52,514 nucleotides of DNA from a virus: positions 1 through 52,514 of IMG/VR virus record IMGVR_UViG_3300028592_000015; one strand, written 5' to 3'. Below the pieces are notes generated by a model. That model had not been told where the DNA came from and made no database searches. It saw only the letters and a program-made list of their open reading frames with translations. A program made the position numbers and the translations under genes. Positions 1 to 52,514 of the stretch are shown piece by piece. Within the stretch, counting starts at the first letter, position 1. The number at the start of each line of letters is the position of its first letter.

Positions 1-131
1 CGAGAAAAATGAGGAGCGAACGATGCGAGCAGCCCTAGCCCTGACACTGGCATCGTTGATGTGCGGGCCGGTACTGGCTCAGAACTACATCAACGGTAAC
101 CAGCTCACCGAGTGGTGCCGCAATTCGTCAA
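1..131. repeat. Contig-end direct repeat, left copy
   Basis: Bases 6..131 are identical to 52389..52514. The match extends to base 1 if one A is inserted in a homopolymer (five A after CGAG here, four at the right end). This shows that the contig is circular or circularly permuted. A repeat of about 126 bp that starts in the middle of a gene looks like an assembler overlap rather than a biological terminal repeat. Confidence 0.9.
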
Positions 132-358
132 ATCTTGCGGGCGCCTATTCCCTGGCTATCCACGATGCATTCTCTGTTGCCGCCCGTCTGCAGGGAACGC
201 AGCAGAACGCCTTTCGGACGTGTGTCCCTGACGAAGTCACGCGCAGTCAGATCCGAGATGTGGTCTGTGCCTATTTGGAGGCGAACCCAGCCAACCGACA
301 TTGGGAGGCCCCTGTATTGGTTTTTAACGCGCTGGTCGACGGGTTTCCTTGCACCTAA
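23..358 (+). CDS. Rap1a/Tai-family immunity-like secreted protein
   Basis: The 111-residue protein has a signal peptide (about residues 1-20, ending VLAQ) and a small mature domain with cysteines at 32, 67, 82 and 110. The layout C-V-P, V-T-x-x-Q-I-x-D-V-V, Y-L, and F-P-C at the end matches the Rap1a family. Rap1a proteins are periplasmic antidotes to type VI secreted amidase effectors. The start has a good ribosome site (GAGGAG, 6 nt). It lies on the plus strand inside a minus-strand head operon, between the gpF-like gene (across the junction) and the connector gene, whose 3' end it overlaps by 4 nt. That position suggests a moron gene carried for the lysogen; its actual target is unknown. 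Confidence 0.8.
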   Translation: MRAALALTLASLMCGPVLAQNYINGNQLTEWCRNSSNLAGAYSLAIHDAFSVAARLQGTQQNAFRTCVPDEVTRSQIRDVVCAYLEANPANRHWEAPVLVFNALVDGFPCT

Positions 359-780
359 CTCCCAAGGTCTAGATCATAAAGCACAGCGACACCCGCCGGA
401 GCCAATGTCCTCACGGCCATAATCTCTTCCCACGCATGGGTAGCATCATCGGCTTCATCCACGAACGTCAGGGCCTCGCCCAGAAGGATCGTGTCATCAT
501 CGGTCGGGGCGATATCCGCGGCGCCAGAGATCGTCACCGTGCGCTTGGTCATGCCGATCAGCGTGCCATTGATGTCCCGCAGATCCTTGTCGGACTGCAG
601 GGCAATGACGAGGGTGTAGGTGATGACAGGCGTCGCGGGTATCCATGGTGTATCTGGGTCGGGCGTACCAGGAACGACGCGCCGTATCGTGGCCGGATAG
701 CCGTTGGGCTGGGATACGTCGCCCACCTTGGCGATGGCCTTCTGCACCTTACCGGCGATCTTGTTCCAGTCTTTGCTCAT
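355..780 (-). CDS. Probable head-tail connector/completion protein
   Basis: This is a 141-residue protein of unrecognised family. The start chosen is MSKDWNKIAG, whose ATG overlaps the upstream stop (ATGA) and indicates translational coupling; a longer reading to 819 is unlikely. The protein is acidic and rich in beta-prone segments (VITYTLVIAL, TVTISGAADI) and has a proline-rich stretch near residue 40. It sits in the head-to-tail part of the structural operon, after the DnaT-like adaptor and before the gpF-like gene across the contig junction, so a connector role is inferred from position. Confidence 0.65.
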   Translation of the reverse strand: MSKDWNKIAGKVQKAIAKVGDVSQPNGYPATIRRVVPGTPDPDTPWIPATPVITYTLVIALQSDKDLRDINGTLIGMTKRTVTISGAADIAPTDDDTILLGEALTFVDEADDATHAWEEIMAVRTLAPAGVAVLYDLDLGS

Positions 781-1148
781 GACCCAAAATCCACCGCTAC
801 GACCTTGCCGTCCACCCATCCGAAACTATCGCGCTTCTGCTCGACTGGCAGAGTGCAGTCTTTGCGGTACACGAATGCATCAAAGTCGAAGTCGGCCCAT
901 TGATCTTCGGTCATTGGTGCAGCTCGCTTCATTACCAGAATGAAGCCGCCGGGCAGGCTAAACAACACCGGACAAAGGCCCCGCTCGGCCATCCACGAGC
1001 GTGAAAACTCGGCTTCCTGACAATTGGCGAGGAGGCCATTCAAGATGCTTACCCACAAGCGCGACTTGCCCCACGCGCCTGGTATTTTGATCGCCACGCC
1101 GCCAATCAACAGCACTGTTCTTGTGGCGCCTCGATTGTTTAGGCGCAT
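777..1148 (-). CDS. Conserved phage hypothetical protein in head operon
   Basis: The 123-residue protein begins MRLNNRGATRTVLLIGGVAIKIP. It contains the segments GLCPVLFSLPGGFILVM and DSFGWVDGKVVAVDFG, which I recall from hypothetical proteins next to head genes in tailed phages. The N-terminal stretch with AIKIP superficially resembles the first strands of a protein kinase fold, but no catalytic loop follows, so no enzymatic call is made. It is coupled to its neighbours on both sides (1-nt overlap with 1148, ATGA at 777). Confidence 0.65.
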   Translation of the reverse strand: MRLNNRGATRTVLLIGGVAIKIPGAWGKSRLWVSILNGLLANCQEAEFSRSWMAERGLCPVLFSLPGGFILVMKRAAPMTEDQWADFDFDAFVYRKDCTLPVEQKRDSFGWVDGKVVAVDFGS

Positions 1149-1696
1149 CAGGCGCGCTCCGCCCTGCCGAACAGGGCCGGGCCGCGCGTGATCATCAGCA
1201 GCGAGCCTAGAACATCGTCCACCATCGATACGACGGGCCGCTGGTCGGCAACGCCGCCGGCACCGAAGTATTCTTCCTCGTACTGGCCAACCTTCAGGCG
1301 CTTGGTAATCTCGCCCGGCGTGATGTCCGGAGAGAGCGCACCAGGAGATGCCTTTTCCCGCACCGCGGCGATTACCGTGGCGCGCTTGATCTCGATCGGC
1401 ACTTCATCCTCGGAGATATACTGCGGGATGACGTTGGTGTCGTAGGCGCCCTGCCGAGGCCACTGAAGGGCCTGGGCGCGATACCGGCGCTTCCACCCCG
1501 GAAAGCGCGCGCCGTATGCCGCATCGATCCACAGCGTTGCACGTCGCAGCGCCGCTTCTGCCAAAGCCTCATCGTCCCCGCTGATGGCAAAGGTCTGGCC
1601 GAAAGAGGTGGCGATGGCCAAGGCGTCGTCCAGCGACACATAGCTGTCGGCATTTGCGAGGCCGGAGCCATCTTCCACCACGAGAGCCATGATCAA
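1148..1696 (-). CDS. DnaT-like head-tail adaptor protein
   Basis: This 182-residue protein opens with ALVVEDGSGLANADSYVSL, the signature of the 'putative DnaT-like' phage family. Members of that family lie directly after the coat gene and act as head completion or adaptor proteins. The middle region, with ALRRATLWIDAAYG and a W-K-R-R-Y segment, fits the all-helical adaptor fold. Despite the family name there is no reason to infer DNA replication here. Its ATG overlaps the end of the 84-residue gene upstream, consistent with one late transcript. Confidence 0.75.
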   Translation of the reverse strand: MIMALVVEDGSGLANADSYVSLDDALAIATSFGQTFAISGDDEALAEAALRRATLWIDAAYGARFPGWKRRYRAQALQWPRQGAYDTNVIPQYISEDEVPIEIKRATVIAAVREKASPGALSPDITPGEITKRLKVGQYEEEYFGAGGVADQRPVVSMVDDVLGSLLMITRGPALFGRAERA

Positions 1697-1947
1697 TCCT
1701 CATCCGGGTTGTATCGCCGGTAATGCAAGTCAAATTCCGCAGCACTTAGCCCCGCGAGCAAAGTGGCATAGGCGGCCTGGCCGTAGTAGCCGTGCCAGAA
1801 CTGCGGACCATTTTCGTCCTTGATGGCCGCGACAATCAGAACATCGTTCATTTCGCCAGCCCGCGCCTTTTCAAGCGCCGTTTCTAGCAGCTCGATGACA
1901 GCTTCCTTATCGTCGTCTCGCGCTGCGAACTTGACGATCTCTGCCAT
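1693..1947 (-). CDS. Small acidic protein in head operon
   Basis: The 84-residue protein has a predicted N-terminal helix (EAVIELLETALEKARAGE) and a second half with FWHGYYGQAAYATLLAGL. No family is recognised. It lies between the gene at 1950 and the DnaT-like adaptor, with a 2-nt gap upstream and a 4-nt overlap downstream, so it is translated as part of the head operon. Its short size would fit an auxiliary or decoration role, but that is speculation. Confidence 0.6.
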   Translation of the reverse strand: MAEIVKFAARDDDKEAVIELLETALEKARAGEMNDVLIVAAIKDENGPQFWHGYYGQAAYATLLAGLSAAEFDLHYRRYNPDED

Positions 1948-1949
1948 GA

Positions 1950-2300
1950 TCAGCCCTTAGCCGGCGGGTTGGCGCGATCGGCTTCCGCCGCTTCAATGAT
2001 CGACCGGGCTCGTTCCGTCATGGTCTTGTCGGCAGTGGCATCGAAGTCGCCATGCAGTTCCTTGGCAAGGGCGATGATCTTGGTGTGATGCATGTCCCGC
2101 CAGTCGGTAGGGATGGGCGTAGGCACGCCATCGGCACCTTCCGTGGTGTTGCCACCAGAATTGCCGTTATCGCCGCCAGCGGGCTCGGCTGCTGGTTTGT
2201 GCAGGGTGTGAACATCGGGGTCGAAGTCGGCTTCGTTGATACGCGTGAAGCCAGACTTGGCCTTGTCATTCACAATCTCGACGGTGGGCAGTTCCATCAT
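1950..2300 (-). CDS. Head-operon protein with N-terminal coat-proximal motif
   Basis: The start is taken at the first of two consecutive ATGs (MMELPTVEIV). An AGGA lies 3 nt upstream of the first and 6 nt upstream of the second, so 2297 may be the true start. The protein is about 116 residues, with VNDKAKSGFTRINEADFDPDVHTLH near the N terminus, a flexible Gly/Asn linker, and a helical C terminus (ADKTMTERARSIIEAAEAD). The position directly after the coat gene suggests a head-stabilising protein, but I do not recognise a family with certainty. Confidence 0.55.
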   Translation of the reverse strand: MMELPTVEIVNDKAKSGFTRINEADFDPDVHTLHKPAAEPAGGDNGNSGGNTTEGADGVPTPIPTDWRDMHHTKIIALAKELHGDFDATADKTMTERARSIIEAAEADRANPPAKG

Positions 2301-2359
2301 GGTTCCTTTCTCGACTTGGTGACGGGGCCGCCGGAGCGGTCCCGCTGCTAAATCGAGGG

Positions 2360-3484
2360 TTAGCCGAGCAGAGTGGCGATGAACTCGCTGTTGACGGCCT
2401 TGAAGCCCCAAGCCAGGTGCAGTTCCCAGGTCCGCTGGCCGTACTGGCTGATGTCGAGCATCAGGTAGGTCATGCCGAACTGGTCGGAGATAAGCATCTG
2501 CTGGATGGTGGGGTTCTCAGGCATCAGCGGCGGGCGCATGACGCCGACAACGGCATTGCGCTCGAAGCACAGGTTCGGCGTGTAGTCGTTGCCGATGGTG
2601 ATGGCGTCGTTGTCGGCCTCAACGGCAAGCAGGCCGGGCCGGCCGATGGTGAACGAGCCGCCCGAAAGCGCGCTGTTCGCCACATACTTGTGCGACGTGC
2701 CGGCCACGGTCACGACGTCACCGCCGAGCAGCGTGCCGGAACCAGTGTCAACGTTGATCGTGGTGTCACCAATCGCGCCAGCAGCCGAAAGCTGGTAGCT
2801 CGTGCCGGTGCCCTTGGTGTGCACGCCGATTTGGCCGGAAGTGCGCATCTGGAAGCCGTACTGGCGACGCAGAACGCCGTCGCGGCGTTCCTGGTCGGAA
2901 CCAGCAATGGACGCATCGAGCACGACGCCGAGCTTGAGCAGGTTGGCTTCCGAGGTGGAGTCGCCAACAAACTGCAGGTCGGACATCGGTGCGCCGTTGT
3001 CGCGCAGAATCTTGCGGGCATCCGCAAGCGGCGTCAGAGCAGTGGCAAAGGGATTGGTGCCAGCCGTACCCGCCGCACGAGACGCGCCGGTCTTGATGGC
3101 AGTGATACAGTCCGCTTCGGCTTCGTTACGCAGCGTGCGCATGCCCTGCTTCAGGAGCTGGCTGATCCATTCCGCCGAGGTCGCGCCATTGTCGAGCGAA
3201 CGGATCTGCTCGCCGGTCAGATGCCAGTCAACCTTGCGGCTCTTGGTGATCTGGACCTGGATGGCCTGGGCCGTGGCATCGGTGCCGGTCGAAGTGGTAG
3301 CGGCCGGGGTGAAGTCGGACGCCGAACGGGTCGGAGCGACCGTGACAGTCACGTTGTCGCCCTTGGCAACGCCCTTGTCGTCAAAGTTGGCATTGATGGC
3401 GTCGATGGCGCCAAACGGTTCAGCCGCGACTTCCTTGGCCGCGGAGAACAGGGTCGGCGCGAGCGCCGTCAGAGTGTTGGCCAA
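2360..3484 (-). CDS. Major capsid protein, P22 coat-protein-like
   Basis: The 374-residue protein starts MANTLTALAPTLFSAAKE. It contains KSRKVDWHLTGEQIRSLDNG near residues 81-100 and an all-beta central insertion (residues about 225-300, e.g. LLGGDVVTVAGTSHKYV), then FGMTYLMLDISQYGQRTW. This arrangement matches the P22 gp5 coat family, which has an HK97 core with an inserted I-domain. A scaffold-like gene lies upstream, as expected for a scaffold-dependent coat. The coat builds the icosahedral head. P22-type coats are best known from podoviruses, whereas this genome has lambda-type long-tail genes. Confidence 0.8.
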   Translation of the reverse strand: MANTLTALAPTLFSAAKEVAAEPFGAIDAINANFDDKGVAKGDNVTVTVAPTRSASDFTPAATTSTGTDATAQAIQVQITKSRKVDWHLTGEQIRSLDNGATSAEWISQLLKQGMRTLRNEAEADCITAIKTGASRAAGTAGTNPFATALTPLADARKILRDNGAPMSDLQFVGDSTSEANLLKLGVVLDASIAGSDQERRDGVLRRQYGFQMRTSGQIGVHTKGTGTSYQLSAAGAIGDTTINVDTGSGTLLGGDVVTVAGTSHKYVANSALSGGSFTIGRPGLLAVEADNDAITIGNDYTPNLCFERNAVVGVMRPPLMPENPTIQQMLISDQFGMTYLMLDISQYGQRTWELHLAWGFKAVNSEFIATLLG

Positions 3485-3571
3485 AGTGGCCTCCTATGAT
3501 GGTGTGGAGTTTGGGAAGGAGGCCATTCGGCCCGGTGCCGCCGCCCCTTCGGGCTGACACAGCGAGCAGTC

Positions 3572-4339
3572 TTAGGCGTCAGCGAGCTTGCCGCCGCCAT
3601 TCATGAATGCAGCCCGGTCTTTGGCCGGCATTGCATTGAATTCGTCCTGGGTCTTAACCTTGGCGCTACCGCCTCCGCCCCCGCCGCCCGGCTGGGCGCC
3701 AGAGCCGCCGCCGACACCCTTCAGGATGTGGTCTTTGTGCGGGTAGGAGTCGACAAACGTCTCAACCACTTCGTCAAAGCTCGCCAGTTCGCCTGGACGG
3801 GCCTTGGAGTAAATTTTCTGGCCGTTCTGGTCGTAGCCCACCACGGCACCATCTTCGACCTTCATGCGGTCGGCAAACATGGTGCGCAGCAGGTCGACGC
3901 CGGCCGGGGTCAGCTTTTCGGTCGCAAACTTGGACTGGCTGAAGCCATTGCCGATCAGCGACTTATTCAGCGCGCCGCCGAGGTCGGAATTGGTCTTTTC
4001 GAGCGACTGTACCTTTTCCGCATAAGGCTTGATGGCGGCCGCAATGGCTGCATCCATATCGCCGGCCTCGACCAGCTTCCTGGCGTCGATCTGGGACAGC
4101 TTTTCGATGGCAGTACGGGCTTCGGTAGCGTCGAGCCCTTCAAAGGCTTTGGCGGCTTCCTCTGCCTTCTGCGCGCGGGCTTTATAGCTCTTGGATTCAT
4201 CGGTCAGGCGGGAAATGGTCGAGGCTGTGCCGGGGGCATCAAAAGCCACCGTCTTGCCGTCGTCGGTTTCGTAGACTGGCTTGTCGCCATCCACCTCAGC
4301 GTAAGTTTTGCCTTCGATCGTCACCGTCTTGAGCTTCAT
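3572..4339 (-). CDS. Capsid scaffold-like coiled-coil protein
   Basis: The start is set at MKLKTVTIEGKTY, giving 255 residues; the 20 residues before it are unlikely to be coding. A short N-terminal beta region is followed by a long predicted coiled coil (residues about 45-125, with KSYKARAQKAEEAAKAF and KVQSLEKTNSDL), then a Gly-rich linker and a short C-terminal helix. This shape and the position between portal and coat are typical of an internal scaffold that is ejected during head maturation. A terminator lies just upstream (4415..4439). Confidence 0.7.
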   Translation of the reverse strand: MKLKTVTIEGKTYAEVDGDKPVYETDDGKTVAFDAPGTASTISRLTDESKSYKARAQKAEEAAKAFEGLDATEARTAIEKLSQIDARKLVEAGDMDAAIAAAIKPYAEKVQSLEKTNSDLGGALNKSLIGNGFSQSKFATEKLTPAGVDLLRTMFADRMKVEDGAVVGYDQNGQKIYSKARPGELASFDEVVETFVDSYPHKDHILKGVGGGSGAQPGGGGGGGSAKVKTQDEFNAMPAKDRAAFMNGGGKLADA

Positions 4340-4414
4340 CTGTCGTCTTTCTGGGCCTTCGCCCTGTGGTGAGGCATTCGCCTCTGTCGCCCATGGCATT
4401 CGCTTCAGGGCATG

Positions 4415-4439
4415 AAAAAGCCCGGCACAATGGCCGGGC
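4415..4439 (-). terminator. Rho-independent terminator between portal and scaffold genes
   Basis: On the minus strand GCCCGGC, a 6-nt loop and GCCGGGC form a perfect 7-bp GC stem followed by TTTTT. It stands in the 126-nt gap between the portal stop and the scaffold start. It would reduce, but need not abolish, read-through into the scaffold and coat genes, unless antitermination or a further promoter acts. Confidence 0.75.
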
Positions 4440-4465
4440 CTGAAATCATCATCAGTGTCTGTCGC

Positions 4466-6025
4466 CTACGCGACCGGCGGGGGCGGCGCCCCAAGGGCGG
4501 CCATTTCATCTTGGGTCACATCACCCGCCGGTATTTCGGCAAGTATCTTCTCAAGGTCTGCCGCCGCGTCGTATTCGGGGCCGAGAAGGTCGCGGCGCTT
4601 GGCCTCTGCTATCAACGCATCGCGGCTGATCTCTTCCATCTCTCGCAGCTTCAGCAGGAAGTCAGGCGCCTTGTCCGACTCCATGTCGATGGCGAAGTCG
4701 GTGTGAATGGCGATGGTTGGCTCTTCCGTCCGACCCATCCAGACCGCGGTATACTTCCACGCCAGCTCCAGAGCGTCCTTGAGTCCCAGAGCCCATGCCT
4801 GAACGGCAGAAATGCCCTTGGAGGCAGCAAAGGCCGTGGTGACCACCGTCAGGTTGCCCATCTGCGCTGTCAGGGGCTGGCGACCAAGCTCGCGCATCTG
4901 CTTTTCGCTGCGACCGATCTCGTCGGCCAGGAATGTCAGCGACGAGCCGTTGATCTCGATGAACGACCATTTGCCGGGCGTACCGTTCTGATCGGGCGGG
5001 CCATAGAGCACAGTCTTAGGACCGACCGGCACCTTCACCGGCTCTTCCACGGACTGCATGACGCCATCGATCGACACATTGCGCGTCGTCATCGGTGGAT
5101 TGACGCCCTCGGCCGTCAGCATCGGCGCCGCGGTCAGGTTCTTGGTGTATTCGAGGTTCGTCTCGTTCTGGTAGTGCTTCTTCTGCAGATGCACGACATC
5201 CCGCATCGGCGGCAGGATTTCCCACGATGTTCCGGTTCGCTTGCCAGTCAGGACGGGCACGAGAGGAATGAAGGGGATCGGCAGAACGCCGCTCTCTTCA
5301 GGAATAAGAACCCACTCCTCTTCCTGCTGGCCTTCCTTCTTGCGCTCTTCCCAGACCTCATAGGTCGGTGCTGCCCATGTCACGGAACCATCGGCGCCGG
5401 CAACGCGCTCGCGATTGAACACGCGAACCCGATCGATTTCCTTCTCACCGAACTGCCCGTCGCGCTCGTAGCGCTCTTCCTCGAACCGGACGTGCACGAA
5501 CTGCTCACGCCCGTCGATCATGGCGGTATAGGCCGCGATCATGCAGGAGGCCGGGATGCGCAACCAGTAGGGCCTTGCCCCGGCTGCACGCTCTTCCGCC
5601 AGTGTCGCCCCTGCCCGCACCCGCGTCTTATCGACCAGGATAAAGTCGAGGCCATTCGGGATAGACCAGAACAGGACGTCGGCGGCAAAGACGTGCATGT
5701 GATTGCCGCGCCCGTCGATGTCCTCTGCCAGCTTAACCATCTCCTCCGGCACCTTTTTGGCGTCGGCAAAGTTCAGTTCCTTGGCGAAGGGCTTGGCGGC
5801 CAGATCCTCGCAGATGTCGCGCAGAATATTGGTGAACTTGGCGTTGTTCAGCCGATCCTTGTAGTCGTCGTCGCCCTCGTTGGCGAACTTGGGCAGGTAC
5901 TTCCTGCCTTTGGAGATGACGGTATCGGCGCCATGGAGGAAGTCGTCGACCATCTCCCAATAGTCGTGCATGGCCTCGAAATCGTGGGCGCGATCATCGG
6001 GGCTTGGCTGCTTTTCGGTCATCAT
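4466..6025 (-). CDS. Portal protein, DUF4055-like
   Basis: This is a 519-residue acidic protein with HDYWEMVDDFLHGADTVISKGRKYLPKF at the N terminus, LPPMRDVVHLQKKHYQNETNLEY in the middle and a helical C terminus. These features fit the DUF4055 portal family. The portal is the dodecameric ring at one head vertex through which the terminase packages DNA. It starts 4 nt inside the terL stop (ATGA). MMTEK offers two adjacent starts. Order terS-terL-portal is standard. Confidence 0.8.
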   Translation of the reverse strand: MMTEKQPSPDDRAHDFEAMHDYWEMVDDFLHGADTVISKGRKYLPKFANEGDDDYKDRLNNAKFTNILRDICEDLAAKPFAKELNFADAKKVPEEMVKLAEDIDGRGNHMHVFAADVLFWSIPNGLDFILVDKTRVRAGATLAEERAAGARPYWLRIPASCMIAAYTAMIDGREQFVHVRFEEERYERDGQFGEKEIDRVRVFNRERVAGADGSVTWAAPTYEVWEERKKEGQQEEEWVLIPEESGVLPIPFIPLVPVLTGKRTGTSWEILPPMRDVVHLQKKHYQNETNLEYTKNLTAAPMLTAEGVNPPMTTRNVSIDGVMQSVEEPVKVPVGPKTVLYGPPDQNGTPGKWSFIEINGSSLTFLADEIGRSEKQMRELGRQPLTAQMGNLTVVTTAFAASKGISAVQAWALGLKDALELAWKYTAVWMGRTEEPTIAIHTDFAIDMESDKAPDFLLKLREMEEISRDALIAEAKRRDLLGPEYDAAADLEKILAEIPAGDVTQDEMAALGAPPPPVA

Positions 6026-7560
6026 CCAGTTCCATATGTGCCGAAGATGGCAGTCGAACCCTTGGCGCCGGTCACCAGTCGCCCAAAGGCGCCTGACGTG
6101 GCGTCAACCTGATCCTTGAACGAACCGCCCGGAAACAGGCATAGTTCGTCAAGGTAAGATTCATTCCATTCGCCCTCGACCAGGTAGACGTTGCCCGCCT
6201 CGCACTGGACCGAGAATGGTTCGGCGCGTGTTACCTTATCGCCGGTCTCAGGCTCCGCTCGGGCAATGAATCCCGCGAGCATGGCGACCATATCCTTGGC
6301 CTGCACCTTTCCGGCCTGGCCCGGGTCTTGCGGCAAACTGATCTGGACCGACTTGCCATCGAGCTCTGCAGTGGCCTTGATTAGCTTGCGGACCTCGTTA
6401 CCCTCTTCTTGGGCAATGACAGAGGATGCGACCCAGTATGAGCCATCAGGAGCCCTGCCGAGCTTCACGCCTGCCGTTCTGGCGGCTGTTGTGCTCTTGG
6501 TCGATGCCAAGTCCCAATGGCGCACCCAAACCGTTCCTGGAGGCGCTACGCGGCGAATCTTGCCTTCGAACCAGTGGCGCTTGAATAAGCCGCCTTCGCG
6601 AGGTGTTGGACGCTGCTGGTACTGGCCGGCATAACCGTATTCGCCCTTGACCTTCTTCAGCGCCTCGACCGCCTCTCGGCTGAAGCGCTCCGGCAAGAGC
6701 AATTCGCCCTGATGCGAACGGGGATCGCTGAAGCCGATGATGGTCTTTTTGTTCGTCGGCCCCTCGAACTCCATCGGGAGGCACAGATGCGCATATGGCA
6801 GGCCCAGCTTCAGGATCGTGCCGGCGACATCATCGCTGTGTAGGCGCTGCATGATGACCACGATGGCCGATCGGTCGAGATCGTTCAGGCGGTCAGATAT
6901 CGATTCCCGGAAGATGCGCACCGCGTTGCGGCGCTCCACCTCGCTCTCTGCCGTTTCCGTTGAGTGCGGATCGTCGATGATCACCCGATCACCACGGCCA
7001 CCGGTCATGGATGCGAAGGGCCTGCCCTCACGTCCACCCGATGCCGTGTTTTCGAACTTGCCCTTGGCGTTCTGGTCCGCAGACATGCGCACCGTAGGCC
7101 AGAGCGATTGATACCACTCGCTCTCGACCAGGCGGCGCATCTTCGTGTTGTCGCGCATCACGTTGTCCTGCGAATAGGACGATGTGAGATAGCGCATATG
7201 CGGCAGATCGGCCGGGCCCCATTCATAGGCTGGCCAGAATACCGAGTGCAGCAGGGACTTCATCAGACCCGGCGGGCAGTTGGTCAGCAGGCGGGTGATT
7301 TCCCCGCGCGTAACCGCCTCCAGATGGTCAGCCATGGCCTGTAGCGGCCATCCCCATACCAGCTTGGCCTTGGGCTCCAGAATGGGCCAGGCATGGCGCA
7401 CGAACCCGGCAAGGGTCTGGCACTCCGCCCTGATGCGTTCGGCGTTCTTTGCTACGTCGGCGCGTTCCCGCTCAGTGCGTCGTCTCGCCTTCTCCGCCCT
7501 GATCTCCGCCAATGTCGGCAAGCGGACCGAGGATCGATTCAAGGTGATCGAGCTGTTCAT
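6022..7560 (-). CDS. terL: Terminase large subunit
   Basis: The 512-residue protein has an ATPase domain with the Walker A-like segment NCPPGLMKSLL (about residues 93-103), Walker B DRVIIDDP, and a C-terminal nuclease domain starting at VRHWDLASTKS. It cuts concatemeric DNA and drives it into the prohead. The start has AAGG 6 nt upstream. It overlaps the small subunit by 89 nt in another frame. The overall arrangement resembles headful-packaging terminases, but packaging type cannot be proven from the sequence. Confidence 0.9.
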   Translation of the reverse strand: MNSSITLNRSSVRLPTLAEIRAEKARRRTERERADVAKNAERIRAECQTLAGFVRHAWPILEPKAKLVWGWPLQAMADHLEAVTRGEITRLLTNCPPGLMKSLLHSVFWPAYEWGPADLPHMRYLTSSYSQDNVMRDNTKMRRLVESEWYQSLWPTVRMSADQNAKGKFENTASGGREGRPFASMTGGRGDRVIIDDPHSTETAESEVERRNAVRIFRESISDRLNDLDRSAIVVIMQRLHSDDVAGTILKLGLPYAHLCLPMEFEGPTNKKTIIGFSDPRSHQGELLLPERFSREAVEALKKVKGEYGYAGQYQQRPTPREGGLFKRHWFEGKIRRVAPPGTVWVRHWDLASTKSTTAARTAGVKLGRAPDGSYWVASSVIAQEEGNEVRKLIKATAELDGKSVQISLPQDPGQAGKVQAKDMVAMLAGFIARAEPETGDKVTRAEPFSVQCEAGNVYLVEGEWNESYLDELCLFPGGSFKDQVDATSGAFGRLVTGAKGSTAIFGTYGTG

Positions 7561-7936
7561 CCGTTACCTTGGAAAGGTCATAGGTTCCGATGGAGCCGGA
7601 GTGCTTGTGCTTGTCCACGACCAGCCCATTAAGCTTGGCCGCGTCCATGAGTGACGCCCTGGCTACCGAAAGCATCGGGGCATCGTTCGATTCTTCCGCC
7701 TTGGTGGCGATGTTCAGAAGGCGTTCAGTGATCGACGCCGCCGTGATAACCGTGCGCTCTGCGACTTTCGCCTGCAGTTCAGCGACACGCTTCAGCACGC
7801 TTTCATTTGCTTTCAATCGCGTAGCATTGCCCCGGTTCGGCTTGAAGCCGGCCAGTGCATAGGCATCATCGGCTGTCTTGCCCTTGGCGAGCGCCTGGGC
7901 GAAGCTCTCGTGTCTTGGATTAGGGAGAACGGGCAT
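7472..7936 (-). CDS. terS: Terminase small subunit
   Basis: The 154-residue protein begins PNPRHESFAQALAKGKTADDAYALAGF, the typical helix-turn-helix opening of small terminases. A central helical oligomerisation region and an acidic tail follow. It recognises packaging-initiation DNA for TerL. The ATG shares two bases with the ATG of the divergent gene at 7935. No clear ribosome site is visible, so its expression may depend on upstream translation or a weak site. Confidence 0.85.
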   Translation of the reverse strand: MPVLPNPRHESFAQALAKGKTADDAYALAGFKPNRGNATRLKANESVLKRVAELQAKVAERTVITAASITERLLNIATKAEESNDAPMLSVARASLMDAAKLNGLVVDKHKHSGSIGTYDLSKVTDEQLDHLESILGPLADIGGDQGGEGETTH

Positions 7937-8168
7937 GGCTGAATACTACGTTACCTTTGGAGACGGGGATGTCTCTTCTGCCCCTGATCAGGTGGCTGTG
8001 CCTGTTGGCAGAACCATAGACGCCGCAGGCGATGCGGGGGCTGTGACTATCGCCAGGCAGCTGGTCGAAGATGGCAAACACGGCTCCAATACTTGGGTTG
8101 CGCTATACGACGCCGAGGGGCGCAGGTATTGGGCCCTACCCACATCGCAAATAGCCACAAAGGCTTAA
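7935..8168 (+). CDS. Small hypothetical protein divergent from terS
   Basis: This is a 77-residue protein (MAEYYVTFGDGDVSSAPDQV...). A ribosome site GGGAG lies 7 nt before the ATG. No family is recognised. The composition is protein-like, with a predicted beta-rich N terminus and a W-V-A-L-Y segment. It is one of the few plus-strand genes in this half of the genome, and its start codon overlaps that of terS. Confidence 0.55.
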   Translation: MAEYYVTFGDGDVSSAPDQVAVPVGRTIDAAGDAGAVTIARQLVEDGKHGSNTWVALYDAEGRRYWALPTSQIATKA

Positions 8169-8184
8169 AACCGGTTGCAGCGCC

Positions 8185-8424
8185 TCACGCCGCCTTCATC
8201 TCGCGCAGGATGCGCCGCACATCGCACAGCTTCATCTTGACCGCGTTGCCTTCGTCCCGAGGACTGACAGAGACCGGCGTCTTGCGCACATGGCCCCAGC
8301 CCTCGATGACCAGTTTCGGATGGCCGCCCGTTCCCGTCTCCATACGACAGTGGGCGCCGGCTTCTTCCACGATGACCTTGGCCTGACGGAACACGGTTTT
8401 GCCGTAGCCGCTGACTGCGCCCAT
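8185..8424 (-). CDS. Small HicA-like hypothetical protein
   Basis: The 79-residue basic protein has AKVIVEEAGAHCRMETGTGG, H-P-K-L, RKTPVSVSPRD, and a C-terminal VRRILREMK helix. The layout of a short helix, a beta sheet with a Gly-His turn and a C-terminal helix recalls the dsRBD-like fold of HicA mRNA interferases, but no HicB partner is adjacent, so this is a weak resemblance. GGAGAG lies 8 nt upstream. It is the first minus-strand ORF after the tRNA and precedes terS. Confidence 0.5.
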   Translation of the reverse strand: MGAVSGYGKTVFRQAKVIVEEAGAHCRMETGTGGHPKLVIEGWGHVRKTPVSVSPRDEGNAVKMKLCDVRRILREMKAA

Positions 8425-8581
8425 GGGTCATGCTCTCCGATGAAAGGGCACGAGCGGGCGAAGCATGTTCTAATGCTCTTGGCTTTGAATGGGTGTCATT
8501 CGCCGCGCTCGATGATGTCGCCCAGCACCCCTATATGAATACCCCGCGAGGCTCGCAGGCCTTCGGCAATGCCAGGCAATT
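8425..8581 (-). other. Leader region between tRNA-Met and first late ORF
   Basis: There is no coding sequence I can support here. It is the obvious place for a late promoter on the minus strand. A TATTCATATA stretch is visible (near 8530-8540), but no well-spaced -35 box is, so no promoter is called. Confidence 0.3.
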
Positions 8582-8659
8582 TGGTTGCGGAGGAGGGATT
8601 TGAACCCTCGACCTCTGGCTTATGAGACCAGCGAGCTACCGGACTGCTCCACCCACGCA
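8582..8659 (-). tRNA. tRNA-Met (CAT), initiator-like with a 1-nt acceptor bulge
   Basis: The minus strand folds as a tRNA with an encoded CCA end, a T arm (GAGGG-TTCAAAT-CCCTC), the anticodon loop CTCATAA, and the D region GGAGCAG...GGTAGCTCG, which is typical of initiator tRNAs. It is 78 nt, one more than usual. An extra T interrupts the 5' acceptor strand (TGCG-T-GGG), and the third anticodon-stem GC pair of initiators is a T-G here. It could be functional, decaying, or recruited for a non-standard role. Confidence 0.8.
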
Positions 8660-8773
8660 AAATGCTTATCGGTAACTATTTTCGCACCGATCGCAAAAAC
8701 CGTATTGACGCGAACCGCGAACTGATATTGTTTGCGGATCAGGCAATTGCGCCGACCGACAGGAGACTACCCC

Positions 8774-8890
8774 ATGGCCTCAGAGCCATCCGCCCAAGAT
8801 GGGCATTCCCCCAAATCTCGCGAACCACCATGTCGCTCCGATGACCGCGCCTGCAACGGCTGCATTTCATCTCAGGAGCCACCATGTTAA
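8774..8890 (+). CDS. Possible 38-residue cysteine-containing peptide
   Basis: This short ORF begins MASEPSAQDGHSP and contains four cysteines (20, 27, 30, 38), two of them in C-N-G-C. AGGAG lies 8 nt before the ATG. It is hydrophilic and Pro/Ser-rich, with no known family. It lies upstream of the XRE gene on the same strand. The ribosome site and position favour translation, but there is no further support. Confidence 0.35.
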   Translation: MASEPSAQDGHSPKSREPPCRSDDRACNGCISSQEPPC

Positions 8891-8915
8891 TTCGACATTC
8901 GACCGGGCCACCATG

Positions 8916-8941
8916 CCGTCTGGTTCATTACAGCCAGACGG
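8916..8941. repeat. Inverted repeat upstream of the XRE gene
   Basis: CCGTCTGG and CCAGACGG form a perfect 8-bp inverted repeat around a 10-nt loop. It ends 15 nt before the XRE start and just before its ribosome site. No T-run follows on either strand, so it is more likely an operator or a translational hairpin than a terminator. Confidence 0.5.
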
Positions 8942-8956
8942 AAAGAGGAGGCACCG

Positions 8957-9214
8957 ATGCCAGGCCATGGCAAACGCTACAAGTTCACCCCGCTCACGGG
9001 CGCGCAAATCTCGGAAGAGCTGCGCGCTCTTGGTCTATCCGTGACCGAGGTGTCTCGGCTGGCTGGCGTGAACCCTGACCGATTGGTGAAGTGGATCAGC
9101 GGCGAGGAACCGAACCCGCCGCAACTGTTTGCCTCGTGGCTTGCCGCGATGGCTGTGCCGGGGGCACTTGAGGCCGCGCGGCATCGCGCCGATCATCTCC
9201 GCATCAATGAATGA
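8957..9214 (+). CDS. XRE-type helix-turn-helix regulator
   Basis: The 85-residue protein has GAQISEELRALGLSVTEVSR followed by LAGVNPDRLVKWISG, a clear XRE-like HTH (residues about 13-47), and a short C-terminal helix. GAGGAGG precedes the ATG. It is transcribed on the plus strand between two minus-strand blocks (early replication and late structural genes). A role in the early-to-late switch is plausible but inferred from position only. Confidence 0.65.
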   Translation: MPGHGKRYKFTPLTGAQISEELRALGLSVTEVSRLAGVNPDRLVKWISGEEPNPPQLFASWLAAMAVPGALEAARHRADHLRINE

Positions 9215-9239
9215 GCCGGTCGCTCTAGGAGCGCCGGCT
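9214..9239. repeat. Hairpin at the end of the XRE gene
   Basis: AGCCGG-T-CGCTC, a TAG loop and GAGCG-CCGGCT form an 11-bp stem with one bulged T, starting on the last base of the XRE stop codon. There is no U-tract on either strand. It lies between convergent genes, so it could act as a weak bidirectional terminator or an mRNA-stabilising hairpin. Confidence 0.5.
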
Positions 9240-9337
9240 GCAATTCATCTATCGTATCGCTGTTGAGGCCATTTATCGTGGTTTTGCGCAGGCTTGTCGA
9301 ACGACGTTTATGTCACCGATGAACACCGGCATTTGTG

Positions 9338-9835
9338 TCACCATACAGGCAGGCCAGACCTGTTGAGTTGCTTCGCAATCACATCAGCTGCGAAGTCCCT
9401 ACGCAGGCGGAACGTCGCTTCTGGCATACCAAGCCACTTCGCCACGTCTCTTCCGCTGTAGCGCTTCGCTTGTCCCTTTACGGCTGCAATCAGCACGGCT
9501 TGATGCTCTGGGTAGGCCGACACCATGCGCAGCCATGGCCTATGCTGCCCCATGCCGAACAATACCATGTCCGAGCGGCTGATGTCCCATGATGACGGCT
9601 TGATCTTGGCCACCAGCCGCTTGCGCATGGTCGTCTCGCCCTTCCGTTGGGCCTCTACTTCCATCAAGCGCTGTTCGGCTATGTCCGACTGGTCATATTC
9701 GTATTCCGGCATGGCTGCCTTCAGGCGCTTGTGCCCTACCCGGCCGGTGGTGGCGTCGAGCACGCGGAATGCATCAGCCAGCGCGCAGCGGACGAGCTTT
9801 GCGTCCCATTGTTTCGTCGTTGCCTTGTCCAGCAT
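9338..9835 (-). CDS. Hypothetical DNA-binding-like protein ending the early operon
   Basis: The 165-residue basic protein has HRPWLRMVSAYPEHQAVLIAA followed by YSGRDVAKWLGMPEATFRLRRDFAADVIAKQL. The latter has a helix-turn-helix look. The ATG directly abuts the upstream stop (TGA-ATG). No family name is certain. As the last gene of the leftward early operon it could be a late-transcription activator, which remains a guess from position and HTH. Confidence 0.55.
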   Translation of the reverse strand: MLDKATTKQWDAKLVRCALADAFRVLDATTGRVGHKRLKAAMPEYEYDQSDIAEQRLMEVEAQRKGETTMRKRLVAKIKPSSWDISRSDMVLFGMGQHRPWLRMVSAYPEHQAVLIAAVKGQAKRYSGRDVAKWLGMPEATFRLRRDFAADVIAKQLNRSGLPVW

Positions 9836-10213
9836 TCAGCCCTCCAGTACCGCGGCATAGAGCCGGTCTTGTGCGATTTGCGTCAGGATGCGCGAACAAA
9901 GCTCTGGCATCTCCATGTCGCGGCCCATGGCCTCTTCAGCCAGCATTGTTCGGTGCTTGGCCGCCATAGGAACCGGGATCTTCGAATAGGTATGCATCGT
10001 CCCGTTCGCGTAGATGCCCCACTCGTTGAGCATGTGGGCAATGGTGTTCGCCGTGTGCGTCTCGCGCAGCGCAACCTCGATCGATGGGGCGGTGTAACCC
10101 ATCCCCGAATAGTGACCGATCCACGCGCACTTGCGGTTGCTCCATCTCTCGGCAAAGAGCGGCGCCCCAAGCCTGGGTAGTTCTTCCCCGAATAGGTTGC
10201 GGTCGCCGGTCAT
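9836..10213 (-). CDS. Hypothetical early protein
   Basis: The 125-residue protein starts at MTGDRNLFGEELPRLG, with ATGA coupling to the upstream gene. It has IGHYSGMGYTAPSIEVALRE and a helical C terminus (LCSRILTQIAQDRLYAAVLEG). No family is recognised. It is translated within the leftward operon just after the primase-helicase and the 115-residue protein. Confidence 0.55.
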   Translation of the reverse strand: MTGDRNLFGEELPRLGAPLFAERWSNRKCAWIGHYSGMGYTAPSIEVALRETHTANTIAHMLNEWGIYANGTMHTYSKIPVPMAAKHRTMLAEEAMGRDMEMPELCSRILTQIAQDRLYAAVLEG

Positions 10214-10557
10214 AGCCCGATGCACTCCTCGAACCACTTCCTGCCGGCTGGGCTGACCGCATAGACCCGGTGGCCAAGCCCGCCCTGATAGTAGCGGCGC
10301 AGATCGTCATTGCTGCCGCTGGCGCGCGGCTCCGCTGATATGGTCGGGGCGATGCTCTCGATTATCAGCCCCTTGCGCTCCAGCCACTTCACCGCGCCGA
10401 GGAAAGCCCCGCTGCCGGTCTGGGGCGGGAGGAGAAACCAGACGGCATCGGGGAAGGTGCCGCATTCTGACCGGCGTTGCCGGATCACGCGGTCATCCTT
10501 TTCGACCAGGCGCCACATGATGAAGAGCTTCTTTTCGTGCGGTGTCATCGCAGCCAT
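10210..10557 (-). CDS. Hypothetical early protein, winged-helix-like C terminus
   Basis: The 115-residue protein starts in a TGATG junction with the primase-helicase stop. FLGAVKWLERKGLIIESI and HRVYAVSPAGRKWFEE look like the recognition helix and wing strand of a winged helix domain. No exact family is known to me. It is in the replication block. Confidence 0.55.
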   Translation of the reverse strand: MAAMTPHEKKLFIMWRLVEKDDRVIRQRRSECGTFPDAVWFLLPPQTGSGAFLGAVKWLERKGLIIESIAPTISAEPRASGSNDDLRRYYQGGLGHRVYAVSPAGRKWFEECIGL

Positions 10558-12947
10558 CAGAATGGTGGCTCCCCTGATGCCAGTTCTCTCTTCACGTCGT
10601 CAGGAATGCCCGCGCCGGGCTGCGCCTGTGGTCGCTCCTGCTCCTGCTGACGTGGCGGTCGTGGTCGATCGCTCTTGCCGGTCCACCACACGATGCGCTT
10701 ATCGTTATCCCGGCCCATGTAGCCGGCATTGATCAGCGCCATGGTGGTGCGGCTCAGGAAGTCGGCCAGTTCCTTTTGACGGGCCTCCTGCTCCTCTTCC
10801 GGGGCCTTGAAGCTCATGCGCTTGCGGACCTGTGCCACAAGGGCGCTCTGGGCCACGCATTTACTCACTGAGCCCGCTTCGACACCTTGAGGCATGTCCT
10901 GCCCATGATCGGCCTGCGCAGCCACCAGCGCGTCAAATACGAGCTTATTGCCGCCCTGCAGTCTGGTGACGTCCTCCTGCTGCTCGTGCTGGCTATGCTT
11001 CGCCGGCCGCGCGCAGATCATGGTGGTGAATGGCTCGCCATCCTCGTCCAGTTCGTTCAACGTCACCGGCTCGAGCACAAAGGCCCATGACTTGTTGCCG
11101 ACGCCGTTCTTGTTCTTGGCGAGGCGAGCGCGACGTATCGGCTGCCCATTGCCGTCGAGAGCTGGCTTTGGCTCTTCGCGCTTGTTCGGGGCCGGGATCA
11201 TCTGCTGGCGGAGCTCGATCACATTCGGCACATTGGCCACCAGGGCCGTGGAGCCGCGCACCTTCGTGCCGCCTGCATTCATGTGGTGGACCACGGCCAC
11301 GGTCGCGCCCGTGCGCTCCCGGATGCGATTGATGCGACCCAGAACCTTGCTGGCCTCGCCGCTGCTGTTCTCGTCCATGCCCTCGGTCGCCATTGAGAGC
11401 GTGTCGATGATGATAAACTCAAGGCTGCCGTAATAAGCTTTCCACTCGAGGCACTCGGCAATGAACCGATCGACCACGGCGTCATCCATGAGCGTGAAGC
11501 CGGTCCCGCCATTGGCAAATGGGTCCATGACGACATATGGGATATCTGCATCTGGGCTGATGCCCTGAGCCTTCAGACAGCCCTTGAAGCGAAGTTCGGT
11601 GCCCTTGCCATCTTCGACCGCCATATGGATCACAGCGCCCTGCCTGACCTTGTGGCCGGCATAGTCGAGGCCGCGGGCGATCTTCATGCCCATATCCATC
11701 ACGAGGAACGTCTTGCCTGCCATGCTCTCGCCGGCGAGGATCATGATGCCGTTGCGCTCGATCAGGTGCTTGACCAGCCAGTCATAGACGACTGGCTTCT
11801 TTGCGATGGCGCCGCTGGTCTGGGCTCCGAATGTGGAGCGGGGAGGCTTCTGTCGATAGGTCGGCAACTCGTCGAGGATGGCCTGCAACTGCTCGCCATT
11901 GCCGCCGAACTTCTCCACCCAGTCGGTGATGTCGCCCTTGTGGTCGAAGCCGGGAACGTGGTCGGCAAAGTTCAACACCCGAATGCGACGGGCAATTCCC
12001 TTCATGGACTGGGCAAGTTTGTCCGCACGATCGCCGGCTGCGTCATTGTCGAGGCAGATCACGACATCGGCGTCACGGAAGCAGGCGGCATGGGCATCCG
12101 TCCAGTGCTTCGAGCCGCTTGAATTGGTGGTGCCGCAGAAGCCAAGCTTGTCAGCGGTTTGGGCATCTTTCTCGCCCTCGGCCAAGATGATGGTTCGGCT
12201 CTCGGCAATGGCGATCTCCACCTGGGGGTGGTTGTATATGGTGTGCTCGACGCCTTCGGGGAATCGACGCGTCTCTCCGTTGGGCCATGTCTGGAATTTG
12301 TCATGGTCATATGCCGACCAGTCCTTGCCTGGGCCGGGACGCATGAAGTCGCCGGCCGACAAACCCCACACCCAAGACCCATCACCAAGTCCGGATGGTC
12401 GCCGCTGCAAGAACGTCTTCCATGTGCTGGTGCCGTCCTTCGTCAGGGCGAACGATCGGTCTGGCATCCTGATTTGAAACCGACAGACCTGATAGAGCAG
12501 GTTTCCGTCGCGATCTGGATAGTCGTAGGTCGCGACCATCTCGCGCCTGCCCTCGGCAGCGAGAGGCTGTGGGGGCGTTTTGCTTTGCCGTGGCTGTTCC
12601 GGTGGTCGCGCTGGCTTCCCGCCGCTGGCGCTGTTCTCTGGCAGCGCAATGCCGCCCATACCGGCCACCTCGGCAACAGCCGTTGGGAAGTCGACACCAT
12701 TCAGGGCCATGAGGAATTGGAAGTGGTCGCCTGAGGCGCCGCAGCCGAAACAATGGTATCGCCCCTCTTGCCCATCGGCATGGAAGCTGGGGCTGTTCTC
12801 ATTGTGAAAGGGGCAGCAGGACCAAAGGTCATTGCGGCCGGGATTGGACTTACCCTTGTCCCAAACCACATGCTGGCCGACCACATCGGTGATCGGAACC
12901 GCGGCGCGCAGCTCATCGAGGAAGGCTTCGGGGAAACGGTCGATCAT
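10557..12947 (-). CDS. Fused DNA primase-helicase (CHC2 / Toprim / RepA-type ATPase)
   Basis: This is a 796-residue replication protein. At the N terminus a zinc-binding primase motif uses C45, H48, C66 and C69 (CPFHNENSPSF...YHCFGCGASGD). Next is a Toprim domain with ILAEGEKDAQTA and CLDNDAAGD. The C-terminal half has a RecA-fold ATPase with ILAGESMAGKT and IIIDTLSM, of RepA/AAA_25 type. The protein would make primers and unwind the phage template. It is coupled to the DUF4031-like gene upstream by ATGA. No separate DnaB-like gene is present, which fits one bifunctional enzyme. Confidence 0.88.
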   Translation of the reverse strand: MIDRFPEAFLDELRAAVPITDVVGQHVVWDKGKSNPGRNDLWSCCPFHNENSPSFHADGQEGRYHCFGCGASGDHFQFLMALNGVDFPTAVAEVAGMGGIALPENSASGGKPARPPEQPRQSKTPPQPLAAEGRREMVATYDYPDRDGNLLYQVCRFQIRMPDRSFALTKDGTSTWKTFLQRRPSGLGDGSWVWGLSAGDFMRPGPGKDWSAYDHDKFQTWPNGETRRFPEGVEHTIYNHPQVEIAIAESRTIILAEGEKDAQTADKLGFCGTTNSSGSKHWTDAHAACFRDADVVICLDNDAAGDRADKLAQSMKGIARRIRVLNFADHVPGFDHKGDITDWVEKFGGNGEQLQAILDELPTYRQKPPRSTFGAQTSGAIAKKPVVYDWLVKHLIERNGIMILAGESMAGKTFLVMDMGMKIARGLDYAGHKVRQGAVIHMAVEDGKGTELRFKGCLKAQGISPDADIPYVVMDPFANGGTGFTLMDDAVVDRFIAECLEWKAYYGSLEFIIIDTLSMATEGMDENSSGEASKVLGRINRIRERTGATVAVVHHMNAGGTKVRGSTALVANVPNVIELRQQMIPAPNKREEPKPALDGNGQPIRRARLAKNKNGVGNKSWAFVLEPVTLNELDEDGEPFTTMICARPAKHSQHEQQEDVTRLQGGNKLVFDALVAAQADHGQDMPQGVEAGSVSKCVAQSALVAQVRKRMSFKAPEEEQEARQKELADFLSRTTMALINAGYMGRDNDKRIVWWTGKSDRPRPPRQQEQERPQAQPGAGIPDDVKRELASGEPPF

Positions 12948-13270
12948 CTACCCACCGTCTCAATGCGCTGCTTTCGTGCCCGGAGAGCATCGATGCGCTC
13001 GATCATGGCGGTGTCGCCGCGCTGCTGGGCCACGAAATAGGAACAGCCGTAGCGGTCAGTCAGGATGGCGCCCTTGGCCAGAGCCAGTTCCTTCTTGCCC
13101 AGGCTGATGTCGTAATGCTCCCAGCTCGCCTTCGGCGGCTGCTGAAACCACTTCCGCTGGATGCCGATGGCATCAGCCATGGCATGCAGTTCATCGAGGG
13201 TGTCAGCAAACATATGGCACATGACCATGCGTCCGTATGGGAGGCGGATATCATCGACATAAACCGTCAT
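12944..13270 (-). CDS. DUF4031-family protein
   Basis: The 108-residue protein opens TVYVDDIRLPYGRMVMCHMFADTLDELHAMADAIG, the recognisable start of DUF4031, and continues with HYDISLGKKELALAKGAI. The family is common in phages, and its function is unknown. It is coupled by ATGA on both sides. Placement directly before the primase-helicase suggests an early function. Confidence 0.8.
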   Translation of the reverse strand: MTVYVDDIRLPYGRMVMCHMFADTLDELHAMADAIGIQRKWFQQPPKASWEHYDISLGKKELALAKGAILTDRYGCSYFVAQQRGDTAMIERIDALRARKQRIETVGR

Positions 13271-13581
13271 GCTGCTTGATCCTCGACAGCCGGCTCTTCC
13301 TTCCGCTCGAGCTCCAACCTGATGTGAACCATGTGGGCCTCGAATGCCTTGGGGCTGCGCTTATGCAGGCTCAACAGCGTCTCGATATCGACCGGCGCTG
13401 CCCCGATCTCTTCAAGGATGCGCCACGCATCTCTCAAACCATCCATGTGGAGATTGTGCGCCCGCCTGATGTCGCCATCGGTATCGAGGCTCATATGACG
13501 CTCGAAGTCGCGATCGATGCGGCTGGCAGCGAGCTTCAGTTCTTCTTGGGCGGCTATGATGCGCTGGCGGAGGGACTTCAT
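13267..13581 (-). CDS. Hypothetical helical early protein
   Basis: The 104-residue protein is predicted mostly helical (RQRIIAAQEELKLAASRIDRDFERH, GLRDAWRILEEIG) with an acidic C terminus. No family is recognised. It is linked to the GcrA homologue upstream by ATGA overlap, so the two are likely co-translated. Confidence 0.55.
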   Translation of the reverse strand: MKSLRQRIIAAQEELKLAASRIDRDFERHMSLDTDGDIRRAHNLHMDGLRDAWRILEEIGAAPVDIETLLSLHKRSPKAFEAHMVHIRLELERKEEPAVEDQAA

Positions 13582-14066
13582 CGATGCGTCCCCAGATACG
13601 CCTTGTCATGGTGGGCGGCGCAATATGGCGAACCCTCGATCGAGTGACGGCCGCAGAACCCGAAGCCTGGCTTCAGAGGGTCGCCAATAGGCCATTTGCA
13701 GGTGTGCTCGTTCAAATCGAGAATGCTGCCGATCAATGCGGTGACGTCATTGCCCAGATCAAGCAGGCCATCTGGATCGTCATTGAACTGTGGCCCCTTG
13801 GCGCGTGCCGCCGATACCTGGCGCACATCGATGCGAGCCTCGACCTTGGGCGGCTTAGGCTTCTTCGGCGGCGCTGGTGGCTTTGGCGTGCGTCCCTTGA
13901 GCTGTATCTTGCGGCGCGAGCAGTAACCGATGATGGTGTTCCGCGTGCAGTTCCGGAAGCTCCGGGCAATGAGCGAAGCAGGCTTGCCTTCGGTAGCCAA
14001 TGCCCTGACCTTCGCTGCGCGCTCGGCCTCTGGCGTTTCCGTCCAATCTGGAAGCAGGTCATGCAT
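13578..14066 (-). CDS. gcrA-like: GcrA-family cell-cycle regulator homologue
   Basis: The 162-residue protein has an N-terminal HTH (WTETPEAERAAKVRAL...RNTIIGYCSRRKI) with a basic proline-rich linker (PPAPPKKPKPPK) and the diagnostic C-terminal CKWPIGDP...FGFCG...SPYCAAHHDKAY. In alphaproteobacteria GcrA binds sigma-70 RNA polymerase at methylated GAnTC sites and drives cell-cycle genes. A phage copy could redirect host polymerase to phage promoters. It overlaps the upstream methyltransferase by 8 nt, a suggestive pairing of methylation writer and reader. Confidence 0.85.
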   Translation of the reverse strand: MHDLLPDWTETPEAERAAKVRALATEGKPASLIARSFRNCTRNTIIGYCSRRKIQLKGRTPKPPAPPKKPKPPKVEARIDVRQVSAARAKGPQFNDDPDGLLDLGNDVTALIGSILDLNEHTCKWPIGDPLKPGFGFCGRHSIEGSPYCAAHHDKAYLGTHR

Positions 14067-15048
14067 GGGCGGGCTCCGCGAAAAGGTTATCGGTCTTGGC
14101 TCTTTCAAGTTCCGATAGGTTGCGAATAGCCTGTTTGAAGTAGGACGCCTTGAGCTCGAACCCGATGCCCTTGCGGCCCATTTCGACGGCGCTATAGACC
14201 TCGCTGCCGATGCCAAGGAACGGTGTAAGGACGGTCTCGCCTGGCATGCTCCACAGGTCGATGCATCGCTCGATAACGTCGAGTTGCAGGGGCGAGATAT
14301 GAACCTCGTCCTTTTCGTCGCGGCCGCCACGATACTGCAGGGTGCGGGTCTGGTTGATGTCCATCCATACCGGCGACGCGTACCGCTGCCAGACAAGGAT
14401 CGACTTCCACTTGTCATATGGCCATGGCTCGCGCCCATCGGCCCGGAACTGTGCGGCTTCGCGATCGTAGGCCTCACGGCTCACGTCAAGGCCGGTGCCA
14501 ATGTAGCGATCAAAGGGTCCATCCACCGGGTCGGCGTTGTCACCTGGCTTGCGGAACGTGACGATATAGTCGGCAAGCCCCTGCCCGCTGATCGTGCTGT
14601 CCTTCATGATCTGCGCATGAAGCAGGCGGATCGACTTGGTGCGCTGCTGCGCAACCACAGGGTCTTTCCAAATGCAAACCTCGGAGTGGAATATCCAGCC
14701 GGCGTCGGTGTAAGCTTGCACTACCTCGCCACGGAAATCCCGCATGCCGGTAAAACCATCGCGCGTCTTGCTGGTCGGCAACTGCATGCAATGAACGCTA
14801 TGCAGGCGCCCCGGCTTGGTAACCCGCAAAAGCTCCTGGATCAGGAAAGCGTAGTGGGTCCAGAACCCCTGCTTGTCGTTGTTGGAAATGTCCCGGTCGC
14901 TGTTGCTGAACCGGTAAAGACCCTCGAATGGTGGGGAGTGGACGCCGAAGTCGATGCTATCGCCGGGGATGGCGCGGATAAGCTCGCAACTGTCACCCTG
15001 GTAGATGGCATAGCGGTCGGTCACGACCTGATCGATCGCGTTGATCAT
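14059..15048 (-). CDS. DNA N4-cytosine/N6-adenine methyltransferase
   Basis: The 329-residue protein has motif IV as HSPPFEGLY (around residue 37) before the AdoMet-binding motif TPFLGIGSEVYSAVEMGRKGIGFEL near the C terminus, the beta-class order. The SPPF tetrad is compatible with either adenine-N6 or cytosine-N4 modification. It may protect phage DNA from restriction or alter transcription via the neighbouring GcrA homologue. No cognate nuclease is seen. ATGA overlap with the helicase. Confidence 0.85.
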   Translation of the reverse strand: MINAIDQVVTDRYAIYQGDSCELIRAIPGDSIDFGVHSPPFEGLYRFSNSDRDISNNDKQGFWTHYAFLIQELLRVTKPGRLHSVHCMQLPTSKTRDGFTGMRDFRGEVVQAYTDAGWIFHSEVCIWKDPVVAQQRTKSIRLLHAQIMKDSTISGQGLADYIVTFRKPGDNADPVDGPFDRYIGTGLDVSREAYDREAAQFRADGREPWPYDKWKSILVWQRYASPVWMDINQTRTLQYRGGRDEKDEVHISPLQLDVIERCIDLWSMPGETVLTPFLGIGSEVYSAVEMGRKGIGFELKASYFKQAIRNLSELERAKTDNLFAEPAHA

Positions 15049-16427
15049 GCTGCGGCTCCAATCCAGATTGGCAGGGTCATTGGTTCGGTGGGGAAATAAT
15101 CAGACCGGGTGCGGGACATGCCGCGGACGTTCTCGGCCGATAGGTCGGCCATGTGCTCTACCATCGCCGCTGCCATCCGCTCGGCGTCAGCTTCCTTGCG
15201 GCGAAGGTTCGCCACCACAGCGCCCTCGGTTTCGGCGCTGATGAAATGAACCGTGACGGGCTTCTTTTGCCCGAACCGCCAGAACCGGCGCTCGGCCTGG
15301 TAGATTTGCTCGAAGCTGTCATTCAGCCCGACAAAGCCGGTATCGGCACAGTGCTGCCAATTCATCCCGAAACCAGCTATCGACGGCTTGGTGATCAGGA
15401 CACGGATTTCGCCGGCAGTGAACGCCTTAAGCTTGGCTTCTTTGGCGTCGTCGGTATCGGAGCCTGAAACCTGCACAGCGCCTTCTATGGCGGCGCCAAG
15501 GCCCTCGCTCTCGCTGTTGAGATTGCACCACCAGACGAAGGGGCGGTCGGACGGCGTGATGGATGCGGCAAGCTCGACGCGCTGCTCTACGGTGTCCCGA
15601 CGCGCTGCAATGCGCTCTTGCATGGTGCGGGCCTCCATTGGGAACAGGAGGCCGGTGTCCATGCTCGGGGCGTATTCGGCCGACACGACATGCTGATGCC
15701 GCTTCATTGCCGGTAGGTCGTAGCCTTCGTCGGAATAGCCAAGGTCGGACGGCTTGCGGAGCATCACAGCCCATGAGGCCATCCACTTCCAAAACTCGTT
15801 TTCCGCATGGCCCTTCAGTCGCCACTTCTGCGTGTCGCCTCCGTCATGGGTGAAGAACGTCGCCAGCATGTCGGTGTAAGACATGGCGCCGATGAACTCG
15901 GCATGATTGCCAAGCTCCATGAAATCGTTGGGGGCGGGCGTGGCGGTCGCAGCAAGGCGGAAAGGCACGTCGCGGCAGTCATTGATCAGCTTGGTGCGAT
16001 ACACGCCGCCAGTGCTCTTGAGGATGGAGCTTTCGTCCAGCGCCACGCCGCCAAGTTCGCCCAAGGCAAACCGATCGATCTTCTGATAGTTGGTGACCTC
16101 GATCACACCATCAGATTGAGCGTTGACCACACGGGCGGGGATATCGAACGCGGACGCCTCGCGGCCATGCTGGTGCGACACAGCCAGCGGCGCGAGCAAC
16201 AGCACCGGCCTGCGGGTGTAACGCGACACCTCATGCGCCCAGACCAACTCCATCAGCGTCTTGCCGAGACCTGTGCCGGCAAAGATAGCGGCACGGCCTC
16301 GACGCAGCGCCCATTGGGTGATGTCGGATTGGTGCGGGAACAGATAGCTCGGAAGCTCGATGCGCTCGGTGATACCAGTGTCAGGATCAACCATGCGCTT
16401 GGCGGCGAGAAAGTCGTCGTAGTTCAT
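15045..16427 (-). CDS. SF2 (SNF2-like) DEAD-box helicase
   Basis: The start is at MNYDDFLAAKRMV (ATGA with the upstream stop), giving 460 residues. Motif I is GTGLGKT, motif II is LDESS, motif III is RLAATATPAPND, and motif VI is QIYQAERRFWRFGQKKPV. These are Snf2/helicase-like motifs common in phage replication-recombination modules. It likely remodels forks or translocates on dsDNA. The atypical DExS motif II is seen in some phage members. Confidence 0.85.
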   Translation of the reverse strand: MNYDDFLAAKRMVDPDTGITERIELPSYLFPHQSDITQWALRRGRAAIFAGTGLGKTLMELVWAHEVSRYTRRPVLLLAPLAVSHQHGREASAFDIPARVVNAQSDGVIEVTNYQKIDRFALGELGGVALDESSILKSTGGVYRTKLINDCRDVPFRLAATATPAPNDFMELGNHAEFIGAMSYTDMLATFFTHDGGDTQKWRLKGHAENEFWKWMASWAVMLRKPSDLGYSDEGYDLPAMKRHQHVVSAEYAPSMDTGLLFPMEARTMQERIAARRDTVEQRVELAASITPSDRPFVWWCNLNSESEGLGAAIEGAVQVSGSDTDDAKEAKLKAFTAGEIRVLITKPSIAGFGMNWQHCADTGFVGLNDSFEQIYQAERRFWRFGQKKPVTVHFISAETEGAVVANLRRKEADAERMAAAMVEHMADLSAENVRGMSRTRSDYFPTEPMTLPIWIGAAA

Positions 16428-17491
16428 GACGATACCGCCTCCTTGATCATCGACGTGATTTGCGGCCACTGCTTCAGCGCCCCGCGATACCGATCCATCG
16501 TGTCGAACCAGGCCCATTTGCGATCCAGCGTCATCAGAGGGCCGGGACCGGTTGGGCATGGAGAAAGGCTCTGATGGACATACCGAACAGGCTTCCCGAT
16601 CACGGCCTTCTCCCGCAGATAGAACCGACCCGTTGGCGTGGTGCGCGCTGGCCTGACTATCGGCGGCGGAAGTGGCAGCCGGTCGCTTGGCTTACTCAGT
16701 GGCGGGAGTTCTGGCTTTGCTGGCACCGAAGCACGGCGCCCGGTAATTCCCTTGCTGGTGGCCTCCGAAAGCTCCGCAGAGATCATCCTGCGAAGCGTGA
16801 TCCCGGCGCTCTTTGCCGCCCAATTGACGCTGGTGATCTTGGCGTCGATGGCGTCAGCAACTTCGCGGGCCGTGGCGTTTGGATGATCCGCGACATAGGC
16901 CGCGATCTTGTCCGCCATGGTGATGCGCTTTGCTGGCGCTGGCGTGTCCGCTGGCGGGGTTTCCGGCTTTGGCGCAGCCTGTGGCTCGACTGGCGGCTCT
17001 TCTGCCTCTGGCGGCTTCGCTACGGACGCGGCGAGGGCTTGCCGTGTCTGCGCCTTCAATGAGCGCTCGTAATCCCACCAGGACACCAGCTTGAGGCCCT
17101 TGCGGCTCGCTGTGGCGCGTACCGCGTCCTCGCTTATGCCGAGATGCTGGGCAATGAGCTTGGATGGCCAGTCTGGATGCTCGGCATGGGTAGCGAGAAC
17201 CTGAGCACGCTTGTTGCCGCGCTTGGATGGCTTGACGGACGGCGAAGTCAGGGAGGAGGTCGAAACTCCGCCATCCGTCGTGACGCCCGCCGCTTGGGTA
17301 GCGGGCGTATCGGCAGCCGGTGCATGAGGCTTGGAGGGACCCTCCGGCTGCGATGGGGTGATGCATGGGCGCAGCGCCGCGATGATGGCGGTCTGCGATA
17401 CGCGGTGAGTGCGTGCCTGCTCGGCGATGAACACGCCGAAGTCGAGGGCGATGGTGGTGGCGTCGTGGGCCGGGAGGATGGGGCTGATCAT
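16424..17491 (-). CDS. Large protein with two HTH-like segments and low-complexity linkers
   Basis: The 355-residue protein contains HPDWPSKLIAQHLGISEDAVRATASRKGL and, later, HPNATAREVADAIDAKITSVNWAAKSAGI, two GcrA/sigma-4-like HTH units. They are separated by a Pro/Ala-rich linker (PEAEEPPVEPQAAPKPETPPADTP). The C terminus (WAWFDTMDRYRGALKQWPQI) may bind a partner. No exact family is known. It is coupled by ATGA to Dcm upstream and to the helicase downstream. Confidence 0.6.
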   Translation of the reverse strand: MISPILPAHDATTIALDFGVFIAEQARTHRVSQTAIIAALRPCITPSQPEGPSKPHAPAADTPATQAAGVTTDGGVSTSSLTSPSVKPSKRGNKRAQVLATHAEHPDWPSKLIAQHLGISEDAVRATASRKGLKLVSWWDYERSLKAQTRQALAASVAKPPEAEEPPVEPQAAPKPETPPADTPAPAKRITMADKIAAYVADHPNATAREVADAIDAKITSVNWAAKSAGITLRRMISAELSEATSKGITGRRASVPAKPELPPLSKPSDRLPLPPPIVRPARTTPTGRFYLREKAVIGKPVRYVHQSLSPCPTGPGPLMTLDRKWAWFDTMDRYRGALKQWPQITSMIKEAVSS

Positions 17492-19317
17492 GCCACTGCC
17501 CTCTCAACCCGGCGCTCGGCGACAGGCTTCGCCGCGTCGGCCATGATGGCGCGCACCTCTGCCTTCATCATCGAGACCGACACGGCGTTGCCAATCTGCT
17601 TGATCTTGTCGGTCTTGGTGCCAGCGAACTCGTACTGTTGGTCCTCGTCGTTGAAGCCCATGGCCGATGCCAGCTCGTGGGGCTCGAACATGCGGAACAG
17701 GATGTCGAAGGCGGGACCGGCTTGGGCTAAGTCCACATGTCCAGTCGCGGCAATGGTCGGCACCGGCTGTTCTATATCGTGGGTGCGTGGTGGGTGGCCG
17801 GGCCGTTCGCCGTGCTGGGCGGTGATGAAGGCCAGTTCGCCGCGGTTGGCGCCTGTGATGGTTGGTAGTGGTTCGAGAGCATCGGCAGCCCGGTCCAGGC
17901 CGCCTTCGTGCGTCACCGGCAGCACGACCGCATATTCCCCGCCTTTCGCTGTGGTGATCACCGGCAAAGGCTCGGCGATATCCCGCGCGCCGTTCCCGCC
18001 CTGTGTGTGGGTGACCGGCACCACCATGCCGAACCGACCTTTGGAGGTGATGGTGGGCAGCGGCTGCTCGGAGGACGTGAGCGTCTCGCCAGAGCCGGTC
18101 CCGTAGTAGGGAGAGACGAGCGCATGGGCTCCGTCGGTCGGCGCAGTCGGAATGGGCTCGGAGACTTGGCGCGGAACACCGCCGGCACCCTGAGAGAGAA
18201 CGAACGGCTCAACCAACGCGAAGTGCTGGCCACCGGCCGTTATGGCGGGGATCGGCTCTTGCAAGCTTCGCGGGCGAGCCCCTGTGATTTCTTCCCCCTG
18301 TTTCCTCAGGGTCAGCACGACAGGCTCCACCAAGATCGGTCTGGCACAGCCGGGATGATCTTCGGCAGCCGCTCCGCCAGTCGTGATGGTTGGGAGCGGG
18401 TCGGCGACGCTCCGTGCGGCGCCGCTGTTGTGCTGAGACAGCACCAACGGCTCTCCCCTTACTGCCCGATAGCTGGTGGTGATGGTCGGCACGTCAATGC
18501 CCAGGCCGGTCATGTAGGCGGCCAGCGTATCGATGTAGCCCTGCGGCCAGCCGTATTTGACGATGCCGGCATAGATCCGGATGAGCGTCTTGGCGGCCAG
18601 CGGCTTCTTGCGGGTGTAGATCGACCGGCCCTTGATCTTCCAATCGATAATCTCCGCCGCGGCGCGCCAGGGGCGAACGTCGGCGAACTGCAGGACATTG
18701 CCCTCGCTGCGCTTGGCATGCGTCAGCGGCGCCCAGCCGAGGAGCTTCTTGTCGGAGCGGGCCTTGAGGATGAAGCGCGACCTGGTCGTGGCGTCCCCGT
18801 AGTTGGCCGCGTTGAGCTTTCGCCACTCAGGCTCGAAGCCCAGGCGCCGGATCGTGTCGATCCACGCCATGAAGTATTCGCCCTTGCGGGACTTCACCGG
18901 CTTTCCGGTACGGACGTCCACCGGACCCCAGCCGACGAATTCCCAGACGTTCTCGATGATCAGGCGTTTCACCCGCAGCTCGGTCAGCCAGGTGATGATA
19001 TGCCAAGGGTCGGACCGCTGCTGGTCCGATGTCGGCTTGCCGCCGCGGGCCACGGAATGGTGAGTGCAGGTTGGCGATGCCATCAGGAGGTCGAGATAGC
19101 CTTCTGGCACCAACAGATGCGGGCGCACCGTGGCGATGTCCTGGACGAAGTGCCGGGCCTCGGGATGGTTCATCGTGTGGGTTTCGATGGCCGTGGGCCA
19201 GTGGTTGACGCACACCAGGTCCATTTCCAGACCCAGGTCGCGCAGCGCGCGCATCGCTCCGGTGGACGAACCGCCGGCTCCGCAGAGCAAATCGGCAACA
19301 AGCATCTTCTTGGCCAT
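17488..19317 (-). CDS. dcm-like: DNA cytosine-C5 methyltransferase with repeat-rich C terminus
   Basis: The 609-residue protein starts MAKKMLVADLLCGAGG (AdoMet motif I). The presumed catalytic Cys is in ASPTCTHHS, motif VI is IIENVWEF, and motif VIII is TRSRF. After residue ~265 come about seven repeats of the form (E/Q)P(L/I/V)PTI(T/A)..(G).., each followed by a beta-like segment, and the terminal HELASAMGF and QIGNAVS motif. The extra ~200 residues replace a normal target-recognition domain. Upstream ORF extension is rejected. It probably modifies CpN sites; the target is unknown. Confidence 0.9.
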   Translation of the reverse strand: MAKKMLVADLLCGAGGSSTGAMRALRDLGLEMDLVCVNHWPTAIETHTMNHPEARHFVQDIATVRPHLLVPEGYLDLLMASPTCTHHSVARGGKPTSDQQRSDPWHIITWLTELRVKRLIIENVWEFVGWGPVDVRTGKPVKSRKGEYFMAWIDTIRRLGFEPEWRKLNAANYGDATTRSRFILKARSDKKLLGWAPLTHAKRSEGNVLQFADVRPWRAAAEIIDWKIKGRSIYTRKKPLAAKTLIRIYAGIVKYGWPQGYIDTLAAYMTGLGIDVPTITTSYRAVRGEPLVLSQHNSGAARSVADPLPTITTGGAAAEDHPGCARPILVEPVVLTLRKQGEEITGARPRSLQEPIPAITAGGQHFALVEPFVLSQGAGGVPRQVSEPIPTAPTDGAHALVSPYYGTGSGETLTSSEQPLPTITSKGRFGMVVPVTHTQGGNGARDIAEPLPVITTAKGGEYAVVLPVTHEGGLDRAADALEPLPTITGANRGELAFITAQHGERPGHPPRTHDIEQPVPTIAATGHVDLAQAGPAFDILFRMFEPHELASAMGFNDEDQQYEFAGTKTDKIKQIGNAVSVSMMKAEVRAIMADAAKPVAERRVERAVA

Positions 19318-19319
19318 GG

Positions 19320-19853
19320 CTATGCCCTTGCCTTCTTGGGTTGATGGAATGCGAGTTCGGGAAGCTGCTGGGAGGCCATATGCGTCCAGAGGCAAATCGC
19401 GTCGCACCGGTCGGCCTGAAGCTCTTCCATGGTCAGGAAGCTGCGGTTCAGCACTTCGGCCATGACCGCATCCTTGGCCTCGCCGCTGGGAAACGTGCCC
19501 CGCCCGGTGAAGGACTTGCGCGCAGTACTCGACGCGATGAGGTGCGCCCTTCCCGGCAGTCTTGCCTTCACCACGGCTCTCAGGACGGCCTGTAAGCCAA
19601 CCAGCATGGTTTGGGATGCGGGGTTGGTGTAACCGCCGCCGCTGGCCTTTATCGGGGCCTCGATGGCCACGATGGCGGGGTTGAGGACGCGCATCTGGTC
19701 GTTGAGCCAGGTCATGCCGCGCATGAAGACTTCGTCCTCTGGCGCGTCGTCCTTGCGCCACTCGACGAAGCCGCTGATGGGCGTGTCGCCTGGAATGCCG
19801 AAACACCAGCCCGTGCACTTGCCGCTGACATCGAGGGCGAGGATCGAGCGCAT
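19320..19853 (-). CDS. RuvC-like Holliday junction resolvase
   Basis: The 177-residue protein has an RNase H fold signature: ILALDVSGKCTGW at the N terminus (first Asp), VAIEAPI (Glu) and a C-terminal KDAVMAEV...ADRCDAICLW (two Asp). Phage RuvC-like enzymes resolve branched DNA before packaging. It lies between the coiled-coil protein and Dcm within the leftward operon, with 2-nt spacing. Confidence 0.85.
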   Translation of the reverse strand: MRSILALDVSGKCTGWCFGIPGDTPISGFVEWRKDDAPEDEVFMRGMTWLNDQMRVLNPAIVAIEAPIKASGGGYTNPASQTMLVGLQAVLRAVVKARLPGRAHLIASSTARKSFTGRGTFPSGEAKDAVMAEVLNRSFLTMEELQADRCDAICLWTHMASQQLPELAFHQPKKARA

Positions 19854-19855
19854 GG

Positions 19856-20335
19856 TCAGTTGACCGTCCCGCCGGTGAGTTCGTCGAGAGCCTTGCCGCC
19901 CTCTTCCTGCTCTTCGTCGGTGACCTTCTGGATTGCTTCGATGCGCTCACGGTTGGCGCGCTCGGCAAACGTCTCTTCGACGCCTTCCGGCACCTCGCCC
20001 GGCGGCAGCCAATTGTACTGGCCCGAAACATCGGCCCAGAGCTCGATCTTGGTATCGGGCATCGACGCGGCGCGCTTCTGCTTCTGCTCGAAATACTTCC
20101 GGTCCTCGGCGCGTTCGGCGAGCTTGGCCTTGAACACTTCGAGGTCCATGCCGAGTTCCTGGCACAGCATCTTGATCTTGCGCTTGGCCTTCTCACGGAT
20201 TTCGGCGGCGGCTTGGCGGTGCTTGTCGCGTTCCGCTCCAGCCTCATCGACCGTGATTTCCTCGACTTCTTCGAGGGCCTGGATCCAGTCGGAGTCGTCC
20301 GCGCTGTTCTGCAATTGTGGGGCTGCCTTGCTCAT
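19856..20335 (-). CDS. Coiled-coil/helical early protein
   Basis: The 159-residue acidic protein starts at MSKAAPQLQNSADD (ATGA with the small membrane gene). The region of residues about 30-85 is highly charged and helical (AGAERDKHRQAAAEIREKAKRKIKML). The C terminus is acidic (VTDEEQEEGGKALDEL). The family is not known. The position next to the resolvase suggests a DNA-metabolism accessory. Confidence 0.6.
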   Translation of the reverse strand: MSKAAPQLQNSADDSDWIQALEEVEEITVDEAGAERDKHRQAAAEIREKAKRKIKMLCQELGMDLEVFKAKLAERAEDRKYFEQKQKRAASMPDTKIELWADVSGQYNWLPPGEVPEGVEETFAERANRERIEAIQKVTDEEQEEGGKALDELTGGTVN

Positions 20336-20511
20336 GGCTTCACCCCGAGAAGAACAAGGGCGACGACGAACAGGGCGAATAGGGTCACTGCCAGCCATGA
20401 GGCCACGCGACGGTCTGCGGCTTCACGGATGCCGAAGTCGTCGGGCAATGAGATTGGAATGCGCTTGCGGATCGGCGCGTCTGGTGGGGCGTAGGATGGT
20501 GGTGGACGCAT
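20332..20511 (-). CDS. Small single-pass membrane protein
   Basis: This 59-residue ORF starts MRPPPSYAPPDAPIRKR, has a proline-rich N terminus and a C-terminal hydrophobic helix (LAVTLFALFVVALVLLGV). It fills the gap between the PcfJ-like gene and the coiled-coil gene, with an ATGA overlap downstream, which supports translation. The function is unknown; a tail-anchored inner-membrane protein made early could affect host envelope or superinfection. Confidence 0.6.
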   Translation of the reverse strand: MRPPPSYAPPDAPIRKRIPISLPDDFGIREAADRRVASWLAVTLFALFVVALVLLGVKP

Positions 20512-20514
20512 GGT

Positions 20515-21657
20515 TCAAGCTCCGGTTGGGGTGAGTGTTGGGCGATCTGCGGTGAGCTGTTTGGCGGCCTTGAATGCAAAGGCGCGGCATGCGTCGGTGA
20601 CCGGCGCATTGCAGGCGGCATAGACTTGATCGACTGACCAGCCGTCGGGCGAGTGCCACATACCGACCGTTGCCCGTTCCTTGCCATCGACCTTGAGGAC
20701 GGCGTAGGAACCTCGGCTGGCGTCTCGCCAGTAGCTGCCGACGCAATGGTGTTGGGTGTCGCCCTCGACATTGATGGCAAGCGGCGAGGTCAGGAGGTTG
20801 GCCTGCAGCCCGTCGGCGTCGAAAACCCACGGCTGGGTGAAGTCCTCGGCGCTGAAAACCTTGAGGCGGCTTTCCAGCATCGCGGCGTCATGTTCGCGCT
20901 TGATGCGCGCCAGCCCCCACGACGGGTTGATTTGGCCGATCATGCGGCGGGCATCACGAATGATGTGAGTGGTTTCCAGCAGGCTTCTGGCATTGCTGCG
21001 CGGGGCCAAACGGGCGGCATCGAGAGCGTTTTCGTCCAGCCACATGAAGCCGCCCAGAAGGCCGGACCTCACCTCAAGCAGTTTGACGAAATTGTCCTTC
21101 CACTCGACGCCATTCGCGACGGAAACTTTCTCCACGGTCTGCATGATCCGCATGTTGCGGGTGCGGCTGTTGTGGGCGATGCGCCGCCAAGCGGCTGGAC
21201 CAATCTCGCGACGGATGGCAGAAGGGGATGCCTGGAAAACGACGATGGCCGGGATCAGGTGGTAGAGGCCATCAACCTCGGCTTCCTTGATGTAGGGCAG
21301 CACCTGATTTGCGCGATACACCAGTTCCGGCGAATACAGGCGCCAACCTACCGCTCCGCTTTTGCGAAGCAGGTTCCCGGTGATCCGAGACATGCGGTTG
21401 CCGATCCACATGTAGAAGTTCGCGGCCTGAAACCGACGATTGAACTTTGGACCGAGCTGCGCACAGTAAAAGGCGTTGAGCGCCTTCACGTCGCCCGTCA
21501 TCGGCCGATCAACGATCTGCTCTTTGATGCGAGTTTCCCACTCGGGGATATGCGCCAGGAATGGGCGATCAAATACCTTCGCGCCTACGGTGATCGTCAT
21601 CGTGGCCGGGTCTTCGATGATCTCGTGTATGGCGGTTGGCTTGCTCATGCCGCCCAC
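20515..21657 (-). CDS. PcfJ-like protein
   Basis: The 380-residue protein has the C-terminal PcfJ-type signature INVEGDTQHHCVGSY, followed by YAVLKV, GKERATVGM and VDQVYAACNAPV. An alternative ATG three codons later (MSKPTAI) is also possible. PcfJ domains occur on conjugative plasmids and phages. The H-H-C and later Cys may bind metal, and the biochemical role is not established. It is coupled by overlap to the gene upstream. Confidence 0.75.
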   Translation of the reverse strand: MGGMSKPTAIHEIIEDPATMTITVGAKVFDRPFLAHIPEWETRIKEQIVDRPMTGDVKALNAFYCAQLGPKFNRRFQAANFYMWIGNRMSRITGNLLRKSGAVGWRLYSPELVYRANQVLPYIKEAEVDGLYHLIPAIVVFQASPSAIRREIGPAAWRRIAHNSRTRNMRIMQTVEKVSVANGVEWKDNFVKLLEVRSGLLGGFMWLDENALDAARLAPRSNARSLLETTHIIRDARRMIGQINPSWGLARIKREHDAAMLESRLKVFSAEDFTQPWVFDADGLQANLLTSPLAINVEGDTQHHCVGSYWRDASRGSYAVLKVDGKERATVGMWHSPDGWSVDQVYAACNAPVTDACRAFAFKAAKQLTADRPTLTPTGA

Positions 21658-21974
21658 CGATCTACGGCTTCGGCGCTACCTGGAGAGCAGTCTCGTGGGT
21701 CGCCAGAGCGGGTGCCGGACATGATGCGGTTGTCGTTGGCGCTCATGGTGCGGCTGCGAGCCCGAGCCCAGTCCATGTGGCGGCTGTCGACGGTGCGGTC
21801 GTCGTCGTCCAGTGCGTACCACCAGTCCTTGACGGTCCCTGCCCCGACTTCCTTGCCGCTCTCGCGGGTGATGCGGCTGGCGATGTAGCCAACCTGACCG
21901 GCCAGTTTGAGATGCGGGACGGCTGCCTTGGCGATGCGCTTGATGATGTCGCGGAGTTCGGCGCGCGGGGTCAT
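21645..21974 (-). CDS. Hypothetical early protein, HTH-like
   Basis: The 109-residue protein has a helical N terminus with ELRDIIKRIAKAAVPHLKLAGQ and KEVGAGTVKDWWYAL, which looks like a DNA-binding helix pair. The second half is low-complexity and may be disordered. ATGA overlap at 21971 and a 13-nt overlap at the downstream end. Family not recognised. Confidence 0.55.
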   Translation of the reverse strand: MTPRAELRDIIKRIAKAAVPHLKLAGQVGYIASRITRESGKEVGAGTVKDWWYALDDDDRTVDSRHMDWARARSRTMSANDNRIMSGTRSGDPRDCSPGSAEAVDRWAA

Positions 21975-22600
21975 GACTGACCACCTACGCGGTCGAGACG
22001 GTCAATCTCGGCGACTATCAGCGCGCCTGCCTTCACGAGGTTCCGACGTCGGTCGGTGGGCTTCCACCACTTTGCATCCCACGGCCATTGCATTGCTGCA
22101 TGGCCGGGATATCCGCTGTCGTGCAGCGCGTAGGAGGCGGCAGCTCTAGCTATCTCGCCTTCGCTGTGTTGGTCGTCGTGTTCGACGGTCCAGCCTTCCT
22201 CGTCGATCTGCCGGCGCCGCTCTTCGAGCACATCAACCATGCCTTGAGAGTCATCGCGGCCGCCATTCCGATTGATGCGGTCCTGCAGCAGTTCGAGAGC
22301 GTCATCCACGCGACCCTTTTCGAGCAGAACTTCGACTAGGCGATAGTCGCGAATTAGCTCTGGCACCGTGAAGGCGCGACTGTTCCATTTGGAAACGAGC
22401 TCGTCGCGATACTCGTCTTCGAGCTCGATACCGCAACCGTCGCAGCGGAGGTGATACCAAGTCTCACACTCGCCTGCGGGGTATTGATCGTCCGCCGGAT
22501 ACTCCTCGACGGTCTTTCGCATGGTGGGAGTACCGCCGCAGAACGGGCAATCATCGAAGTCGTCGTTCCGTTCTGCGCTCTCAGCGATGTTTTCCGACAT
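21971..22600 (-). CDS. Lar-like zinc finger fused to a phage helical domain
   Basis: The 209-residue protein begins with a zinc-ribbon of Lar type: CPFCGG at residue 18 and CDGCG about 35 residues later. Lar family members alleviate type I restriction. The second half (ERRRQIDEEGWTVEHDDQHSEGE...WPWDAKWW...RRRNLVKAGALIVAEIDRLDR) is a domain very common in phage early proteins and of unknown role. AAGGA precedes the start. The fusion could be an anti-restriction protein, though the family is often only a zinc-finger hypothetical. Confidence 0.7.
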   Translation of the reverse strand: MSENIAESAERNDDFDDCPFCGGTPTMRKTVEEYPADDQYPAGECETWYHLRCDGCGIELEDEYRDELVSKWNSRAFTVPELIRDYRLVEVLLEKGRVDDALELLQDRINRNGGRDDSQGMVDVLEERRRQIDEEGWTVEHDDQHSEGEIARAAASYALHDSGYPGHAAMQWPWDAKWWKPTDRRRNLVKAGALIVAEIDRLDRVGGQS

Positions 22601-22681
22601 GTCAGATCATCCTTCAGGCAATAGCTTCGCCATCGGCGCTCAAGGCGCGGGAGATGGCTGTGATGGGAAAATCGGTAGGCG

Positions 22682-22933
22682 TTATGCTGCTGCGGGCTCT
22701 ACCGAGGCCGGACGCGGTACATGCGAAGGCCACTCAAGCGTTTCCGGCCAATTCGCCGAAAACCAACCCATAGCCTTCTCGAAGTTCCGGGTGTTCAGGT
22801 CGCCGCCGTCGATGATGGCGGCAAGACGACCGCCCCCGTTGAACAGCTTCGTGCTGACAGTGGCCAACGCTGTGCCTGTTGCCTTGGCATATGCCTGGGC
22901 TACGACGGACAGTTGCTCGGTCAGTGGAAGCAT
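22682..22933 (-). CDS. Cro/CII-like early regulator
   Basis: The 83-residue protein starts MLPLTEQLSVVAQAY; LATVSTKLFNGGGRLAAI and FEKAMGWFSANWPE follow. I recall similar short regulators opposite S24 repressors in rhizobial prophages. It is the first gene of the leftward operon, directly downstream of promoter PL and its 26-bp operator, and divergent from the CI-like gene. A Cro-like or CII-like function is inferred from position and an HTH-like segment. Confidence 0.6.
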   Translation of the reverse strand: MLPLTEQLSVVAQAYAKATGTALATVSTKLFNGGGRLAAIIDGGDLNTRNFEKAMGWFSANWPETLEWPSHVPRPASVEPAAA

Positions 22934-22974
22934 TCTGGTATCACCGTAACTGCAAAGCAGGATCGTTACGACAC

Positions 22975-23003
22975 ACAATGCGGATTGTATTCCGCATTGT
23001 CAA
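22975..23003 (-). promoter_or_regulatory. Leftward early promoter with operator O1
   Basis: On the minus strand a perfect -35 box TTGACA (23003-22998), a 17-nt spacer and a -10 CATTGT (22980-22975) precede the Cro-like gene. A palindrome ACAATGCGGA-N6-TCCGCATTGT (22975..23000) overlies the spacer, the -10 box and the end of the -35 box. A dimeric repressor bound here would block polymerase. The same half-site pair recurs at 26221 and 26249. Confidence 0.85.
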
Positions 23004-23010
23004 CGGCTTT

Positions 23011-23052
23011 CTATCCGATTTTGCGGAATGTACGGACAGGCTACGTTAAAGC
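23011..23052 (+). promoter_or_regulatory. Candidate CI maintenance promoter; mRNA may be leaderless
   Basis: Only 52 nt separate operator O1 from the CI start. TTGCGG (23021-23026) and TACGTT (23042-23047) could be -35 and -10 boxes, but their spacing is a tight 15 nt. No ribosome site precedes the ATG. If TACGTT is the -10, the message would start at about the ATG, as for the leaderless lambda cI mRNA. A half-palindrome TCCG-N6-CGGA (23014..23027) overlaps the -35. Confidence 0.4.
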
Positions 23053-23829
23053 ATGTCGGAATTTGATCCCCATACCCTTGCCGGCCGCATCGAGCGGCGC
23101 CTTGAAGTCGTTGGGCTTTCACCCTCAGCCGCGTCCGAAAAGGCGATGGGCGATGGCAAGCGCGATGCGATCCGAAAAATCTATGACAAGGCCAAAAAGA
23201 ACGAGCCGTTTAGCCCGCGCATGGACACGATACGCGCGCTGGCGAAGGTACTGCGCACGACCGCATCATGGCTGACCGACGAGGTCGGTCCCGAGGAACT
23301 GCCGGATGGCAATGGTCATCTGGAGGGCCCGGGCGTGCCCCATGACGGCCCCAAGCCGACATATGCCGGCAACGTGCAGGCGGGCATGTTCCGGGCCGTT
23401 GATGAGTATTTCAACCAAGACCCCGAGGACGTGCCCGATTACGTGCTCATGGTCCCGAAATACAACCGGGTCCGCCAATACGTCTGGCGGTCTCTTGGGG
23501 ATTCAATGGACGAGGCCGGCATCCTCGACGGCATGTGGGTGGTGGGCGCGGATGCTGCCGACTACATCGACACCTATGGCGATATCGTCACAGGGGATCT
23601 CGTCGTGGTCGAGCGCGTTCGCTACCAGGGCTCCGAGCGAGAATTGACCGTCAAGGAAGTGCACTTCTTCCGGGACCGGTATGAGCTGCGCCCCGTCAGC
23701 AGCAATAAGGATCACACCCCCATTGTCGTCCAGCATGACCACTCGGTGAACGGTGACGACGAAGAAGTAAAAATCATCGGCGTCGTGCTCACTGCTTACG
23801 CCAATCTCCGGAGAACGCCTGGACGATGA
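23053..23829 (+). CDS. CI-like repressor, S24/LexA-type self-cleaving
   Basis: The 258-residue protein has an N-terminal HTH (residues about 9-75) and a C-terminal S24 peptidase domain. The putative cleavage bond is Ala110-Gly111 (VQAGMF); Ser151 (GDSM) and Lys201 (TVKEV) would form the catalytic dyad. These features predict RecA-stimulated autocleavage and SOS induction. It would bind O1 and the sites at 26221 and 26249. Its stop overlaps the next start (ATGA), so three more genes are co-expressed in the lysogen. Confidence 0.9.
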   Translation: MSEFDPHTLAGRIERRLEVVGLSPSAASEKAMGDGKRDAIRKIYDKAKKNEPFSPRMDTIRALAKVLRTTASWLTDEVGPEELPDGNGHLEGPGVPHDGPKPTYAGNVQAGMFRAVDEYFNQDPEDVPDYVLMVPKYNRVRQYVWRSLGDSMDEAGILDGMWVVGADAADYIDTYGDIVTGDLVVVERVRYQGSERELTVKEVHFFRDRYELRPVSSNKDHTPIVVQHDHSVNGDDEEVKIIGVVLTAYANLRRTPGR

Positions 23830-24170
23830 AGCGTTTGATTTTCTTGACGCTATGCGCGCTTTCCGGACCGGCAATGGCTCTGGAGCCGAACGACGTGCAG
23901 AAATGCTGGAACATCATGCCGACGCAAATTGGCATCGGCGCAGAGGTTGAAATCGACATCGTTCTGGCCGCTGATGGCAGTGTCTCGAAGGCAGAGATCA
24001 CCAGGTATTCGCCGGACAACGATCTGGGCTACGACTTGGCGCGCGGAGCCTATCGGGCCGTGATCGCTTGCTCCCCTTATGTAGACTCTGAAGCCGGGCC
24101 CGTTTCCCTCCGTCTCGTGGTTGATGAGCAAGAGGCGCCGGCGAGCATTCCGCTTCCCGGCTCTCAATGA
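23826..24170 (+). CDS. Secreted TolA domain III-like protein
   Basis: The 114-residue protein has a signal peptide (MKRLIFLTLCALSGPAMA). The mature part has C27-W, then EVEIDIVLAADGSVSKAEI, S-P-D-N, ARGAYRAVIACSPY with C82. This matches the C-terminal domain of alphaproteobacterial TolA (including the two Cys). TolA links inner and outer membranes and is used as a receptor by filamentous phages and colicins. This copy lacks the membrane anchor and the long helix, so it would be a free periplasmic domain. It is co-translated with the repressor. Confidence 0.75.
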   Translation: MKRLIFLTLCALSGPAMALEPNDVQKCWNIMPTQIGIGAEVEIDIVLAADGSVSKAEITRYSPDNDLGYDLARGAYRAVIACSPYVDSEAGPVSLRLVVDEQEAPASIPLPGSQ

Positions 24171-24619
24171 CACCCGGCGACCGCCTTCGGCAGGCAAGAT
24201 TGCTGGCTGGCTTCAAGTCAGCCACGAAGGCTGCTGCTGCGGCTGGTATGTCCGAATCGTCTTATCGGGCGCACGAGAATGGGCAGAACGCATTCACCCC
24301 AGAGCAGGCCCAGCACTATGCCTCAGTATTCGGCTGCGATCCGGTATGGTTGCTAATCGGCCCGTATGCCGAGGTGGACGATGATGGGCCGGCGGAAACG
24401 ATCGCGGCCGTCACGCTGTCCAGTTCGGCCATTCTCGCCGCCTTGGTGCAGTCCTTGCACGACAAGGGTGTCCTGAGTGGGGAGGAGACGGTTGAGTTAT
24501 ACGAAACTGCCCTCCTGCTGCTGGAACAGCAACAAGCGATGGCCGATGCGACGCCCGGCCTTGGCCGGATAATGGATATGGCGCGAGAGCTGATCGAAAA
24601 ACACCTGAGGCCCGAATGA
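24167..24619 (+). CDS. Second XRE-type regulator in the immunity operon
   Basis: The 150-residue protein has an HTH (GDRLRQARLLAGFKSATKAAAAAGMSESSYRAHENG, residues about 4-38). The region after residue 65 is helical with a Ser/Ala-rich stretch, and it ends MDMARELIEKHLRPE, suggesting oligomerisation. It is coupled by ATGA overlaps to its neighbours. It might control the RelA/SpoT-domain gene opposite or fine-tune immunity. Confidence 0.75.
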   Translation: MTPGDRLRQARLLAGFKSATKAAAAAGMSESSYRAHENGQNAFTPEQAQHYASVFGCDPVWLLIGPYAEVDDDGPAETIAAVTLSSSAILAALVQSLHDKGVLSGEETVELYETALLLLEQQQAMADATPGLGRIMDMARELIEKHLRPE

Positions 24620-24870
24620 GCCAGCAACCACCCACTAAGCTCATCGTATATTTGGCGTTCGTGCGCAACGACGAAGGCGAGCTGCAGCCAGCCTTCGAGG
24701 CGCGCGAAGCTCAGTCCGAAGCCGCCGCGAAACAGCAGGCGCGCGTCCTGTGGTCATCCGGGAAGTATGTCGGCGCGATCGCTTGGTGGCGATCCGCAGA
24801 CCTAGTGAATGGTGAGTTTGGAGATCCGGTGGTGCTGTTCTCCGAGGGCGAAGTTCCCGAGATGGAGTGA
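24616..24870 (+). CDS. Small hypothetical protein, end of immunity operon
   Basis: The 84-residue protein has KLIVYLAFVRNDEGELQPAFEAREAQSEAAAKQQARVL and a short C terminus (SEGEVPEME). It begins within the stop of the XRE gene (ATGA). It ends 7 bp from the stop of the convergent RelA/SpoT-domain gene. If the latter is a toxin, this ORF and the XRE protein are the two nearest antitoxin candidates. Not a known family to me. Confidence 0.55.
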   Translation: MSQQPPTKLIVYLAFVRNDEGELQPAFEAREAQSEAAAKQQARVLWSSGKYVGAIAWWRSADLVNGEFGDPVVLFSEGEVPEME

Positions 24871-24876
24871 TCAGTT

Positions 24877-25956
24877 CTAGGTTTGAAGAAGATTCACGAA
24901 GTCCACAGGGTCATTGAAATAGTTCCTGTAGGCACTACGAAGCTGCTTCGGCTCGCCGGTCACATACACCGCATTGATACTCCGACCGCTAGCTTCCAAC
25001 TGGCTCGCTCGCGCGATTGCCTCCTCTGAGTTCCGAAACACTTCAACGTCCAGCGAATATCCGCCTGCATCGTTCGCCACGATGTTGAGAACGTTGTGCT
25101 TGCGCAACTTGTCGAACTCGTCGAACTCCCGCATTGCGCCGAGACGCTGCAGAATTCCAAGTTCGTCTTCCAATCGCGCGAACCGCGCCTCCAGATCGTC
25201 GGTCGTCACATCCGCATAAGCGCGGGTTATCCCCTCGTGCCGGCGCGCAATGATTTCGCTGGCCATTGCGAAGAAAACACCACGAGCATCATCCCCGTGG
25301 CCAAATTTGGTGCGCTGCCGATCCATGATGTCGGAGATTTCAAGAGCGGTCGCCCAAGCGTGCTGCGCACGAGTTCGGTATTGAACCTCGACCATAAGAC
25401 CGTGCCAAGGTTCGGAAGTTTTGTCCCCAGATCGATGTGGTCGAGGATGGTGCAGAAAGACGTCGTGAACGCCCCGATAGCCAGTAGCCTTGGGATGTTC
25501 GATGTAGTTGTACTTATCGAGATCTTCGTGCTTGAGCTTGTGGTTCACGTTGCTCAACGACCTGCTAGAGAGCAGCTCACTACGGAACGAGTTGAGATCG
25601 TTGATGTCCTCGAAGATAAGCCTGCAGCCTGCAAAGTCCTGCATGGTGGTCACGTCTCTAATGAGAGGAGTGCCATCAGGCTTCGTTCTCTGAAGCTTGT
25701 CTATAACCGTGTTGCGGCGTTTCAGCCGCTGGGCGAATTCTGCGCGGATAGGTGAATTGTCGATTCGGCGCCGAAACCAGACCTTGAAAGTGTTCAAGAC
25801 ATAGCTGTGAGCAGCCCTCCATTGATCGACCAGGTCGTAGTCTTCTTGGGTTGCTCGCCCCTCTGCTACAGCTCGGCCAGCATTCCGGACCTGTGTCTTT
25901 GAAGAGGGTGGTTCGCTGAAGGACAATGGAGTGTTCTCCGATATTTTCGGCAACAC
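24877..25956 (-). CDS. RelA/SpoT-domain (p)ppGpp synthetase-like protein, toxSAS/CapRel candidate
   Basis: The start is a GTG with GAGG 6 nt upstream, giving 359 residues. A further in-frame ATG at 26004 lacks a ribosome site. The synthetase core has RLKRRNTVIDKL (helix with Arg/Lys), VTTMQDFAGCRLIF (D-x-x-G-x-R, with D107 and R112), ATGYRGVH (G-loop, Tyr) and MVEVQYRTRAQHAWA (E-x-Q, R-T). All key residues appear intact. No hydrolase domain is seen. About 140 C-terminal residues may be a regulatory domain, as in CapRel. The gene is on the lysogeny side, opposite the CI operon. Confidence 0.8.
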   Translation of the reverse strand: MLPKISENTPLSFSEPPSSKTQVRNAGRAVAEGRATQEDYDLVDQWRAAHSYVLNTFKVWFRRRIDNSPIRAEFAQRLKRRNTVIDKLQRTKPDGTPLIRDVTTMQDFAGCRLIFEDINDLNSFRSELLSSRSLSNVNHKLKHEDLDKYNYIEHPKATGYRGVHDVFLHHPRPHRSGDKTSEPWHGLMVEVQYRTRAQHAWATALEISDIMDRQRTKFGHGDDARGVFFAMASEIIARRHEGITRAYADVTTDDLEARFARLEDELGILQRLGAMREFDEFDKLRKHNVLNIVANDAGGYSLDVEVFRNSEEAIARASQLEASGRSINAVYVTGEPKQLRSAYRNYFNDPVDFVNLLQT

Positions 25957-26046
25957 TTCTAACCTCGCTTGAGTGCACGCGCCAGCGGAGTCATTCCATC
26001 TCAATCTCGCGCGTATTGCCCTATTGATACATCCAGCGCCTGGATA

Positions 26047-26071
26047 GTTCAGTGTGATTGAACCACTGAAC
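26047..26071. repeat. Inverted repeat upstream of the RelA/SpoT-domain gene
   Basis: GTTCAGTG and CACTGAAC form a perfect 8-bp palindrome around 9 nt. It lies in the untranslated region before the GTG start of the synthetase-like gene. It could be an operator (e.g. for the XRE protein at 24167) or a leader hairpin. Confidence 0.7.
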
Positions 26072-26073
26072 CT

Positions 26074-26102
26074 GAGGCAGCGCCGCTAGGCGCGGCTGCC
26101 TC
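26074..26102. repeat. Second inverted repeat upstream of the RelA/SpoT-domain gene
   Basis: GAGGCAGC and GCTGCCTC pair over 8 bp, and the inner GCC/GGC can extend the stem. It lies 2 nt from the 26047 repeat. On the minus strand no T-run follows, so it is not an intrinsic terminator for that direction; on the plus strand the downstream bases are TCTGTCC. Confidence 0.6.
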
Positions 26103-26182
26103 TCTGTCCAGGCCGATAGAACCGAAGCATCGGTTCGTGCCGTGATATCCCCTCAACCACGACATCTTACTCCATAACCGCG

Positions 26183-26211
26183 TGTATGCGCGCGCAGGAA
26201 AGGTTCGTCAA
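26183..26211 (-). promoter_or_regulatory. Probable promoter for the RelA/SpoT-domain gene
   Basis: On the minus strand a -35 TTGACG (26211-26206) and -10 CATACA (26188-26183) are spaced 17 nt. The promoter is back to back with the rightward early promoter. The resulting leader would carry the two inverted repeats at 26047-26102 before the start at 25956. Confidence 0.5.
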
Positions 26212-26220
26212 GAACTTTAT

Positions 26221-26236
26221 GCGGATTTCATTCCGC
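26221..26236. promoter_or_regulatory. Operator O2, CI-type half-sites
   Basis: GCGGA-TTTCAT-TCCGC is a perfect 5-bp palindrome with the same 6-nt spacer as O1. It lies directly upstream of the -35 box of the rightward promoter. It is also between that promoter and the leftward synthetase-gene promoter, so it could influence both. Confidence 0.75.
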
Positions 26237-26243
26237 TTTTGTG

Positions 26244-26272
26244 TTGACGCGGATTTTGATCCGCATTACGTT
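26244..26272 (+). promoter_or_regulatory. Rightward early promoter with operator O3
   Basis: -35 TTGACG (26244-26249), a 17-nt spacer and -10 TACGTT (26267-26272) precede the recombination operon. GCGGA-TTTTGA-TCCGC (26249..26264) sits between the two boxes, as O1 does in the leftward promoter. The shared half-sites argue that one repressor controls both early operons. Confidence 0.75.
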
Positions 26273-26337
26273 CACTCCATCAGCCGAGGACGAAGAAGCG
26301 CAAGCCGATCTCCTCGATACCCCGATGGAGACCGATC

Positions 26338-26514
26338 ATGAACGTCACTGCCCAGAAGCTGCGCAAAGCCCTCAACCTCCTCAAGACCGACGCCATTGCG
26401 CACAGCCGCAAGACCGAGGAGCGCGCCTGTGCTGAAATCCTCTCCCTGCCCGAAGATAGCTTCGAGCGCCTTGCAGCGGCCTTCAGCAAGGTCATTTCCG
26501 AATCTGCCGACTGA
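26338..26514 (+). CDS. Small first protein of rightward operon
   Basis: The 58-residue protein (MNVTAQKLRKALNLLKTDAI...) is predicted all-helical. GGAG lies 7 nt before the ATG. The ORF was not apparent as a long frame but has good composition. It is the first gene after the rightward promoter. No family is recognised; it may be an early regulator. Confidence 0.6.
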   Translation: MNVTAQKLRKALNLLKTDAIAHSRKTEERACAEILSLPEDSFERLAAAFSKVISESAD

Positions 26515-26576
26515 CCATTCACCAGCCAGCCCCTCACAGGGCTGGTCAGCGAACGGTTGCGTCCATGGAGATCGCT

Positions 26577-26984
26577 ATGACCAACACCATCAATGCCCAG
26601 AACATTCTGAAGGTCGCAGACGCGATTGAAGGGAAGTCCATTCCCGGTCTCGGCTTCTTCATGGATTACCTGACTTACTCCGGCAGTTCGGCAGCCCACC
26701 TGGATATGATCGGGACACCCAACTGCGGCACAGTTGCCTGCATCGCTGGCTGGGCAAGCCATATCATGGGCCAGGCCGACCGCCCGTCTTTCAGCGGCGC
26801 TCAGGAATTTTTCGGCATCACCGAAGTTCAGCGGGAAGAGCTCTTCTACGCCCGTAACCACCCGCTTACCGAAGACGACGGCGAGGGTTGGGTCCACGCC
26901 CCTCTCGACCAGATTTCTGGCGAGCAAGCCGTCCGCACTCTCCGCCACCTCGCCGCTACCGGCGTCGTCGATTGGACGGTCTGA
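26577..26984 (+). CDS. Hypothetical early protein
   Basis: The 135-residue protein starts at MTNTINAQNILKVADAIEG with GGAG 6 nt upstream; an ATG four codons earlier has no such site. The segment PNCGTVACIAGWASHIMG (residues about 48-65) is a conserved C-G-T-x-A-C-I-A-G-W motif that I recall in small phage and bacterial hypothetical proteins. FFGITEVQREELFY follows. The role is unknown. Confidence 0.65.
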   Translation: MTNTINAQNILKVADAIEGKSIPGLGFFMDYLTYSGSSAAHLDMIGTPNCGTVACIAGWASHIMGQADRPSFSGAQEFFGITEVQREELFYARNHPLTEDDGEGWVHAPLDQISGEQAVRTLRHLAATGVVDWTV

Positions 26985-26986
26985 TC

Positions 26987-27469
26987 ATGGCAACGTTCAT
27001 TCCAATTGAGCGACTGGCCAGCGGCGTTTGTGTTCACGGAAAGGGCGGCGACTTCGGACCCTTCGGCAATGCTGCCGAGGTCGTGTCGTGCGACTTCGAG
27101 GGCGACAGCTACACCGTCAAAGCCCTCCTCATCGAAACCGATGGCGCCGATGAGTGGTCCGGCGACGACGAGGTGATCTTCAGGGTCGGTGCTGGGGAGA
27201 AGATCGAGTTTGCCGGTCAGGGTATTCCCCCGTTCATGCGCCCCGAAGTGGACGTGACGATCGAGGAATGGGCCGCGAAGGCTGAGGCTCATGAGATGGC
27301 CGCAGACCGGGCCATGGCCGAGGCAGATCGTGTCCGTGGCTATGTGGGTCGGAAGATCGACGAAACGGCGCTGGTGGCTTCCGTAGCCGATGCGCTGGGC
27401 CTCGCTGGTGGAGAGCGCCGTGCCGAGTTCTTCGGTGCGTGTGATCGCGCTCTTCAGGCGGCCGAGTGA
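26987..27469 (+). CDS. Hypothetical early protein
   Basis: The 160-residue protein starts MATFIPIERLASG, 2 nt after the previous stop. The first half is beta-rich; the second half (WAAKAEAHEMAADRAMAEADRVRGYVGRKI) is a long helix and ends GERRAEFFGACDRALQAAE. No family is recognised. It is part of the rightward operon. Confidence 0.55.
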   Translation: MATFIPIERLASGVCVHGKGGDFGPFGNAAEVVSCDFEGDSYTVKALLIETDGADEWSGDDEVIFRVGAGEKIEFAGQGIPPFMRPEVDVTIEEWAAKAEAHEMAADRAMAEADRVRGYVGRKIDETALVASVADALGLAGGERRAEFFGACDRALQAAE

Positions 27470-27648
27470 TGGCCATGAGCAAGCTTCTCGGCACCATCAA
27501 GATTTGCTCCTGCCTGTTCATGGCTCGGACCTTTGGTGAATACCTGCACTCCGGCTGGGACGGCACAATCGAGTACCAGCGGTACGCTTGGCGCGGTGAG
27601 GAATGGATCATTCCCAATGGCCCGGTTGATACGGAAGGGCTGTTCTGA
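27469..27648 (+). CDS. Small hypothetical protein
   Basis: This ORF of about 59 residues starts in the TGATG junction of the previous gene; ATGs at 27469 or 27475 are both possible. It reads ICSCLFMARTFGEYLHSGWDGTIEY and is aromatic-rich. No family is recognised. The tight coupling on both sides supports expression. Confidence 0.5.
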   Translation: MAMSKLLGTIKICSCLFMARTFGEYLHSGWDGTIEYQRYAWRGEEWIIPNGPVDTEGLF

Positions 27649-27773
27649 TGCCCGCTCACCCCATCCTCGAAGCCGCTCTGGCGACCATCACCGGACTGAT
27701 GTTCTTCGCCGCGTTGATAGTGCCGGGATTCTGGCTCCGCTTCGGCTGCATGCCTTGGGAGGCGCTGCAGTGA
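27648..27773 (+). CDS. 41-residue membrane peptide
   Basis: MPAHPILEAALATITG is followed by a hydrophobic helix (LMFFAALIVPGFWL). It begins in the TGATG of the upstream gene and ends in GTGA with the next reading frame. It would be a single-pass inner membrane peptide. The function is unknown. Confidence 0.5.
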   Translation: MPAHPILEAALATITGLMFFAALIVPGFWLRFGCMPWEALQ

Positions 27774-27874
27774 CCCGCATCACCCAAGCCATCGGCCAAT
27801 CCCCATTCCACCCAATCACCAGCTTCGCCGCCGTCGCAGACGGCTCGGAGCGCGTCACTCCAAAGGAGCCAGGC

Positions 27875-28132
27875 ATGTTCGACCTAATAGGCGCCATCAG
27901 CTCGGCGCGGAAGACCTACGAGGCCGGTGTTTCCATCCGTGGGGCCATTGCCGCGGGCGGCGAGACAGAGCCGCTCCTGGCCGATCTCCATGCCCGGTTT
28001 AAAGAGCAGGCGACGGCCATGGGATATCTGGTCGAGCGCATTGATGACGATGCGGCCCAGGCAACCAAAGCCGACGATATCGACGCCATGACGGCTGTTG
28101 AGGGCGTCGAAGTGATGAGGGCTGCGGAATGA
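27875..28132 (+). CDS. Hypothetical helical protein upstream of RecE-like gene
   Basis: The 85-residue protein starts MFDLIGAISSARKTYEAG with AGGAG 6 nt upstream. An in-frame GTG at 27770 overlapping the preceding stop would add 35 residues and cannot be excluded. Mostly helical and acidic. It overlaps the RecE-like gene by 4 nt. A possible recombination accessory by position. Confidence 0.55.
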   Translation: MFDLIGAISSARKTYEAGVSIRGAIAAGGETEPLLADLHARFKEQATAMGYLVERIDDDAAQATKADDIDAMTAVEGVEVMRAAE

Positions 28133-29106
28133 AAGCCATCACCATCGAACCCGGCGAAATCATTACCGAGCCCGGCGTCTATGACATGCCGATCGAGTGG
28201 TACCATTCTCAGTGCTGCGACGGCCCGTCGATCAGCTCGAGCGGTATCCGCGCGCTGCTGCGGAGCCCGGCTGAATACTGGCGCACGTCGTCGCTCAACC
28301 CGCACCGCGTCGAAGAAGACGACAAGGAAGCCTTCATCCTGGGCCGCGCTGCGCACCACTTGCTATTGGGCGAGCGTGACTTCGGCAAGCACTTCATCGT
28401 TCGCCCCGAGGAAGCGCCGGACGGACGTGCGTGGAACGGCAACAACAACTCCTGCAAGGCGTGGCTTGAAGATCAGGCTGAAGCTGGACGCACAGTCCTC
28501 ACCCCTGCCCAGATCGAGAAGATCAAGGGCATGGCCGGACTGTTGCCGTGGCAGAAGGGCATGACCAACTGCGGCCTCGCCAATACCCCTCTCGTCGCCC
28601 AAGGCGGCGTGCTGTCTGGCGAGATTGAGCGCTCATTGATTTTCAAGGTTGGCGAGGTCTGGGTGAAGGCCCGTCCCGACGCCATTCCCGGCGACAGCAA
28701 CGACTTTGCCGACCTCAAGACGGTTTCTCCTCGCGGCGTGTCTGGCGTCACCGACCACAGCCTCGCAAACACCGTGCTCGACCATGGCTACCATGTGCAG
28801 GGCGCTGTCATCGGCATGGGCGCGAAGCGCGTCCTCGACCGGAACATGGAAGGCTTTCACCTGGTCTTTGTCGACACCACGACCGTCCATTCGGTCGCGA
28901 TCAAGACGCTGGACGATGCCGACATCGTTCTGGGCGAGCGCTCAACCTTTGCCGCCCTTTCGATCTTCGAGCGCTGCCTTGCCACTGGCGTCTGGCCCGG
29001 CCCGACCGCCCGTCAGGCGGATGCGCAGCGCCTCTCCCTGCCCTCCTACGGTCGCGAAGCGATCGACCGACACCTCGACACCCTTGAAGCGGAGCTTGCC
29101 CAGTGA
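28129..29106 (+). CDS. RecE-like PD-(D/E)XK exonuclease
   Basis: The 325-residue protein has the features of the DUF3799/RecE-type nuclease: an N-terminal ISSSGIRALLRSPAEYW segment, FILGRAAHHLLLGE, and the active site KARPDAIPG...DFADLKTVS (Asp, then D-L-K), then HGYHVQGAV. It degrades one strand from dsDNA ends to make 3' single strands for RecT. It overlaps the recT start by 4 nt (ATGA-like), as expected for a recombinase pair. Confidence 0.85.
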   Translation: MKAITIEPGEIITEPGVYDMPIEWYHSQCCDGPSISSSGIRALLRSPAEYWRTSSLNPHRVEEDDKEAFILGRAAHHLLLGERDFGKHFIVRPEEAPDGRAWNGNNNSCKAWLEDQAEAGRTVLTPAQIEKIKGMAGLLPWQKGMTNCGLANTPLVAQGGVLSGEIERSLIFKVGEVWVKARPDAIPGDSNDFADLKTVSPRGVSGVTDHSLANTVLDHGYHVQGAVIGMGAKRVLDRNMEGFHLVFVDTTTVHSVAIKTLDDADIVLGERSTFAALSIFERCLATGVWPGPTARQADAQRLSLPSYGREAIDRHLDTLEAELAQ

Positions 29107-30119
29107 ACCAGTTGGCACCCAACAATCAGCAGAGCACGTCGCTGGCTTCGGTCGGCATGGCGCGCGAAGGCAGCGGATCTCGGATCGCGCCGCAGAACCT
29201 TGGCGAGGTCGTGAAGTTCGCTGACCTCATGAGCCGCGCCGATATCGCTTTGCCCAAGCACTTGCGCGGCAACCCCGGCGCCTGCATGGCCGTGGCGCTC
29301 CAGGCACTGGACTGGCAGATGAACCCGTTCGCCGTGGCGTCGAAGTCTTATTCGGTCAGCGGAATGATCGCCTACGAAGCTCAGTTGATCGCCGCTGTAG
29401 TGAACACGCGGTCTGGCATCAAGGGGCGGCTGCGCTACGAGTATGAAGGCGAAGGCGCCAATCTTTTCTGCCGCGTCATTGGTAATCTCGACGATACCGA
29501 ATGCATCTATGAAACGCCGACAATCGGCAGCATCACCGTCAAGAACTCCCCGCTGTGGAAGTCTGACCCTAAGCAGCAGCTCGGCTATTTCGCCGCCCGC
29601 TCCTGGGCTCGCCGTCACTGCCCGGAAGTCATTCTCGGGGTCTATGATCGTGATGAGGCGGAGCAGATCAAAGACGTCACGCCGCCGGCCGGTACCGGTC
29701 TTGCTGCTCGCTTGCAGAACAACGGCGGCGGGTTCAGTGCGCAATCGGTAGAGGGCGCCCTTGGCGAGGCTCAGGAGGTCCAAGACCAGCCATTGGCCGC
29801 AGATGGTGACGAACTGGCGGAAATCCCGTCAGAAAGCACGGTAGAGCAGCCGCTAGACCCTTCTTTTGTGGACTGGAACAGCGCCGAGGAAACGGCGTCC
29901 GCTCTCAAGATGGGCGTGCTGCCGGAAGGCTTCTCTACCAATCTCTCCGGCGCTCTCGTCATCCCGGACGAACTGCATGGGAAGAAGGGCCAGCCGCGCG
30001 GCCACAGCATCATTGCTGCGAGCTACGACGAGATCGTCACTGCCTCTGGCGTGGTCGTGAAGTCCAAGGCACCGGACGATGACTTCCCCGGCGATATACC
30101 GAGCGATGGAGACGCATGA
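29103..30119 (+). CDS. recT: RecT-family single-strand annealing protein
   Basis: The 338-residue protein has a RecT core: VVKFADLMSRADIALPKHLRGNPGACMAVALQALDWQMNPFAVASKSY, IAYEAQLIAAVV and SWARRHCPEVILGVYDRDE. It anneals complementary single strands produced by the RecE-like nuclease. The C-terminal ~140 residues are a variable acidic region. TGATG junction with the DnaQ-like gene. Confidence 0.9.
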   Translation: MNQLAPNNQQSTSLASVGMAREGSGSRIAPQNLGEVVKFADLMSRADIALPKHLRGNPGACMAVALQALDWQMNPFAVASKSYSVSGMIAYEAQLIAAVVNTRSGIKGRLRYEYEGEGANLFCRVIGNLDDTECIYETPTIGSITVKNSPLWKSDPKQQLGYFAARSWARRHCPEVILGVYDRDEAEQIKDVTPPAGTGLAARLQNNGGGFSAQSVEGALGEAQEVQDQPLAADGDELAEIPSESTVEQPLDPSFVDWNSAEETASALKMGVLPEGFSTNLSGALVIPDELHGKKGQPRGHSIIAASYDEIVTASGVVVKSKAPDDDFPGDIPSDGDA

Positions 30120-30844
30120 TGGCCCTGATCGCTCGTGTACTGGACTTCGAAACGACGGGTTTCCCCGAAAACGAAGCCGCCGAAATCATCGAATATGGTT
30201 TTGTCGATGTCGACCTGGCTGGACGCTTCATAATCGATGGCAGCGCCCGGCAGGGCCTTCGCAAGCCCATGGGCGAGATTCCGCCTGAGACATCGGCCGT
30301 CCATCATTTCGTGGCTGCTGATTTCGTGGAGGCGCCGGGCCACGTCGAGATGACGAAGACCTTGGCCGGCGGTCTGGCGGAAGACGACATCTATGTCGCC
30401 CACAACGCTGCATTCGAGCAGCACTTCTATTCGAAGCGCCCGCAGTCGTGGATTTGCACGCTAAAGTGCGCCTATCGGGCATGGCCTGAAGCGCCGGGGC
30501 ACAATAACCAGACCCTGCGCTACTGGTTGGGTCTCGATCTCGACCCGGCGCTGGCGATGCCGCCACATCGCGCCCTGCCCGACGCCTATGTGACGGCGCA
30601 CATATTCCAGAAGCTTCTCGATCTTCGTCCCGTCGAGCGCCTGATCGAGATCAGCAAGGAGCCCGGTTTCCTGCCGAGGATGAACTTCGGCAAATACCGC
30701 GGCAAGAGCTTCAAGGAGGTCGCCCAGACCGACCGTGGCTACCTGACTTGGATCGTGGACAAGTCCGATATGGATGCCGACGTGAAGTTCACCGCCAACT
30801 GGTGGCTTCGCCGTGGTCCTGAAGCTGCGGGTGACGCCCAATGA
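30116..30844 (+). CDS. DnaQ-like 3'-5' exonuclease with C-terminal zinc-free DUF3820-like tail
   Basis: The 242-residue protein has Exo I LDFETTG (D9, E11), Exo [11 protein letters not shown], and Exo [13 protein letters not shown] (His, Asp), a DEDDh exonuclease. The last ~60 residues, [14 protein letters not shown]...YLTWIV, form a DUF3820-like motif also seen at the end of other phage exonucleases. It probably trims ends or proofreads during replication/recombination. Two overlapping starts are possible (30116 or 30119). Confidence 0.85.
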
Positions 30845-31323
30845 ACAGCGTCAACAAGGTAATTCTGGTCGGGAATTTGGGGCAAGACCCTGAAGTCCGG
30901 AACCTCCCCAGTGGCGGCAAGGTCGTGAACCTATCCATCGCCACCAGCGAAAAGTGGAAGGATCGCAACTCGGGCGAGCAGCGCGAAAAGACCGAGTGGC
31001 ACCGTGTCGTTATCTTCTCGGAAGGACTGGGCAAGGTTGCCGAGCAGCACCTGCGCAAGGGGTCTAAGGTTTACATCGAAGGCCAATTGCAAACCCGCAA
31101 ATGGCAGGACCAGTCCGGCGCCGACAAGTTCAGCACCGAGATCGTCTTGCAGGGCTTTAACGCTTCGATGGTGCTGCTCGACGGCCCACAGGGGGCCGGA
31201 GATCGCACGCCATCCGAGGAGCGGGGGAGCGCCGGCAATGGCGGAAGCGAATCCCGCTCCGGTGGCTTTAGTGGTGCAGGCGGCCTCGACAGTGACATTC
31301 CATTTCGTCAGCAGACCGACTGA
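30841..31323 (+). CDS. ssb: Single-stranded DNA-binding protein
   Basis: The 160-residue SSB has the OB fold ([59 protein letters not shown]), a Gly/Ser-rich linker, and the C-terminal tip [11 protein letters not shown]. The usual acidic tip ends in IPF, but here extra residues follow IPF, which could alter binding of tip partners. ATGA with the exonuclease gene. Confidence 0.93.
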
Positions 31324-31337
31324 GCGGGAGAGTCGCC

Positions 31338-31490
31338 ATGCTCATCGCCTCCACACCCCATCCCCGCGCCCCCGAGCCGCTGAACGTGGCCGATCTGGGC
31401 AAGCCGGTATCGATGCGCAAGGCGCTCGCGATCCTGCGGCAGCGTCGTCCGCATGCCGTCTCGCTGCCGAAGCGGAAGATCCGGCCATGA
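31338..31490 (+). CDS. Small basic peptide
   Basis: This is a 50-residue ORF (MLIASTPHPRAPEPLNVADLGK...) with GGGAG 7 nt before the ATG. It ends in PKRKIRP and overlaps the next start by 4 nt (ATGA). No family is known. Coupling on both sides supports translation. Confidence 0.55.
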   Translation: MLIASTPHPRAPEPLNVADLGKPVSMRKALAILRQRRPHAVSLPKRKIRP

Positions 31491-31717
31491 ACCCGTTCCG
31501 CTTCCTGAACCCGTTCTACGCCCTCCGCCTTGAACGCAAGCTGGCAGAGGTAACGGCGCGAGCCGAAGGCCTCGTCGCCCTTGTCGAGGCCGAACAGAAG
31601 CGCCGGCGCGGCTACCTGATGACCGTTGCCGATGCCTTGACCACCGGGCGCACCTCAGAAGCCAAGACGATGGTGGACGCCCTCGTGCTGGTTCTCGGCG
31701 GGAAGGATGCGGCATGA
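31487..31717 (+). CDS. Small helical protein
   Basis: The 76-residue protein begins MNPFRFLNPFYALRLERKLAEVTAR and is mostly a long amphipathic helix (residues about 10-45). The N terminus NPFRFLNPFYAL is aromatic and may be membrane-associated. Overlaps with both neighbours support expression. The role is unknown. Confidence 0.5.
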   Translation: MNPFRFLNPFYALRLERKLAEVTARAEGLVALVEAEQKRRRGYLMTVADALTTGRTSEAKTMVDALVLVLGGKDAA

Positions 31718-32178
31718 CCATGATCCGCAGCCAGAAGGTTCTGCGCAGCGCCAAGGGCCAGCTCTGCTCTGCCCGCTTCCCCGGCATTTGCTGCGGAGAC
31801 CCGGCCACGACCGTGTGGGCCCATTTGAACGGACATTCGTTCGGCAAGGGCGCGGGCATCAAGGCCCATGACATTCATGGATTCCACGCCTGCTTCGCCT
31901 GTCATTCCTACTACGACACCGGGCACGGCACGAAGCCGCTGATGAGCGATGCCGAATTGCTCTGGGCGGTGCTGGGCGCCGTGACCGAGACATGGGTTCG
32001 CCTGATCGCCGCCGGCATCGTTCTGGTGCCAATGGATGCTGAGAAGCCTGCCGCCGAGCGGCCAATTCCGGCCCGCAAGCCGAAGGCAGAGCGCGCCAAG
32101 ATCCAATCGAGAAATGAATGGCCGAAAGGCCAGAAGCTGCAATCGCGCAATGACCTGCGCCGGAAGGAACGCACATGA
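31714..32178 (+). CDS. YbcO/DUF1364-type recombination nuclease
   Basis: The 154-residue protein has FPGICCGDPATTVWAHLNGH, AHDIHGFHACFACHSYYD (a His-Cys metal-binding HNH-like layout), and a basic C-terminal tail. This fits the YbcO (DUF1364) nuclease family of lambdoid recombination modules. It likely cuts branched or single-stranded DNA. It is in the recombination block after SSB. Confidence 0.8.
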   Translation: MTMIRSQKVLRSAKGQLCSARFPGICCGDPATTVWAHLNGHSFGKGAGIKAHDIHGFHACFACHSYYDTGHGTKPLMSDAELLWAVLGAVTETWVRLIAAGIVLVPMDAEKPAAERPIPARKPKAERAKIQSRNEWPKGQKLQSRNDLRRKERT

Positions 32179-32777
32179 CCGTCGAAGCCTATCCGCTGGC
32201 GTGGCCGGCGGGCAAACCCCGGACGCCTTGGCACAAGATCGAGCGCAGCCGCTTCGAGCCCGGCAATCGTCCCCAGGAGGTGGCCAACGTCATCGCCGAG
32301 CTTGGACGGCTAGGCGCGCGCAATGTCGTCGTCTCGACGAACCTGCGGCTGCGAAACGATGGCCTGCCTTATGCCCGCGACCGCGCGCCGGACGACCAGG
32401 GCGTGGCGGTCTACTTCGATTACGCTGGCGGGCAGAAGTGCTTCGCCTGTGATCGCTGGCGCACGATCGAGGAGAACCTGCGCGCCATTTACAAATCGAT
32501 CGAGGCCATTCGTGGCCTTGAGCGCTGGGGCAGCAAGAGCTTCGTCGACGCAGCCTTCACCGGCTTCTCAGCGCTACCGGCGCCGAGCCAACATGCCAAG
32601 CGCTCCTGGCGCCAGGTGTTGGGCATCCTGCATGACGGCCCGATCGATCGGGCAGGTATAGACGCGCTTTACCGCAACAGGGCGCGCGAACGGCATCCCG
32701 ACATGGGCGGCAGCGACGACGCCATGGCCGAACTCAATGCAGCACGTGCCGCGGCATACGAGGAGATTGCGCCATGA
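32175..32777 (+). CDS. J-domain protein with zinc-finger-like N-terminal part
   Basis: The 200-residue protein ends with a DnaJ-type J domain: WRQVLGIL (helix I), YRNRARERHPDMGGSDDAMAELNAARAAAYEEI with the HPD motif. The N-terminal half has QKCFACDRW and a basic helix. J domains deliver clients to Hsp70, so this may couple DnaK to phage replication or assembly. Such proteins are found in some alphaproteobacterial phages. Confidence 0.8.
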   Translation: MTVEAYPLAWPAGKPRTPWHKIERSRFEPGNRPQEVANVIAELGRLGARNVVVSTNLRLRNDGLPYARDRAPDDQGVAVYFDYAGGQKCFACDRWRTIEENLRAIYKSIEAIRGLERWGSKSFVDAAFTGFSALPAPSQHAKRSWRQVLGILHDGPIDRAGIDALYRNRARERHPDMGGSDDAMAELNAARAAAYEEIAP

Positions 32778-33100
32778 GCGACCCACTCCCACCATTCGTC
32801 TACGCAATCTTGTTCGAAGGGGCGCCGATCACATGCCGGGCCACGGTAGCGGAAGTCCGCGAATATCTGGCCGATGTCGTGTTCGATGCCGCTGAACTCT
32901 ATCAGGTCTGGGCCATCGACAGCGTAGGCGAGATCAGCAGCGACCGCACCGAAGCCTTTGCCGAGGCATGGGCAGAGCTATTCGAGCCGGGCGACGGCGA
33001 CGAGCCGGAGGCGATCTTGCGCCCCTACCCTGATTTCATCCGGGCCTTCATTGGCGACAAGCTGGTCGAGAAATACCGGAAAGCGCAGGAGGCGGCATGA
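32774..33100 (+). CDS. Hypothetical early protein
   Basis: The 108-residue acidic protein starts MSDPLPPFVYAILFEGAPITCRATVAEVREYL; ATGA overlap. The second half is helical with FEPGDGDEPEAIL. No family is recognised. Confidence 0.5.
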   Translation: MSDPLPPFVYAILFEGAPITCRATVAEVREYLADVVFDAAELYQVWAIDSVGEISSDRTEAFAEAWAELFEPGDGDEPEAILRPYPDFIRAFIGDKLVEKYRKAQEAA

Positions 33101-33438
33101 AAGGCACCCAGCCCCTGACGCCAGCAGTCCTGGTCGTCATCGATCGAAACAGCCGCCTGTCGATCCTTCAAGATGAGGGCGTTCAGGTCGTCCTCGTCGA
33201 TGAGCGCGCCGACCCTGAGATGGCAGTCCTCTTGCCGAGGAAGAACCAGGCGCAGGAAATGCTCGAGCGGATCGTCCACAAATACCCGGTGTCGCGCGAT
33301 CACGACCTGAGTGGCGCCGCGGTCAACACGATTTCCCAGCTTTTCTATCATCGCATCGTGGTCGGAGAGCTTGTCCAGAAGGAGGGCTCGACGCCCTTCC
33401 CTCGTCGCCCCATCGTTCCATTTGAGCCCCATGAGTGA
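33097..33438 (+). CDS. Hypothetical early protein
   Basis: The 113-residue protein has VVIDRNSRLSILQDEGVQVVLVDERADPEMAVLLPRK, a Rossmann-like beta-alpha-beta look, then a helical C terminus. No family is recognised. It overlaps both neighbours in the rightward operon. Confidence 0.5.
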   Translation: MKGTQPLTPAVLVVIDRNSRLSILQDEGVQVVLVDERADPEMAVLLPRKNQAQEMLERIVHKYPVSRDHDLSGAAVNTISQLFYHRIVVGELVQKEGSTPFPRRPIVPFEPHE

Positions 33439-33634
33439 GCACATGAAGATCACCACCAAGGAAGACTGGCAGTTTAGCATTGACGTGTTCCAGACCGCAG
33501 ATGGACCCGTAGCGCGGGTCACTGACGGGCGTATGACGCTTGTGGGCGGGGAAGATGCCAAGAAGGGCATGGCGGCCGTTGCTGGCCTCCTGAGCGAGGC
33601 GGCGGCGAAGCTGAAAGCGGAGGCCGGCAACTGA
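33431..33634 (+). CDS. Small hypothetical protein
   Basis: The start is MSEHMKITTKEDWQFSID (67 residues); a second ATG at 33443 is possible. The protein has a short beta segment (DVFQTADGPVARVTDGRMTLVGG) and a C-terminal helix. It overlaps the previous gene by 8 nt. The function is unknown. Confidence 0.5.
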   Translation: MSEHMKITTKEDWQFSIDVFQTADGPVARVTDGRMTLVGGEDAKKGMAAVAGLLSEAAAKLKAEAGN

Positions 33635-33638
33635 CGCC

Positions 33639-33878
33639 ATGGCTCGACCATCCCGCATCCCCATGGGCAGTTGGCCTCGGCGCATGAACGCCGAGTTCGC
33701 CGCAGGCTATTGTGGAGAACCCAGCGTTGAGGCATTCCTTGATCGAATCGGGACGGAATACCCTGCCCCCGATGTGAACGAGGGGCGCCGACGGCTGTGG
33801 CTGAGGGACAATCTGGATCGGGCGATGGGAGTGGGCGACCAGGAGGTCGGCCTGTTGGACGCGGCCGAGGTTCTATAG
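33639..33878 (+). CDS. xis-like: Probable excisionase (AlpA/MerR-like HTH)
   Basis: The 79-residue protein has WPRRMNAEFAAGYCG-EPSVEAFLDRIGTEYPAPDVNEGRRRLWLRDNLDRAMG, with an AlpA/Xis-type winged HTH layout (helix, wing, R-R-L-W-x-R). It lies directly before the integrase, 2 nt from the GTG start. In phages such a gene is the recombination directionality factor. Confidence 0.7.
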   Translation: MARPSRIPMGSWPRRMNAEFAAGYCGEPSVEAFLDRIGTEYPAPDVNEGRRRLWLRDNLDRAMGVGDQEVGLLDAAEVL

Positions 33879-33880
33879 CC

Positions 33881-35122
33881 GTGACGATCACCCTGCCCCG
33901 GTTCGTCATTGCCAAGTCCGGTAAGGCTGGCATGGCCTACTATTGGAACCCGCCCGTCTACTGGCGGAAGCAGGCTGAAGCGCAGGGCCGCAAATATCCA
34001 TTCGAGAGCCAGAAGCTCGGTGCCGACTTGCGGCAGGCCGAACTGGACGCCGCCGCCATCCCACACAATGCCCGGTTCGATGAATGGCGCCTCGGCGCCG
34101 TATCTACCCCGTCGCGGCTGTACGCTGCCCATGGAACGGTGGAATGGCTTTTCGAGCAATATCAGGCCAGCGACATCTTCAAGCGACGTGTCGCCGAGCG
34201 CTCACGGCAGGATTACGCCCTGATATTTGCCGCCATCTCGGCAATCCCGACCAAGGACGGCCGGCGTGTTGGGCAGCTCGCCGTTATGAGCATGACGCCG
34301 GCTGCCTCCGAAAAGGTCTACAGCGCCATCATCCAGGAAGAGGTCGACGCGGATGCGACCGCGGCGGCTTTGGCGTCGAGCCCCAAGGCGAAGCCGGTGA
34401 TGACCGGGAAATATCGCCAAGGCGAAAAGGCCATCATGTACGCCAAGACCGCTTGGCGCCTCATGCAGCCGCATCACCCACAGTTGTTCCGACCGGACGT
34501 TCCGAACCCATGGATCGGCGTCCAGCTCGTCAAGCGCACCAAGTTGGTCAAGGCGGCAGTGGACCGCGAGGCGGTCTATAGCTTTGCCTGGGCAGCGATA
34601 GAGGCTAACAGGCCGGAGGCCGCTGCGGCGGCCGTGATCTGCTTCGAGTGGTTGCAGCGTCCTGAGAACGTCATCGGCGGCTATGTGAGGTGGGGAGATT
34701 ACCGGCCCGGCGAATCCATTCGCATCGAGCACCACAAGACCGGGCAGATGGTGGTGCACCCGCTGACGGACGGCGCTGTCGCGTTCTATCCTGAGGCGGA
34801 AGAAATTCTCGCTCAGGTACCCAAGCGCGGGCTGGCGATTGTACTGGGGCCGGATCACACTGAGCCCTACAAGCCCACCAGGTTTGCTCAGATCGTCAGG
34901 AAGATTGCAGACGGCGCCGGGCTACCGAAGACCTTCACGCTCGACGCCTGCCGTCACGGCGGCATGACAGAACTTGAGGAAGCTGGTCTCACCGAAGGCC
35001 AGGGCCGCGCCCTCTCGGCGCATCGCAGCCGGGCCTACGAGCGGTATGCGAAGCGCACCAGCAAGCGCCTGTTGAGTGCAACCAAGGCTCGCCACCAGCA
35101 CCGCGCCGGCGGCCAGGAATAG
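33881..35122 (+). CDS. int: Tyrosine-type integrase
   Basis: With a GTG start the protein has 413 residues. The catalytic domain has Arg260 (WLQRPENVIGG), Lys286 (HHKTGQ), Arg358 in DACRHGG with His359, His381 (SAHRS) and Tyr389 (RYAKRT). Box II has Asp where the family usually has His, a variation I recall in related alphaproteobacterial integrases. The N-terminal 70 residues would bind the arm sites. attP lies immediately downstream. Confidence 0.9.
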   Translation: MTITLPRFVIAKSGKAGMAYYWNPPVYWRKQAEAQGRKYPFESQKLGADLRQAELDAAAIPHNARFDEWRLGAVSTPSRLYAAHGTVEWLFEQYQASDIFKRRVAERSRQDYALIFAAISAIPTKDGRRVGQLAVMSMTPAASEKVYSAIIQEEVDADATAAALASSPKAKPVMTGKYRQGEKAIMYAKTAWRLMQPHHPQLFRPDVPNPWIGVQLVKRTKLVKAAVDREAVYSFAWAAIEANRPEAAAAAVICFEWLQRPENVIGGYVRWGDYRPGESIRIEHHKTGQMVVHPLTDGAVAFYPEAEEILAQVPKRGLAIVLGPDHTEPYKPTRFAQIVRKIADGAGLPKTFTLDACRHGGMTELEEAGLTEGQGRALSAHRSRAYERYAKRTSKRLLSATKARHQHRAGGQE

Positions 35123-35130
35123 GCCCAAAA

Positions 35131-35367
35131 TCTTTCTGAAATCCCCGGACAAAAGCCTATTCCAGCCCTTGGACAGAGCGAGAACGTTCAGAAAATGCCT
35201 TGGGATTGTTGAGGCCTTTGCGAATTTGCAATCCGCTGCGTAACCACTCCGCCACGCGGCCTCTGGGCGGCACTAACTAAGCGACGCCAAAGGGTTATGC
35301 AAGAGGCACGTTACCAGCCTGTGAATTTTCTGAAGATCAATCCGCCGCGCAGTCAGAATTTTCTGAA
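35131..35367. other. attP: attP region with arm-type repeats and tRNA-Cys core
   Basis: TTTCTGAA occurs at 35133-35140 (plus), 35187-35194 (minus), 35327-35334 (plus) and 35360-35367 (plus). They flank a 42-nt core at 35220-35261. The pairs of same-sequence repeats on both sides are the expected layout of integrase arm sites. Host attachment is likely within a tRNA-Cys gene. IHF sites were not evaluated. Confidence 0.8.
35220..35261 (-). other. tRNA-Cys 5' half (attP core)
   Basis: The minus strand reads GGCCGCG-TG-GCGGAGTGGTTACGCA, then stem GCGGA, loop TTGCAAA (GCA anticodon) and TTCGC, then stops resembling a tRNA. This is the first ~42 nt of a tRNA-Cys. No variable loop, T arm or 3' acceptor strand follows, so it is not a functional gene. 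Confidence 0.8.
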
Positions 35368-35402
35368 ATGCGTTCGGGACTTGTTCGGCGGATGGGCACT
35401 TG

Positions 35403-35636
35403 TCACCACGGCGCAGACGGTGCCGGCGGCTTCCCGCCATTCTCCGCCCTGCCCTTCCCGACGCACACTGGATAGCCATTCTCCCAACCGCAAAAGTTTA
35501 GCCGTCGATCAGCCCTGACAATGCCAAAGGCGGCATTGGGCGCATCGCACCCGTCGCAGAAATAGATGGGGAACTTGGCTTCAGTGCTGGGAACCAGGGA
35601 GATGGCGCCAGTTTCGGATTGATATTTTGTCGGCAT
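35403..35636 (-). CDS. Small cysteine-rich zinc-binding-like protein
   Basis: The 77-residue protein has YFCDGCDAPNAAFG and FCGWENGYPVCVGKGRAE, a four-to-five-cysteine arrangement typical of small zinc-binding proteins that I recall in alphaproteobacterial phages. It diverges from the plus-strand gene at 35680. The function is unknown. Confidence 0.6.
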   Translation of the reverse strand: MPTKYQSETGAISLVPSTEAKFPIYFCDGCDAPNAAFGIVRADRRLNFCGWENGYPVCVGKGRAENGGKPPAPSAPW

Positions 35637-35679
35637 GGTCTCTTGCGGAATCGGTTTGGACTTGTGCCATCATCCCTAC

Positions 35680-36015
35680 ATGACCAGGATCTATCAGTGG
35701 ACCACCCTTGACGACGAGATCGCCCTTGATGCGATCATTGTTGGCATCGGCGGCACCAGCATGGAGATGCTTATGGCTGGGCTCTCCTATGTGGAGCCCA
35801 CGGGAAGCATCTACTGGTCGGCATGGATGGGCCCGGAGGGGCAGATCGTCGATGCGGGCGGGGAAATGGGGCCATGGCTGGTGACGGACGCCCTGAAGCG
35901 CGCCGAAGAGCTAAGGACTCAATTCGGCTTCCCGCGCGTTGTGGTGACCATGGAAGAGCGCGGCGTATGGCGTGACGAGTGGGGCACGCTGGCGGATCGG
36001 GAGGGCTATGACTGA
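35680..36015 (+). CDS. Hypothetical protein coupled to the SRAP gene
   Basis: The 111-residue protein starts MTRIYQWTTLDDEIALDAII. It contains GGEMGPWLVTDALKRAEEL, R-V-V-V-T-M-E-E-R-G and an acidic C terminus. No family is recognised. Its stop overlaps the SRAP start (TGATG), so the two would be co-expressed. Confidence 0.55.
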   Translation: MTRIYQWTTLDDEIALDAIIVGIGGTSMEMLMAGLSYVEPTGSIYWSAWMGPEGQIVDAGGEMGPWLVTDALKRAEELRTQFGFPRVVVTMEERGVWRDEWGTLADREGYD

Positions 36016-36695
36016 TGTGCGGACGCTTCACGAATGAACTGACCTGGCCGGAGCTATACGCCCTCTACAACATCCACAATGAGGGTCCGAAGACCAACGC
36101 GCAGCCGCGCTACAACATCGCCCCGACCCAGGACGTTGATTTCGTCCACCTCGACAAAGCCGGAAACATGGAGCTCGATCGCGGCCGATGGTGGTTGGTC
36201 CCCTTCTTCGCAAAGGAACTGCCGAAGGCGGCAATGTTCAATGCCCGCATTGAAACGGTCGATACTTCCGGTGCTTTCCGGGACGGCTTCAAGTCTCGGC
36301 GCTGCCTCATCCCGGCCGATGGCTATTTCGAATGGACAAAGAATGAGGATGACGGCGGCAAAGACCCTTGGCTTCTTCAGTTACCAAGCGGTGCGCCATT
36401 CTCGTTCGCCGGCCTATGGGCGCGGAACGATAATCTCGGCGTGACGAGCTGCACCATCATCACGGCACCGGCCGTGCCCGAAATTGCGCATATTCACACT
36501 CGAATGCCCGTCATTCTGGCCCCGGAAGCATATGGCACCTGGCTGAACACGAACATCCAAGGAGACGACGCAAAGGCCCTGCTTCTCGATGCCCAAATCG
36601 ACAGCCAGTTGGTGTTTCACCGGGTCGGCCGAGAGGTCAATTCCAGCCGATACGAAGGCACCGACACCAAGAAGCCGCTGATCAACTCGCTTTAG
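36015..36695 (+). CDS. yedK-like: SRAP/YedK-HMCES-family abasic-site protein
   Basis: The 226-residue protein begins MCGRFTNE, with the catalytic Cys2 that reacts with abasic sites. YNIAPTQ, FNARIETV, R-C-L-I-P-A-D-G-Y-F-E-W, and the HTRMPVIL box are all present. SRAP proteins form reversible thiazolidine crosslinks with abasic ssDNA, shielding replication forks. Here it would protect phage DNA during replication. It follows a 111-residue coupled gene and is far from an identified LexA box. Confidence 0.9.
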   Translation: MCGRFTNELTWPELYALYNIHNEGPKTNAQPRYNIAPTQDVDFVHLDKAGNMELDRGRWWLVPFFAKELPKAAMFNARIETVDTSGAFRDGFKSRRCLIPADGYFEWTKNEDDGGKDPWLLQLPSGAPFSFAGLWARNDNLGVTSCTIITAPAVPEIAHIHTRMPVILAPEAYGTWLNTNIQGDDAKALLLDAQIDSQLVFHRVGREVNSSRYEGTDTKKPLINSL

Positions 36696-37239
36696 TCTGC
36701 GGCGCTATTCCGGCCATTTGGGCTTCAGCCTGCCGCATTTCAACGTATCGCTCGGCCGTCATGACCTCGATGGGCTTTCCGTCTTTGCTGTCGGCGATCA
36801 CGAACGCGCCCTGCTTCAAGGAAATGCGCCGGTCTCCATAAAATAATGCGGCGGCAGCGAAGGCCCCCTTCCCCACCATGAGATTGTCGGCAGTGGCAAT
36901 AACCTCGTGCCCAGCGTAGGGAGCGCGGCCATGATCCACAATGGTGAAGTTTGGCAGTTTGGGCGGAGCGAGAGGGGGAGCTTGTTTCGCTCGAGGAGCG
37001 GCGGGCTTCAGCCAAAGGTTTACGCCCCGCCGTTTGCAGGACGGGCAGCGCATCTTGTCGGAAAAATGCAGTTCGCCACGATCCGGCAGGAGATAGTGAT
37101 GCGGCCCAATGCTCTGGATAAGCCTCGGAACGTCGATCTCCTTGCTGTAGCGACAGTTTGCATGGCGGCACACGGCAAAGAGTGAATGGCCGGCAGACTG
37201 GACGTCGCCGAGGGTGTTCGAAGGTTGCGCTCTTTCCAT
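36682..37239 (-). CDS. Zinc-ribbon protein of unknown role
   Basis: The 185-residue protein has cysteines C24, C29, C65 and C68 (CRHANC, CPSCKRR), a zinc ribbon common in short alphaproteobacterial proteins, and a C-terminal part with VMTAERYVEMRQAEAQMAG. It is divergent from the gene at 37321, with a LexA box between the two starts (37264..37278). It overlaps the SRAP gene end by 14 nt on the opposite strand. Confidence 0.6.
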   Translation of the reverse strand: MERAQPSNTLGDVQSAGHSLFAVCRHANCRYSKEIDVPRLIQSIGPHHYLLPDRGELHFSDKMRCPSCKRRGVNLWLKPAAPRAKQAPPLAPPKLPNFTIVDHGRAPYAGHEVIATADNLMVGKGAFAAAALFYGDRRISLKQGAFVIADSKDGKPIEVMTAERYVEMRQAEAQMAGIAPQTKAS

Positions 37240-37263
37240 GGCCGTTGACTCTCGGGTCTGTTT

Positions 37264-37278
37264 GTTCTCATTATGTTC
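37264..37278. promoter_or_regulatory. LexA (SOS) box, GTTC-N7-GTTC
   Basis: GTTC-TCATTAT-GTTC matches the LexA operator of alphaproteobacteria. It lies in the 81-nt gap between two divergent genes (37239 minus and 37321 plus). Part of it overlaps an 11-bp tandem repeat (TGTTCTCATTA, 37263..37283). Both flanking genes could be SOS-induced. Confidence 0.8.
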
Positions 37279-37320
37279 TCATTCCGAGTAGGGCGAAGAG
37301 TCAAGACAGGAGTGATCACG

Positions 37321-37725
37321 ATGGGTGAAATGTGGAAAGCCGATCCGCGCCCCCTCCCCGCCGAAGGGCCAGCTTGGCCAGGAGATGATGAGCGGGTGAC
37401 ATACAAGGGGCTGACTGTGCAGCCGCATGCCGATTTGGAGCTGTGGGAGACTTGGGACGATCGATGGGAAATCGGGCTGGCCAGTACCGGTGAAACAATA
37501 CTGGTCCTGCGAGCCGATCGCGATAAGGCAATGTCCATTGCGGAACGCCTCGCGGATGCGAGGGACTGGCCGGCCATGCATGAGGCACCGTCCTGGGCCG
37601 ATATCGCCTTTGACCCGCTGGTGCTCCAATTGATCGCCGATTACCCCGGCATGGTGAGCCTGACGATCCCCGAGGATGACGACAGCATCATTCCTTATGG
37701 CGAGGACGAAGGCCCGGAGACTTGA
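37321..37725 (+). CDS. Possibly SOS-regulated hypothetical protein
   Basis: The 134-residue protein starts MGEMWKADPRPLPAEG, with AGGAG 8 nt upstream; an upstream frame start at 37273 is in the LexA region and unlikely. The protein is acidic, with WDDRWEIGLASTGETILVLRADRDKAMSIAERLADA and a C-terminal acidic tail. Not a known family to me. Confidence 0.6.
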   Translation: MGEMWKADPRPLPAEGPAWPGDDERVTYKGLTVQPHADLELWETWDDRWEIGLASTGETILVLRADRDKAMSIAERLADARDWPAMHEAPSWADIAFDPLVLQLIADYPGMVSLTIPEDDDSIIPYGEDEGPET

Positions 37726-37738
37726 TCTCGATGCCCGG

Positions 37739-38023
37739 CTATTTACTGTTCTGCTGGCGATTCAACAGAAGCTCGTCAAGTCGCAGAGACAGCCTCTCAA
37801 TTGCCGCCTCCACCTTGCCCAGGGCCATTGCCAGTTCGCCCGTTGTTGCAAAATGCTCGGCAGCATAGAGCTTATGCGCCTCAAGCGACCGGCGTAGTTC
37901 CTCGGTCGCTCGGTCACGCTTGCCGAGCTCTGCCAGCACCCACTTGATGATGCCAAAGGCAGAGCCGCCAACGGCAAGAAGCGCCGTCATGAGGGACAGC
38001 GCCAGTTCGATAGTCAGTGTCAT
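37739..38023 (-). CDS. Small membrane/coiled-coil protein in lysis operon (holin candidate)
   Basis: The 94-residue protein has one N-terminal membrane helix (ELALSLMTALLAVGGSAFGIIKWVL) and a charged coiled-coil tail (KVEAAIERLSLRLDELLLNRQ). ATGA with the o-spanin. It could be a pinholin-like holin, antiholin or spanin partner; topology alone does not decide. It is the last gene of the lysis cassette. Confidence 0.5.
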   Translation of the reverse strand: MTLTIELALSLMTALLAVGGSAFGIIKWVLAELGKRDRATEELRRSLEAHKLYAAEHFATTGELAMALGKVEAAIERLSLRLDELLLNRQQNSK

Positions 38024-38256
38024 CGGGCTTTCGTCCCTCGGCAGGCGTCGAGTTTGCGGTAGTGGCGATCGAGGTCAACGGCCCAGGCATCGACGGCGCT
38101 GTCGCCGGCGGCTTGCAGCGCGTCTATGGCGGCCGCTGGCGGCGGGGGAAGCGGCGGGCAGCTACCGGCCACCCGAGCGCTTGCGCAGCCGGTCATAAGC
38201 CCCGCCAGGATCAACAGGCCCAGCATCGATCCGATCATATTCGTCTTGGAGCGCAT
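38020..38256 (-). CDS. Outer-membrane spanin lipoprotein (Rz1-like)
   Basis: The 78-residue protein starts MRSKTNMIGSMLGLL, with AGAGGAAA upstream. It has a lipobox LMTGC (Cys24) and a proline-rich segment (SCPPLPPPPAAA). It overlaps the i-spanin gene by 95 nt in another frame, the classic embedded Rz1 arrangement. It would fuse the membranes at the last lysis step. Confidence 0.8.
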   Translation of the reverse strand: MRSKTNMIGSMLGLLILAGLMTGCASARVAGSCPPLPPPPAAAIDALQAAGDSAVDAWAVDLDRHYRKLDACRGTKAR

Positions 38257-38404
38257 CTCGTTTCCTCTGCTGCTCTGCTTGGATGTGTTCGACGCCAGCC
38301 TTCCTGCCCTTGAGAAAGGCGATGCCGATGGCGACGATGACCGCGCCGGCAATGGCGAGCGCGGTCTGAAGTTTGGCCCACGGCCCGGCGAGCCACTTAA
38401 ACAT
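38162..38404 (-). CDS. Inner-membrane spanin (Rz-like)
   Basis: The 80-residue protein has a membrane helix at residues about 14-32 (ALAIAGAVIVAIGIAFL) and a periplasmic charged coiled coil (VEHIQAEQQRKRDALQDEYDRI). It overlaps the endolysin stop by 8 nt and the o-spanin by 95 nt. It is short for the family but fits a compact spanin. Confidence 0.75.
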   Translation of the reverse strand: MFKWLAGPWAKLQTALAIAGAVIVAIGIAFLKGRKAGVEHIQAEQQRKRDALQDEYDRIDAGPVDPGGAYDRLRKRSGGR

Positions 38405-39047
38405 CGCGCGGCCGGGTCAATGCCTTCGCGACCAGAAAGGCGATGAAGGCGCAGACCACCAGAACCAGGGCAATGCCAAGAGCGAGTTGAACCGGCCCAC
38501 TGCCCTGACTGATCGCCCCTGCCCCGGTCAGCACGCCGCCGGCGCCGGTCAGCACCTCCGGCTTGGTGATGATGTCCACAACGGTTTCCCGCTTGGGCTC
38601 CGGCCGGAATTCTGGCGTCGGTGCTTCCTTGGTTCGGGTCGCGGTCGGGAACCACGAACCGTCATTCCACCGGCGCGCCGGTCCGGTATCGATGTGCATG
38701 AAGTTCGACCTGGGATAATGGCCGAAGCCAGTGAAGCCGACCGCACGAGCCTCGCGCTCGAACTGAGCCGGATCGTGGTTCTCCATTCGAACGTCGAAGG
38801 CTTTGGCCAGCAGATGTTGCGAACCAGGAGCCCCGCCAACGGCCTTGTTATGCTCCGGAGAGCGATACGCGGAATTGACGATCAGCGGCTTACCGAGGCG
38901 CGTTCGCAGCGCTTGCAGCTTGTCCATGCTTGGCGGATCGATCATGAGCTTACCGGTGCCGCGGCAAGCCATTTCCTGCGGGCTGAAATTCGGCCAGCGC
39001 CAATCGTCCGGCGGGAAATCCCGCCAGGTCCTGTAGACCTTGCCCAT
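38397..39047 (-). CDS. M15 peptidase endolysin with C-terminal membrane anchor
   Basis: The start is MGKVYRTWRDFP, with AGGAGG upstream. The 216-residue protein has a D-Ala-D-Ala carboxypeptidase fold: YRSPEHN, SQHLLAKAFD (H78, D85) and M-H-I-D (H118, D120). This matches M15A peptidases that cut cell-wall crosslinks. The C terminus has a transmembrane helix (about residues 187-209; LALGIALVLVVCAFIAFLV) and a short basic end. A tail-anchored endolysin differs from the usual soluble or N-terminal SAR form. Confidence 0.85.
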   Translation of the reverse strand: MGKVYRTWRDFPPDDWRWPNFSPQEMACRGTGKLMIDPPSMDKLQALRTRLGKPLIVNSAYRSPEHNKAVGGAPGSQHLLAKAFDVRMENHDPAQFEREARAVGFTGFGHYPRSNFMHIDTGPARRWNDGSWFPTATRTKEAPTPEFRPEPKRETVVDIITKPEVLTGAGGVLTGAGAISQGSGPVQLALGIALVLVVCAFIAFLVAKALTRPRDV

Positions 39048-39070
39048 GTTGGGCCTCCTATCGATGTTGG

Positions 39071-39099
39071 AAAAGAAAAGGCCCCGCAGAAGCGAGGCC
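39071..39099 (-). terminator. Rho-independent terminator upstream of lysis genes
   Basis: On the minus strand GGCCTCGC-TTCT-GCGGGGCC forms an 8-bp stem (one G-T pair) followed by TTTTCTTTT. It lies between the tail-fibre gene and the endolysin start, only 24 nt from the latter. It would reduce tail-operon read-through into lysis, or be relieved by late antitermination. Confidence 0.85.
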
Positions 39100-39215
39100 G
39101 GAACGAATTGGGTATTTATCAGTTCATAACTCGAGCATCTGGCCCGGTTGTTGACGCTCAATCGTGTGGCTGGATGCTCACCCTAAATGCCGCCGCCTGC
39201 CTAACAGAGGTCAGG

Positions 39216-39641
39216 ATGGGCGGCTTTTCCGCTTCGGGAGTGGATTTAGCGCTCGTGTCGCGCTATTTTGCCGGCCTCGTAGGAAACTCAGGACGCATGA
39301 CGCTATCGACAGACGCAGAAGCAGAACTCGCCCGCATCTTCACGCTGCCCAACATTGTAATGGGTGTCGGCATCATCGGGATGTTGATGTTTGCCTTGAT
39401 AACAAACCTAGCAGCGTCCAAGTGCGAATGGGATCAGCCGCTGGTGTTTTTGCCTTTCGGCACCGCCGTCTTGGCGGGAATTAGCACAGTCTTCGGGGTT
39501 CTGTCCTCGAGGTGGGATGGGCGCATTAGGCTGGTGCTCGCGGTTGCGGTTCTCGCTATTGGGGTCGGTTTGGTCTGGTTTGCAGCGCCCAACCCCATCA
39601 CATGCATCTACTTTCCTGGCTTTGGAGAGCCCCGGCCGTGA
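39216..39641 (+). CDS. Three-helix membrane protein on the opposite strand
   Basis: The ATG at 39216 has GAGG 5 nt upstream; an internal ATG at 39297 (MTLSTDAEAEL) with AGGA is also plausible, giving 141 or 114 residues. Hydrophobic helices are NIVMGVGIIGMLMFALI, VFLPFGTAVLAGISTVFGVL and VLAVAVLAIGVGLVWF. It lies between tail fibre and lysis genes. It could be an extra holin, or a lysogenic membrane protein. Confidence 0.55.
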   Translation: MGGFSASGVDLALVSRYFAGLVGNSGRMTLSTDAEAELARIFTLPNIVMGVGIIGMLMFALITNLAASKCEWDQPLVFLPFGTAVLAGISTVFGVLSSRWDGRIRLVLAVAVLAIGVGLVWFAAPNPITCIYFPGFGEPRP

Positions 39642-39820
39642 CATCCAGAGAGAGCATGATCGCCATGGCAGCGATGGCCGCCGTTTTTGCAGTAGCATGC
39701 CTGACCGTGTTCGCGGCGGCATCGGCCTGCTCACAAATGAATTGTCTAGCTGCGCTTCCGGGCCCCTCTACGGACATAATGGTTGACTTGCAGACACGTC
39801 ACCCTACATCTCAGCCGTAG
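39638..39820 (+). CDS. Small membrane protein, coupled
   Basis: GTG start overlapping the previous stop (GTGA); 60 residues with one hydrophobic helix (MIAMAAMAAVFAVACLTVFAAA). It ends by overlapping the tail-fibre gene end (17 nt, opposite strand). Likely co-expressed with the three-helix protein. Confidence 0.5.
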   Translation: MTSRESMIAMAAMAAVFAVACLTVFAAASACSQMNCLAALPGPSTDIMVDLQTRHPTSQP

Positions 39821-41939
39821 CCGTCACTGTGCAATCTGCTGCGGCAGTGTGGGTAAGCTCGAACCCGTCGCGGGTAACGTTGCCCGACGATCCGACTGAA
39901 ACCGAGACCGTCGGCGTCCCGCGCTTCCTGACCAACTGGATATGACGAGAGCCGTTCTCTGTCCGCACCGCCTTTATCTCGCAGAACGGTAGGCATAGCC
40001 GCTCTTCTGCCTCCCAACTTCGGAATGGAAACGGGTCGTCCACTTGCGACCAGTCGCCAGGCATCACGCTGACATGGGCGATGTCGAAAGTGCCGCTCTG
40101 CTGCCCAAGGCTAGACGTACGAGCGTTGAAGTTTGACCCTGCATCGAACCAGAAATAGAGCCCAAGGAAGTCGTTGCCGGCGGTCCCGAGCGTCTTTCCA
40201 ACTATTGACGGCACGTCGATAACGGCCTGGAACTTCTGCCAGGCCGTAGTCAAAGAGACTTTGGCAGCGCCGATCCCGTTCACCTGAGCAGACGGAGAGC
40301 CGCCAGTGCCGAAGAACTGGGTTAGCTCATAGGCCAGTTGGCGCGCCGCATCAGCTTTTGCCCAGAAGGTCACAGTGACTTTGCGGCCGCTTCGCATCTC
40401 CACGCCGGCCATTGGCTGAGACATTGCCGCGAAGTTTCCTGCAGCTGCAACCGAAGTCACCGCGGTACGCAAGAAATACCGGGGACCACCTGGTACGTCT
40501 GTTTGTCCTGGAATAAACGCGCTCTGCGAGGCGTTCTTAGTGGACCCACTATTGATGCAATTCCACCGATCGGCAGAGCCATAGCCGCTGCTCGTTTGCG
40601 ATGTTGCCCTCTGCCAAATGTCGAAATTGCCGTTGATGATTTCGTTTTCATTAAATTCCGGCACGATGACCGCGCCAGCCCGTCCGTTTACACTGGTGAC
40701 GGGTGCATTGAAGCGGGCGAAGGCCAAGGCCGTCGTGCCAATCGTCCCGCCAACATTGGACGTGCTGTACCAAAGGGTGCCCTTGTTGACCGTGCCGTCA
40801 CGGACCGAGAACAGAGGGCCGATATTGCTGTCATACGTGGCAAAGTCAGGATGCCGCGTTGCCGCCCCTGACGCCTGAACGACATAGATTCCGTTCTCGG
40901 CCGACGCGGTCTGCGCTGCCAGAAGAACGCGATCACCAGTCGCCAACAAAACCCCGTTGACGGTATCGCCGTTTTCCAGGCCCGTGGCGATATCAATGTT
41001 GCTGATCGCCATCGTCCGCACAATCGTGAGCGCGGAGGCACCAGTCATCCCTTCCGCGCCAGGATCGCCTTTCGCGGCCTTGACCTGCTCGACCTGGAAG
41101 CGACGACGGCCGTGCAGCGAGACCACGGTATCGGTAGTGGAACCGGCAATGTGCACCCGGATCGTGTGAACGCCTGCGCTCGGGATCACGTGCCGGATTT
41201 TCGGCGAGTTCACCATCGTATCGACGGGGACGAGGTAGTCTTTCACCCACTGGCCGGCATTGGCAATGGCGAGGCCGTTCCACTGCTTGGCGCCCGACGG
41301 GAAGAAGTTATAGGCGTCACCATCGAGGTAGCACCGGCAAGCGCCATTCTTGTTCACGCCGCTCATGCTGGTGGTGAACACGACGAGCGGAATGGCGATG
41401 GAGATATAGACCTCCACGTTGTCTTCATAGGTCGTGAATGTGTAGCTCTCGACCAGCTCTTCGTGCAGGTCGGCATTCGAGGTGACGTCGACATTGTCGT
41501 CGCGATAGGCGTCCACCAAAAGCAGGGGCGTACCACTCTCCGCGTCCTCACCGACATTGGACCCCGACACCACCATGGCCGTGCCATTGTAGACCAGCGT
41601 GTAGAGCCTGCCGGCGCGTAGGTCCGCATTGGCCAGCGCGTTGCCGGCCGCCGTGACGATAGCCACGGCTCCGCACGCGTCGATATTGATGGTCATCGCG
41701 CCGGTATTGTTGTTGATCGGCTCGAAGTAGAAGCTCATCCCCTTCCGATATTCGGGAATGGTGATCGATGCCTGGGCGGTGATGACATTGGTTCCGGCGA
41801 CATTGTTCAGCCAGACCGGGGCACGGTCGTGGAGATTCACGACCTCAGCATTGGCGCGGTTCTGCCAATTCTTGGAATTGACCGGCAATACGGAACCAGC
41901 GTCCTCCGAGGGGAGGCCGCGTGAAACGGCTGTTGGCAT
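39804..41939 (-). CDS. Tail fibre / receptor-binding protein candidate
   Basis: The 711-residue protein starts MPTAVSRGLPSEDAGSVLPVNSKNWQN, a fibre-like N terminus. It has a repeat-like central part (TVNGVLLATGDRVLLAAQTASAENGIYVVQ, about residues 320-380) common in tail fibres, and a C-terminal carbohydrate-binding-like domain with ENEIINGNFDIWQRATS and VTVTFWAKA. It lies directly after the gpJ-like gene. The receptor is unknown. Confidence 0.75.
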   Translation of the reverse strand: MPTAVSRGLPSEDAGSVLPVNSKNWQNRANAEVVNLHDRAPVWLNNVAGTNVITAQASITIPEYRKGMSFYFEPINNNTGAMTINIDACGAVAIVTAAGNALANADLRAGRLYTLVYNGTAMVVSGSNVGEDAESGTPLLLVDAYRDDNVDVTSNADLHEELVESYTFTTYEDNVEVYISIAIPLVVFTTSMSGVNKNGACRCYLDGDAYNFFPSGAKQWNGLAIANAGQWVKDYLVPVDTMVNSPKIRHVIPSAGVHTIRVHIAGSTTDTVVSLHGRRRFQVEQVKAAKGDPGAEGMTGASALTIVRTMAISNIDIATGLENGDTVNGVLLATGDRVLLAAQTASAENGIYVVQASGAATRHPDFATYDSNIGPLFSVRDGTVNKGTLWYSTSNVGGTIGTTALAFARFNAPVTSVNGRAGAVIVPEFNENEIINGNFDIWQRATSQTSSGYGSADRWNCINSGSTKNASQSAFIPGQTDVPGGPRYFLRTAVTSVAAAGNFAAMSQPMAGVEMRSGRKVTVTFWAKADAARQLAYELTQFFGTGGSPSAQVNGIGAAKVSLTTAWQKFQAVIDVPSIVGKTLGTAGNDFLGLYFWFDAGSNFNARTSSLGQQSGTFDIAHVSVMPGDWSQVDDPFPFRSWEAEERLCLPFCEIKAVRTENGSRHIQLVRKRGTPTVSVSVGSSGNVTRDGFELTHTAAADCTVTATAEM

Positions 41940-41950
41940 GTTGGTTTTCC

Positions 41951-44668
41951 TTAAGCCCAGAGGTCGGGCGCTTCATCCACGAAGGTGATGCGGCAGAGGT
42001 CGGCGGACTTCGGCGTGATGTCGAAGACGATCAGGCGGCGATATTCCTGGCCAAGCGGCCCGGTGACGACGAGGCTGTCATAGCCAAAGAGACTTTCCGG
42101 GTCTTCGAACGGCTCGGCAAAGGTCAGGGTCTTGGTCTCGCCATCGACCCCAGAGACTTCCTTGATCAGCACGGTCCCATTCTTTTGCCGAATGGCGATG
42201 CCAAGGCGAGAGCCAGCATAGCCATCGCCGTAATCGTCCCAGGCGGGGTCCTTGTCGGCAAAGGCGTCATCGGCGGGCGATGCGACGCTTCCGTCGAGTT
42301 GCAGCCCAACAATGAGGTCCGGGTCGGTCCCATCCATGATCTTCGAAACGACCCGGGAGAACCCGACCTGTCGTGCCAGAACGTCATGCTGGACGCCGAC
42401 GAGATCGCCGCGGCGACAGACGAGCAACGCCTCCGGGTCGGCATCGGCCGTATAGAACTTGAAGCGCCGGCGCATCTGCGCCATGTCGAAAAGCGCCCTG
42501 TTTCGCGCCTCCACCTCGGTCACCAGGCCATCGTAGCGAATGTCCTCGTAGTCTCCCCTATCAGCCTTGGCCTCAGGATCGGCGACCAGAATTTCCCGCT
42601 CGCGATAGCCGTCGTCCCTGTCGCTGAATCGCACACGGAGCCCGCTCGGACGATGCGCGAATGCCGTCTCAAAGGAAAAATTGGCGAGGTTCCGGGGCGA
42701 GAAGATTTGGATTGGCGCATCGGCCGACCTGTCCCGGTCGATCATCACGCCCCACTTCTCGCTTTGCCGGGGCCGGGCATACCCTGCCCCAGCGATCAGG
42801 TTGGCCGCATCCCAGACCGATAGCCCATCAATGACGGCGTTGACCTCATAGCCCATGGCCTCGCAATGCGTCCGCCAGTCGAGCAGATCGTCATCATCCA
42901 TGAGGTCGGTAGGCAGTGGCGCAGCGCCGAGGTCACCCGACAGAACGTCACGGAGGTGCGGCGCCGGATTGCTTGTCGTGGTCCAGTGCTCCCACCCGTT
43001 TTCTCCGTGGTCGCGCACATAGCCGCTGGCGATGCAACTGAGTTGGTCGAATTGCCGGCCATAGCCACGAATGGCGATGAGCGCGAAATCACGGGTCGCA
43101 ATCGGGTGCTCGAACCAGACCGACGTGACGCGCACCAGGTTCACCGCGTTGGTGATCTTCGCCAGGATGACTGGGATGCCATAGTAGTTTTCAGCATCGC
43201 GGCGATAGCCGAAGAAGTCATAGATGTTCGTGCCTTCCGAGCCGCCAGAGGCGAGTTCGTAGTTGGCGATGTCGAACGCGCTGAGGTTATACGGGAAGCC
43301 TCGCATGACCTCGATTTCCCAGGTTCCCTTGGTGAAATCCGCGGCGTTGAAGAAGAAGAATTCGACCCGGTCCTTATAGAGCGCAACGTTCTGCACGCCC
43401 GTCGTCAGGTAGTTGGTCGGCGACATGTAGGTGTCGCTGGCCCCGGCATAGAAATACTCATGAGCCTCCCAGCCTCCCAAGCCAACGGGATCAATGTCTT
43501 GAGTGGGCACTGACACATAGGCGGCAAAGGGCTGATCGCCGAAAGCTGGAGCGACTGGCGTGGTCGGCTCCTGCACGCCGAACCGGAATTTTACGGCCTT
43601 CCGGAACGGCTTCACGCCGGCGTTTCGAAAATGGATTTCGGGCAGATAGAGCCAGGTCGTTGAGCCGCGCTTCCGCATCCGGAAGCGCATCGGCAAGGCA
43701 ATGGCGGCCGTCGCATCGGTCTGGGAGACGAGACCCTGCGGAAACACGCAATCGAGCGTGATTTCGTCAGGGTCGACCCGACCGACCACGGGATACCATT
43801 TCGGAGCCGAGTTGCCCGGGTTGAGCTGATCGACAAGCCGCGTCGTGAAAACGGAATCAACCTGCTGCGCCGGCAGATCGACTTGCGGGCTGTCCGAGCG
43901 CCCCTGCCGCTTGATCAGGCTGAGGTCGGCATCGCCCGGCCATCCTTCGCGAACCTCCCACTGAACTCCCGGGATCTGGTTGATAGGAACATCGCCGAGG
44001 CGGATATCCTCGATCTCGTGCGGGCCGGCCAGTCCATAGATTGCTTCCGCAACTTCCTGATCGCCGATGATCTCGACCAATGGCATGGACAGTAGCGGCG
44101 GATAAACCTTCATCGTCCCGACGACACGTGGCACAGAACCGCCGGGCTGCAACACATTGCCCGACAGCGACGTGTTGACGAGCTGCGTGGCATCCTGGCC
44201 GGCGGCCCCGGTGATCGCGCCGGCAGAGGGCGGCGCAGAAAGCGCAGCGATGGCCAGCGAACCGCCGAGCGTCACCGCACCAGCGGCAATTTGCGCACCC
44301 CAAGCCCCTGCGGCAAAGGCAGGCCCAAGCGCCGCGAGCGCGCCACCACTGATGAGCGAGGCACCGACCAACACGGCGATGCTTGCCAAGGTGGCCAGCA
44401 CGTTCTTGCCGCCCTCGCCGCCACCATGAAGCTGCATATGCAGGGTGATGATGGGCTGCCGCTCGGGAACGATCTTGGGATAGACCCGGCACCAGTGCTC
44501 GCGCGGGATGATCTCGCCATTGATGCGGGCCTCGCCGGTCTCAGCAAAGCCCTCCGGCAAGCTGGGCACAGCCGCAACAATCTCGGCAATGGTCAGGCCT
44601 GCGGGCGCGGAAAAGCACTGCGGCGTCCCGACAAAGGGCACGTCGCGCCAGCGAACGGGGATTGTCAT
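41951..44668 (-). CDS. Host-specificity TipJ/gpJ-like central tail-tip protein
   Basis: The 905-residue protein begins with a gpI-like domain (residues 1-80) and a hydrophobic Ala/Gly-rich stretch (residues about 90-150). It then shows TipJ family features such as AGASDTYMSPTNYLTTG and a C-terminal part with RRGDLVGVQHDVLARQVGFSRVVSKI. Lambda gpJ forms the tail tip that contacts the receptor. The order of NlpC/P60, small gene, J, fibre is typical. Confidence 0.85.
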   Translation of the reverse strand: MTIPVRWRDVPFVGTPQCFSAPAGLTIAEIVAAVPSLPEGFAETGEARINGEIIPREHWCRVYPKIVPERQPIITLHMQLHGGGEGGKNVLATLASIAVLVGASLISGGALAALGPAFAAGAWGAQIAAGAVTLGGSLAIAALSAPPSAGAITGAAGQDATQLVNTSLSGNVLQPGGSVPRVVGTMKVYPPLLSMPLVEIIGDQEVAEAIYGLAGPHEIEDIRLGDVPINQIPGVQWEVREGWPGDADLSLIKRQGRSDSPQVDLPAQQVDSVFTTRLVDQLNPGNSAPKWYPVVGRVDPDEITLDCVFPQGLVSQTDATAAIALPMRFRMRKRGSTTWLYLPEIHFRNAGVKPFRKAVKFRFGVQEPTTPVAPAFGDQPFAAYVSVPTQDIDPVGLGGWEAHEYFYAGASDTYMSPTNYLTTGVQNVALYKDRVEFFFFNAADFTKGTWEIEVMRGFPYNLSAFDIANYELASGGSEGTNIYDFFGYRRDAENYYGIPVILAKITNAVNLVRVTSVWFEHPIATRDFALIAIRGYGRQFDQLSCIASGYVRDHGENGWEHWTTTSNPAPHLRDVLSGDLGAAPLPTDLMDDDDLLDWRTHCEAMGYEVNAVIDGLSVWDAANLIAGAGYARPRQSEKWGVMIDRDRSADAPIQIFSPRNLANFSFETAFAHRPSGLRVRFSDRDDGYREREILVADPEAKADRGDYEDIRYDGLVTEVEARNRALFDMAQMRRRFKFYTADADPEALLVCRRGDLVGVQHDVLARQVGFSRVVSKIMDGTDPDLIVGLQLDGSVASPADDAFADKDPAWDDYGDGYAGSRLGIAIRQKNGTVLIKEVSGVDGETKTLTFAEPFEDPESLFGYDSLVVTGPLGQEYRRLIVFDITPKSADLCRITFVDEAPDLWA

Positions 44669-44677
44669 GAGGCAGCC

Positions 44678-45010
44678 TTAGAGCTTGATGGAATTCAGAG
44701 TGTGCGCCATCTGGCTCATTGACTGGGTGCTCCAATCGACAACGGGCAGCTTCCCGGCTTTCGGCTGGGCAAGAAGCTGATCATAGAGCGGCTGAAGTTC
44801 CGCCTCGAACTGATCTCGCCACTTGTTGCGCGTCTGCCGTTCGAGCTCGATGTAGGCATCCTGAAGCGCAGCATTGCGGTCGTCGCTGCCTCCGACCGGC
44901 GAAATGTTGGCCGTGTCAGCGCTGATTGGCTGCATCTGGAAGTCGATCACCGACTTATGCATACGGGCCCCAAGAGCGCGGCATCGAGCGACAAGTTCTG
45001 CATTGGTCAT
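44678..45010 (-). CDS. Tail-tip assembly hypothetical protein
   Basis: The 110-residue protein starts MTNAELVARCRALGARMHKSV and has long helices. It is coupled by ATGA to the NlpC/P60 gene and lies between it and gpJ. This position is taken by gpI-like or unknown proteins in other siphoviruses, but gpI-like sequence is fused to gpJ here. Confidence 0.5.
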   Translation of the reverse strand: MTNAELVARCRALGARMHKSVIDFQMQPISADTANISPVGGSDDRNAALQDAYIELERQTRNKWRDQFEAELQPLYDQLLAQPKAGKLPVVDWSTQSMSQMAHTLNSIKL

Positions 45011-45402
45011 GCAAAGGCCTCATGGCGATAGACGCCGGCGATGCGGTGTCTAATTGTGGGATGATCCCGGCGCACCAGAACGGCGCCGGTTGCTTTCTCG
45101 GTGTGCAGAATGTGGCGAGCATCGGCGACGATGCCGCAATGGATGATTGCGCGGCGAGACTTGGCCTCGGGGCGTCCAAACATCAGCACGACGTCGTAAG
45201 GCTGCCACGTCCCTGTCACAGGCGCCCATGGGCCGCGCTGGGCTTCTGGCGCAATGGTGCGCGCTACGGCATGGAGATTGTCGCCAATATCGTCGAATGC
45301 TGGGAGATCGATGCCACGGTTGCGGTAGGCGAGACGGACGAGGCTCCAGCAATTGGCGCCGGCGTATGGCAGGCCCGCAAGGCTGACAATGGCGGAGTTC
45401 AC
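45007..45402 (-). CDS. NlpC/P60-type tail hydrolase
   Basis: The 131-residue protein has GANCWSLVRLAY with Cys18, Q-P-Y-D-V-V-L-M with Asp70, and IIHCGIV with His88. It fits the gpK-like NlpC/P60 peptidoglycan hydrolase of the tail tip, which opens the wall during DNA injection. It is coupled by ATGA to the membrane protein gene upstream. Confidence 0.85.
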   Translation of the reverse strand: MNSAIVSLAGLPYAGANCWSLVRLAYRNRGIDLPAFDDIGDNLHAVARTIAPEAQRGPWAPVTGTWQPYDVVLMFGRPEAKSRRAIIHCGIVADARHILHTEKATGAVLVRRDHPTIRHRIAGVYRHEAFA

Positions 45403-45896
45403 TTCACCCCCCGCTCCTTACATTGAGCCCAAACGCTGACCTCGATGTCAATCAACCGACTGGTCAGGGACTTATCTACGGAAGCTAAGTTCAACTGATG
45501 GCTGGCCAACATGAGCATTTCATGGGCCTGGGCGAGGTGATCGACTTTCCCTATCCCCGTATGCCGGAGCATGCCCAAATAGTGATGGCGCGCCCAGAAC
45601 TGATGCCAAGCATGGGTCGCGCCTCGAATCATGCGCGACTTCCCACGTTTGCGCGGAAACTCTGGGCCGACGCTCTTCCACGCGGGTAGCGCGATAGCCA
45701 TTATCCACCAAAAGGAGAACCAACCTCCGATGATGGCAACAAGGGCCACAATGGGCAGAACGAAGTCGGTTCCAGGCTGACGGTCTATCTGCACCAGAAG
45801 CGCGAACCCGGCCGCCGGTATCAGCGGGATCATGAGAAAACAAAGAGCACAGATGATGATCTGTGCTCGAAAGACCATTTTGCGAAACCTATCCAT
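45399..45896 (-). CDS. Two-helix membrane protein in the tail-tip operon
   Basis: The 165-residue protein has two predicted membrane helices (AQIIICALCFLMIPLIPAAGFALLV and FVLPIVALVAIIGGWFSFWWIMAIAL) followed by a ~90-residue basic cytoplasmic tail with WHQFWARHHYLGML. It lies 14 nt after the DUF1833 gene and overlaps the NlpC/P60 start. It is unusual in a tail cluster. It may be a moron or an injection-related host membrane protein. Confidence 0.6.
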   Translation of the reverse strand: MDRFRKMVFRAQIIICALCFLMIPLIPAAGFALLVQIDRQPGTDFVLPIVALVAIIGGWFSFWWIMAIALPAWKSVGPEFPRKRGKSRMIRGATHAWHQFWARHHYLGMLRHTGIGKVDHLAQAHEMLMLASHQLNLASVDKSLTSRLIDIEVSVWAQCKERGVK

Positions 45897-45910
45897 TTAG
45901 TCGCTGGCTC

Positions 45911-46480
45911 CTAGCGGTAGAGACCGGGCAACCGGTTCTGCGTAGTCCTTATCCCCGGCCAGGGCTCGCGCTGCACGTCATATACAGCGATGTCGGCTGA
46001 GACGGTGATGGCATTGCCGCTGATATTCCTCAGCGATAGGTGGGCAGCTGAATATTCGATCACAGGCGTGCCGATGGGGCGCCGCGAGCGCCGATCCTCG
46101 TTCATCTCGGCGTCAAAGATCAGCTCGACATCGCCGAAGTCACTCAAAGCAAGAAGCTCAAGCCTCAACCTCGGGCTGTCGCTCATGTCCTCGATGGCCG
46201 CGCCGACAGCCTGGTCAACGTTCTGGATCGTGATGCGTCCGCGCGGCGGGCTTTCCCCGTCGCTCAGAAGTTCCACCATGAACGGTATGCCGATGTAGCG
46301 GACCTCGACCGGCTCGCCGCCAAGGCCAGTTTCCTCGCGCATATAGTCCACCACGTCGGACACCACGCGGATCGGATCGACCACGTTCGGGTGAGTGATC
46401 GTGGCGAAGACCAGGGTCATGTCGCCATCGCGGCTCGCTTCCAACGAGTTGCGATAGCCAGTGCTGAGATTCCGGGGCAT
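45911..46480 (-). CDS. DUF1833 tail protein
   Basis: The 189-residue protein starts MPRNLSTGYRNSLEASRDGDMTLVFATITHP, and VRYIGIPFMVELLSDGE and LELLALSDFGDVELIFDAEMN follow. The family is the DUF1833 tail protein, in the gpL position. It lies between the short tail gene and the membrane protein. Confidence 0.75.
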   Translation of the reverse strand: MPRNLSTGYRNSLEASRDGDMTLVFATITHPNVVDPIRVVSDVVDYMREETGLGGEPVEVRYIGIPFMVELLSDGESPPRGRITIQNVDQAVGAAIEDMSDSPRLRLELLALSDFGDVELIFDAEMNEDRRSRRPIGTPVIEYSAAHLSLRNISGNAITVSADIAVYDVQREPWPGIRTTQNRLPGLYR

Positions 46481-46830
46481 TAGTAAAGCTTCATCAGTTG
46501 CATTGAGACCCGGTAGTTGTCGCCGCCCAAAGCTGAGATGCTGGGCGGCGACGACATGATGCAGACCATCGTCACACCGGTGCGCGGGTGCGGCTTCTGA
46601 AACTCAAGAACACCGTCGGCGAGATCGTCCCGGTAGAAGCCCATCAGCGCATCCACTCCGGTGCTATTTGTGAGGAATCCTGCGCTGAAGTTGACCATAT
46701 CAATGGAGGTTCGCCGGCGGCGCTTGGGTGGGCCAACCTCGGGCTGAAACTCAGCGATGTTGCCCGCCGGAGCCTCTCCATATCCTTCGGCCATGATCCA
46801 GTTGGGAAGTTCGGCGGGCCATACCTTCAT
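46480..46830 (-). CDS. Tail protein, gpM-like position
   Basis: The 116-residue protein has MKVWPAELPNWIMAEGYGE and KRRRRTSIDMVNFSAGFLTN. It lies between tape measure and DUF1833, where phage gpM-like tail proteins sit. The exact family is not certain. TAATG coupling to the next gene. Confidence 0.65.
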   Translation of the reverse strand: MKVWPAELPNWIMAEGYGEAPAGNIAEFQPEVGPPKRRRRTSIDMVNFSAGFLTNSTGVDALMGFYRDDLADGVLEFQKPHPRTGVTMVCIMSSPPSISALGGDNYRVSMQLMKLY

Positions 46831-48503
46831 CAGACCCTCCGCATGCGCGGCTTGTTGCCGTAACCGGCCTTCATCGCGCCATCTAGCGCTCCGTCAGTCA
46901 GGCCCCCTTTAACTGTGCCGATGATGATGTCGGTCACGTCCATGCCGTCCTGTTGGTACTGGCGGCGATCCACCTGGGCGCCTGAGTTGTTGATGACGTT
47001 GATCACTGTGCGAGGCGTGTTCGAGTTCGCCGCCATAGCCATGGAGGGGCCATTGGGGATCACCTGAGCACCGGCCGGCAGCCTGAGAAGTTCTGGCCCT
47101 TGTTCGCCAACCCATGACAGACCGGCCCGACCGACAGTGCCACCTTCGGCCATTCCTGGAATCCCAAAGATGCCGCGGCCACCGAACCCGCCGGCTACTC
47201 CCCATCCCAAGCCGGCGCTGTTGCCGAACATACCAAGAAATGAGCTGATGCCGTTGTTTACGATGTTGTCGAGCCAGGACATGGCGAACTGCTCGACTTT
47301 GCCGAGCAGGTAGTCGAATGCATCTCCGCCCTTTTTCAGCGTCTGGTACAAGCCTGATCCGATCCCCTCGAAAGCCTTGCCCAGCTCTGCCAAAACGTTG
47401 AAGGATTTGTCGGCAATGGATTGCAGGCCATCGTTGGCAAGCTGTTTCACATTGTCGTTCGCCGCCTTAGTGGAGCCGCCGAGCGCGTCCATTTCCTTCC
47501 GAGCGGCCGCGATCTCCTGTGCACGACCGGAAAGAGCACCAAACATGTTGCCCATGTAGTCGGTGGTATAGGCGTCGGAATTGTTCTGGTTGAGGTCGCT
47601 GCCCAACTGGCCCAGAGCGCCAGCATATGGATTTGCAGCACCGCCAAAGTTCACGCGCCCAAGAGTTGGGATCGCTACCCCAAACTGACCAAGGCCTTCG
47701 TTCGCCTTCGAGATCAGCCCATCAAGGAGTTCCGCAGCCTTGTTGATTGACCACTCAACGCCCTTCACGACGATATTTGCCGTCGTGATTGTTGCGTCGC
47801 CAATGGCTGCCGGCAGGCGGCTCCAGAGGGTGCCGATAGCGGAAACACCAAATGCAAATGGCGCGATGATTCCGTTGCCGATGTTCTTGAGGATCGGGGC
47901 CATCTGGTCCCAAACCCACTGCAGACCGCCAACAATCGCATCCCAGAGGGGCGAGAGGACGCTGCCGATCTTTTCTGCCATGAGTGACCAGCCAGCCTGA
48001 ACGACATCGAAAAAGCTCACCTGAACTTCGGCGCTTTTGTTGATCTCGTGGGTCAGACCGGCGACGGCCACGCCAACCGCGCCAACGACAGCGGCGAGAG
48101 GCCAAAAGCGTGTGACCAGATTCTTGGCAAGATCGCCTATGGTGCGCAGCGCCGGTCCAAGGCCGCCCTGCAGTATCTGCGAGCCCTGCTGCATGGCGAC
48201 CATTGCCGGGTTCATGCCAGAGGCCAGCGACACCGCCACGTCGTTGAGCTGGTAGATCATCATCGTGCGCTGCTGCATGCTCGAGCGCATGACAGTGTTC
48301 TGGGCCATAAGGGCGGCGTTGTGAGCCTGCACGGCTACCGTCGCGGCCTTCTGCCCTACCGTCTCCACCTGAGAGGCGCCGGCAAGCTGCCGTGCTGCCG
48401 CCGATGCTTGTCCTGCTGCACCGGTCAACTGATGAAGGGAAACGGTACCCTTCTCGACCTGAGTAGAATCCACGGCCAAGCCGAGGCGAGCAACATCGAC
48501 CAT
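46830..48503 (-). CDS. Tape measure protein
   Basis: The 557-residue protein has a helical N terminus (VARLGLAVDSTQVEKG), hydrophobic segments (FWPLAAVVGAVGVAVAGL; IIAPFAFGVSAIGTLW), and a glycine-rich C-terminal region (GLGWGVAGGFGGRGIFGIPGMAEGG...VGEQGPELLRLPAG). It sets tail length and helps DNA entry. At ~0.15 nm per residue the tail would be about 80 nm, short for a siphovirus. Confidence 0.85.
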   Translation of the reverse strand: MVDVARLGLAVDSTQVEKGTVSLHQLTGAAGQASAAARQLAGASQVETVGQKAATVAVQAHNAALMAQNTVMRSSMQQRTMMIYQLNDVAVSLASGMNPAMVAMQQGSQILQGGLGPALRTIGDLAKNLVTRFWPLAAVVGAVGVAVAGLTHEINKSAEVQVSFFDVVQAGWSLMAEKIGSVLSPLWDAIVGGLQWVWDQMAPILKNIGNGIIAPFAFGVSAIGTLWSRLPAAIGDATITTANIVVKGVEWSINKAAELLDGLISKANEGLGQFGVAIPTLGRVNFGGAANPYAGALGQLGSDLNQNNSDAYTTDYMGNMFGALSGRAQEIAAARKEMDALGGSTKAANDNVKQLANDGLQSIADKSFNVLAELGKAFEGIGSGLYQTLKKGGDAFDYLLGKVEQFAMSWLDNIVNNGISSFLGMFGNSAGLGWGVAGGFGGRGIFGIPGMAEGGTVGRAGLSWVGEQGPELLRLPAGAQVIPNGPSMAMAANSNTPRTVINVINNSGAQVDRRQYQQDGMDVTDIIIGTVKGGLTDGALDGAMKAGYGNKPRMRRV

Positions 48504-48516
48504 GGGTTCACCTCAT

Positions 48517-48876
48517 TCAAAATATGGCGTCGAACAGTTCGGCCGTCATGGGCCGCTCGGAGACGATGTGCGGGGATTGGCTGGCGTATTGCTCTCGCTT
48601 CGCCGCTTCACGGCAGGCATCGAGATAGGCAACGTCCATGGACCGAAGGATGCGCCACTCCTGCGAGCGGACGCGCGTGGCGGTAATTTGAGCCCAGTGG
48701 GCCATGTCGGCCCATCCAAGTGGCAGATAACCGCCCATGCCTTCCTGACGGCCTTGGTGAAGCTCGCAGAACCAGTGCCAGAGGTGTTCCGCCGCTGGGG
48801 ACAGCGACAGATCGAATGTCGGGGTGTTCACCGCGGATCGGGCGGCCTGCGCCAGTTCCTCGGCTAGGCCTTCGTA
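48517..48876 (-). CDS. Tail assembly chaperone T, expressed as G-T fusion by -1 frameshift
   Basis: This 119-codon segment continues from G in the -1 frame after the slippery site. Its own possible GTG start (48831) would give a shorter protein but has no clear ribosome site. It is W-rich (HLWHWFCELHQ) as in gpT-like segments. The G-T fusion would be 249 residues. Confidence 0.75.
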   Translation of the reverse strand, partial: YEGLAEELAQAARSAVNTPTFDLSLSPAAEHLWHWFCELHQGRQEGMGGYLPLGWADMAHWAQITATRVRSQEWRILRSMDVAYLDACREAAKREQYASQSPHIVSERPMTAELFDAIF

Positions 48877-49265
48877 AAATTTGCGATGTCGCGAGCAGCC
48901 CCCACCACCTGGGCATAGATCCAGCCCTCTTTCTTAAAGATGGCTTTGATGGTTTTCGGGTCGTTGCCGGGCACCTTATTTTCGTAGGTATTGGGCTTGC
49001 CGTTGGCGTCGAGTCCCCAGTCCCACGACGCGACATACGAGACGGCCATATCGAGCTCGTTATCCTCGACCATATCGGCGCCGATCATCTTGCGCCGCTG
49101 CTGCCGGGACAGAAGATCGTCGGTCTGCTCGCGCACCACGGCCATAGCAGCATCAGATCCGGCCGACCGCACCATGATGGTGATGCCCACCGGCTTGCCC
49201 GTCTTGGGATTCTCGACATTGAGCGTGAATAGTTCCTCGTTCTGAACGAGACCAGAGATTTCCAT
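48864..49265 (-). CDS. Tail assembly chaperone G
   Basis: The 133-residue protein starts MEISGLVQNEELFTLNVENPKTG. It is in the gpG position between tail tube and tape measure. Near its end is the slippery heptamer AAATTTT (48882-48876, reading A-AAT-TTT). G coats the tape measure during assembly. Confidence 0.8.
   Translation of the reverse strand: MEISGLVQNEELFTLNVENPKTGKPVGITIMVRSAGSDAAMAVVREQTDDLLSRQQRRKMIGADMVEDNELDMAVSYVASWDWGLDANGKPNTYENKVPGNDPKTIKAIFKKEGWIYAQVVGAARDIANFTKA
48876..48882 (-). promoter_or_regulatory. Programmed -1 ribosomal frameshift site
   Basis: A-AAT-TTT in the G frame is a canonical X-XXY-YYZ heptamer. It lies 9 nt before the G stop codon. After slipping, the -1 frame is open through T. 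Downstream pairing of GGCCT with AGGCC is weak, so a stimulator is not obvious. Confidence 0.8.
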
Positions 49266-49271
49266 ATCTGA

Positions 49272-50000
49272 TTACCCCAGCGGCGCTACGCGCACGGTGT
49301 TGGTGTTGACTTCGATGGTGGCCTGAAGCTGGCGAACATTGTTTGGGCCGCCGAAGGCTTCAGTCGCAGCCGTGACGAGGCCAATGAAATAGCGCTCGGA
49401 TGGCGTGGGCTGCGTCGTGCCTGTGTGGACGCCACTCTGGGTGGACGACGTGTTAATGACCGTGCCGCCCTTGGTTGCCGACACCGTAAAGGTGCCGGAG
49501 GAGAGCACTTCCTTGACATAGTAGGTCGTGCCGGCAGTTAGGCCGGTCGGCAGCGCGCCGGTCGTGGTGAAGACCACAGCCACATCAACAGCCAGGCCAT
49601 GCGCAGCCCAGGAGATAACACCGGGCGATGCTACCGAAATGGTGAGGGTGGCGCTTTTAGGAGCCGGCGCGTCGTTCAGTAGCACCTTGAACGGGTAGTT
49701 CTGGTTCGTGGCTTCGGCGGCGATAAGAGCGAGCTGTCCGGCATCACTTGCGACGACGGCGAAGTTATCCTGACGAGAAGGCGCATTGCGCGTTCCCTTC
49801 TGCTTCACGTCACGGCCGCGATCGATCAGCGGAGTGGTGATGAGCGCAGCGGCGTCACCAAGTGCGCCTGCCTCCATCCACGATTTCACTTCGGTCCACG
49901 ACACGGCGGCGAAGTCGGAAACGTCAACGTCGTTGTCGGGCAACTCAATGGCGGCGCCGATGAAATACTTGCATCCCGAAACGGGGTAAAGCGTGGCCAT
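49272..50000 (-). CDS. Major tail tube protein with inserted domain
   Basis: The 242-residue protein has a tail tube N terminus (MATLYPVSGCKYFIGAAIELPDNDVDVS...) and, in the middle, a ~90-residue insertion (LTISVASPGVISWAAHGL...LPTGLTAGTTYYV) of a type usually found in fibre or surface proteins. The C terminus PSERYFIGLVTAATEAFGGPNNVRQLQATIEV closes the tube fold. It would decorate the tail. Confidence 0.8.
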   Translation of the reverse strand: MATLYPVSGCKYFIGAAIELPDNDVDVSDFAAVSWTEVKSWMEAGALGDAAALITTPLIDRGRDVKQKGTRNAPSRQDNFAVVASDAGQLALIAAEATNQNYPFKVLLNDAPAPKSATLTISVASPGVISWAAHGLAVDVAVVFTTTGALPTGLTAGTTYYVKEVLSSGTFTVSATKGGTVINTSSTQSGVHTGTTQPTPSERYFIGLVTAATEAFGGPNNVRQLQATIEVNTNTVRVAPLG

Positions 50001-50023
50001 GAGGCCCTCCTATGGTTGAAAGA

Positions 50024-50449
50024 TCAGGCCCAGGTTTCCCAAGGCACAAGGACCGCAACGAGCACGCCCGGCGGAGTGGTTTCGATCAGCGCTGGCGCTG
50101 GCTCGGGAGCGGCGGTAATGCGGACAGAAAGGCCAAATGCGTGATGCAGCCGTAGGTCTGCCGGGAAATGCTTGGCCACGGCCCCGGCAATGTCATCGAT
50201 GCGGGTGCCCTGGTTGAGCCCGTCGCGGACGTTGACCTGCAGGAACCCGAGGCGCTGGTGAGGGCCGTCGGTGTCGATCAGCATTCTGTTGACCGTATTC
50301 GGCACATACCGGGCTTCAAGATAACGATTTCCGGCCGGCGCAGTGAAATTCAGGTTGGGCCACGACACAGGATGGATGGGGGCCAGCACCAGCGTGGCCA
50401 GGCGGGCGAACAGGGCTTCCTTGATCGCCCCTTCCACGGTTGTGGCCAT
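50024..50449 (-). CDS. Tail terminator/completion protein (DUF4128-like)
   Basis: The 141-residue protein starts MATTVEGAIKEALFARLATL, with GGAAGG 7 nt upstream. FTAPAGNRYLEARYVPN, LGFLQVNVRDGLNQG and AKHFPADL fit DUF4128-type tail completion proteins (gpU position). It precedes the tail tube. Confidence 0.75.
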   Translation of the reverse strand: MATTVEGAIKEALFARLATLVLAPIHPVSWPNLNFTAPAGNRYLEARYVPNTVNRMLIDTDGPHQRLGFLQVNVRDGLNQGTRIDDIAGAVAKHFPADLRLHHAFGLSVRITAAPEPAPALIETTPPGVLVAVLVPWETWA

Positions 50450-50468
50450 GCTGATACCTTCCCGGCCC

Positions 50469-50684
50469 ATGGCCGATGACAAACCGCTCAACGACAACCA
50501 GGTCCACGACCGCCTTCACGCGGCCATGGAAGCTCTTGGCAATGCCGAAGGCGAAACCGTTCATGGCGACACGGCCCTGAAGACCGCGCGTCGCTCGCTA
50601 ATGCTGCTGCAATTGGCCGTGGTGACCGGCCAGGCCAAAGGCGAGGCCGGAAACGACAACGTCAAAGGCCCAGTCGAGCCCTGA
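50469..50684 (+). CDS. Antisense small protein nested in tail genes
   Basis: The 71-residue acidic protein (MADDKPLNDNQVHDRLHAAMEALGNAEGE...) is coherent and helical. It occupies the unusually large 212-nt gap between two minus-strand tail genes and overlaps the upstream one by 23 nt. There is no clear ribosome site. It may be real and expressed from a separate promoter. Confidence 0.5.
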   Translation: MADDKPLNDNQVHDRLHAAMEALGNAEGETVHGDTALKTARRSLMLLQLAVVTGQAKGEAGNDNVKGPVEP

Positions 50685-51135
50685 CCTCTGCCGCTTTGGT
50701 AGCGACGATCTGCTCCCAGCGCTGCGCCACCATTGAGACCCATGGCCTGCCTGGGCGACCATTGGCACCGTAGTGGACGTGGGCGGCGTAATTGGCAGTA
50801 TAGCCAAGATAGATCACGTCACCGGCCTCAGCCCCGGCGATCACCAGCACGATCTCTGCAGAGGGGTCTATTCCGGCCGTGCCATCTCCCTCCCGGGAAA
50901 GCAATGGCATCTCAGTCTGGGACGCGCGAAGGCTGTTCTTTAGGAAGCCAATATCGATTGGCACCAGAGAATTAAGTTCAGAAACAAGCTCTTGAGCGGC
51001 TTCCCTGAACAGCAGATCGAACGCGCCTTCGACCTTGCGCGCCCACTCGCCGACCTGCGCTTCGAACGTCGCCACTGAGGCTAAAAGACCAGTTCGCCAG
51101 CGCGAATCTTGTCGCGAATGTCTGACTTGCGCCAT
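50662..51135 (-). CDS. HK97 gp10-like tail-head joining protein
   Basis: The 157-residue protein contains LVPIDIGFLKNSLRASQTEM and VIYLGYTANYAAHVHYGANGRPGRPWV, typical of HK97 gp10-type tail completion proteins. Start 51135 overlaps the upstream gene by 55 nt; an in-frame GTG at 51075 would avoid it. No strong ribosome site supports either. Confidence 0.75.
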   Translation of the reverse strand: MAQVRHSRQDSRWRTGLLASVATFEAQVGEWARKVEGAFDLLFREAAQELVSELNSLVPIDIGFLKNSLRASQTEMPLLSREGDGTAGIDPSAEIVLVIAGAEAGDVIYLGYTANYAAHVHYGANGRPGRPWVSMVAQRWEQIVATKAAEVRARLGL

Positions 51136-51275
51136 GACTGCAGTTCGTTCAACGAAATGCCGAGTTGGCGCGCGCAGGACTCTTGGATGTCCTTGGGGAT
51201 CACGTGCCCGCCAGATGAAGGAACGCCATCTTCGCGATAGTCGCGGAACTGCTTCAGAGCCTCATCAACCGTCAT
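51081..51275 (-). CDS. Small hypothetical protein before gp10-like gene
   Basis: The 64-residue protein starts MTVDEALKQFRDYREDGVPSSG and has a predicted HTH-like end (ESCARQLGISLNELQSWRKSDIRDKI). It lies between gpF-like and gp10-like genes. No family is recognised. It might be a head or tail auxiliary. Confidence 0.5.
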   Translation of the reverse strand: MTVDEALKQFRDYREDGVPSSGGHVIPKDIQESCARQLGISLNELQSWRKSDIRDKIRAGELVF

Positions 51276-51327
51276 TTTTTACTCCCAATAGTTCCTACAT
51301 ATTAGTGATGCACACCATGGAACAGCC

Positions 51328-52368
51328 CTATGCTGCGCGCAGGGCCAAGAACTGAGCGGTGTAATCGATGCGATATTCCAACGTGCATCGGCAGCCAGAC
51401 GTTTCACTGATCGGCGCCTCTGGGTCGCCGGGAAAGCGTAGCGTCGCGCCTGAAGGGCTCTGAAACGACTGGTAGAACCCCACCTCGTCATTGTTCAGCG
51501 CCCGGTGGGTGTGCCGCACCCTATTGTCTCCGGCGGATCGCCAGCGCTTCGTGATGAATGCAGCGTCCACCTTGCCCGACAGGATGGCTTGCCTCACTGC
51601 ATCGTCCCGTGACTTGCTGAGTGCGGTCATCGTCTCGGTTCGCGACAGCATCTCGCCGCGCAGCGCCAGCAGCCGGTCCGCATAGCGCCCGACGATGCGA
51701 TTGACCATTTCCTTGTCGAGCGCCCTGCCCTCAGCGATCGCCTTTCGCACCGCGGCGTCGAAGCGTTTATCTCGGCGCTCCCGACCCAGGTAGTTCCGGA
51801 GTGCCGCAGGATCGCCGGAAAGAAGCTCCTGGCGGGCGGAAGCGACAAATCGCTCCTGCGGGACCGTCAGACCGATGATGCCGCCTGTGCGGCTATTTGT
51901 GGCGCGCGAGGTGCGGCCGATAATGTCGAGCGCAGTCGTGCGCGGGTTGTTGCCTTGGGCAAGGCTATCGGCCAACGCCACGCGAATGGCTTCGCGCTGG
52001 TCGTCCACGATGCGCGTCACAAGCTGGGCGCTGTGGTCCCGAAGCCATGCCTCGGCCTCCGGATTGCGAACGCCGAACCGGAAAGCGATGCGGCTGCCAT
52101 TGGGATCGCGCAGAACAAGGCCAGAGGCCATGTCGATCCCGCCGGCATTGTAGGCGTTGGCAATCTCGATTTCGAGCCGCCCAAAGGCTTCGGCATCGAT
52201 CTGCAGCACTTCGATAGCCCCAGCGATATCACCACGCTCCAGGCGCTCGACAAGGCGTTTAAGCACCACTTGGCTCTTGATCTCGGAGGTGGCTCCGAGG
52301 AAGGCATCTCGGATGCGCGGCTCCCATGTGTCCAGCAACTGTTCAAACCGGTTGCGGTTCGACGCCAT
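51328..52368 (-). CDS. Phage Mu gpF-like minor head protein
   Basis: The 346-residue protein has a helical N terminus and a C-terminal domain with MLSRTETMTALSKSRDDAV, the core RVRHTHRALNNDE and the terminal SGCRCTLEYR, which define the Mu gpF minor head family. Such proteins are usually next to the portal, but here the gene follows the connectors, and the Rap1a-like gene separates it from them on the circle. Confidence 0.8.
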   Translation of the reverse strand: MASNRNRFEQLLDTWEPRIRDAFLGATSEIKSQVVLKRLVERLERGDIAGAIEVLQIDAEAFGRLEIEIANAYNAGGIDMASGLVLRDPNGSRIAFRFGVRNPEAEAWLRDHSAQLVTRIVDDQREAIRVALADSLAQGNNPRTTALDIIGRTSRATNSRTGGIIGLTVPQERFVASARQELLSGDPAALRNYLGRERRDKRFDAAVRKAIAEGRALDKEMVNRIVGRYADRLLALRGEMLSRTETMTALSKSRDDAVRQAILSGKVDAAFITKRWRSAGDNRVRHTHRALNNDEVGFYQSFQSPSGATLRFPGDPEAPISETSGCRCTLEYRIDYTAQFLALRAA

Positions 52369-52384
52369 TTGCGTTTCCTTCGCA

Positions 52385-52514
52385 CGAGAAAATGAGGAGC
52401 GAACGATGCGAGCAGCCCTAGCCCTGACACTGGCATCGTTGATGTGCGGGCCGGTACTGGCTCAGAACTACATCAACGGTAACCAGCTCACCGAGTGGTG
52501 CCGCAATTCGTCAA
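52385..52514. repeat. Contig-end direct repeat, right copy
   Basis: This repeats the first 131 bases minus one A (four instead of five after CGAG). It contains the first 36 codons of the Rap1a-like gene a second time (from 52406). On the circle there is a single gene; do not count this as a duplication. Confidence 0.9.

Follow-up and report, generated by a model that had tools for sequence, protein, structure and literature searches.

Why would a temperate phage carry, directly behind its repressor gene, a secreted and free-standing domain III of TolA? Filamentous phages and group A colicins classically dock on domain III (TolA-III). Whose interest might a soluble copy serve? The window examined here is a whole IMG/VR record (IMGVR_UViG_3300028592_000015) of 52,514 nucleotides. 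It encodes a terminase, a major head protein, a tape measure, a J-like tail fiber and a primase, and it is a temperate tailed phage. Its host is likely a soil-type bacterium of the Devosia group, with Devosiaceae as the likely host family.

The lysogeny operon opens with an S24-type CI repressor of 258 aa at 23053 to 23829 on the plus strand (Pfam Peptidase_S24 at 5.5e-10; PHROG transcriptional repressor at 5.6e-16). The gene of interest follows at 23826 to 24170 (+) and encodes 114 aa. A sequence-only reading of this DNA had described a signal peptide and a TolA-III-like domain with both cysteines here, joined to CI by an ATGA; the ORF lies exactly there as described, and the overlap is present at 23826 to 23829. 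Its stop overlaps the next gene by another ATGA at 24167, giving overlaps on both flanks. That third gene (24167 to 24619, +) encodes a 150-aa protein with a helix-turn-helix (HTH) and a phrog_37345 domain, assigned by family matches and with a 72% identical copy in prophage L056. The phrog_37345 domain is a very strongly conserved C-terminal domain of 75 to 80 residues that occurs in lysogeny operons either by itself or joined to an HTH. The operon ends, after a further ATGA overlap, with a conserved 84-aa protein (24616 to 24870, +) from the ORF list, with homologs in L002, L063 and L140. Outside the operon are a divergent early gene (22682 to 22978, −; phrog_7669 at 1.2e-25) and a convergent RelA/SpoT-domain protein (24877 to 26004, −; Pfam 6.2e-12; PADLOC PDC-S33 at 5.5e-85). 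PDC-S33 is a PADLOC anti-phage candidate, and at the matching place in L002 no counterpart was seen. No promoter for the CI/TolA-III operon was identified in the window, and we infer transcription of the TolA-III gene together with CI from the overlap only.

The protein begins with the signal peptide MKRLIFLTLCALSGPAMA (23826 to 23879, +), which can be read directly from the sequence, with an AxA site and no lipobox. Then comes LEPNDVQKCW...CSPY..., a single compact domain. Cys27 (codon 23904 to 23906, +) belongs to the CW motif of alphaproteobacterial TolA-III and Cys82 (codon 24069 to 24071, +) to the RAVxxCxPY motif, and both are invariant in our alignment A3 and in A8, the alignment of host TolA-III. 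Stand-alone homologs likewise start with signal-like stretches. The features of full-length TolA, an N-terminal transmembrane helix with the SHLS motor box and a long stalk, are absent, and the protein has only a cleavable-type signal peptide. L002, the closest relative of the window phage, has a copy at 87% identity with identical junctions. Of the 38 substitutions between the two genes, 25 fall at third positions, with dN = 0.063, dS = 0.325 and dN/dS of about 0.19. By that identity, the third-position bias and the dN/dS ratio, the ORF is a gene under selection and not a chance ORF.

What the domain is takes more than a family search. As a single sequence it matches TonB_2 at 0.022 (15.3 versus 22 bits) and TonB_C at 0.052 (14.4 versus 24.6 bits), both below cut-off; in NCBIfam, TIGR01352 is sub-threshold at 0.03 and TIGR02794 does not match. 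The host Devosia TolA-III alone is also under the TIGR02794 full-length cut-off (33 versus 59.45), and the copy from prophage L183 passes Pfam TonB_C (28.6 versus 24.6 bits). Scans with the single sequence turned up no relative in viral contigs, genome contigs, phages or plasmids; the gene is too diverged for such scans. Our main search profile was made of two sequences, the window and L002 copies. It finds matches in 54 of 199 Hyphomicrobiales genomes, mostly in TolA-like frames of 300 to 490 residues, and in 95 of the 136 genomes in the family to which G156 belongs, with E down to about 1e-10 and nearly all in TolA-sized frames. This family contains Pelagibacterium and is hence taken as Devosiaceae. 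In the Pelagibacterium genome, the profile matches only the C-terminal end of one frame of 382 residues adjoining tolR, which is to say TolA. The TonB_C matches above cut-off in G156, G254, G242, G224 and G230 are other loci, absent from the profile matches. TonB as the closest relative is rejected, since the profile does not retrieve TonB proteins from the same genomes.

A profile-profile comparison by hhalign against ten host TolA-III domains gives 98.4% with E = 5e-15. The window copy is 25 to 35% identical to host TolA-III, and Cys27 and Cys82 align with both invariant cysteines of host TolA-III. The TolA-III of P. aeruginosa has neither, so the cysteine pair that the sequence-only reading had pointed out is present, but as a lineage signature of alphaproteobacterial TolA and not as a universal TolA-III feature. 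The AlphaFold model has the order helix-strand-strand-helix-strand with a mean pLDDT of 59, and 72 to 80 in the strands and main helix. Foldseek against the PDB gives top matches to TonB C-terminal domains (CTDs) and TolA-III, with a probability up to 1.00 and a best E of only 2e-3, and the PDB neighbors include TolA-g3p and TolA-TolB complexes. The comparison with the TolA-III structure that had been suggested as a check thus finds a match, at modest confidence. Run against PDB sequences, the two-row profile had chance matches only, and the viral structure library had no match to the model. The TolA identity is decided by sequence, with the fold in support, and we regard the window protein as very probably a secreted free TolA-III.

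The same gene behind an S24 repressor, proposed earlier as something to look for, is found in L002, L056 and L183. In prophage L056 (genome G224) an S24-like repressor (Pfam S24 at 0.023, PHROG repressor at 2e-7, no BLASTP similarity to the window CI) is followed by a secreted TolA-III of 135 to 136 aa and then by an HTH/phrog_37345 gene, with ATGA at both TolA-III junctions as in the window. The two proteins are 30 to 33% identical with RYxPDxDxG common to both, and at that level of about 30% the cysteines, the signal peptide and the ATGA junctions are conserved. In prophage L183 (G314) an S24 repressor (1.3e-14) overlaps a gene for a secreted 137-aa TolA-III, which shares 52% identity with the host's TolA-III versus 16 to 23% with the other phage copies, and is on these identities probably a separate capture. 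A third type of copy, 112 aa and secreted, is found in the late region/tail module of prophage L055 (9487 to 9825, −; G254), directly upstream of the tape-measure gene, and shares 36% identity with the TolA-III of that prophage's host. A tree of the copies did not place the phage members (short sequences, long branches, open forks), and claims of independent capture rest on the L183 pairwise identity and on the differing context. Of the other close relatives of the window repressor, the nearest five (L003 to L007) have no TolA-III behind them, and L009 has none either. The window gene is therefore accessory: it does not travel with this repressor, and a linkage between the two is rejected, L002 being the only one of the closest repressor relatives with the gene. 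It recurs behind S24 repressors in L002, L056 and L183 and is absent in these six.

The place between the repressor and the phrog_37345 gene is a slot. In related phages it usually holds some other secreted or membrane protein (L059, L061, L062, L173 and L170). The one in L170 (3562 to 4080, −), where the repressor was not found, is a bPH_2-domain membrane protein; the one in L173 (3410 to 3709, −), behind an S24 repressor, is a secreted protein of 99 aa that contains two cysteines and matches no family above cut-off. In L060 the occupant is soluble and 61 aa long, and the slot is empty in L161 and L172. By a crude hydrophobicity rule applied post hoc, to a set that includes three TolA-III loci (one of them, L183, without the phrog_37345 marker), envelope-directed proteins fill 8 of 9 occupied loci versus 20% of background ORFs, with a nominal P of 2e-5. 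Without the three TolA-III loci, the count is 5 of 6 (P about 0.002). The window TolA-III gene occupies a variable slot for envelope proteins.

Free TolA-III is also found on host chromosomes. An extra secreted stand-alone TolA-III lies between tolA and tolB in four Hyphomicrobiales genomes, of which three belong to the G156 family; all four copies are chromosomal (L040, 6487 to 6888, −; L052, 3411 to 3833, −; L053, 3802 to 4185, +; L054, 3131 to 3556, −). At least six Devosiaceae genomes have a secreted, more divergent TolA-III-like protein of about 131 to 143 aa between dnaA and dnaN (L185, L186, L187, L188, L189 and L190), with no Pfam match in the two tested. Free TolA-III is a recurrent design in Devosiaceae, and this recurrence is a caution against a purely anti-phage reading of the phage gene. 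Two other candidates came up in the survey: one in G105 is rejected as a free copy, being a real TolA truncated at a contig end, and a short ORF in G006 (L029/L039) lies on the chromosome, and no phage genes were seen around it.

Our preferred reading, advanced tentatively, is that the lysogen expresses a putative TolA-III decoy against Tol-dependent agents, giving superinfection exclusion. The sequence-only reading had proposed that a soluble copy may compete for a Tol-dependent entry factor or change the envelope of lysogens, and among the functions considered such a putative role is the best supported. Going by the operon structure, lysogens would make TolA-III along with the repressor; Sec would export it, oxidation would form a C27-C82 disulfide, and the unanchored domain would float in the periplasm. 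There it would offer the same beta-strand docking surface as the real TolA with no force transmission from TolQR. It would occupy the TolA-docking part of incoming agents, whether adsorption proteins of filamentous or other phages or bacteriocins, and exclusion would result from that occupation, with some competition for TolB as an unavoidable side effect. Strand addition is how TolA-III binds TolB, and the site involved also serves filamentous-phage g3p and colicin N; g3p and colicins compete with TolB for it (PMC7391070, PMC4339652). There are known exclusion proteins that act at the step of injection across the envelope (PMC10883804). In favor of the decoy we count the lysogeny-linked placement, with ATGA overlaps kept in L002 and L056, and the closeness of the anti-phage candidate PDC-S33 to the operon. 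Against it we count the identity of 25 to 35% to host TolA-III, which is low for a mimic, and the free paralogs in the host tol operon and between dnaA and dnaN, so that a physiological use unrelated to phages is conceivable. We know of no Tol-dependent phage or bacteriocin of Devosiaceae, and the target of the decoy is hypothetical. It is also possible, though we would not yet lean on it, that Devosiaceae temperate phages repeatedly capture host TolA-III as a soluble, anchor-free putative decoy for Tol-dependent phages and bacteriocins, in the lysogeny operon and at the side of the tape measure, which would make a new periplasmic exclusion class working by mimicry of a host coreceptor.

The alternative that survives best, which we think somewhat unlikely, is a dominant-negative tuning of Tol-Pal. 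Putative binding to the TolB N-terminus would lower Tol-Pal activity and alter outer membrane integrity, vesiculation or receptor exposure, and any phage resistance would be indirect. The engineered pTA3Y of Wan and Baneyx, going by the account of the construct in PMC6195910, resembles the window protein in fusing a signal peptide to free TolA-III in E. coli, and that periplasmic export is a deliberate outer-membrane leak, for which the same account cites Levengood-Freyermuth 1993 and Wan and Baneyx 1998. The tandem secreted TolA-III genes between tolA and tolB in hosts also fit. However, pTA3Y export, as described there, is man-made overexpression to leak proteins, unlike the window gene, and it is upon overexpression that the E. 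coli leak is seen; the affinity of TolA-III for TolB is weak, with a Kd of 40 to 200 uM (PMC7391070), and what a prophage gains from a costly envelope defect is not obvious. We favor the decoy over Tol-Pal tuning on account of where the phage genes lie (behind the repressor, next to a tape measure), the use of the slot for envelope proteins, and the convergence of the captures.

Lysogenic conversion that aids the host is a fairly improbable reading, in which the gene adds to the free TolA-III family as a putative TolB/Pal chaperone or as protection versus bacteriocins of rivals. The secreted paralogs on Devosiaceae chromosomes, in two contexts, speak for it, but the phage placements, in an immunity operon and upstream of a tape measure, are typical of accessory genes serving the phage. 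Less probable again is a TonB-CTD-like or re-purposed beta-strand-binding module that keeps the fold without mimicking TolA, its putative ligand being a phage protein or a TonB-box protein. The best Foldseek matches are TonB CTDs, the family library gives TonB_C and TonB_2 only and below cut-off, and the far-diverged window copy is missing the W of the C-terminal YxxW motif; set against these are a profile that retrieves TolA and not the same-genome TonB, the presence of both host TolA cysteines and of its CxPY motif, and the hhalign score of 98.4% with host TolA-III. A neutral passenger or decaying captured host fragment would suit the patchy distribution and the absence behind most related repressors, but the selection signature, dN/dS of 0.19 and cysteines, signal peptide and ATGA junctions kept by the window and L056 copies, which are about 30% identical, makes this very improbable.

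Set beside known systems, the window protein is like the TolA-III of Devosiaceae/Hyphomicrobiales hosts in its alpha-beta-beta-alpha-beta order (from the model), its CW and RAVxxCxPY motifs and both cysteines, but is shortened after CxPY; unlike host TolA it has no transmembrane anchor (domain I) and no stalk (domain II), and it has its own signal peptide and a phage operon. The tolA-tolB paralogs (L052, L053, L054 and L040) share the design of a signal peptide and one TolA-III in a short stand-alone ORF, but are chromosomal and in the tol operon, and the closest one compared is 33% identical. In their role, SieA of P22 and HK97 gp15 are like the decoy proposed, being envelope proteins that a prophage encodes and that block other phages (PMC10883804), and the L055 copy adjoining its tape measure upstream is a further likeness; they are inner-membrane proteins, whereas the window protein is a soluble mimic of a host domain with putative exclusion. 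Exclusion of other phages by prophage envelope proteins is known already; what would be new is a freed host TolA-III in that role, possibly with a new mechanism. The sequence-only reading knew of no described phage-encoded version, and we found no description of a natural one in the open-access literature; a 2024 review of exclusion does not mention TolA (PMC11436027).

If independent captures in one family, at places where prophages keep exclusion genes, hold true, then coreceptor mimicry would be a recurrent anti-superinfection strategy. The finding also draws attention to Tol-dependent phages or bacteriocins in alphaproteobacteria, of which few are known, and to the secreted TolA-III proteins that host chromosomes encode, a family so far unstudied. 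The decoy idea is directly testable by expression of the 114-aa protein. At the left end of the record, the window also encodes a secreted member of the Rap1a immunity family, 111 aa long (23 to 358, +; PF18602 at 3e-15; phrog_3870).
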